Shown: one piece after another, positions 1-33,380 of the stretch
Position numbering within the stretch: position 1 is the stretch's first letter
Layout: each line of letters opens with the position of its first letter
Origin: Nitrospirota bacterium
GTDB lineage: Bacteria; NPL-UPA2; JAADIA01
Length of the DNA: 33,380 nt
Reading direction: 5' to 3'
NCBI GenBank assembly: GCA_013151555.1
Contig: JAADIA010000096.1
Location: forward strand, 3,857 to 37,236
Notes under the pieces: model-generated
Database searches by the model: none
Told to the model about the DNA's origin: nothing
Seen by the model: only the letters and a program-made list of their open reading frames with translations
Translations under genes and position numbers: made by a program

Positions 1-509
1 AGAGAATAGCTGCTCTTTCCATTGCCCTGGGTGTTAAGCTTGGACTTTCTAAAAAGGATATAGAACTCCTGGAACATGCGGCGGTGCTTCATGACCTTGG
101 CAAAGTGGGGATAGGTAATAAAGTCTTAAGTAAAAAGGGCAAACTTACCGCAGCAGAATTTAAATCTATAAAAAAGCATCCTCAAATCGGAGCTGAAATT
201 ATAAAGCAAATTCGTTTCTTGAAAGAGGTAATCCCTCTTATTCTCTATCATCATGAGAGGTTTGATGGCCAGGGATATTTAGAAGGATTAAAGGACAAAG
301 ACATTCCGTTGGGAGCAAGAATTATAGCTCTGGCTGATGTTTATGAAGCTCTTATTTCAGACAGACCTTACCGGAAAGCTTATAGCAAAGAAGAGGCCCT
401 GGATATAATTAAGAAAGAGGGAAGAGGCACACAGTTTGATCCCGAGATAGTAGATATTTTTGTTGAGATGGAATCGAAAGGTTTAGGAGGAATTCTTGAT
501 GGAGACTAA
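1..509 (+). CDS. HD-GYP domain protein, C-terminal part (5' end outside window)
   Basis: The open frame runs in from the window edge (first complete codon at 3) and ends with TAA at 507-509. The visible 168 residues are most of an HD-GYP domain: HDLGKVGI carries the HD metal pair, HHERFDGQGY is the HHExxDGxGYP region, followed by GARIIALADVYEAL and the DRPYRKAYS segment. Known HD-GYP proteins hydrolyse cyclic di-GMP or related dinucleotides in the cytoplasm. The GYP triplet reads GYL here, a common variation that leaves the metal ligands intact. The upstream sensor or receiver part cannot be seen, so the signal it responds to is unknown. The stop overlaps the secDF start by 11 bases, which suggests co-transcription. 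Domain assignment is secure; full architecture is unknown. Confidence 0.9.
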   Translation, partial: RIAALSIALGVKLGLSKKDIELLEHAAVLHDLGKVGIGNKVLSKKGKLTAAEFKSIKKHPQIGAEIIKQIRFLKEVIPLILYHHERFDGQGYLEGLKDKDIPLGARIIALADVYEALISDRPYRKAYSKEEALDIIKKEGRGTQFDPEIVDIFVEMESKGLGGILDGD

Positions 510-3135
510 TTTAAGATGGAAGGGCGCTCTTATCTTAGCCGTTATCTTTATAGCGGCTTATTATACTTATGCCAACGTTAAATGGTATAGCCTGCCCGAG
601 AAAGAAAGCAAGTTGGCCGAGTTGATGGTGAAAGCTAAAGAAGTTGAAAGCGGAGAGGGGAAGTTAACAAAAGAGCAAGTAAAGGAAATCGGAGCACTGA
701 CTCCCCAGCAAAAATCCCATTATCTCAAATTAGGCCGGTTGAGAGATGCGACCCTCAATTTGGGATTGGATCTCCGGGGAGGCATGAATCTGGTTCTGGA
801 TGTGGATATTGATAAAGCTTTCCAGCACAAAATCAACCGGGAAGCGAAAGATTTAGAACGTTCTTTGAAAAAGAGCCTTCAGGGAGCTATCGTAACTTTT
901 GATAAGAGCAAAGTCTATATCAAATTAGCTAAATCCGAAGACTATGAGACGGCACAAGGAATCCTTAAAAAATACAAACAGTGGAAGATGAAGAAGAAGA
1001 GTGATACTGAAATCGTCCTCACTTATAGCTCCCGGGGGGCAAGGCGGATTAAGAAGAATGCCCAGGAACAGGCTCTGGAGGTCATCCGCAATCGCGTGGA
1101 TGAATTTGGAGTATCCGAACCCTCTATTCAACCTCAAGGAGATAGAAGGATCATTGTCCAGCTTCCCGGGATGAAGGATCCGGAAAGAGCCAAACGATTA
1201 ATTGGACGTACCGCCCTTCTTGAATTTAAGTTAGTTGACCCTGACCCCGAGAGGTTAAAGAAAGCCCTGAAAGGGGAAGTGCCCGCGGGGTACGAGTTGA
1301 AATATTTAGAAAAGCGAGACCAAACGGGAAAAATTATTAAGTCAGAACCCTTGCTCCTCAAGATTACCCCGGAATTGACCGGAGCTGATTTAACCGATGC
1401 CTTTGCTACCTTCGGGCAGAGGATGGGCAATATGATCGTTCAGCTGAAATTCAACCACCGGGGTGGACGTATAATGGCCAGAGTATCGGGAGAAGCGGCC
1501 AGGAAGTACGAGCGGGAGAGCATCGTTACTCGTCTGGCTATCGTTCTTGATGGGACAGTGGAGTCTGCTCCTCAGATGAAAGTGAAGGTGAGTTCCAATC
1601 CTTTTATTGAAGGAGACTTTACCTCTGAAGAAGCCAAAGATTTAGCTCTTGTCCTCCGGGCGGGGGCTCTTCCCGCTCCTATTTCCATCGTGGAGGAGAG
1701 GATGATAGGAGCTTCCCTGGGAGCGGACTCTATTAGAGCCGGCATTAGAGCCGCCATTCTGGGCCTGATCGTGGTGGCTCTCTTTATTGCCATCTATTAC
1801 CTGCGGGCGGGCCTCATCGCTGATTTTGCTCTGGCTTTAAACCTGATTATTATCTTAGCGGCCTTGTCTATCCTGAAGGCCACTCTTACTCTCCCGGGCA
1901 TAGCGGGAATTATCTTAACCATCGGCATGGCCGTGGATGCCAATGTCCTCATCTTTGAGAGGATAAGAGAAGAACTGAAATTAGGAAAGACCGTTCGCTC
2001 GGCTATTTCTACCGGTTACCAGAAAGCTTTTCTGACTATCGTGGATGCCAATGTGACCACCCTGATTGCGGCTTTTGTCCTCTTCCGTTTCGGGACCGGT
2101 CCCATCCGGGGGTTCGCTGCCACCCTGAGCATTGGAATTCTGGCTAGTATGTTTACTGCTATAGTAGTTACGCGCCTGATCTTCGACCTTCTTCTCCGTC
2201 GCAAATTTACTAAATTGAAAATGGCCCAGTTCATCGGTGTGCCCCGTATCGGTTTCGTCCGGAGAAGAAAGTTAGCCTTTATTATCTCCGGATTAGTGAT
2301 TTTAATAGGGATGACATCTTTTTTCTTGCGGGGCGAGAAGAAATACGGTATTGATTTCACTGGAGGTACCCTGGTGCAACGGAGCTTCCGGGAACCTGTG
2401 TCCGTGGAGGATATCCGGAGGGCTCTCTCGGAGATTGGATTGGGGAAGAGCAAGATTCAGGAGTTTAATAAGGGACAAGGCGTAATCATTAGGGCCCCGT
2501 TGGGGAAAGATTATGTGAAAACGGGTAAGCTCATAGATGACAAGCTAAAGGAGACCTTTAAAGGTTTACTTATTGGTGGTCCTCAAGCCGGCCGCACGGA
2601 AATGGTCGGGCCGACGGTCGGGAAAGAGCTGCGTCGGAAAGCCATCCTGGCTTTATCCCTTACCTTTGTCTTCGTCGTTATCTACATTGCCTGGAGATTT
2701 GAATTCAAGTTTGGCATTGCCGCTATCATAGCTCTCCTTCATGATGTCTTGATTACGGCCGGTATTTTTGCCTTAACCGGCAGAGAATTCAGTCTGCCCA
2801 TTATTGCTGCTTTGCTTACCATTATTGGTTACTCTCTTAATGATACTATCGTTATTTTTGATCGGATCAGGGAGAACCTGAAACTGATGCGGAAGGAAAA
2901 ATATGAGACCATCATTGATGTCAGTCTTAATCAGACACTCTCTCGAACTTTGCTGACCTCCGGGACGACTATCCTGGTTGTTCTCTCCCTTTACCTTCTG
3001 GGCGGAGAGATTATTCGCGACTTTGCTTTTACCCTGCTGATAGGAATAATCGTAGGGACATATTCCTCTATTTTCGTAGCCAGCCCTATTTTGGTGGAAT
3101 GGAAAGACCGCTTCAAGAAAAAGCATAAACGATAG
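499..3135 (+). CDS. secDF: SecDF fusion, protein translocase accessory subunit
   Basis: This 878-residue protein joins SecD and SecF in one chain. In other bacteria SecD and SecF use the proton gradient to help pull exported proteins through SecYEG. SecD hallmarks are LGLDLRGGMNLVLDVD near residue 88, a large extracytoplasmic region, and IGMAVDANVLIFERIREE in the membrane domain. The SecF half begins near residue 575, with GIDFTGGTLVQ near 617 and GYSLNDTIVIFDRIREN near 777. Each half has the usual six membrane helices. I chose ATG at 499 because AGGAGG at 485-490 lies 8 bases upstream; the TTG at 496 is less likely. It overlaps the HD-GYP gene by 11 bases. Fused SecDF is known in several phyla, so the fusion alone is not novel. 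The next gene is convergent. Confidence 0.96.
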   Translation: METNLRWKGALILAVIFIAAYYTYANVKWYSLPEKESKLAELMVKAKEVESGEGKLTKEQVKEIGALTPQQKSHYLKLGRLRDATLNLGLDLRGGMNLVLDVDIDKAFQHKINREAKDLERSLKKSLQGAIVTFDKSKVYIKLAKSEDYETAQGILKKYKQWKMKKKSDTEIVLTYSSRGARRIKKNAQEQALEVIRNRVDEFGVSEPSIQPQGDRRIIVQLPGMKDPERAKRLIGRTALLEFKLVDPDPERLKKALKGEVPAGYELKYLEKRDQTGKIIKSEPLLLKITPELTGADLTDAFATFGQRMGNMIVQLKFNHRGGRIMARVSGEAARKYERESIVTRLAIVLDGTVESAPQMKVKVSSNPFIEGDFTSEEAKDLALVLRAGALPAPISIVEERMIGASLGADSIRAGIRAAILGLIVVALFIAIYYLRAGLIADFALALNLIIILAALSILKATLTLPGIAGIILTIGMAVDANVLIFERIREELKLGKTVRSAISTGYQKAFLTIVDANVTTLIAAFVLFRFGTGPIRGFAATLSIGILASMFTAIVVTRLIFDLLLRRKFTKLKMAQFIGVPRIGFVRRRKLAFIISGLVILIGMTSFFLRGEKKYGIDFTGGTLVQRSFREPVSVEDIRRALSEIGLGKSKIQEFNKGQGVIIRAPLGKDYVKTGKLIDDKLKETFKGLLIGGPQAGRTEMVGPTVGKELRRKAILALSLTFVFVVIYIAWRFEFKFGIAAIIALLHDVLITAGIFALTGREFSLPIIAALLTIIGYSLNDTIVIFDRIRENLKLMRKEKYETIIDVSLNQTLSRTLLTSGTTILVVLSLYLLGGEIIRDFAFTLLIGIIVGTYSSIFVASPILVEWKDRFKKKHKR

Positions 3136-3177
3136 GATTAAAGATTAAGTTGTAAATGGCAGGAAGGAATCTTTTTT

Positions 3178-3214
3178 TCTTAATACTTAATTCTTAATAC
3201 TTGGTACTTAATAC
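3178..3214. repeat. Short AT-rich direct repeats (TTAATACT units)
   Basis: Between the convergent secDF and PHP genes the unit CTTAATACTT or a close variant occurs three to four times within 37 bases. No stable hairpin is seen. It looks like simple repeat expansion in an intergenic gap, with no assigned role. Confidence 0.6.
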
Positions 3215-3221
3215 TGTGGGT

Positions 3222-4256
3222 TTATCTGACATAGATAGGATTGGTGAATATCCAGGGTTTTCCCGCTAAAGAAGCTTCCAGACGATAGACTCCTCGCTTA
3301 GTTAAAGGTATTTCTATGCCGGTACCTTCTCTTTCCTCAAGAACCTGACCATTGCAGATAATTCGTAACTGGGCTGGTCGGGGAGAAGATGCTGTGAGAG
3401 TAGTAATGCCTCCCGGGGAAAATTTAATCTCATCTCCCATTATAGCTTCTTCGTTCTTAGTATTTACTCTAAACTTGAGACCGCTTGCATCGGCGAGATA
3501 GTCGTAGCTCAGGTAAATGTGCCCGTTTTGGATAGCGGAATAGATTAGAGAGCGGTCGTATTCCAAATCAAGTTTAAAGGGAGGAGTTAAGACATGAGTT
3601 CTTATTGTTGAGAAAAGTTGTTGGTAAGGAAAAATTTTGAAGATTCCCAGGGGGATGATATTACGGGCATGAACATCCACTCCGCCAATAGCTACTACCG
3701 GTCGTTTCTGAGTGAGCTTATCCCATCTCTGCAGAGCTTCTTTAGAAGGACCCTTAATGGCTTTCGCAGGGCGGAAGATATAATAAAGAAAATTTAAGAG
3801 ATTGACAGGCGCAAGCCAATCGTACATGTAGGACCAGAGTTCTAACCCGGTAAAATTATTTACTTCCCAGTCGCTCCAAGGTCTTTCCTTTAAGGGAAGG
3901 CTTCTCTTTTTTGGGCTATCGGGATGGACAATAAATCCTAACCCTCCTTGCTTGTTTACCTCGTCTATATATTCTTGAGTGTCCATTCCTTTCGGCTTGA
4001 TAGGCTTCTCGATTCTCAGAGCCAGGTAATGATTGCATGGGGGAGATATTTCTTGCCCCACCAGAACCAAGGTTTTGTTATGCCATCCCTCCGCGCCTTC
4101 TCGTTTATGGCGAAGAGTATGGTGATCAGTAATAATGATATAGTCGAGCCCGGCCTGATTAGCCGATTCTACGATCTCTTTCAGACTCCCACTCCCATCT
4201 GAATAATTGGAATGGATATGAATAGCTCCTTTGTAATCTTTATATTCTTTTTGCAT
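3222..4256 (-). CDS. PHP-domain metal-dependent phosphoesterase
   Basis: The N-terminus carries a PHP active site: HIHSNYSDGS (His13, His15, Asp20), TDHHT around residue 45, a GQEIS glutamate, VHPDSP and GGVDVHAR. These are the His/Asp/Glu ligands that PHP enzymes use to bind metal ions and cleave phosphate esters; the substrate here cannot be read from sequence. The last ~90 residues look like a beta-rich C-terminal domain. The protein has 344 residues and no signal peptide. The ATG directly follows the TAG stop of the flippase-like gene (zero spacing), with an AGAGG site inside that gene's end, so the two are probably translated together. It is the last gene of an epimerase/flippase-like/PHP operon, which suggests a role in polysaccharide or lipid-linked sugar metabolism, an inference only. 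Confidence 0.85.
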   Translation of the reverse strand: MQKEYKDYKGAIHIHSNYSDGSGSLKEIVESANQAGLDYIIITDHHTLRHKREGAEGWHNKTLVLVGQEISPPCNHYLALRIEKPIKPKGMDTQEYIDEVNKQGGLGFIVHPDSPKKRSLPLKERPWSDWEVNNFTGLELWSYMYDWLAPVNLLNFLYYIFRPAKAIKGPSKEALQRWDKLTQKRPVVAIGGVDVHARNIIPLGIFKIFPYQQLFSTIRTHVLTPPFKLDLEYDRSLIYSAIQNGHIYLSYDYLADASGLKFRVNTKNEEAIMGDEIKFSPGGITTLTASSPRPAQLRIICNGQVLEEREGTGIEIPLTKRGVYRLEASLAGKPWIFTNPIYVR

Positions 4257-5225
4257 CTAAAAGACCTCTTTCTGTTTAGGTGCCCGATGGAAAAGATAGA
4301 GGGGAAGACCAATGAGACTCCAGGCAAGGAGAATCAGGCGCATGGATAGGGAGATAGATACGGAAATTCCTCCTCCCAGGCCGACATAGCGAAAATATTC
4401 CTTATAGCTTATTTCTCCTACTCCCCATCCTGCTAATGAAATAGGGATGGCACTGATAGCAGACACGATGGGTATAAAGAGGAAGAAGTAAGCTATTCCG
4501 ATATCTTTTGCTCCCAGCCCCAGAGCAATCTGATAGTTGATAACTATAATTGTTGCCTGGAGGAGAAGAGAAAGGAAAAATGCTTTAACCAGGACCCAGG
4601 GACAGGACTTATAAAAATAGAAGGCCTGGTAAAGTTTTCCGAGCAATACTCTTATCCGGGAGGGATTAGAATTTTTTCGTCTTATCAAGGATATTTTTCC
4701 TAAAAATCTTTGATTGAGGGCTAAAAGAATCGAGATGAGAGAAATCGCAAGGAGAACAAAGATAGTCAGGACCGGTCCTCGCACCTCCGGTTTATTCAAG
4801 TTAAGAATGCCTGCTCCTGTTCCTAAAAAGAAAAGGGACAACATCCCTATTCCCCGGTCTACGATTATAGTCATTACTGCCTCTGCTCTCTTGGAAGTTT
4901 CTTTGGAAACATAATAAGCCTTAACTATATCTCCTCCTGTCAAAGAGGGAAGGAAATTGTTAAAAAATAACCCGATGAAAAAAAGCTTTAACATTCGAGG
5001 AAAGGTCAACCGGATCTTGTGGGCTTCAAGCAGAATCTTCCAGCGTAGACTTCCTAATAAAAGGACCACCCCAAAAGCAGCGACGGCAAAGTAAAGAGAG
5101 CCCCTTTGAATTCCTCGAATCCTCTCTACGATATCTTGAAGATTTAAATCCGAGCGGCTGAAGATGAAATAAAGAATGCCTCCGCTGATACCGGTCCGGA
5201 CAAAAAAGAGGAGGGCTTTCTTCAC
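4257..5225 (-). CDS. Flippase-like / lysylphosphatidylglycerol synthase TM-region family membrane protein
   Basis: This 322-residue integral membrane protein has about eight hydrophobic helices and the family signatures RWKILLEAHKIRLTF, FIGLFFNNFLPSLTGGDIVKAYYVS and VDRGIGMLSLFFLG. It matches the UPF0104/YbhN or AglD-like family (membrane part of MprF); members are thought to move or modify lipid-linked groups, but few have a known substrate. I chose GTG at 5225 because it overlaps the epimerase stop as GTGA and has AGGAAG 7 bases upstream, typical of coupled translation. An ATG at 5258 in the same frame would add 11 residues and a 37-base overlap, and cannot be excluded. Position between a sugar epimerase and a PHP enzyme supports a glycolipid or polysaccharide role. 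Confidence 0.82.
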   Translation of the reverse strand: MKKALLFFVRTGISGGILYFIFSRSDLNLQDIVERIRGIQRGSLYFAVAAFGVVLLLGSLRWKILLEAHKIRLTFPRMLKLFFIGLFFNNFLPSLTGGDIVKAYYVSKETSKRAEAVMTIIVDRGIGMLSLFFLGTGAGILNLNKPEVRGPVLTIFVLLAISLISILLALNQRFLGKISLIRRKNSNPSRIRVLLGKLYQAFYFYKSCPWVLVKAFFLSLLLQATIIVINYQIALGLGAKDIGIAYFFLFIPIVSAISAIPISLAGWGVGEISYKEYFRYVGLGGGISVSISLSMRLILLAWSLIGLPLYLFHRAPKQKEVF

Positions 5226-6184
5226 TCCCGTTCTTCCTGTCCGGACAGATGATACCATTGGATAAACCTTTCTATGCCCTCCTTCAGAGGAACCCGGGGA
5301 GAGTATTTTAAGAGTTTTCGCGCTTTACTTATATCAGCGGAGGTCAAGTAAACATCTCCCGGTTGCTCGGGACAATATTTAATCTTAGCCTTTTTTTTCA
5401 AGCTTTTTTCTAAGAGAGAAATCATCTGCTTCAGTTCTACTGTCTTCCCCCCTCCGAGATTAAATATCTCAAAGGAGAAGTTTTCCTGGAGGGCAGATGT
5501 TATTCCCTGGACGCTATCGGAGATATAAGTATAATCTCGCTGACTCGTTCCATCTCCGTATAGGGGAATCTCTCCGCCTTCGTCTATAAGGCGAGCAAAC
5601 TTATAGATAGCCATCTCCGGTCTACCCCGAGGGCCGTAAACTGTGAAGAATCTTAAGATAGTTATCGGAATGTGATAAAGTTGATGATAAGAATAACAAA
5701 GGAGCTCTCCCGCTCGCTTGGTAGCAGCATAAGGAGAAATAGGTGTATCCGCCGGGTCGTCTTCCCGGAAGGGAATCCGGGAACTTAGTCCATAGACAGA
5801 AGACGAAGAACCAAAGATGAATTTCCGAACTCCTTTTTTTTTAACTTCCTCCAGAAGATTTAAGGTTCCGCAGATATTAACCTGGGCGTAAAGATGCGCA
5901 GCTGTAAGGGAATCTCGTATCCCTGCCCGGGCAGCTAAGTGAACTACACTCTGAACATCTTCCGTTTCGAAAACCTCGCTCAAGGCTTTACTATCTCTGA
6001 TATCAGCTTCATAAAGCCGGAAATTTTTTTCTTTCAGGAAAGGTTGAATATTAGCCCTTTTTATGCGAGGATTATAGTAGTCATTAAAGTCATCTATACA
6101 GACAACTTTCTCTCTTTCTTTCAAGAGCCTTTCAATGAGATGAGAGCCGATAAATCCGGCTCCCCCGGTAACTAAGGTAGCCAT
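5222..6184 (-). CDS. NAD-dependent sugar-nucleotide epimerase (UDP-glucuronate 4-epimerase-like)
   Basis: This is an extended short-chain dehydrogenase of 320 residues. VTGGAGFIGSHL at the N-terminus is the Rossmann nucleotide-binding loop, SPYAATK holds the catalytic Tyr-Lys, and SSSSVYG supplies the active-site Ser. FTVYGPRGRPEMAIYKFARL and QRDYTYISDSVQGI closely resemble UDP-glucuronate 4-epimerases, which make UDP-galacturonate for surface polysaccharides; other UDP- or GDP-sugar epimerases remain possible. It opens an operon with the flippase-like and PHP genes on the minus strand. The ATG has no strong ribosome site (GTTACGGATTTAATA precedes it), so initiation may be weak. The tRNA-Arg gene lies 53 bases upstream on the same strand and may share transcription. 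Confidence 0.88.
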   Translation of the reverse strand: MATLVTGGAGFIGSHLIERLLKEREKVVCIDDFNDYYNPRIKRANIQPFLKEKNFRLYEADIRDSKALSEVFETEDVQSVVHLAARAGIRDSLTAAHLYAQVNICGTLNLLEEVKKKGVRKFIFGSSSSVYGLSSRIPFREDDPADTPISPYAATKRAGELLCYSYHQLYHIPITILRFFTVYGPRGRPEMAIYKFARLIDEGGEIPLYGDGTSQRDYTYISDSVQGITSALQENFSFEIFNLGGGKTVELKQMISLLEKSLKKKAKIKYCPEQPGDVYLTSADISKARKLLKYSPRVPLKEGIERFIQWYHLSGQEERE

Positions 6185-6237
6185 TATTAAATCCGTAACT
6201 TGTAATTTGCAATTAATAGTTTGTAACTGTTATAGAA

Positions 6238-6312
6238 TACGCCCGAGAGGACTCGAACCTCCGACAAGCGGTTTAGGAAACCGCTGCTCTATCCTGACTG
6301 AGCTACGGGCGC
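6238..6312 (-). tRNA. tRNA-Arg (anticodon CCU)
   Basis: The minus strand folds into a full cloverleaf: acceptor GCGCCCG/CGGGCGT, D stem GCTC/GAGC, anticodon stem GCGGT/ACCGC around the loop TTCCTAA, and a T arm GGAGG-TTCGAGT-CCTCT. The anticodon CCT reads AGG. Discriminator base is A and no CCA is encoded, so CCA must be added enzymatically. Confidence 0.95.
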
Positions 6313-6326
6313 TTATCTATTGTCTC

Positions 6327-6355
6327 AAGCTAACATAATATCGCTCATCTGTCAA
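6327..6355 (-). promoter_or_regulatory. Probable promoter of tRNA-Arg(CCU)
   Basis: On the minus strand TTGACA (6350-6355) is a perfect sigma-70 -35 box. TAGCTT (6327-6332) lies 17 bases downstream as a weak -10. Transcription would begin near 6320, a few bases before the tRNA. Confidence 0.5.
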
Positions 6356-6450
6356 TTAAATATCCCTTAAGTCTTTCTCCTTGACCTGCTCGAGACTTGC
6401 TCTTATAATATAGGTAAAAGATTTTATATAATAACATATGAATAGTTGTG

Positions 6451-6537
6451 TATTGTAGTGGTCGAGCTTGCTTGTGCAAGGGTATAAGGGTGCTCGACAG
6501 AACAAGAGCCAGAGTGAACTCTGGCTCTACCACAATA
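6451..6537. repeat. Palindromic mini-element with two internal hairpins (MITE/REP-like)
   Basis: This 87-base element is bounded by TATTGT (6451) and ACAATA (6532-6537). It holds two hairpins: GTCGAGC (6461) with GCTCGAC (6492), and AGAGCCAGAGT (6505) with its perfect complement ACTCTGGCTCT (6518-6528). The whole can fold as a three-way junction. No protein is encoded. The shape fits a non-autonomous mobile or REP-type element in the gap upstream of gltX; no second copy is in the window. Confidence 0.65.
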
Positions 6538-6586
6538 TGGATGCGCAAGTATTTATTGCGTATAGTTGCTATAGAGGTGGCTGAAG

Positions 6587-8044
6587 ATGACCACAAAAGT
6601 TAGAGTAAGGTTTGCTCCCAGCCCGACAGGGAATCTCCATATCGGGGGTGCGCGGACAGCCCTTTTTAATTATCTGTTCGCCCGGCATGAAAAGGGTAAT
6701 TTTGTCCTTCGTATTGAGGATACCGATCGGGCTCGTTCCACTAAAGAAGCAGTAGAGAATATTCTGGATAGTTTGCGCTGGTTGGGGCTGGACTGGGATG
6801 AAGGACCGGGTAAGGGAGGAGACTTTGGGCCTTATTACCAGATGGAGAGATTAGAAACGTATAAGAGTTATGCCCATGAGCTTTTGAAACAAGGGAAAGC
6901 TTACTTTTGTTATTGTTCTCCGGAAGAGTTGGCAGAAAGGAAGAAGGAAGCACTTCAGGGGGGGTACCCCCCCGGCTACAATAGAAAATGCCGCAATCTC
7001 TCTCCGGAGGAACGCGCCGAGAAGGAGCGGGAGGGGAAAGAAAAAGTAATTCGGTTTAGGACCTCGGATGCGGGGACGACCGAGATTAATGATTTAGTAA
7101 GGGGAAAAGTACAATTTGAAAACATTCTTCTGGAGGACTTTGTTCTTATAAGGTCGAGTGGTATCCCTACCTTTATCTTTGCTAATGTCATTGATGACAA
7201 TCTGATGAATATTACTCATATCATTAGAGGGGACGAGCACCTCTCCAATACTCCCCGGCAGATTCTTCTTTATCAGGCATTAGGTTTTTCTCTTCCTTCC
7301 TTTGGTCATCTATCCATGATTCTGGGAAGCGACCGGAAGAAATTAAGCAAACGCACAGGAGCTACTTCCCTTGACTGGTATCGTCAAAAAGGGTATCTGC
7401 CTCAGGCGCTGGTTAATTACCTCTCTTTATTGGGATGGGGTACCTCCGAGAGTCAAGAACTCTTCTCTTCCGTAGAAGAGATAATCCGTAAATTTTCTTT
7501 GGAAGCGGTGAGCAAAAATCCAGCTATTTTCGATATTCAGAAGCTGGACTGGATGAACGGGCAATATATAAAAAGACTGGGAATAGAAGAATTAACTCGT
7601 CTGGTAGAACCTTATTTAAAGGAAAAGAATCTTCTCCGGGGTGACGAAGATAAAGAATGGTTGAAGAAAGTGGTTGCCCTGGAACAGGAACGGATTAAAA
7701 CCCTTTCCCAGATAACCGAATATGCCGATTTCTTTTTTCTTTCCGAGATTACTTATGATGAGAAGGCCGTCCGGAAAGTTCTGAGGAAGGAAGGTGTCTC
7801 TCGCATATTGATAGCGTACAGGGATAAGTTGAAAGACTTAGAACCTTTCACCGTAGAGACAGTAGAATCGGTAGCCCGGAAAATCATTGCCGACCTGGAG
7901 ATAAAAGGTGGCGCCTTGATTCATCCTACCCGGGTAGCTCTCACCGGGCGGACGGTGGGTCCCGGACTATTTGAATTGATGGCTCTCCTCGGGCGAGAGG
8001 TAACCATCAAACGTCTGGATAAGATTATAAATATGCTTGATTGA
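6587..8044 (+). CDS. gltX: Glutamyl-tRNA synthetase
   Basis: A class I aminoacyl-tRNA synthetase of 485 residues, the normal length for bacterial GluRS. RFAPSPTGNLHIGGARTALF holds the HIGH-type motif and KKLSKR near residue 252 is the KMSKS-type loop. RIEDTDRARS is the glutamate-binding segment. CYCSPEELAERK followed by YNRKC supplies the Cys/Tyr pattern of the zinc-binding insert. The C-terminal helical domain that reads the anticodon is complete. Whether it is discriminating (Glu only) or also charges tRNA-Gln cannot be decided without seeing gatCAB or glnS elsewhere. The ATG at 6587 has AGAGGTGG about 7 bases upstream. cobO follows on the same strand after 43 bases. Confidence 0.97.
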   Translation: MTTKVRVRFAPSPTGNLHIGGARTALFNYLFARHEKGNFVLRIEDTDRARSTKEAVENILDSLRWLGLDWDEGPGKGGDFGPYYQMERLETYKSYAHELLKQGKAYFCYCSPEELAERKKEALQGGYPPGYNRKCRNLSPEERAEKEREGKEKVIRFRTSDAGTTEINDLVRGKVQFENILLEDFVLIRSSGIPTFIFANVIDDNLMNITHIIRGDEHLSNTPRQILLYQALGFSLPSFGHLSMILGSDRKKLSKRTGATSLDWYRQKGYLPQALVNYLSLLGWGTSESQELFSSVEEIIRKFSLEAVSKNPAIFDIQKLDWMNGQYIKRLGIEELTRLVEPYLKEKNLLRGDEDKEWLKKVVALEQERIKTLSQITEYADFFFLSEITYDEKAVRKVLRKEGVSRILIAYRDKLKDLEPFTVETVESVARKIIADLEIKGGALIHPTRVALTGRTVGPGLFELMALLGREVTIKRLDKIINMLD

Positions 8045-8087
8045 CAGGGAACAGGGGTCAGGGGCCAGGGAGTAAAGTGAGGATAAA

Positions 8088-8624
8088 GTGAAACCTCGAT
8101 TAGAGAAGGGCCTGGTCCAGGTCTACACCGGTAATGGCAAAGGAAAGACTACGGCCGCCATGGGCCTGGCAGCAAGAGCCGTGGGGCGAGGTTCCCGTGT
8201 CTGCATCCTTCAGTTCCTCAAGAGTAGGCCGAGTGGAGAAGTGACTTCCGCCCGGAAATTAGGAATTCGTCTGATTAGATTTCCGGGAACTCTCTGTTTC
8301 GATCGCCGTCTGAACCGGGAAGAAATGTCCGTATTGAAGGGGCAGATGCAGCAAGCCTTTTCCCGGACAGAGAAGATAGTGAGAAAGGGACAATATGATT
8401 TAGTCGTCCTGGATGAGATCAATTTTGTCCTTTCCCAACGCCTGCTTAAAGTAAAAGACCTTCTCCTTTTAATAAAGAACAAACCTTCCTCCGTTGAGCT
8501 TGTCCTTACCGGCCGTTATGCTCCCAAGAGCATTATCCGCGCAGCTGACCTGGTTACGGAGATGCTTGAGATTAAACACCCCTTCCAGCGAGGGGTAAAG
8601 TCGAGAAAAGGGATAGAGTATTAA
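8088..8624 (+). CDS. cobO: Cob(I)yrinic acid a,c-diamide adenosyltransferase (CobO/BtuR type)
   Basis: A 178-residue protein with a P-loop GNGKGKTTAAMG at residues 15-26, ILQFLKS, and VVLDEINFVL as the Walker-B-like segment, matching the CobO/CobA/BtuR family. These enzymes transfer the adenosyl group of ATP to cob(I)alamin or corrinoids to make coenzyme B12. Start is GTG at 8088 with AGTGAGG a few bases upstream. The 43-base gap after gltX contains a G-rich CAGGGG repeat-like string. No other cobalamin gene is nearby, so it may serve corrinoid salvage. The MFS gene begins one base after its stop, and co-transcription is almost certain. Confidence 0.92.
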   Translation: MKPRLEKGLVQVYTGNGKGKTTAAMGLAARAVGRGSRVCILQFLKSRPSGEVTSARKLGIRLIRFPGTLCFDRRLNREEMSVLKGQMQQAFSRTEKIVRKGQYDLVVLDEINFVLSQRLLKVKDLLLLIKNKPSSVELVLTGRYAPKSIIRAADLVTEMLEIKHPFQRGVKSRKGIEY

Positions 8625-8625
8625 A

Positions 8626-9849
8626 ATGTTCTTCAACGGAAGGGTTCCCTCTAATTTACGGGTAGCATACTACTATGATTCCTTCGGTGGTATATTATAT
8701 GGACTTTTTTTTGGCTTCACCATATATTTTTTCACCATTGTAGCCAGGACAATTGGAGCTACCGATACCCAGATTGCTCTTTTAAGTATGGCTCCATTCA
8801 TTGCAGCTCTGTTCACTTTTTACTGGTCTCACCATTCCAGCCGAAGAAAGAAGATGCCTTTCCTGGTGAAGGTCAAAGGAATAGCCAGAGGGTTACTCCT
8901 CTTTATGTTTCTGACCGTTAACCCCTGGCTGTTTGTAATCTTTGTTATCCTTTTCTGGTTCTTTGAAATGGCCGGTTCGCCTGCTTACACGGGGATAATG
9001 AAAGATATCTATCCTACCGAACACCGGGGTAAAGCCATGGGCTATGTCCGGGTTGAGATGAGCTTGACCGCCATCTTAGCTACTTTCATAGGAGGATATT
9101 TTCTAAATATCAGCCCCCAGAGCTATCGCTGGGTTTTTCCTCTGGGAGCAGCTTTTGGACTTCTCTCACTGGTATCTTTCCGGAAAATCGAAGTAAAGAG
9201 TGACCGCCAGATAAAAGCCGACAATAAACGCTTCTCTTTCCTCAAAGCAATACATATCTTTCAAGAGGATAAAAGCTTCTTCCAGTATCAACTTATCGCT
9301 TTTCTCGCCGGATTCGGTTGGCTTTCAACTTTACCTCTTTACCCTATATTCGTAGTAGATGTCTTGCACATTTCCAAAGCTATGCTGGGAACAGTGGGAG
9401 CGCTGTTTTCCTTATTCTGGGCTATCTCTTACCTCTTCTGGGGTAAATACATAGATAAGAGAGGTCCTCTGAAAACACGTTATTTAGCTATGCTCTTGTT
9501 CAGTTTCGTCTCTCTCTTCTATTTTCTTGCCAGCCGTTTTCCGGAGGTGGGACTATGGTTAATCTTCATGGCTGCCGTATTTTTCGGCCTGGGGACAGGA
9601 GGCGGAGAACTAAGTCGATTCAATTACATGACCAGGATAGCTACCGAGGATATGGTTCAATCCTACTGGGGTATCGACTTTACTTTGATGGGAATCAGGG
9701 GCGTTCTCGCTCCTTTCGTCGGTATCGGTTTGAAGAAATGGTTAGGGATGGGGGGAGCTTTCATGTTGGCTTTCCTCCTGACCTTCGGCGGTTTTGTTCT
9801 CATGGCTCTTTTTGCTAAGAAACAGTCACAGGTGGCCTTTAAATCTTGA
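8626..9849 (+). CDS. Major facilitator superfamily transporter
   Basis: A 407-residue protein with about twelve hydrophobic helices in two halves. The loop after helix 2 reads WSHHSSRRKKMP and the equivalent loop of the second half is WGKYIDKRGPLKTRY, which matches the MFS A-motif position (G-x-x-x-D-R-x-G-R-R). Family membership is clear but the substrate is not. It starts one base after the cobO stop, so a link with corrinoid uptake or export is possible but unsupported beyond position. No clear ribosome site precedes the ATG apart from purines inside the end of cobO, suggesting coupled translation. Confidence 0.83.
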   Translation: MFFNGRVPSNLRVAYYYDSFGGILYGLFFGFTIYFFTIVARTIGATDTQIALLSMAPFIAALFTFYWSHHSSRRKKMPFLVKVKGIARGLLLFMFLTVNPWLFVIFVILFWFFEMAGSPAYTGIMKDIYPTEHRGKAMGYVRVEMSLTAILATFIGGYFLNISPQSYRWVFPLGAAFGLLSLVSFRKIEVKSDRQIKADNKRFSFLKAIHIFQEDKSFFQYQLIAFLAGFGWLSTLPLYPIFVVDVLHISKAMLGTVGALFSLFWAISYLFWGKYIDKRGPLKTRYLAMLLFSFVSLFYFLASRFPEVGLWLIFMAAVFFGLGTGGGELSRFNYMTRIATEDMVQSYWGIDFTLMGIRGVLAPFVGIGLKKWLGMGGAFMLAFLLTFGGFVLMALFAKKQSQVAFKS

Positions 9850-9901
9850 CCAAAGGGAAGAAAATGTGATATAAAGTTAAATCTGCTTCCGGCGCTATAA
9901 T
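9846..9901 (+). promoter_or_regulatory. Probable promoter region of tRNA-His
   Basis: TTGACC (9846-9851) and TATAAA (9870-9875) are separated by 18 bases and overlap the end of the MFS gene. A perfect TATAAT (9896-9901) lies further downstream but lacks a good -35. Either could start the tRNA-His transcript. Confidence 0.45.
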
Positions 9902-9950
9902 TTTCCCTATTTTCATTGTGGGGTATCTCTTCCGGTAGCTGAATTGTTAT

Positions 9951-10025
9951 GGTGGGCGTAGCTCAGGTGGTTAGAGCACCAGGTTGTGGCCCTGGTGGCC
10001 GCGGGTTCGAATCCCGTCGCTCACC
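9951..10025 (+). tRNA. tRNA-His (anticodon GUG)
   Basis: Complete cloverleaf with anticodon stem CCAGG/CCTGG around TTGTGGC (anticodon GTG) and T arm GCGGG-TTCGAAT-CCCGT. The extra 5' G at 9951 faces C73 at 10025, the identity pair of bacterial tRNA-His. The acceptor has one G-U pair. No CCA is encoded. Confidence 0.96.
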
Positions 10026-10103
10026 TTCGATTTATTACTTCCTAAACTTACCCTTGTAGCTGATAGCTAATACCTGCCAAAGTTACCCCGGCCAAAAAAC
10101 ATC

Positions 10104-10132
10104 TTGACCGATTAAGTTAGAAGTGTTAACAT
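10104..10132 (+). promoter_or_regulatory. Candidate sigma-70 promoter for the membrane protein / TPR lipoprotein operon
   Basis: TTGACC (10104-10109) and TAACAT (10127-10132) are 17 bases apart, 30 bases upstream of the ATG at 10162. The -10 matches the consensus at only four of six positions. Confidence 0.4.
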
Positions 10133-10161
10133 CTTAAGAAAATAAAACAAGGGGTTTTACT

Positions 10162-11034
10162 ATGCTACAATCCGTTAAGGAGAAATTCAGTATAGTTGGT
10201 TCAATCTGGGCTATGACCTTCCGAATGTTGCGTCGTTATCCGGTAATAATCATCCCTTTTTTAATTATTGCTTCTCTGGATGCAATTGTTCTTATCTTAG
10301 GTTATCTGGCGCCCCGGCCCCCTTTATCTTCTATCTTAGCTCCTCCTATTCGAGCTCTTTTCAATTATCCTTTTGGCAGTACGGCCGGGGGAGAAGCTTT
10401 TCTTCACTATCCCGTGAATTTTCTTTTGCTTCCCCGTTTGCTTTATATCGGGCAGGTTGTAATTGGAGCAACTGTGGGAGTAGTTATGACAGCTGTAGCA
10501 GTAAGGATGGTCTCACAAGCCAATGAAGGAGTTTCTCCTTCCTGGGGAATCAACTTGCGAGATGCAATTTTCCGTTATTTCACCCTTCTTATATTCTGGG
10601 TCATAGTTTTCCTTTTAGGAGCAGTTGCCTCCCGGGAGCTTCCTAAACTTGTTTCTACTCCTCTACTCAAACAGCTTTTATACTATCTCTCATTAGGCAT
10701 CGTGATCCTGGTAGAAACTTTCTTTGCTTATGGGGTGGCCGCCATTATGCTGGAGAATCAGCGGACATGGAGGGCTATTGTTCGTACTTTTTCTATAGCA
10801 AAGAGCACCTTCTTGCCAACTCTTATTCTGGTATTTTCTCCCTTAATCTTCCAAATCTTCTTTGCCCTTATCCAAGGGAAAATACCTCAGCTGATGATGA
10901 AATTTTTTCCTGAAATAACTCTTTTTGTGTTAGGACTAAGCATTTTGGTAACTTTCATTACTGATTGTATCCTCCGCACTTCAACGGTAATTCTCTTTTT
11001 AGTAAAGCGGGACACGGAAAAGGCAACAGATTAA
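10162..11034 (+). CDS. Six-helix integral membrane protein of unknown function
   Basis: I do not recognise a specific family. The 290-residue protein has about six hydrophobic stretches: residues ~27-50, ~90-118, ~137-160, ~170-198, ~212-236 and ~250-283. The charged N-terminus and the motif-poor loops offer no catalytic site. The general look is similar to the YciC or glycerophosphodiester phosphodiesterase membrane-domain proteins, which are also uncharacterised. Start ATG has AAGGGG 8 bases upstream. The TPR lipoprotein gene follows after 17 bases, so the two likely form an operon and may work together in the envelope. Confidence 0.72.
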   Translation: MLQSVKEKFSIVGSIWAMTFRMLRRYPVIIIPFLIIASLDAIVLILGYLAPRPPLSSILAPPIRALFNYPFGSTAGGEAFLHYPVNFLLLPRLLYIGQVVIGATVGVVMTAVAVRMVSQANEGVSPSWGINLRDAIFRYFTLLIFWVIVFLLGAVASRELPKLVSTPLLKQLLYYLSLGIVILVETFFAYGVAAIMLENQRTWRAIVRTFSIAKSTFLPTLILVFSPLIFQIFFALIQGKIPQLMMKFFPEITLFVLGLSILVTFITDCILRTSTVILFLVKRDTEKATD

Positions 11035-11051
11035 ATTAAAGGAGAAAGATT

Positions 11052-13193
11052 GTGCAGAGATTCCTTGCTATAATAATCCTGGTTTTTATTCCATTGTTAA
11101 TATTCACTGGCTGCGGTAGGGATTACTCGGCTGAAAAGCAGTTATGGTATGCTGACAAGTTACGAAATGAGAAACTGAAAGATCCGGAAAAGGCAACTCC
11201 TAAGGATTACAAGAAGGTGATTGCCTCATATGAAAAGATTCTTAAAAAATATCCTGATTGGGGAAAGAACGGAAAGGTTCTGCTTACTATTGCCCGTCTT
11301 TACGCTCGGCAGGGGAACCTCTCTCGAGCTGAAGAGGAATTTAAAAAGGTGCTGGAGGATTATCCGCGGGATATTGCCTCTTCTATTGAAGCCCAGGCTA
11401 GCATTGGTTCTATTTACGAGCAACGAGGTGAATGGAAAAAAGCAGAGATTGAATACAAGAAGGTAGCTACCAATTTCCCTCATGTAGCGAACAACCGGTT
11501 GCTCTTAAGAACCTTTGAGATGCCACTCTATATTGCTCGTCATTATCAGGCGAGTGGACAGATGGAAAAAGCAAAAGAGGTTTATGCGGAAACAATTGCC
11601 GGATACCAAAAGGTAAAAGAAAAGAATAAAGAAAATGAGCTGGGAGCTGTAGCGCAGTCTTATATTGCCCGTGCCTATATGAACCAGGGCAAATGGGAAG
11701 AAGCTATCAAAGCTTTTCAAACTTTAATTACTGACTATGCCAAAAGTCCTCAGGCAGCTATGGCTTTCTATCGTATTGGGCAAATTTATCAAAAGCAGTT
11801 GAAACTTCCTATTCGGGCTATCGCAACTTATCGCAAATATATTGAAGACTATCCCAAGAAAGCCAATGCTAAAGAGGCTCAGTTCAACCTGGGCAGTCTT
11901 TACGCTCAGGAGGGAGATTACGCTCAAGCCATCAAGGAACTTCAGCTTGTTTTAAATAAGTATCCCCAGGATAATAAACTTAGTCCTGCAGCTCAACTGG
12001 CTATTGCTTCTCTCTATGAGAAGGAGGATAAATGGGACCAGGCTTTAACCGAATACCGGAAAGTATTGAGTGATTTTCCTAAAACCGTTTCTGCCCTTCG
12101 AGTTCCCTTACATATTGCTCAATATTATCAATCTAAAGAGAAGAAGGAAGAAGCGCAAAAAGCTTATCAGGAAGCCGTGGCTTACTATAAAAAGGTATCT
12201 TCTGAAAACAAAGGTACTCCTTTCGGTTTAGCCGCGACTGAATTTTTAGCCAATACTTATTTTGCCCAGAAAGATTGGGAAACAGGAATTAACATCCTGC
12301 AAACTATCCCGGCCAATTATCCTAACGTTCCCCGGGCAGCGACTGCTTTCTATCGTATTGGGCAAATTTATCAGAAGCAGTTGAAACTTCCTATCCGGGC
12401 TATCGAAACTTATCGCAAATATATTAAAAACTATCCTAAGGAAGCCAAGGCTAAAGAGGCTCAGTTCAACCTGAGCAGCCTTTATGCTCAGCAGGGAGAT
12501 TACTCTCAAGCCATCAAGGAATTCCAGCTTGTTTTAAAGAAGTATCCCCGGGATAATAACCTTAGTCCTGCAGCTCAATTGGCTATTGCTTCTCTCTATG
12601 AGAAGGAGGACAAATGGGACCAGGCCTTAACCGAATACCGGAAAGTATTGAGTGATTTTCCTAAAACCGTTTCTGCCCTTCGAGTTCCCTTACATATTGC
12701 TGAATATTATCAATCGAAAGAGAAGACGGAAGAAGCGCAAAAGGCTTATCAGGAAGCCGTGGCTTACTATAAAAAGGTATCTTCTGAAAACAAAGGTACT
12801 CCTTTCGGCTTAGCCGCGACTGAATTCTTAGCTGATACTTATTTTTCCCGGAAAGATTGGGAAACGGGAATTAATATCCTGCAAAAATTAATCGATGATT
12901 ATCCAAAGAGCCCCCGTACGGTGAATGCTTTATTCCGTATAGCTGAAGTCTATCAGACCGGATTGAATGAAGGTAAGCAGGCAATTCAGGTTTACGAAAG
13001 AATACGTAAAAAGTATACCCAACCGGATATTGCGGCTCCGGCACTATTCCGGATTGGCCTGGTCTATCAAAACATTCTCAAACAACCAGAGCAAGCAAAA
13101 ACAATTTACCGGAAATTCCTTGCTGATTATCCGAAATACAAACTAAGAGATAAAGTCAAGGAAGAATTAGATTCCCTTAGTAAATCTAAATAG
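11052..13193 (+). CDS. TPR-repeat lipoprotein with internal tandem duplication
   Basis: A 713-residue protein made almost wholly of tetratricopeptide-type repeats. The N-terminus is a lipoprotein signal: a hydrophobic stretch ending IFTGC with Cys21 as the lipid site (Phe at -3 is not ideal). The body has repeated helix pairs such as AQFNLGSLYAQEGDYAQAIK and AIASLYEKEDKWDQALTEYR, interleaved with LP-type linkers. Such proteins usually act as scaffolds in envelope assembly or secretion; a BamD- or YbgF-like role is possible but not shown. Residues ~238-431 and ~432-625 are nearly identical copies. Start is GTG with GGAG upstream. The end abuts an inverted repeat: the TAG stop is followed directly by the left arm of the element at 13194. 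Confidence 0.85.
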   Translation: MQRFLAIIILVFIPLLIFTGCGRDYSAEKQLWYADKLRNEKLKDPEKATPKDYKKVIASYEKILKKYPDWGKNGKVLLTIARLYARQGNLSRAEEEFKKVLEDYPRDIASSIEAQASIGSIYEQRGEWKKAEIEYKKVATNFPHVANNRLLLRTFEMPLYIARHYQASGQMEKAKEVYAETIAGYQKVKEKNKENELGAVAQSYIARAYMNQGKWEEAIKAFQTLITDYAKSPQAAMAFYRIGQIYQKQLKLPIRAIATYRKYIEDYPKKANAKEAQFNLGSLYAQEGDYAQAIKELQLVLNKYPQDNKLSPAAQLAIASLYEKEDKWDQALTEYRKVLSDFPKTVSALRVPLHIAQYYQSKEKKEEAQKAYQEAVAYYKKVSSENKGTPFGLAATEFLANTYFAQKDWETGINILQTIPANYPNVPRAATAFYRIGQIYQKQLKLPIRAIETYRKYIKNYPKEAKAKEAQFNLSSLYAQQGDYSQAIKEFQLVLKKYPRDNNLSPAAQLAIASLYEKEDKWDQALTEYRKVLSDFPKTVSALRVPLHIAEYYQSKEKTEEAQKAYQEAVAYYKKVSSENKGTPFGLAATEFLADTYFSRKDWETGINILQKLIDDYPKSPRTVNALFRIAEVYQTGLNEGKQAIQVYERIRKKYTQPDIAAPALFRIGLVYQNILKQPEQAKTIYRKFLADYPKYKLRDKVKEELDSLSKSK
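11763..12926 (+). repeat. Two-copy in-frame tandem duplication, period 582 bp (194 codons)
   Basis: GCTTTCTATCGTATTGGGCA occurs at 11763 and again at 12345. The following ~550 bases stay aligned without any length change and are nearly identical at the DNA level, including silent sites over long stretches. Copy 1 is 11763-12344 and copy 2 is 12345-12926, whose last part diverges. This is a recent duplication inside the TPR lipoprotein gene. Confidence 0.9.
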
Positions 13194-13249
13194 AAAAAAG
13201 GGGACAGGCTACTTTAATTGATATATTATGATGTTTGATATAATCAAAG
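13194..13249 (+). repeat. Left inverted repeat of the decayed element
   Basis: Starts immediately after the TAG stop (13191-13193) of the TPR lipoprotein gene. It pairs with 13641-13693, apart from one ATG triplet duplicated near 13231. Confidence 0.85.
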
Positions 13250-13260
13250 TATGAGTCTGA

Positions 13261-13383
13261 ATAGCGCGAATAGTAGCAGTAGGTCATCCGCATTATATAA
13301 CCCAACGAGGCAAATATCGACAGGATGTTTTTCTTGATGATCGGGACCGGGAGAAATATCTCACCTACCTTTATGAGCATTAA
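13261..13383 (+). pseudogene. IS200-like/REP-associated transposase remnant (N-terminal fragment)
   Basis: The frame starting at 13261 reads I-ARIVAVGHPHYITQRGKYR and then QDVFLDDRDREKYLTYLYEH before a TAA at 13381-13383. This is the typical start of a REP-associated tyrosine transposase (RAYT, Y1/IS200-like), whose intact form usually begins MARIVAVGHPHHITQRG. The start codon has become ATA and an early stop truncates the protein at about 40 residues. Faint similarity may continue near 13410-13440 (residues VILMANT, resembling the LMPNH of the HUH site), but this is weak. It cannot encode an active enzyme. Confidence 0.75.
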
Positions 13384-13524
13384 GTCATGTTAAAAGAATA
13401 GGTACGCATGTATTTTGTCATTCTGATGGCCAATACTATGGCAACAATCTGGTGGACACCATATGGATATCAAGCCAAAAGAGGGCAAATACATATCTTC
13501 GTAAGCCATTGATATATAAGGATT

Positions 13525-13598
<74 letters not shown>

Positions 13599-13640
13599 TT
13601 AACCTAAGCTTCTTGTTCTTAAAAGAGTGAGCAAGGCATT

Positions 13641-13693
13641 CTTTGATTATATCAAACATAATATATCAATTAAAGTAGCCTGTCCCCTTTTTT
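13641..13693 (-). repeat. Right inverted repeat of the decayed element
   Basis: Reverse complement of 13194-13249 minus three bases. It ends 29 bases upstream of the greA start, so it may also carry or disturb the greA leader. Confidence 0.85.
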
Positions 13694-13722
13694 ATAAAAA
13701 TTGAAAACTGTGGAGGTGTGGT

Positions 13723-14199
13723 GTGAGGTTGTCCAGTGTTTACTTAACCCGAGAAGGGTATGAAAAATTAAAAAAGAAGCTTGATTTCTTAAAGACGGTT
13801 CGGCGCCGGGAGCTATCCAAAGAGATCGGAATAGCTCGGGCTCATGGAGATCTAAGCGAAAATGCCGAGTATGATGCGGCTAAGGATGCCCAAGCTCTAA
13901 ACGAAACGAGGATTGCGGAATTAGAAAGCAAGCTAATCAATGTGCAAATTTTTGATGATAGTGATATTGCTAAAGATAAAGCCCTTTTGGGTGCGACGGT
14001 TCAACTGAAGGATCTGGATTCCGGAGAGGAGCTTCAATATACCCTGATGTCGGAATTGGAGGCTGATTATTCAGAGGGCAAGATTTCTGTAACTTCTCCG
14101 TTAGGGAAAGGTTTATTAGGGCATAAAGAAAACGAAATTGTTGAGATTAAAGTTCCCGCAGGGATTCTAAAGTATAAAATATTAAAAATATCGAGGTGA
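13723..14199 (+). CDS. greA: Transcript cleavage/elongation factor GreA
   Basis: The 158-residue protein has the two GreA parts: an N-terminal coiled coil (LTREGYEKLKKKLDFLK...) with the tip GDLSENAEYDAAKDAQ, which carries the acidic residues that enter the RNA polymerase channel, and a C-terminal FKBP-like domain from about residue 85 (TVQLKDLDSGEELQYTLM, SPLGKGLLGHKENEIVEI). GreA rescues backtracked polymerase by stimulating transcript cleavage. Start is GTG at 13723 with GGAGGT upstream. The promoter is not obvious because the inverted repeat ends just upstream. The RCK_C membrane protein follows after 45 bases. Confidence 0.96.
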   Translation: MRLSSVYLTREGYEKLKKKLDFLKTVRRRELSKEIGIARAHGDLSENAEYDAAKDAQALNETRIAELESKLINVQIFDDSDIAKDKALLGATVQLKDLDSGEELQYTLMSELEADYSEGKISVTSPLGKGLLGHKENEIVEIKVPAGILKYKILKISR

Positions 14200-14244
14200 T
14201 CTTTTATTCCCGGATTAAGAAAAGGCTGAAAGGAGAAGAGTGAA

Positions 14245-14919
14245 ATGAGCGGGGTAGCTCTTATTATTCCCACATTAGCTATTATTGCGGTTTCAGCTCT
14301 GATAGTAAAAATTGCTACCATTTCTCTGACAATGACCGGTATGGATAAGAAGCGGGCGCGGTTTCAGGCCCTCTCTGCTTTTACAGGGACAGGGTTCACT
14401 ACTAAAGATGCCGAGTCGGTAGTTAAACACGAGCAGCGCCGTCGTATTATTATGGTCCTTATGATTCTGGGTAATGCCGGACTGGTTTCTATCATTGCCA
14501 CCTTGATAGGGTCCTTTGCCAAGATAAAAAGGGTAAGTCAAGTACCGGCTAACCTGATGCTTCTGGCTGCAGGTATCTATCTTATTTACTGGCTTGCTTC
14601 CCGGCGGGGGTTGATGAGAAGATGGGGGAAGTGGATTGAGAAAAGGATAGCGCAAAGTATGGCACTGGAAGAGAAGGGGATAGAAGAAGTTCTCCATCTT
14701 GCCGAAGGATACGGAATTGCGGAGGTAAAGATTAAAGATGATTCAGCAGTTGTTAACCAACCTTTAGCTAATTCCGCTCTCAGTCAAAAGGATATTCTGG
14801 TATTGGCTATTGAGAGGGGAGGAGGAATTATTCCTACTCCCAAGGGAAACGACGGTATTCGGGCAGCCGACAATCTTATCTGTTACGGAAAATTGGCAAA
14901 CATCAGAAAGATAATTTGA
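14245..14919 (+). CDS. Small membrane protein with C-terminal RCK_C (TrkA-C) domain
   Basis: The 224-residue protein has three hydrophobic helices (residues ~3-30, ~70-93, ~102-118) and a soluble C-terminal domain from about residue 145. That domain (YGIAEVKIKDDSAVVNQPLA, LVLAIERGGGIIPTPKGNDG, ADNLICYG) matches RCK_C, which binds ligands such as nucleotides or c-di-AMP in potassium transport systems. Between helices 1 and 2 the stretch SAFTGTGFTTKDAE resembles a potassium-transporter pore loop (TGxGFTT). It is far too short for a TrkH/KtrB pore, so a channel function would need oligomers. ATG at 14245 has AAAGGAGAAG upstream. It converges with larE, leaving 3 bases between the stops. Confidence 0.75.
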   Translation: MSGVALIIPTLAIIAVSALIVKIATISLTMTGMDKKRARFQALSAFTGTGFTTKDAESVVKHEQRRRIIMVLMILGNAGLVSIIATLIGSFAKIKRVSQVPANLMLLAAGIYLIYWLASRRGLMRRWGKWIEKRIAQSMALEEKGIEEVLHLAEGYGIAEVKIKDDSAVVNQPLANSALSQKDILVLAIERGGGIIPTPKGNDGIRAADNLICYGKLANIRKII

Positions 14920-14922
14920 TTA

Positions 14923-15732
14923 TTACTTAAGAGTCTCATTCATGCTGCCGGTACGATAGCCTTGTAAATCCAGAGTGATGTACCGGTAGCCAAGGTTTTT
15001 AAGATAGGCGATGATTTTTTTTCGCCTTTTTTCGTCCAGGAGAGCGGGGATATCCTCTTTATTTACTTCAATACGGGCCAGGCTGTCATGATGGCGAAGG
15101 CGAAGTTGCCGGAAGCCAAGGTTCTTTAAAAAAGCTTCTGCTTTATCCACCTTATCTAATTTCTCTTCGGTAATCCTTTCCCCATAAGGAAAACGTGAGG
15201 CCAGGCAGGCATAGGCAGGTTTATCCCAAGTAGACAGGCCGAGTTCTTTGGATAGCCGGCGGATATCGTTTTTATCCAATTCAGCTTCCAGGAGAGGACT
15301 CCTTATCTTCAGCTCCTTAGCTGCCTCTCGTCCCGGTCGAAAGTCATCTTCGTCATCGGAATTGGTGGCGTCAGCTACCCACCTTATTTCTTTCTCTCCT
15401 GCTAAACTTACCAGTTTAGAGAACAACTCTTTCTTGCAGAAGTAACAACGCCGGGGAGGGTTCTTAGCAAAATCCTCGTTATCCAACTCCTCGGAATCGA
15501 TAATCAGATGTTCTATCCCGATTTTATGGGCTAATTCCCGGGCTTCTTGTAATTCCGAATCCGGATAGCTTGGCGACTGAGCAGTAACCGCCAGGACTTC
15601 CTTCCCCAGGATATCATGAGCTACTTTTACTAAAAAGGTGCTATCTACACCTCCGGAAAAAGCGATGAGAATACTTTGCATTTCTTTTAATATCTTTTCC
15701 AGATTCTTAAGTTTTGTCTCGATTTCCTTCAT
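14923..15732 (-). CDS. larE: LarE-type ATP-dependent sulfur transferase (PP-loop)
   Basis: A 269-residue PP-loop protein: IAFSGGVDSTFL at residues 23-34 is the ATP pyrophosphatase loop. RCYFCKKEL gives Cys96 and Cys99, and KPAYACLASRFPYG gives Cys176. LarE inserts sulfur into the nickel-pincer cofactor of lactate racemase. In Lactobacillus plantarum LarE sacrifices the sulfur of Cys176; forms with three cysteines at these places are known to hold an iron-sulfur cluster and can act catalytically. This protein is therefore of the three-Cys type. larA, larB and larC are absent from the window. A strong promoter lies about 70 bases upstream, so it is transcribed alone. Confidence 0.9.
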   Translation of the reverse strand: MKEIETKLKNLEKILKEMQSILIAFSGGVDSTFLVKVAHDILGKEVLAVTAQSPSYPDSELQEARELAHKIGIEHLIIDSEELDNEDFAKNPPRRCYFCKKELFSKLVSLAGEKEIRWVADATNSDDEDDFRPGREAAKELKIRSPLLEAELDKNDIRRLSKELGLSTWDKPAYACLASRFPYGERITEEKLDKVDKAEAFLKNLGFRQLRLRHHDSLARIEVNKEDIPALLDEKRRKKIIAYLKNLGYRYITLDLQGYRTGSMNETLK

Positions 15733-15798
15733 TTTTCAGATACTCCGTTATCTGTGAAGGGAAGATGCAGAACTCTTATCTTCTCCTTACTTTTATAG

Positions 15799-15827
15799 AT
15801 TATACTATCTCCGGAGGAATCGGTCAA
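15799..15827 (-). promoter_or_regulatory. Sigma-70 promoter of larE
   Basis: On the minus strand TTGACC (15822-15827) and a perfect TATAAT (15799-15804) are 17 bases apart. The ATG of larE lies about 67 bases downstream of the -10. Confidence 0.65.
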
Positions 15828-15856
15828 TTTTTCTATTTCTTCAGTTTAACAAACTC

Positions 15857-17824
15857 TTACTTGGCCACTTTTAAAATCTTTGTAGAATTCAATATTGCCA
15901 GCAAGGCTACACCTACATCTGCAAATATAGCTTCCCACATAGTTGCCATACCCAGAACAGCTATAATCAAAAAGAACCCTTTAACTCCCAGGGAAAACCC
16001 GATATTTTGCCAGACTATTCTTCTGGTTCTTTTGGCAACCTTAACAGCACCATAAATTTTTGATGGTTCATCGGTCATTAAAACTATATCCGCCGCCTCG
16101 ATAGCAGCATCTGACCCCAACGCTCCCATAGCAATACCAATATCCGCCCGCATTAACACCGGAGCATCGTTTATTCCATCTCCGACAAAGGCTATCAGAT
16201 CTTTCTGACTGGCCTTCTTTTTTATCAGTTCCTCTACCTTCTCCATTTTTTGTTGCGGTAATAATTCGGCAAAATATTCTTCCAGCCCCAGTTTCCGGGA
16301 AATGCTCTTCGCCACTCCTTCACTATCTCCCGTTAGCATAATCTGTCTCTTTACGCCCATATCTTTAAGCTTTTGGATAGCCAACCTTGCGTCTTCCTTT
16401 ACCTCATCGGAGATAATAATATATCCGGCATATTTATGGTCAATCACCACATGAACCACCGTTCCTTCAACATTGCAGGAAGCATGTTCAACGTTCTCCC
16501 GGTGAAGCAATTTGTCATTCCCAACTAAAACATACCGTCCTTCTATTTTTGCTTTAACTCCATACCCGGAAATTTCTTCATAACTTTCTATCTTCTTCTC
16601 CTCTATTTTCCCGGCAAAAGACTCAAGTATCGACTGGGCAATAGGGTGGTTGGAATGACTTTCCGCTGCGGCCGCAGATTCCAAAATTTCCGCTTTTGAA
16701 AAGCCGTTTCTAAGGACAATCTTGGTAACATGGAAAACTCCTTTTGTTAAAGTGCCCGTTTTATCCCAGACAACTGTATGCAGATTGTTCATTCCTTCCA
16801 GGAAATTTGCCCCTTTTATCAGGATACCTTGTTTAGAGGAAGCGCCTATTCCCCCAAAAAAACCCAGAGGAATCGAAATCACCAGAGCACAAGGGCAGGA
16901 TATTACCAAAAATATAAGCGCTTTGTATATCCATTCAGAGAAAGTCTCCTGGTGAGGAAATAAGGGTTGAAGTGCCGGTATATGGTAAAGCATCACCGGG
17001 ATAACCGCCAGGATAAAGGCGCCAAATACTACTGCTGGAGTGTAATACCTGGCAAACTTGGTAATAAATTTCTCAGTAGGCGCTTTCTTGCTGGAAGCAT
17101 TTTCTATTAAATTCAATATCTTGGATACGGTAGATTCGCTGAATTTTTTCGTTACTCGAATAGACAAAAGTCCTGTTTTGTTTATCATTCCGGATAAGAT
17201 TTCATCTGTCGGCTTTAGTTTTCTGGGCACCGATTCCCCGGTCAAGGCGGAGGTATCCACAAACGAGTTCCCGGATAAGATAACTCCATCGAGGGGAACT
17301 TTTTCACCGGGCTTTACTATTACGGTATCGCCGACATTCACGTCGTCAGGACTTACTTTCCTGGTCTCTCCGTCTGTTTTTAAATTGGCATAATCCGGCC
17401 TTAACCCTATTAAAGATTTGATTGACCTGCGGGACCGGTTCAACGCTATATCCTGAAACAATTCCCCGACTTTAAAAAACAGCATAACGGCCACGGCTTC
17501 CGGGTATTTATCTATGGCAAAAGCGCCTGCCGTAGCCACTGTCAACAAGAAATTCTCATCGAAAACCCGGCCGCGAAATATATTCCTAACTGCTATCCAA
17601 ACAATATCTCTGGCAATGATAAAATAACTTAATAAATATAAAGAAAGTTCTTCCCAAAAAGATAACTTGAATATCAATGCTACTGCATATATTGAGACAC
17701 CCAATCCAAGGATCAGCAATTCCTTTTTCAGGTTGAATTCTTCTTTCCTGTCGTTTCCCCCACAAGAACTACAGGTATCATGGACAGCGGTTGTATTATC
17801 GCTATGATTATGCTTACCCGACAT
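15857..17824 (-). CDS. cadA: Heavy-metal P1B-type ATPase (Zn/Cd/Pb exporter, CadA/ZntA type)
   Basis: A 655-residue P-type ATPase with all core motifs: TGES in the actuator domain, SCPCALV metal site in the membrane near residue 311, DKTGTLT phosphorylation site near 353, HSNHPIA in the nucleotide domain and GDGINDAPVL near 545. The last helix contains IFADVGVALLAILNSTKIL, whose Asp is characteristic of the Zn/Cd (P1B-2) group. It lacks the ~70-residue N-terminal HMA domain of many CadA proteins and instead starts with a short His/Cys-rich tail (His5, His7, His15, Cys18, Cys21). The protein should pump divalent metal out of the cytoplasm. ATG has AAGGA 9 bases upstream. It follows the ArsR-type regulator by 40 bases in one operon. 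Confidence 0.94.
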   Translation of the reverse strand: MSGKHNHSDNTTAVHDTCSSCGGNDRKEEFNLKKELLILGLGVSIYAVALIFKLSFWEELSLYLLSYFIIARDIVWIAVRNIFRGRVFDENFLLTVATAGAFAIDKYPEAVAVMLFFKVGELFQDIALNRSRRSIKSLIGLRPDYANLKTDGETRKVSPDDVNVGDTVIVKPGEKVPLDGVILSGNSFVDTSALTGESVPRKLKPTDEILSGMINKTGLLSIRVTKKFSESTVSKILNLIENASSKKAPTEKFITKFARYYTPAVVFGAFILAVIPVMLYHIPALQPLFPHQETFSEWIYKALIFLVISCPCALVISIPLGFFGGIGASSKQGILIKGANFLEGMNNLHTVVWDKTGTLTKGVFHVTKIVLRNGFSKAEILESAAAAESHSNHPIAQSILESFAGKIEEKKIESYEEISGYGVKAKIEGRYVLVGNDKLLHRENVEHASCNVEGTVVHVVIDHKYAGYIIISDEVKEDARLAIQKLKDMGVKRQIMLTGDSEGVAKSISRKLGLEEYFAELLPQQKMEKVEELIKKKASQKDLIAFVGDGINDAPVLMRADIGIAMGALGSDAAIEAADIVLMTDEPSKIYGAVKVAKRTRRIVWQNIGFSLGVKGFFLIIAVLGMATMWEAIFADVGVALLAILNSTKILKVAK

Positions 17825-17864
17825 AATGTTTTTCCTTCTTTATTTATCCTGATTCTCAACCGGA

Positions 17865-18233
17865 TTATTCTCTGACATGCTTTAATCCTTCAATAAAAAG
17901 GTTCTCTATATGCCGGTCATCCAGAGAGTAATAGACCCTTTTCCCTTCCCGGCGAAATTTAACTAATTTCATATTCCGAAGTATCCTTAATTGATGCGAA
18001 ACAGCCGATATGCTCAAATTGAGAAGGTTGGCAAGGTCACAGACGCAGAGTTCCTCCTTTGAAAGAGCAGAGATAATTCTTATTCTGGTATTATCTGCCA
18101 TAGCCTTAAAAGTATCGGCGAGATCATTAAGTAAAGATGAAGGAAGCATGGATTTTCTCAGCGCCTTTACTTTCTTCTCGTTAAAACAGATGACCTGACA
18201 AATATCCTCAACCCCGGTTTTAGATTTCTTCAT
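17865..18233 (-). CDS. cadC: ArsR/SmtB-family metal sensor repressor (CadC-like)
   Basis: A 122-residue winged-helix repressor. ELCVCDLANLL carries the paired cysteines of the alpha-3N/metal site typical of CadC and ArsR sensors, followed by the recognition helix LSISAVSHQLRIL and the wing KFRREGKRVYYSL. The N-terminal tail has ICQVIC, giving two more cysteines; a CadC-like four-Cys site that binds Cd, Pb or Zn is therefore likely. When metal binds, such proteins leave the operator. I chose ATG at 18233 because GAGGAGG lies directly upstream; a GTG at 18245 would put the ribosome site inside the gene. It precedes the P1B ATPase and probably controls both. Confidence 0.92.
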   Translation of the reverse strand: MKKSKTGVEDICQVICFNEKKVKALRKSMLPSSLLNDLADTFKAMADNTRIRIISALSKEELCVCDLANLLNLSISAVSHQLRILRNMKLVKFRREGKRVYYSLDDRHIENLFIEGLKHVRE

Positions 18234-18271
18234 TTTCCTCCTCACTTCATTTGTTCATTTGCTCAACTATA

Positions 18272-18300
18272 ATGATAATCATCCCTTTAATTCTTGTCAA
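18272..18300 (-). promoter_or_regulatory. Promoter and candidate operator of the metal-resistance operon
   Basis: On the minus strand TTGACA (18295-18300) and TATCAT (18272-18277) are 17 bases apart. The palindrome ATGATAATCAT (18272-18282) covers the -10, a normal place for an ArsR-type operator. Fourteen consecutive bases here also fit the Fur-box consensus, so a Fur/Zur site is an alternative. TTCATTTG is directly repeated at 18246-18261. Confidence 0.65.
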
Positions 18301-18367
18301 GAAAATTATTAGGGTTTGCTTCGATTGGAATATTAGTAATGACAAATAGGGTGAGACCATTCGGGAT

Positions 18368-19081
18368 TTATAGTCCCACTGACCGGTAAAGACCTTTTAT
18401 TTCCGGCGGGGAAAGGAAGCGCCATTGGCCGGGTTTCAAATTGCCCAGGGTTAGGTGCGCTTCTTTAAGTCGCATTAACTCTATTACCCGGTATCCCAGA
18501 GCAGAAAACATTCGTTTGATCTGACGCTTTCTTCCCTCATGCAAGGTTATCTCGACCGTGGTATCATCCCGGCAATGGATTTTACAAGGGGCTGTTGGTA
18601 CTTTATCTATGAGGATACCCTTCTCCATACGCCTGAGGTCTGACTTTTCCAGCGGCCTGTTCAAAACGGCCAGGTACGATTTATCGACCTCAAAACGGGG
18701 ATGGGTTAATCTATGGGTGAGTTCTCCGTCATTGGTCAGGAGCAGGAGACCGGTCGTATCTTTATCCAGCCTGCCGACAGGATAGAGGTGCCTAAATTTT
18801 TCAGGAAGGATATCCAGAACAGTCTTCTTGGCAAATTTGTCTTTCCGGGTGGTAACTATACCTGCAGGTTTGTTGAGGAGGATATAAGTTTTCTTTCTCA
18901 GAACTACCTTTTTGCCGTCCAGTTTAATTACATCCCGGTCGGGATCTATAGGATAAGATGGTTCAAGAACTTTCTTGCCGTTGACGCTACAACGTCCTGC
19001 TTTTATCCATTCTCCGGCCCTGCGCCGGGAAGAGATACCGCTATGAGATAAGAAAACCTGAAGTCTTATTTTCTGCTCCAT
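18368..19081 (-). CDS. rluB: Ribosomal pseudouridine synthase, RsuA/RluB/RluE/RluF family
   Basis: The protein of 237 residues starts with an S4 RNA-binding domain (RLQVFLSHSGISSRRRAGEW, GRCSVNGKKV). The catalytic domain follows, with ILLNKPAGIVTT, the catalytic-Asp motif GRLDKDTTGLLLLTNDGEL, and the C-terminal signature EGRKRQIKRMFSALGYRV. Enzymes of this family make pseudouridine in 16S or 23S rRNA; RluB (23S) is the commonest match, but RsuA cannot be excluded by eye. ATG at 19081 is preferred, with AGAGGT upstream; a GTG at 19099 would extend it by six residues. A terminator-like hairpin separates it from phoU, so it is probably transcribed separately. Confidence 0.92.
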   Translation of the reverse strand: MEQKIRLQVFLSHSGISSRRRAGEWIKAGRCSVNGKKVLEPSYPIDPDRDVIKLDGKKVVLRKKTYILLNKPAGIVTTRKDKFAKKTVLDILPEKFRHLYPVGRLDKDTTGLLLLTNDGELTHRLTHPRFEVDKSYLAVLNRPLEKSDLRRMEKGILIDKVPTAPCKIHCRDDTTVEITLHEGRKRQIKRMFSALGYRVIELMRLKEAHLTLGNLKPGQWRFLSPPEIKGLYRSVGL

Positions 19082-19139
19082 TTGCTTCTTACCTCTCACA
19101 GTTCTTAAAGCCCTTCAGGCGGACTTTCAACTACAGAAC

Positions 19140-19192
19140 CCCGGAAATGCGGAAAATTTTAACTTATTCTTCCGTGTTTCCGGGATTTTTTT
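19140..19192 (+). terminator. Hairpin with T-run between phoU and rluB
   Basis: CCCGGAAA-TG-CGGAA (19140-19154) pairs with TTCCG-TG-TTTCCGGG (19170-19184): 13 pairs around one internal 2x2 loop, then ATTTTTTT on the plus strand. The flanking genes run on the minus strand, where the hairpin follows phoU closely but lacks a T-run. It may mark the end of the pst-phoU transcript or block antisense transcription. Confidence 0.55.
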
Positions 19193-19203
19193 AGCGAGAC
19201 GGA

Positions 19204-19872
19204 CTAATGCATATCTGCTACATGATGCTTTATTGTCTTGCCTTTCACAAAGTAGATAACATTCTCAGCAACATTAGTAGCATGATCGGCAATCCGCTCG
19301 AGATGCCGGCCAATAAGCATAAGATGAACGGCTCTGCTTATAGTGGAGGTATCTTGTATCATATAAGTGAGCAACTCCCGGAATATCTGCTCGTTGAGAT
19401 TATCCACTTCGTCATCGCTTTCACACACGGACCTGGCAAGGGCGGCATCTTTATTAACAAAAGCATCCAGACTATCCTTAACCATTCCCTGGGATAAAGT
19501 AGCCATGCGGGGGATATCGATAAGGGGTTTAAGGCGGGGTTCTTTGACCAATTCCAGAGATCTCTCCGCGATGTTTACCGCCTGGTCTCCTATGCGTTCC
19601 AGCTCGCTGTTGATTTTCATGGCTGAGGTGATAAATCTCAAATCGATGGCAATAGGTTGCCGGAGAGCAAGGAGTTTCAGACATTGTTCATCCACCTCTA
19701 TTTCCAGAGCATCTATAAGGGGATCCAGCTTAATGACTTGCTCTGCCAGAGGAGAATCCCTATTCACCAAAGATTTAACAGAGCGGGCAATAGCCTCCTC
19801 TGCCCGGGAAGCCATCTGAAGAAGCCTTTCCTTCAACAGTTTCAGTTCTTCATCAAAATGTCTTTCTGCCAT
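19204..19872 (-). CDS. phoU: Phosphate signalling regulator PhoU
   Basis: A 222-residue all-helical protein with the two PhoU repeats: the first contains DEELKLLKERLLQMASRAEEAI and ERIGDQAVNIAE, the second FVNKDAALARSVCESDDEVD and ERIADHATNVAENV. The E/DxxxD-type metal clusters (ERIGDQAVN, ERIADHATN) are both present. PhoU connects PstSCAB to the PhoR kinase and represses the Pho regulon when phosphate is plentiful. ATG at 19872 has GGAGGT 9 bases upstream; the open frame extends further but without a good start. It is the last gene of pstSCAB-phoU. Confidence 0.96.
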   Translation of the reverse strand: MAERHFDEELKLLKERLLQMASRAEEAIARSVKSLVNRDSPLAEQVIKLDPLIDALEIEVDEQCLKLLALRQPIAIDLRFITSAMKINSELERIGDQAVNIAERSLELVKEPRLKPLIDIPRMATLSQGMVKDSLDAFVNKDAALARSVCESDDEVDNLNEQIFRELLTYMIQDTSTISRAVHLMLIGRHLERIADHATNVAENVIYFVKGKTIKHHVADMH

Positions 19873-19945
19873 TTTTTGTTTACCTCCATATCCTGAGTTT
19901 GTCAAATTTCCATGTTTCGACCGGGTTATTCACGTGCCGTGTCCG

Positions 19946-20710
19946 TCAGCCAAACCTTCCCGTAATATAGTCCTCAGTTATCTTCTTCTCCGGATTTGTA
20001 AATATCTTATCAGTTTTATCGAATTCTATCAACTCTCCCATCATCAAAAAGGCTGCTTTATCCGAGACTCTGGCTGCCTGTTGCATATTATGGGTCACGA
20101 TAACAATAGTATAATCTTTTTTCAGTTCCTGGATCAATTCCTCGATTTTTGCCGTGGCTATAGGGTCAAGAGCGGAACAAGGTTCATCAAAGAGAAGCAC
20201 TTCAGGCTTTACAGCAAGTGCCCTTGCAATAACAAGTCTTTGCTGCTGGCCGCCGGAAAGGGCATAAGCACTTGAATGAAGTTTATCCTTAACCTCATCC
20301 CAGAGAGCTGCGTGTTTGAGTGCCTTTTCAACGTGTCCGGAGAGCTCTGCTTTTTTTCGGGTTCCCCGGAGTTTCAGGCCATAGGCTATATTGTCAAATA
20401 TACTCATGGGAAAAGGGGTGGGTTTCTGGAAGACCATACCAATATGGCTCCTGAGATCGATGAGGTCAATCTCCTTTGAGAGAATATCCTTACCCTTGAA
20501 GGTGATCTCTCCTTCATATCTATTGCCAGGATAAAGGTCATGCATACGGTTAAAACATCTTAGTAACGTGGTCTTCCCGCAACCGGAGGGACCGATAATA
20601 GCCGTAACGCTATTTCTGTATACCGGCAGAGAAATATTTTTCAAAGTTGCTATGCCACCTGAATAGAAAAAATTCAGCTTTTTGATTTCAAGCTCAACTA
20701 TGTCGCTCAT
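19946..20710 (-). CDS. pstB: Phosphate ABC transporter ATPase PstB
   Basis: A 254-residue ABC ATPase. GPSGCGKTT is the Walker [10 protein letters not shown] the ABC signature, [13 protein letters not shown] the Walker B and [12 protein letters not shown] the switch His. [38 protein letters not shown] and the C-terminal EDYITGRFG are specific to PstB. It powers high-affinity phosphate import. ATG at 20710 overlaps the pstA stop as ATGA and has GGAGG 10 bases upstream; a start six codons earlier is less likely. phoU follows after 73 bases. Confidence 0.97.
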
Positions 20711-21552
20711 CTTTTCCCATACCTCCATCTGATTGCCAGTCTACCAAGAATCGTCAGCATCAGGATAAATATTGTTATCATGAGAGATGCTGCCCATGCC
20801 TGTTTATGCCAGTCATCATAGGGACCCATTGCATACTGGAATATAGTTACGGTAAGTGAAGCTATCGGCTCGTTCATGTTGGTGGAGAAATAGGAGTTGT
20901 TAAAGGATGTGAAGAGCAGGGGCGCTGTCTCACCGGCAACTCTGGCTATCGAGAGCAATATGCCGGTGAGGATTCCTGCCGCTGCTCCTCTATATACCAC
21001 CTGAATAATCACTTTATAGTAGGGCGCCCCGAGGGCAAAAGCAGCTTCCCTGAGTGTCCAGGGCACCAGGGAGAGCATATTTTCTGTGGTCCTCAGGACA
21101 ACAGGAATCATTATTATAGCCAGGGCCATTGCTCCGGCCCAGCCGCTGAAATGGCCGGCAGGCTTTACGATTATGGCATATATAAATGTTCCGATTACAA
21201 TAGAGGGGATACTGACCATTATATCGGAAAAGATGCTTATAATCTTCGAAATCTTCCTCCCCCGGGCATATTCAGCCAAAAATGTTCCGCCCAGAATACC
21301 TACAGGTACCCCGATAAGGGTTGCAAAGAAGGTAATCATTAACTGTCCCACAAAGGCATTTTTTAAACCGCCGCCTTCCATACCCGGAGGAACAGGGTCA
21401 TTAGTAAACAGAGCCGGACCAAGTGCACTTATCCCTTTTACCAGTACATCCCCAAGGATAAAGATAAGCCAGAAGAGACCGGAAAGAGCCGCGATGGTAC
21501 TCAAGCTAAGAGCGATACGACTATTGAGTTTTCTTACATTTTCTCTGTTCAC
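20707..21552 (-). CDS. pstA: Phosphate ABC transporter permease PstA
   Basis: A 281-residue inner-membrane permease with six helices. Specific signs are [41 protein letters not shown] and the cytoplasmic coupling motif [24 protein letters not shown] (EAA loop), followed by [23 protein letters not shown]. It pairs with PstC to form the membrane channel of the phosphate importer. GTG at 21552 overlaps the pstC stop as GTGA, and its own stop overlaps pstB as ATGA, so translation of all three is coupled. Confidence 0.96.
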
Positions 21553-22490
21553 CGGGAATACCTTCTTTCCGCTTTAAGGAGGAAAAGTTTCGCAATTGCC
21601 AGGGTTATAAAACTTAGGACGAAAAGTATCAGGGCCAGATAAAAGAGAGATGAGAGGTATATATCCGTATCTGCCTCTGTGAATTCATTAGCAAGAGTTA
21701 CCGTGATTGTTGCCGCAGCATCAAGGAGTGACGAGGTTATCCGGTGATTATTACCGAGGACAAAGGCAATGGCCATAGTCTCTCCCAACGCTCTCCCAAG
21801 GGAGAGCACTATGCCGCCAAAAACGCCCAATTTTGAATAGGAGAAAACTATGTTTTTTATTGCCTCCCATTTGGTTGCTCCCAGGGCATAGGCAGACTCT
21901 TTCATAACCGCGGGAGTAAGATTAAAAGCATCTCTCGCGATGCTTGCCGTAAAGGGAATAATCATAATACTCAAGATAACACTTGCCGTCAGGAGATCAA
22001 TGCCCATCGGCGTGCCTTTAAAAAGTATTCCGATAAACGGGAGTTTACCAATAGTATTCTGAAGAGCCGGCTCTACATAGTGAGACATTATCGGAACAAG
22101 GGTAAAAAGTCCCCACATACCGTAGATAATGCTGGGTATGGCGGCCAGGAGTTCTATAGCCACACCTATCGGTCCTTTGAGGTAGTGGGGAGCTACTTCC
22201 GTGATAAAAATTGCTATTCCTATGGCAACAGGCACAGCTATCAGGAGAGACAGAACCGTAGTTACCGCAGTGCCGAATAGATTTGTGGCGGCTCCAAAGG
22301 ACTCGGTTACCGGATTCCAGTCCGTTGAGGTAATGAAGCGGAAGAAACCGAACTTTTCTATTGCCGGGGAAGACTCCGCGAGTAATACCCAGAGGATGCC
22401 GGCTATTAAGGCGAGAACGGATAAAGAGGAAACGGCCGTAACAAGGGAGAAGATTCTGTCACCCGCATTTTTCTTAAAAAGTACCGGCAA
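21549..22490 (-). CDS. pstC: Phosphate ABC transporter permease PstC
   Basis: A 313-residue permease with six helices. Features are FITSTDWNPVTESFGA, LAAIPSIIYGMWGLF, the EAA loop around PAVMKESAYALGATKWEAIKNI, and GIVLSLGRALGETMAIAFVLGN. Start is TTG at 22490: an in-frame TAA precedes it directly, and AGGAG lies 8 bases upstream, which leaves no better choice. Using a weak TTG may set PstC below PstS in amount. The 138-base gap to pstS holds a long imperfect hairpin. Confidence 0.94.
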   Translation of the reverse strand: MPVLFKKNAGDRIFSLVTAVSSLSVLALIAGILWVLLAESSPAIEKFGFFRFITSTDWNPVTESFGAATNLFGTAVTTVLSLLIAVPVAIGIAIFITEVAPHYLKGPIGVAIELLAAIPSIIYGMWGLFTLVPIMSHYVEPALQNTIGKLPFIGILFKGTPMGIDLLTASVILSIMIIPFTASIARDAFNLTPAVMKESAYALGATKWEAIKNIVFSYSKLGVFGGIVLSLGRALGETMAIAFVLGNNHRITSSLLDAAATITVTLANEFTEADTDIYLSSLFYLALILFVLSFITLAIAKLFLLKAERRYSR

Positions 22491-22507
22491 TTACATTGCT
22501 CCTATAT

Positions 22508-22625
22508 AAAGGCACAGAGGCACAAAGTGACAAAGAAAAGACAAAAGTCAATACCATGCTAATTTCTTTATTTCTTTAACTTTTTTCAACTTTGTGCCTT
22601 AGTGCCTCTGTGCCTTAGTGCCTTT
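22508..22625. repeat. GGCAC-type inverted repeat between pstS and pstC
   Basis: AAGGCACAGAGGCAC (22509-22523) is perfectly complementary to GTGCCTCTGTGCCTT (22602-22616), separated by 78 AT-rich bases; GTGCCTTA/AAGGCAC units are repeated around the right arm. On the pst transcript this forms a 15-bp stem after the pstS stop. No T-run follows on the minus strand. It may stabilise the pstS message or reduce transcription into pstC. A related repeat occurs at 30141-30179. Confidence 0.7.
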
Positions 22626-22628
22626 TTT

Positions 22629-23645
22629 TTAATAAATTCCTTGAGCCTTCCAATAGTTCCTGATACTGTCTTTCAAGGAATCGGGAAGGGGAACATAAGT
22701 GAGCTTCCGGGCTATCTCGTTGCCGTTATTGAAAGCCCAGTCAAAGAATTTAACAACCTTGACATTAGAAGCGTTTTTTTCCTTGGCCAGAAGTATAAAT
22801 GTTGCCCCCGATATAGGCCAGGAATTTTTTCCGGGAGAGTTAACGAGCCAAAGATAAAAATCTTTCTCAGGATCGAAATTTCCGGAAGCGGCCGCATCCT
22901 GAAAACTTTCAAAACTCGGCTTAACAAAATTCCAGGCCGCATTTTTCAGGAGCGTGTAAGTAAGCTTATTCTGTTTCGCATAGGCAAACTCAACATAACC
23001 GATGGAGTATCTAACCCTTTTCACATAGTTTGCTACTCCTTCGTTGCCTTTTCCTCCTATACCTACAGGCCATCTCACTGCTTTTCCGGCGCCAACTTTC
23101 TCTTTCCATTCAATACTTACCTGGCTGAGATAGGTGGTGAATATCGCGGTCGTGCCTGAGCCGTCAGACCGATGGACGACAGTAATCTTCTTGCTGGGAA
23201 GCCTTAAAGTTGGATTCAAAGCCTTTACCTTTTCATCATCCCAGGATATTATCTCGCCCAGGAATATCCGGGTTAAGGTTTCAGGATCAAGTTTGAGCTC
23301 GCCAGCCTTTATTCCCGGGATGTTGACTACCGGAACAACTCCTCCAATAACTGCAGGGAACTGGAGCAGGTTCTCCTTTTCAAGTTTGTCCGGATTCAGG
23401 GGAGCATCCGAGGCCCCGAAATCCACAGTCCGGTTCATAATCTGTCTTTGTCCACCTCCTGAACCTATGGACTGGTAATTAAGCTTAAGGCCGGTAGCTT
23501 TGTTATAGGTATATCCCCAGGCAGAATAAACAGGGTAGGGGAAAGAGGCCCCGGCCCCGTTAAGCATCGTGCCTGCAAAAGCCGTCAGGCTAAAAGTTAG
23601 AACGGCTGCAAAACTTAAGGCAGCAAAAAAACTCTTTTTTTTCAT
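22629..23645 (-). CDS. pstS: Phosphate-binding periplasmic protein PstS
   Basis: A 338-residue secreted binding protein with a classical signal peptide (MKKKSFFAALSFAAVLTFSL followed by TAFA). The mature part has GAGASFPYPVYSAWG, YQSIGSGGGQRQIMNRTVDFGASDAPL and HRSDGSGTTAIFTTYL, the loops that coordinate phosphate in PstS. It delivers phosphate to PstCAB. ATG has GAGGAGG 6 bases upstream. The promoter contains four phased Pho half-sites. The stop lies just before the GGCAC hairpin. Confidence 0.96.
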   Translation of the reverse strand: MKKKSFFAALSFAAVLTFSLTAFAGTMLNGAGASFPYPVYSAWGYTYNKATGLKLNYQSIGSGGGQRQIMNRTVDFGASDAPLNPDKLEKENLLQFPAVIGGVVPVVNIPGIKAGELKLDPETLTRIFLGEIISWDDEKVKALNPTLRLPSKKITVVHRSDGSGTTAIFTTYLSQVSIEWKEKVGAGKAVRWPVGIGGKGNEGVANYVKRVRYSIGYVEFAYAKQNKLTYTLLKNAAWNFVKPSFESFQDAAASGNFDPEKDFYLWLVNSPGKNSWPISGATFILLAKEKNASNVKVVKFFDWAFNNGNEIARKLTYVPLPDSLKDSIRNYWKAQGIY

Positions 23646-23668
23646 TCTTTTTCCTCCTCTATCAGTTA

Positions 23669-23722
23669 ATTATAACCGGTTAATGTTACAATTGTGTTAC
23701 AATCCTGTTAAGATTTGGTTAA
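23669..23722 (-). promoter_or_regulatory. Pho box and promoter of pstS
   Basis: On the minus strand four half-sites lie exactly 11 bases apart: TTAACC (23717-23722), TTAACA (23706-23711), GTAACA (23695-23700) and GTAACA (23684-23689). Nine bases later comes a perfect -10, TATAAT (23669-23674). The half-sites occupy the -35 region, as in PhoB-activated class II promoters. The site overlaps the stop of the upstream porin gene. Confidence 0.88.
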
Positions 23723-24969
23723 AACTTAATTGCTACATCAACCTGAAGAACCTGCTGGTCATTTCCCGATATGTGTCCGGCACTGGTATCTATCGGTTCC
23801 ATGTAATAATAATCGAGCCCTAAGATAATGTTCTTGGCCAAGCCATATTTCAGGGCTACCTCATGACCTTTTACATGGGTATCGCCATCATAAGCATCAG
23901 AATCAGGAAAGGCATCAAGCCAGGCATCCTGTTCAAGACGCCGGTAGAGATATTTAAACTGCCACTGGCCGGCCTTCTTCACCTTCTTCTCCCCGAACTT
24001 AAAGCCAACCACCCATCCCTCATTATTTTTACTAGGGTCGGAAGCCTTCACATATTCACCAAAAAAGGCACCGTAGGACACCCAACCGCCCAAAGGTTCC
24101 TTAATGGTTAACTCGAAGGCCGGGCTTATAGAATTGTAATCATACTTGTGATTTGCTCCGCTCTTGGTGTTGGTATCTGCAGACCCGTTTATATCATAAC
24201 CTTTGGAATTAATCAAGTAGCCGGTAAGGGCAAGCTTTAAACTTTTTTGCTCGCTAAGTTTCCACTTAATCCCCGGCTGAAGATAAGCCATCCAGGGTTC
24301 ATCGGCATTGCTGCTTGACTCATCAAGGACAAAGAAACCCGAGTTCACAAAAAGCTCTGTGCTATAGGTCTCACCGGAAAACACCAGAGCTGCACCTTCA
24401 GGGTTGATATCGCCGTCCCAGAGAAGGTCGGTAGGCTCCCAGAGGATAGGCTTCCTTTTCATCTTACCGCCAAAGAGGGTTATCGATGGGGTTGGAGCGA
24501 ATTCCGCATAAGCATAATCCAACCAGAGGTTTTTGGAAGAAAATGTATCCTGGAATGTCTGGTTGGTTGAGCGGGCATCGTTACTGCTTCCCGAAGCAAA
24601 GCCGGCCGCGATCTTTACTTGATCGGTAACCTTCGCTTCCGTACCCAGCCTGAACCTAACTCTTCCTCTAGCGCGCGCAGCTCTATTATCTTTATCCTTG
24701 TCATCGGCCTGATAACGCAATCTGAGGTCACCCTTCAGTTTCATGGTCCGGATCCATTTAGGCACGCCCTCTTGTTCTTCTTTAGCCTGGTCTTTTTTTA
24801 TTTCCTCTTTTGTTTCTACCAGAACGGCTTTTGCTTCTTTCCGGCTGAGGATTCCTTTCTCTACCAGTTTTGATACCAACACATCGATTTCACTGGCATA
24901 AAGGTTTGTCCCCGGAAGAAGCAAAATCCCCGCGAAAACCAACAAGACCACCTCTTTTACTCGCTTCAT
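23719..24969 (-). CDS. Outer-membrane porin, putatively phosphate-starvation induced
   Basis: A 416-residue protein with a signal peptide ending near TNLYA (residue 25), a short helical N-terminal segment (residues ~26-65, VLVSKLVEKGILSRKEAKAV) and then many alternating beta-strands such as LKGDLRLRYQA and RGRVRFRLGTEAKV. It ends in VDVAIKF, with the C-terminal Phe that the BAM machinery recognises. It fits the family of putative porins (Porin_5-like) with a 16- to 18-strand barrel. Lying between two Pho promoters, in the same direction as the upstream Pho-controlled gene, it may be the phosphate channel across the outer membrane, like OprP in function though not recognisably in sequence. ATG has AAGGAG upstream. 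Confidence 0.82.
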   Translation of the reverse strand: MKRVKEVVLLVFAGILLLPGTNLYASEIDVLVSKLVEKGILSRKEAKAVLVETKEEIKKDQAKEEQEGVPKWIRTMKLKGDLRLRYQADDKDKDNRAARARGRVRFRLGTEAKVTDQVKIAAGFASGSSNDARSTNQTFQDTFSSKNLWLDYAYAEFAPTPSITLFGGKMKRKPILWEPTDLLWDGDINPEGAALVFSGETYSTELFVNSGFFVLDESSSNADEPWMAYLQPGIKWKLSEQKSLKLALTGYLINSKGYDINGSADTNTKSGANHKYDYNSISPAFELTIKEPLGGWVSYGAFFGEYVKASDPSKNNEGWVVGFKFGEKKVKKAGQWQFKYLYRRLEQDAWLDAFPDSDAYDGDTHVKGHEVALKYGLAKNIILGLDYYYMEPIDTSAGHISGNDQQVLQVDVAIKF

Positions 24970-25050
24970 ATATTCTTCTCCTTCCTTTTACTTCGTTAAC
25001 ATTACCCTCAAAACTCTTATACCGACTGCCTCAGTTCAGTACCTCCTTTC

Positions 25051-25359
25051 TCAGTCTGTTTCGTCTTCTATTCCGGTTTCCATGCTATCGTCCAGCACCA
25101 ATTTACCTTCTTCATTGAGCTTGAAATCTACTTTTTCCCATTGGACATCCTGGGGCAGCTCGGTTATTACCGCTATCTTTTCCCAGGGGAAACAACGTAC
25201 TTGAATTCCTCCTGTCTTGACATCTTTTCTGAAATGGTAAGTCTGGCAACGCATACGTAAATATTGAGCATGCTCTTCCAGGACTTCTCCTACTGCCACA
25301 TGATTCTTGGCCTCAGGATAATCTTTTCCCATCCTTACCTTGACAATTTTATTCATCAT
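25051..25359 (-). CDS. Unknown small protein, first gene behind a Pho box
   Basis: I do not recognise this 102-residue protein. It has no signal peptide and no membrane helix. The N-terminal part is basic (IVKVRMGKDYPEAKNH), the middle has two cysteines (RMRCQTYHFRK and IQVRCFPWEKIAVI), and the C-terminal quarter is very acidic, ending DDSMETGIEDETD. The strand-rich pattern could be a small beta fold. ATG at 25359 (or the next codon) has AGGAGGT 7 bases upstream. A Pho box with a -10 lies 24 bases upstream, and the porin follows after 81 bases, so it should be made during phosphate starvation along with the porin. Confidence 0.75.
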   Translation of the reverse strand: MMNKIVKVRMGKDYPEAKNHVAVGEVLEEHAQYLRMRCQTYHFRKDVKTGGIQVRCFPWEKIAVITELPQDVQWEKVDFKLNEEGKLVLDDSMETGIEDETD

Positions 25360-25382
25360 CTGTTTCACCTCCTTTCTTTTTT

Positions 25383-25436
25383 AGTATACTTAATAAGTAT
25401 TACCGCATTATGACAACAATGTTAAGATTTGATTAA
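25383..25436 (-). promoter_or_regulatory. Second Pho box and promoter (unknown protein / porin unit)
   Basis: On the minus strand four half-sites at 11-base spacing: TTAATC (25431-25436), TTAACA (25420-25425), GTCATA (25409-25414) and GTAATA (25398-25403). Nine bases later comes TATACT (25383-25388). Spacing is identical to that of the pstS promoter, and CAAATCTTAACA is shared base for base. Confidence 0.8.
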
Positions 25437-25607
25437 GTCTCAACAAGGAAGAGAGCGTGGGAGGTACCTCCACCGTTTGTCTCAGGCGGACGAATCCGTG
25501 GGGACAAAGAAGGTCTGCGTAAATAATCCGGATAAAAAGTATCCTTGGAAATTATGACAGGAAAAATGCGGGCAGCTTTAAACTTAAGGAAGTTTGAGAA
25601 ATAAATC
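25437..25607. other. Intergenic gap with palindrome and hairpin, downstream of phoR
   Basis: This 171-base stretch has a perfect 12-base palindrome GGAGGTACCTCC (25460-25471) and a hairpin in which TTTGTC (25476-25481) pairs with GACAAA (25503-25508) and CGGA (25487) with TCCG (25495). No T-run and no open frame of note. It may be a degenerate repeat or the end of the phoR transcript; I cannot assign a class. Confidence 0.35.
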
Positions 25608-27041
25608 TTAGGTGGAGAGATGCTGGGTGATAGGAAGAGTGAAAAAGAACTTTGAACCTTTCCCGGGTTCGCTTTCCACCCCTACGGTTCCGCCGTGAGC
25701 GCGGACGATATGCTTAACTATAGCCAAACCTAAACCTGTTCCTCCCAGTTCCCGGGAGCGGGCTTTGTCCACACGGTAGAATCGTTCAAAGAGCCGGGAT
25801 AGATGTTCCCGGGGAATACCAATGCCGGTATCGGACACCTCAATCCTTATATTGCCGTTGTTATTAAGAGCGGTAAAGCATATCTTCCCTCCCTCAGGAG
25901 TAAACTTGATAGCGTTATCCAGAAGATTTCCCAGAACCCGTTCTATCCTTTCGCTATCTGCTGTTAGGTGAGGAAAATTCGGAGGAATATTCACTTCAAT
26001 CGTAAGTGCCTTTCGCTCTATCTTCTTCCGGAAATTAGAGACTACCTCGTCTATCAGTTCTTTAAAATTTATAGACTGGAATTCCATTTTAATCTCTTGA
26101 GACTCTATCCGGGAAAGGTGAAGAAGGTCATTAATAAGACTATTCAGTCTATCAGCATGTTTTTCAATGATCTTTAGAAAACGAACTTTAGCTTCCGGGT
26201 CATCAATAGCTCCTTCTTTGAGAGTTTCGACGAATCCTCTAATAGAGGTAAGAGGAGTTCGCAGTTCATGGGAAACATTGGCGACGAACTCGACTCGCAT
26301 CTTTTCTAACTTTTTAATTCCCGTAATATCATGCAATACAGCTACTGCCCCCCAGACTTTTTCTTTATCTCCCAGCGGAACAGCGTGAACTTCGAAGATC
26401 CTCTCTTGAGGGAAGAGCAGAGTTAAATCTCTTGAAAACAGTTCTCCTTTGCTTAAGGCCTCTTTCAGAAGACTATTCAGTTCGTTATTTCTGAGTATTT
26501 CCCAGCAGAATTCTCCGATTACTTTATCTTGGGAGAGAGAAAATATATTTTCGGAAGCGGAATTGAAAAGGATGACCCTTTCTTCTTTATCAACAGCGAC
26601 TACTCCCTCAACGATACTGGAAAGTATGGCCAATATCTCGTCTCTGTCCTTGGTGATAGTCCGTATCCTGTTTTTAAGTTCTTTTGACATTCGGTTAAGA
26701 GCATCCGCCAGTTGACCTATCTCATCCTTAGAATCGACCCTTAGCTTTCTGGTGAAATTGCCCCTTGCCATATCTAAAGAAATCTTAGTCATTTCTCTAA
26801 GAGGTTTAGTAACCGTGCGGGCAACCAGGAACCCTATCCCCAGGGCAAGGAGAGAACCCAATACCGCTCCCAGGAACATCATGTTCCGGATAATAGCCTC
26901 GGATTTTAAACTTGCGGCAATCCTTTCAACATAATAATTCTCAAAGTAAATACTTACAAAAAATCCAAATGCCACCATACAGATAATTGCTAAACCGGCA
27001 TAGGTTAAAAATAATTTCCAGAAGATTTTTCCTCGAAGCAT
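25608..27041 (-). CDS. phoR: PhoR-like sensor histidine kinase
   Basis: A 477-residue kinase: two membrane helices (residues ~8-30 and ~50-70), a HAMP domain (ARTVTKPLREMTKISLDMAR to LADALNRMSKEL), a PAS domain (ILAILSSIVEGVVAVDKEER...), the HisKA His in NVSHELRTPLTSIRGF near residue 258, then ATPase boxes (NLLDNAIKFTP, VSDTGIGIPRE, ELGGTGLGLAIVKHIV). It matches PhoR, which phosphorylates PhoB. Only about 20 residues lie between the two helices, so there is no extracytoplasmic sensing domain; signal input would have to come through PstSCAB-PhoU. No response regulator gene is adjacent. ATG at 27041 is preferred; a TTG at 27056 is possible. Confidence 0.85.
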   Translation of the reverse strand: MLRGKIFWKLFLTYAGLAIICMVAFGFFVSIYFENYYVERIAASLKSEAIIRNMMFLGAVLGSLLALGIGFLVARTVTKPLREMTKISLDMARGNFTRKLRVDSKDEIGQLADALNRMSKELKNRIRTITKDRDEILAILSSIVEGVVAVDKEERVILFNSASENIFSLSQDKVIGEFCWEILRNNELNSLLKEALSKGELFSRDLTLLFPQERIFEVHAVPLGDKEKVWGAVAVLHDITGIKKLEKMRVEFVANVSHELRTPLTSIRGFVETLKEGAIDDPEAKVRFLKIIEKHADRLNSLINDLLHLSRIESQEIKMEFQSINFKELIDEVVSNFRKKIERKALTIEVNIPPNFPHLTADSERIERVLGNLLDNAIKFTPEGGKICFTALNNNGNIRIEVSDTGIGIPREHLSRLFERFYRVDKARSRELGGTGLGLAIVKHIVRAHGGTVGVESEPGKGSKFFFTLPITQHLST

Positions 27042-27110
27042 ATTACTATTCCCCAATGTCCTTTTCCTAATCTTTCTTTCCTTAATATATTAACAAGAAA
27101 GTCGGAGATA

Positions 27111-27518
27111 TCAAGAAATAAAATCCTCTATCCTGGACATCAGTTCCTTCCTGATTTGCCGGAAGGTTTTGAGTTTCTCCTCTTCGCTTCCCTCTGCTTG
27201 AGCGGGATCCTTCAGGTCCCAATGGATGCTTTTCGTCCTTCCGGGAAAAATAGGGCAGGTCTCATTTGCCTGATTACAGACAGTAATGATGTAATCAAAC
27301 TCCTGATTAAGAAATTTATTTACGGACTTTGAACTGTGTCCGGAGATGTCTACGCCGATTTCTTCCATTATCTTTACAGCAAGAGGATTGACCGGATGGG
27401 GGTTAGTTCCAGCACTGGCAACCTCAAAGGAATCCTTTGCTTTATGCCTGAGGAGTCCCTCGGCCATCTGACTGCGGCAGGAATTGCCCGTACAGAGAAA
27501 AAGAACTTTTTTTTTCAT
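27111..27518 (-). CDS. arsC: Arsenate reductase, thioredoxin-coupled LMW-phosphatase type
   Basis: A 135-residue protein with the CX5R phosphatase loop CTGNSCRS (Cys9, Arg15) and the redox pair in VCNQANETCPIFPG (Cys81, Cys88), plus the catalytic Asp in DLKDPA. The three cysteines and the length match ArsC of the Bacillus/Staphylococcus type, which reduces arsenate to arsenite using thioredoxin. The usual VCD-x-A reads VCNQA here. ATG at 27518 has GAGAGGTGG just upstream. It shares the strand with phoR, 69 bases downstream, and may be co-transcribed with it. No ars efflux pump is in the window. Confidence 0.9.
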   Translation of the reverse strand: MKKKVLFLCTGNSCRSQMAEGLLRHKAKDSFEVASAGTNPHPVNPLAVKIMEEIGVDISGHSSKSVNKFLNQEFDYIITVCNQANETCPIFPGRTKSIHWDLKDPAQAEGSEEEKLKTFRQIRKELMSRIEDFIS

Positions 27519-27600
27519 TTTACCACCTCTCAAGTTTTCTTAAACCTAAATATCTCTTCCTTATTTATTGTTAACTCCTTTATATTCTCGTATTCGATTA

Positions 27601-27636
27601 TAGGTATATAATACCTAAAAAGAAAATTCCTGTCAA
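27601..27636 (-). promoter_or_regulatory. Promoter of arsC with palindromic operator candidate
   Basis: On the minus strand TTGACA (27631-27636) and TATTAT (27608-27613) are 17 bases apart. The perfect palindrome TAGGTAT-ATA-ATACCTA (27601-27617) covers the -10, so a repressor binding here would block the promoter. The regulator is not identified. Confidence 0.68.
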
Positions 27637-27686
27637 GGACAAATAAGAAAGGTCTTAAAATTATGGTAAAAGCGAGAAATTTCTTC

Positions 27687-27715
27687 TTGTGGATATCGAA
27701 GAGGTATGGTATAAA
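27687..27715 (+). promoter_or_regulatory. Candidate promoter of the beta-sandwich protein gene
   Basis: TTGTGG (27687-27692) and TATAAA (27710-27715) are 17 bases apart, about 70 bases upstream of the ATG at 27785. The -35 is a partial match only. Confidence 0.35.
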
Positions 27716-27784
27716 AGGATATAATGTGAATTGATGGAAAAAGATAGAAAATCTAAGGGAGAAAAAAAGATAGGAGGTTACAAG

Positions 27785-28357
27785 ATGCACAAGGAGCATA
27801 AGATTGTCATCTTTGTTATCGTGGTTCTTATAGGGTTAGCTTTTGGATTTGGACTGGCACGGCAGTTCAAAGTGTTGAATCCGGAAAAGCTTCTGGAACA
27901 GGCAGGTGTTAAGGAACTCTTCTATTTTGAGACTGATGGCGATCTGCAGCGTTTGGAGAGACGAGATTTCACTCCCAAACTCTCTATGGACCATGTTACG
28001 CAAGGGATGTACTCACTGGAGGTTACTTTCCCCGCTGGAGGGGGTAATTTAAGCTCCTGGCGGCAATTCATCCAGAACTGGGCGGATAGTGATATCTTTA
28101 GCTTTGATGTCTATAACGATGAATATTCCAATGTCATTCTTAAGGTAATAATTATTGATGAGGCCGGGAAGAAGTTTGAGAAAGATTTTGTTCTTTCTTC
28201 TGGCGCTAATAGTATTGAGGTTAAGATTAAGGATATTGCCAAAGTTATCGATGTTACCCGGGTTAAGCAGTTGGTTCTGGAAGTGAAGGAAGCCGGGGAA
28301 ACCACCCTTTTCTTCGACAACATGAAACTGGAGAAACAGAAAAACGAGGGAACCTAA
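27785..28357 (+). CDS. Membrane-anchored beta-sandwich (carbohydrate-binding-like) protein
   Basis: A 190-residue protein with an N-terminal membrane helix (residues ~7-25, IVIFVIVVLIGLAFGFGLA) that could be an anchor or an uncleaved signal. The rest is beta-rich: LFYFETDGDLQRLERRDF, MYSLEVTFPAGG, FSFDVYNDEYSNVILKV and TTLFFDNMKLE resemble galactose-binding-like/CBM jelly-roll domains, where the last motif (FFDN) is common. A sugar ligand is possible but unproven. ATG at 27785 has AGGAGGT 8 bases upstream; an earlier in-frame ATG at 27731 has none. It is transcribed towards the exopolysaccharide locus, which suggests but does not show a link. Confidence 0.72.
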   Translation: MHKEHKIVIFVIVVLIGLAFGFGLARQFKVLNPEKLLEQAGVKELFYFETDGDLQRLERRDFTPKLSMDHVTQGMYSLEVTFPAGGGNLSSWRQFIQNWADSDIFSFDVYNDEYSNVILKVIIIDEAGKKFEKDFVLSSGANSIEVKIKDIAKVIDVTRVKQLVLEVKEAGETTLFFDNMKLEKQKNEGT

Positions 28358-28375
28358 AAACCGGAGCCCTTTTAC

Positions 28376-28426
28376 TTGTTTGTTAACTGGAGCACTGGAG
28401 CACTTTTATTTATTTGTTTGTTAACT
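28376..28426. repeat. Short direct repeat between convergent genes
   Basis: TTGTTTGTTAACT occurs at 28376-28388 and 28414-28426 (period 38), with GGAGCACT repeated in between. No hairpin with a T-run is clear. Role unknown. Confidence 0.55.
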
Positions 28427-28438
28427 TGAGTTTTTAGT

Positions 28439-29830
28439 TTACCGTGCTCCCTTCCCGAAGAGAACAACTTTAACTGTGTCAAAGAGGATAGCAAAATCCA
28501 GAGCCGAGCACATGTGTTTAACATAATAAAGGTCATACTGAAGTTTCTCGATAGCATCCTCAACAGTGGCGCCATAAGGGTACTTGATTTGAGCTAATCC
28601 GGTTATTCCCGGTTTCACGGAATGCCGGAGAGCATAAAAAGGTATTTCCTTCTTTAATCGTTCCACAAAATAAGGTCTTTCCGGGCGAGGCCCGACGAAA
28701 CTCATATTCCCTTTAAGGACATTTATCATTTGAGGGGTTTCATCTATCCGAAGTTTGCGCAGAATCCTGCCTGCCCGAGTTACACGGGGGTCTACATCTT
28801 TGGCCCATACCGGGATGCCTCCTGTTTCGGCATTCTGCTTCATGGAACGAAACTTATAAAGATTGAACACTTTCCCGCCTTCTCCTACTCTTTCCTGTTT
28901 AAAAAAGATCGGACCCGGAGAATCAAGCTTGATTAGAAGCATAGCTAAAAGGGAAACCGGCGCTGAAAGAAGCAGGTACAGCGAGGAGAAAAAAATTCCT
29001 GTCATCCGTTTAATGAACCGGGCGGTATCGGATTTCCGGAAGCCGTCAGCAAAGATAAGGTCGCTCGGCCTTAATCCGGCAATAAGTATCTTGCCGGCAA
29101 TTTGTTCGTAGAAATTTGGACCCGATTCAATTTGGACCCCTTTAATACTATATTCAAGGAGAGTGCTGATGGGAAGTTTCCCTCTTCTCTCGCTAAGAGC
29201 CAGGACAATCCGGTCAATTTCATATTCTTTAATTATGCGACCAGAATCTTGATAGCTGCCTAAAAGGGGGATGTGTGAACTCTTTGGGTCGAAGCTCTTT
29301 GGATTCTCCACAAGAAGACCAATTATTCTAAAACCCGAATACATCCGTTCGGACAGTTCCTGAATAATCTTATTAGCTAATTCCCCCGTGCCTATAATCA
29401 AAACCCGCTCAGAGAACCTTCCCCGCCGGAGTACCCATCCGTAAAGAAGCCGCCAGGAAACTACCAAGATGAAGATGATAACGATACTGATTAAAAATAT
29501 TCCCCGACTAATAATCAACTGAGGCAAGAAAGCATAAAGCAATCCCAGAAGAATAGAAGTTGCTCCAATAGCCTGGATTAAGCGAAAAGAAAGCTCGCGG
29601 GAGTTTCTGATGACTTTAAAATCATAGAGCTCACTGTAGTAAAGACACATCTGGGTGATTCCGGTAATCAGGGCAATCTTCAGGAAAACATGGTGAATTC
29701 TTATCACTCGTTCCCAGATGCCATAGAGCCGGAAATAAGATGCCAGGGTGATGGAGATAAAAATTAAAATGGTTTCCGTAAGGAAAAGAACTGTTTTCCT
29801 TACGGAATGATGTTGAGTAAAAAGTGCCAC
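28439..29830 (-). CDS. Polyprenyl-phosphate sugar-1-phosphate transferase (exosortase-associated type)
   Basis: A 463-residue protein. The N-terminal half has four to five membrane helices and a Rossmann-like domain (RVLIIGTGELANKII, IDRIVLALSERRGKLP). The C-terminal half is the bacterial sugar transferase domain: a further helix, LLIKLDSPGPIFFKQERVG, LYKFRSMKQNAE, LRKLRIDETPQMINVLKG, MSFVGPRPERPYFV and HSVKPGITGLAQIKYPYG. These enzymes put the first sugar phosphate on undecaprenyl phosphate to begin exopolysaccharide synthesis. The match is to the subgroup found with PEP-CTERM/exosortase loci, consistent with its neighbours. GTG at 29830 has AAGGA 9 bases upstream. Confidence 0.92.
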   Translation of the reverse strand: MALFTQHHSVRKTVLFLTETILIFISITLASYFRLYGIWERVIRIHHVFLKIALITGITQMCLYYSELYDFKVIRNSRELSFRLIQAIGATSILLGLLYAFLPQLIISRGIFLISIVIIFILVVSWRLLYGWVLRRGRFSERVLIIGTGELANKIIQELSERMYSGFRIIGLLVENPKSFDPKSSHIPLLGSYQDSGRIIKEYEIDRIVLALSERRGKLPISTLLEYSIKGVQIESGPNFYEQIAGKILIAGLRPSDLIFADGFRKSDTARFIKRMTGIFFSSLYLLLSAPVSLLAMLLIKLDSPGPIFFKQERVGEGGKVFNLYKFRSMKQNAETGGIPVWAKDVDPRVTRAGRILRKLRIDETPQMINVLKGNMSFVGPRPERPYFVERLKKEIPFYALRHSVKPGITGLAQIKYPYGATVEDAIEKLQYDLYYVKHMCSALDFAILFDTVKVVLFGKGAR

Positions 29831-30158
29831 GCGCTTTTTTCCTTATTGTTATCTATCTTAACTTGAATTGTTCGTTAACTCACTTAAAATAATATATCGT
29901 CTTTTCGCGATGATGTCAAGGTGTTTAAACACGGTGGTAGCGTAGGTGAGAACCAATGTCTATGAGAGATAATTACCATAGTGGGAAAGAGCACTCTCAA
30001 AAGAAACATAATATAGCATCCTGATAGACATAGCTAATTCTTTCAGGCCCTTTCTTTAGATATGATAACCTTAGAGGAGGTAGGAAGCGAAGGGTAGTTT
30101 TGAGTTCCTTCTTCAATTTAATATTATCTTTACTGCCTTTAACTTTGTGCCTTTGTGC
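29831..30158. other. 328-base gap between the sugar transferase and EpsI genes
   Basis: Apart from a promoter and a palindrome at 29891-29932 and a GGCAC-type repeat at its EpsI end (30141-30179), I see no gene or RNA. The middle, about 29950-30130, shows no open frame of substance and no clear structure. Confidence 0.5.
29891..29932 (-). promoter_or_regulatory. Promoter and palindromic site upstream of the sugar transferase
   Basis: On the minus strand TTGACA (29914-29919) and TATATT (29891-29896) are 17 bases apart. One base upstream of the -35 lies the perfect 12-base palindrome GTGTTTAAACAC (29921-29932), a good position for an activator. The exosortase promoter has the same -35, spacing and -10. 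Confidence 0.68.
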
Positions 30159-30179
30159 TTATTCCTTTATGCCTTTTTG
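30141..30179. repeat. GGCAC-type repeat overlapping the 3' end of the EpsI gene
   Basis: On the minus strand AAAAAGGCATAAAGGAATAA and AGCACAAAGGCACAAAGTT form degenerate repeats of the type seen at 22508-22625. The last EpsI codons (QKGIKE) and its stop lie within it. Confidence 0.55.
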
Positions 30180-30872
30180 TACCTGTCCCTCAGATCCCAG
30201 GGTGTTTTTCTGAGACACTCGATTGGTATACTCGGGGAGAATAGGTATTATCTGCTGAATAAAGCTTGTAGCTACGGCCATGGTTTTTTCAAGATCGTCA
30301 TCAACTAACGGCATAGCTAACCGGACCATGGTGGTAGGACTATCTTTTCCTTTGATGGTATCCCAGAGGAGATATAAGGAACTCTTGTAATAATTAGCCA
30401 TTAGCCTATCCCCGACACTAAACCAGTAAAGAAAGAGAACTCTTCCCCGGGGAGTTTTTCCCAGAAACATATTTGTTTCTAACTGAGGAGCATTCTTCTC
30501 CTTTGATAAAGGAATATATTCAATGCCGGACTTAACAATAGTGTTCCCTGCAGCGACAAAGGATACCTCCGGAGGATGAAACCCCCGGCTGGTCCTTTCC
30601 GAGTAAATTACCAGGAAATCTACAACCTCATCTTTTGCTTTAGAATTAACATACAACCGGGATAGAATAGTCTTTGTCTCCAGGACGGCATAGACTAACT
30701 TGCGTTGCCCCAGTTTTATATCCTTGCCTTTCCAGGAGCCGATAGTCAAAGGAAATTGGTCCAGCTTGACTTTGTAACTTGTGGGTCGTGACCGGAACAA
30801 TCCCTGGGAAAGTAAGGCTGTTGCCAACAACATCCCTATGACGACGAAATATTTCGCTTGCGATTTTCCCAT
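30159..30872 (-). CDS. EpsI-like exosortase-associated protein
   Basis: A 237-residue protein with an N-terminal membrane helix (residues ~6-24) and a domain like EpsI/DUF3485: DQFPLTIGSWKGKDI near the start, then FHPPEVSFVAAGNTI and LYWFSVGDRLMANYYKSSLY. EpsI proteins accompany exosortases in exopolysaccharide loci, sometimes fused to them; their reaction is not established. The family pattern, as I know it, is HxPExC...GW; here Ser104 replaces the Cys and Asn110 the Trp. ATG at 30872 is chosen over a GTG at 30884. The gene overlaps the end of the exosortase gene by 37 bases, so the two are translated together. The C-terminal tail is encoded by a short repeat. Confidence 0.82.
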   Translation of the reverse strand: MGKSQAKYFVVIGMLLATALLSQGLFRSRPTSYKVKLDQFPLTIGSWKGKDIKLGQRKLVYAVLETKTILSRLYVNSKAKDEVVDFLVIYSERTSRGFHPPEVSFVAAGNTIVKSGIEYIPLSKEKNAPQLETNMFLGKTPRGRVLFLYWFSVGDRLMANYYKSSLYLLWDTIKGKDSPTTMVRLAMPLVDDDLEKTMAVATSFIQQIIPILPEYTNRVSQKNTLGSEGQVQKGIKE

Positions 30873-31720
30873 AATGTTATCCACTTTCCGACAATGTTCA
30901 GTCCGATTAAGGCAAAGATAAATACCAGAAAACCAGTGGTGGTATCCGTCCGTTTAAAGACATTACCCGTAGGTCCGTAAATATAAGATATCCAGATGAG
31001 AATATTTATCCGGATTAGATTAGCTGCCGTAGCAATGGGTATGGAAGTTAAGAAAAAGATATACTTTTTAAACAAAGAGACCCGCAGGAAATAAGCGTAG
31101 GCTGTCCCCAAAGCTATTAAAGCAATGAGCGACCGTAATCCACTGCAGGCATTGGATACTTCCAGGGTAGTATTAGGTAAAACAATGAAAGCCCCCCTCA
31201 CGGTAGCAGGAAGACCCATAAGGGTAACGAGCTTGGTTGCCGTAGTTGCGGCAACTAATTTCAGCCAAAAGGTAATATAAATGATAACTATCTTAGGCAG
31301 AGGAATCATAAAGAAAAGGAAAAGAAGAGGAAAGACAAACTCCCGGGTAATCTTTTTCCCGAAGAGGTAGAGAGAAAGACCTGCCAGGACGATAATCATA
31401 GAGGAGGCAGAGACGAAGTTCACATACCACCAACTGCCAAATATGTAGAGGATGAGCCCTCCACCCAATACCCAAAGACCTGCCCGGCAGGGCATAACAA
31501 CCATATTCTTCAATTTGTTCCTCTTATGCCAGATAATAAAAGCACTGACAAAGGGGATTAGATAACCGTGAGAATAATAAGAATCTATGGCTGAGTATTT
31601 CGTATTCAAGATGATGAAAGCAGGCCAATAGGCAAGGATGAAGAGAAAGGAAATAATTCCTATTTTGATTATATTGCCAACCTTATCCATCCTCAATTCT
31701 TGAGAGAGAGTTGTTTCCAT
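30836..31720 (-). CDS. Exosortase (XrtA-like family), lacking the C-terminal His
   Basis: A 294-residue protein with about eight membrane helices. It has the exosortase hallmarks YYSHGYLIPFVSAFIIWHKR near residue 50, VSNACSGLRSLIAL with Cys192, and PIATAANLIRINILIW with Arg237. Exosortases are membrane transpeptidases thought to cleave and anchor PEP-CTERM proteins using Cys, Arg and His. The helix that normally carries the His in HxxxG-hh-F reads DTTTGFLVF here, with Asp259 at that place, and the only two His residues (51, 65) are N-terminal. ATG at 31720 has AAGGA 9 bases upstream; a TTG lies two codons earlier. It is followed by EpsI and preceded by its own promoter. Confidence 0.88.
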   Translation of the reverse strand: METTLSQELRMDKVGNIIKIGIISFLFILAYWPAFIILNTKYSAIDSYYSHGYLIPFVSAFIIWHKRNKLKNMVVMPCRAGLWVLGGGLILYIFGSWWYVNFVSASSMIIVLAGLSLYLFGKKITREFVFPLLFLFFMIPLPKIVIIYITFWLKLVAATTATKLVTLMGLPATVRGAFIVLPNTTLEVSNACSGLRSLIALIALGTAYAYFLRVSLFKKYIFFLTSIPIATAANLIRINILIWISYIYGPTGNVFKRTDTTTGFLVFIFALIGLNIVGKWITLWENRKRNISSS

Positions 31721-31753
31721 AACCAAGTATCCTTATAATTTTCAACTGTCTTA

Positions 31754-31782
31754 AATATATCCTTTTTTGATAATAATGTCAA
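31754..31782 (-). promoter_or_regulatory. Promoter of exosortase-EpsI
   Basis: On the minus strand TTGACA (31777-31782) and TATATT (31754-31759) are 17 bases apart, about 34 bases upstream of the ATG. It matches the sugar transferase promoter in all three elements. Confidence 0.68.
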
Positions 31783-31862
31783 GCATTCACCACGGGGTAG
31801 TCTTTTCCAAAGCGGTAGCTATCTAAACAAAGATTAAACTGTAAGCAGGATATTAACCATTT

Positions 31863-33086
31863 TCATTCTTTATTATAGTTTTCAATGACTTTTCGATATA
31901 CTTCAACCAATTGCTCAGTTTTGGAATTCCAGCTGAAGGATTTCTGTGCAAGCTTCCTCCCTTCCCCTCCAATTTCATTTCTCTTTTGCTCATCATCAAG
32001 AAGCCAAAGCACCTTTTTTGAGAAATCATCAGCGTTATCGGCGACAACTATTTGTTTTTCGTCTTTAGCTCCTATTCCTGCATTACCGCAACTGGTGGAA
32101 ATCACAGGAATTCCGCAGGCCATTGCTTCCAAAATCTTATTCTGTATTCCTGAACCCGACTGCATGGGTGCCACAAATATCTTAGATCTCTTTAAATATT
32201 CTCTCACATCTTCCACGAAACCGACAACGAAAACATTTTTCCCATCATCCAATTTCTTTATTGCCGGTGGTGGATTGAATCCAACTATATGAAATTTTAC
32301 TTTATTATTAAGGCTTATTAATTTGGGAAGCACTTTATCGCAAAAATATGATACTGCATCAATATTGGGAAAATATCCCATGTTTCCAACAAAAATCAGA
32401 TCCATATCCTGCCTATTTGGTTTAGAGGAAGAAGGTTCTTCCATTTCTACTCCGTTGGAAATCGTCCGTATTGTCTGATAGTCGAGAGCCTTAAGGTCTA
32501 CATCAGAAGTTACAATATAATAGTTTGCTATCTTTTTGTTTTTGTATTCGTATTCTTTAACTCTCTTCCATTCCCAATAAATAAGGCCTTTCTTAACAAG
32601 GTTGCTTTCCCTTTTCCACCTTCTTTCCATATTCAATGAAAGGGCATCTACCATATCGACTATAATGGGAGCTTGCCTTATGTGTTCCAGATGGGGAACC
32701 ATTCTTTCCAGGACTAAATTGACTATGTCATATTCTGTATCTGAGGTGACCGTTGCCACTGTTTTAGCCATTCTGCTTGACAGATAGTAACTAACCTGGA
32801 AAGGCCTTTTGCTAAGAATTCCTCTTGTCATATTAAGGTAGGAAATATGCTTGGGTAATAGGATGGGATAGATACGATGACAATACTCCTCCAAGCGGGA
32901 AATGCATTGCATCTCCTTCTTGTTCTCAATGAAAGAAATTAAATCAACTATGTGATTCTTTGAAAGATTTTTAATGAAATGGTAAGACCTAAGTTTATCA
33001 CCTTTATATGGCGGAAAGGGCAATCTCGGAGTGATGAAGAGAATCCGTAACTGAGCAGTTTTGATTTTTTCCTGTCCTTTTCCCAA
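31863..33086 (-). CDS. Glycosyltransferase, exosortase-system Stp1-like (GT-B fold)
   Basis: A 407-residue GT-B glycosyltransferase. The N-terminal domain begins RILFITPRLPFPPYKGDKLRSY, a signature of the Stp1-type sugar transferases found with PEP-CTERM/EpsH loci. The C-terminal domain has MDLIFVGNMGYFPNIDAV, FVVGFVEDVREYLKRSKIFV and APMQSGSGIQNKILEAMACG, the donor-binding EX7E region of family 1/4 enzymes. It should add a sugar to a lipid-linked or nascent exopolysaccharide; donor and acceptor are unknown. No ATG is near the start; TTG at 33086 has AGAGGA 6 bases upstream and follows the previous gene's stop by 2 bases. Confidence 0.87.
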   Translation of the reverse strand: MGKGQEKIKTAQLRILFITPRLPFPPYKGDKLRSYHFIKNLSKNHIVDLISFIENKKEMQCISRLEEYCHRIYPILLPKHISYLNMTRGILSKRPFQVSYYLSSRMAKTVATVTSDTEYDIVNLVLERMVPHLEHIRQAPIIVDMVDALSLNMERRWKRESNLVKKGLIYWEWKRVKEYEYKNKKIANYYIVTSDVDLKALDYQTIRTISNGVEMEEPSSSKPNRQDMDLIFVGNMGYFPNIDAVSYFCDKVLPKLISLNNKVKFHIVGFNPPPAIKKLDDGKNVFVVGFVEDVREYLKRSKIFVAPMQSGSGIQNKILEAMACGIPVISTSCGNAGIGAKDEKQIVVADNADDFSKKVLWLLDDEQKRNEIGGEGRKLAQKSFSWNSKTEQLVEVYRKVIENYNKE

Positions 33087-33088
33087 GA

Positions 33089-33380
33089 TTATTCCTCTTT
33101 TCGGTCTTTTACCACTGCATCATAAATTTTGCATAAGCTCTTAGAGATAGCTTCCCAACCATATTTTGCCTCTACAAGTTTTCTTCCGGCGGCACCCAGC
33201 TGTTCTCGCAACTTCTTGTCCTCTAATAAATCTATCGTTCTGCTCGCAAATACTTCTGGAGTATCGGCAATGAGAATATTCTTTTCATGAAAAACATTAA
33301 GTCCTTCACATCCTACCGGAGTTGAAACAACAGCTTTTTTCATTGCCAATGCTTCAAGAATCTTTAGCCTGCTTCCACCT
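33089..33380 (-). CDS. Glycosyltransferase, C-terminal end (start outside window)
   Basis: The frame is open to the window edge and ends at 33089. Visible residues begin GGSRLKILEALAMKKAVVST, then PVGCEGLNVFHEKNILIAD, the donor-sugar-binding end of a GT-B glycosyltransferase; the family 4 EX7E motif (E-AL..AVVSTPVGCEGL) is clear. About 97 residues are seen. It lies 2 bases upstream of the Stp1-like gene on the same strand, so both belong to the exopolysaccharide operon. Confidence 0.85.
   Translation of the reverse strand, partial: GGSRLKILEALAMKKAVVSTPVGCEGLNVFHEKNILIADTPEVFASRTIDLLEDKKLREQLGAAGRKLVEAKYGWEAISKSLCKIYDAVVKDRKEE

Follow-up and report, generated by a model that had tools for sequence, protein, structure and literature searches.

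A phosphate-linked bacterial protein family with a predicted Sm-like fold

Three pairs of accessory regulator and phosphate importer have been described: PhoU with Pst, DUF47 (PitR) with Pit, and PhoU with the Na/Pi cotransporter (PMC13170248). Small proteins of the DUF1127 family also regulate phosphate uptake, by binding PhoR (PMC12501420). The gene considered here was found in a stretch of 33,380 nucleotides (the window). Like the genes for PhoU, PitR and the PhoU-domain regulators of the NptA system, it adjoins the importers and the two-component system, and its product is likewise presumed to be a cytoplasmic regulator (PMC13170248). It differs from them in that the product is all-beta in the AF2 model and has no match to PF01895 or PF01865, and in that the gene occurs in addition to PhoU or DUF47 genes, not instead of them. 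With DUF1127 it shares the character of a small cytoplasmic protein tuning the phosphate response, a role that is established for DUF1127 and only proposed for the present family (PMC12501420); DUF1127 proteins, however, are often under 50 aa and form another family, of which the window protein shows no match. The protein is placed here in a new family with a predicted Sm-like fold, within a known kind of system.

The gene is a 102-aa ORF on the minus strand, running from an ATG at 25359 to a stop ending at 25051; the plus strand of this interval is interrupted by a stop. Judged from its sequence relatives, the ORF is a real gene and not a chance frame, because its invariant residues are retained in relatives of about 30-55% identity. 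The preliminary description of the protein proved accurate: no export signal is present, the N-terminus having no hydrophobic stretch; of its two cysteines, C38 and C56, only the first is conserved; the last 34 residues form a very acidic tail (Table 1); and no family can be named, the protein having no match in Pfam, NCBIfam or PDB sequences. Single-sequence searches of these three and of plasmids, 60 relatives and genome contigs returned nothing, searches of the open-access literature found no description of such a family, and no clear match to a known family unrelated to phosphate, the outcome named in advance as contrary to a phosphate role, was found. The gene had also been placed ahead of a porin, and a Porin_5 porin does follow directly downstream, succeeded by pstS-pstC-pstA-pstB-phoU, with phoR upstream and an arsenate-reductase-like gene beyond phoR on the same side. 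The pstC, pstA, pstB and phoU genes of the window served as blastp references for scoring the neighborhoods of homologues.

Table 1. Coordinates of the gene, its upstream elements and its neighbors in the window
Feature	Position	Strand	Evidence
Gene for 102-aa protein, Pho-linked Sm-like family, subfamily B	25051..25359	-	ORF, relatives, invariant residues, context
Predicted five-strand Sm/LSm barrel, residues 1-72, basic	25144..25359	-	AF2, Foldseek, VIA-align, charge
C-terminal tail, residues 69-102, net charge -9, model confidence low at end	25054..25155	-	AF2, charge
Extended ribosome-binding site AGAAAGGAGGTGAAA, immediately 5' of ATG	25363..25377	-	Sequence
Pho-box-like array CTTAATCaaatCTTAACAttgtTGTCATAatgcGGTAATA, four 7-bp units at 11-bp spacing	25437-25398	-	Unit matrix; similar arrays before homologues
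Second Pho-box-like array, 5' of pstS	23684..23723	-	Unit matrix
Porin_5 porin, next gene downstream	23719..24969	-	Pfam E 7e-48
pstS	22629..23645	-	NCBIfam above cut-off
pstC	21549..22490	-	ORF; sequence reading and place between pstS and pstA
pstA	20707..21552	-	ORF; sequence reading and gene order
pstB	19946..20728	-	ORF; sequence reading and gene order
phoU	19204..19905	-	ORF; sequence reading and gene order
PhoR-type sensor kinase, upstream of gene	25608..27056	-	NCBIfam PnpS and phoR models above cut-off

The family was reached through a weak paralog in the same genome (E 0.002), which lies beside gyrA and an archease-like gene and was used as a bridge, with a relative at 44% identity in genome G132. 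In the G132 phylum, a four-sequence profile matched 26 of 35 genomes, with E-values down to 1e-47, and among these matches closer relatives of the window protein turned up. A profile of the closer relatives led to further genomes through profile searches of genome contigs and whole genomes. The gene-bearing MAGs are labelled Omnitrophota, WOR-3, Caldisericota and Planctomycetes (including Sedimentisphaerales); these names are those on the records, where MAG labels may be wrong, and some groups are thinly sampled.

The window protein belongs to a subfamily, B, with the signature NH...G...C..xHF...R..PW. Residues Y14, H20, G24, H42, R55, P58 and W59 are invariant in its 28 sequences, while K7, R9, K12 and C38 are each present in 27, the exception at C38 being a Gly. 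Subfamily A is marked by PRENIAHIRILPDDFD and usually present in single copy in the G132 phylum; its aligned members have none of H20, H42 and C38. It is an undescribed family of about 105 aa, found in most genomes of that phylum (L009-L030) and in the window's own genome (L003; G000:C42:6840-7154), and in one group of it the flanking genes are AEC-permease-like on one side and RNase-H-like on the other. The distant subfamily D (KPYPSARNHVYTGKLIGYDGHF...LHFG), from other Planctomycetota (L116 7080-7430, L117 7634-8092, L118 7078-7527), has neither C38 nor PW. Kinship of A and B is indicated by the alignment of the B profile with one A member (hhalign probability 97.4%, E 1e-11); in a tree rooted on A, B stays together and the window protein is the first branch inside it. 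One candidate member, L006, was discarded as matching by chance within a longer, unrelated frame that encodes a histidine-kinase-like fragment, and the match at L008 falls within a 427-aa frame.

The link to phosphate starvation drawn in the preliminary description withstood a check of the homologues: genes for phosphate transport or regulation adjoin 29 of the 30 intact subfamily B loci, 26 of the 30 lying in a Pst or PhoR-porin locus. Gene order varies among them. The window has PhoR-gene-porin-PstSCAB-PhoU; L045 and L099 have gene-porin-PstSCAB-PhoU-PhoB-PhoR; L050, L088 and other Planctomycetes have PhoR-porin-PstSCAB-gene-PhoU, the gene lying between pstB and phoU in many Planctomycetes; L091, L093, L095 and L098 have PstB-PhoU-porin-gene; and L114 has PhoB-PhoR-gene-porin-PstS. 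The contig of L044 stops within the porin. Two further loci are beside a Na/Pi cotransporter (L092, where Na_Pi_cotrans carries a PhoU domain, and L086, with PhoB, PhoR, gene, cotransporter and PhoU), and at one, L096, the gene is upstream of DUF47 (PitR) and a PHO4/Pit transporter. At the remaining locus, L094, no phosphate gene was found nearby. L113 and L114 are out-of-sample cases, found after the profile was fixed. Subfamily A provides an internal control: its neighbors are varied, and PstB- and PhoU-like genes lie within 1.5 kb in 1 of 25 loci (L012); in the genome of L015, PhoU is about 2 kb away. Blastp detected no phosphate genes at the three subfamily D loci. Subfamily B can therefore be regarded, with near certainty, as an undescribed phosphate-linked protein family.

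The pairing with a porin fared less uniformly. Blastp recognised no porin beside the gene at L086, L092 and L096, and an obligatory porin partner was rejected. What the family tracks is the unit of PhoU-type regulator and importer, not the porin itself, as its occurrence beside Na/Pi and Pit transporters indicates. Broken or interrupted copies were also seen. A TGA-broken copy lies beside a second pst operon at L100 4940-5092 (G424, WOR-3) and another, without phosphate context, at L115 5851-6147; G717 and G729 hold two more partial or interrupted matches; and the copy at L039 9988-10060 (G217) is apparently frameshifted in an A-run near the N-terminus, through assembly error or decay.

Upstream of the gene, the preliminary description had seen the strongest ribosome site of the area and a Pho box. 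The ribosome site is exceptional, the 1.8 Mb genome holding two exact copies of AGAAAGGAGGTGAAA and one with a single mismatch, although a reversed-pattern control also gave two. Elsewhere in the window the extended sequence AGAAAGGAGG recurs once, at 25042-25051 (-), starting from the last base of the gene's own stop codon, with no ORF directly behind it; at the G217 locus, AGAAAGGAGGTG is likewise found just 3' of the gene. The Pho-box-like array ends 38 bases from the ATG and shares the 12-mer CAAATCTTAACA with the array before pstS. By a repeat-unit matrix trained on the loci of other genomes, the window being excluded, it is the best minus-strand match in the window, but its score, 10.1, is not above the mean maximum of whole-window shuffles, 11.0. 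Since the score alone does not beat the shuffles, the case for a Pho box rests on location and recurrence: comparable arrays precede the gene in WOR-3 and Caldisericota-labelled loci. In WOR-3 (L045, L046, L048 and L099), near-identical arrays (GTTAACCgaaaCCTGACAatcgGCTTATAcgcgCTTAGTC) precede both the gene and the porin, and constitute a well-marked Pho-box candidate for that group.

A search of structure databases went beyond what had been seen from the sequence and pointed to an Sm/LSm fold. Two AF2 models were made from the same nine sequences, with either the window protein or the Planctomycete protein L050 placed first. The former has a pLDDT of 77 and strands at residues 5-10, 19-29, 33-43, 47-58 and 62-68; the latter, with a pLDDT of 85, has the same core and a C-terminal extension of three strands. 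In Foldseek searches of the PDB, the window model retrieved Sm, LSm and U7 snRNP chains first (probability near 1.00, E from 0.03); most top rows for the L050 model were Sm, LSm and Hfq chains, with a few unrelated rows of low probability. VIA-align gave Z scores of 8-9 for the window model and 6.7-7.6 for the L050 model, and the latter is the weaker support because a Z under 8 may reflect merely a common arrangement. Within the window protein, the alignments span residues 1-72 and barely cover the tail. A search of PDB sequences with the family profile found no Sm protein and a match to L15e only, which was judged meaningless. Given that Foldseek E-values were modest (0.03-0.1) and that both models share one sequence set, the fold is graded as likely rather than proven, with good confidence in the prediction.

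The best structural matches are the Sm/LSm proteins of eukaryotes and archaea (PF01423), which share its five-strand barrel and align with the window model over 61-67 residues at an rmsd of about 2-2.5 and an identity of 6-18%. No sequence match to any LSM model was obtained, even at E 10. The likeness to Sm proteins is one of predicted shape only, and ring assembly and RNA binding are putative. With Hfq (PF17209) the window protein has in common the predicted Sm-type barrel, a basic core, a Gly in the second strand, a similar size and an acidic tail, and Hfq chains are among its fold matches. It differs in that neither the window protein nor the other eight members scanned match the PF17209 profile, and it does not align with the Hfq of its own genome (hhalign probability 0.4%). 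Ahead of its last strand Hfq carries the Sm2 motif YKH(A); at this position the family has an invariant PW (28 sequences), and its gene lies in phosphate loci, not beside miaA or hflX. By these sequence comparisons the window protein is not a member of Hfq or of a catalogued LSM family. The window's own genome carries a normal hfq between miaA and hflX (G000:C32:3417-3602), and a simple replacement of Hfq was for this reason rejected. No Hfq match was obtained in 20 other genomes (19 carriers of the Pho-linked gene and G132), mostly MAGs and in part incomplete; these would leave room for another Sm-type factor.

All 28 subfamily B proteins have a basic core (pI 8.6-10.4). Their tails differ in charge, being acidic for the window protein and for those labelled WOR-3, Omnitrophota and Caldisericota but near neutral for many Planctomycetes. 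An inducible RNA-binding regulator of the phosphate regulon is suggested by three features together: the Sm-like core with its basic charge, the Pho-type control, and the basic and aromatic residues that are conserved in strand 1 and at the turn from strand 4 to strand 5. Among the roles proposed at the outset (a regulator, polyphosphate or metal handling, a partner in the envelope), a regulator appears to fit best. In low phosphate, PhoR/PhoB would activate the gene through the upstream repeats; the basic barrels would assemble into a ring and bind RNA through K7, R9, K12, R55, P58 and W59. The ring might then adjust the translation or stability of phosphate-regulon mRNAs (porin, pst, phoU) or, alternatively, bring small RNAs together with them, a function that Hfq performs for many regulons. 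In proteins that have one, the acidic tail may limit RNA binding, by analogy with the acidic tip of Hfq, which does so. Counted in favor of a Pho-induced, Sm-like, putatively RNA-binding post-transcriptional regulator of phosphate import are the family and its linkage, the fold, the basic core, the repeat arrays, the conservation and the lack of an Hfq match in the 20 other genomes. Against it, the canonical Sm RNA-contact motifs are not kept, PW replacing YKH and the strand 2-3 loop not being conserved; the genome of the window has a normal Hfq; and genes beside phoU can equally act on proteins. Taken as a whole, the statement is held with somewhat less than even confidence.

The last of these points leads to the closest competing explanation, in which RNA plays no part and the small barrel, by docking on a PhoU-type regulator, on PhoR or on the transporter, modulates what the importer signals to the kinase. 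The occurrence of the gene with all three known regulator/importer pairs (PMC13170248), its position between pstB and phoU in many Planctomycetes and the DUF1127 precedent of small proteins acting on PhoR (PMC12501420) all fit such an adaptor; against it, a strongly basic core, as seen in every member, is more typical of nucleic-acid binding. The adaptor is a doubtful but serious contender, over which the RNA-binding regulator is favored. A sensor, in which H20, H42 and C38, with K12 and Y14 nearby, would detect a bound ligand (a metal, phosphate or a small phosphorylated molecule), is rather unlikely. The two histidines are invariant in B and C38 nearly so, aligned A members have none of the three, and the strand register deduced from the AF2 model places H20 opposite H42 as likely cross-strand neighbors; however, one member dispenses with the cysteine, and the three residues could instead have a role in packing or in contacting RNA. 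That this is an Sm-like protein of general housekeeping, in pst operons by accident and with no role specific to phosphate, is very improbable: subfamilies A and D are mostly not phosphate-linked and L094 is not, but in B the linkage survives across distant groups, rearranged gene orders and importers of three types, and roughly 1% of genes would fall that close by chance, by our estimate from locus and genome sizes.

To return to the RNA-binding regulator, its broadest form can be offered only tentatively: a factor dedicated to phosphate import, Sm-like and probably RNA-binding, that would work side by side with the PhoU-type regulators of the Pst, Pit and Npt systems and, in Planctomycetes, WOR-3, Omnitrophota and relatives, give Pho control a further, post-transcriptional level. 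Pho is among the best-studied bacterial regulons, yet this gene, which distantly related groups retain in the core locus of that regulon, is unannotated in the libraries searched. Should RNA binding hold true, a single nutrient regulon would have an Sm protein of its own, and many of the bacteria concerned apparently have no Hfq; should the protein bind PhoU-type proteins instead, the family would bear on the route by which importers inform PhoR.

For the stretch between gene and porin, the window gave no support for conserved RNA structure (z -0.4). In L043 and L044, both from Caldisericota-type genomes, an RNA hairpin of 12-13 bp lies between the two genes, and a T-G to T-A change in it keeps the pairing.
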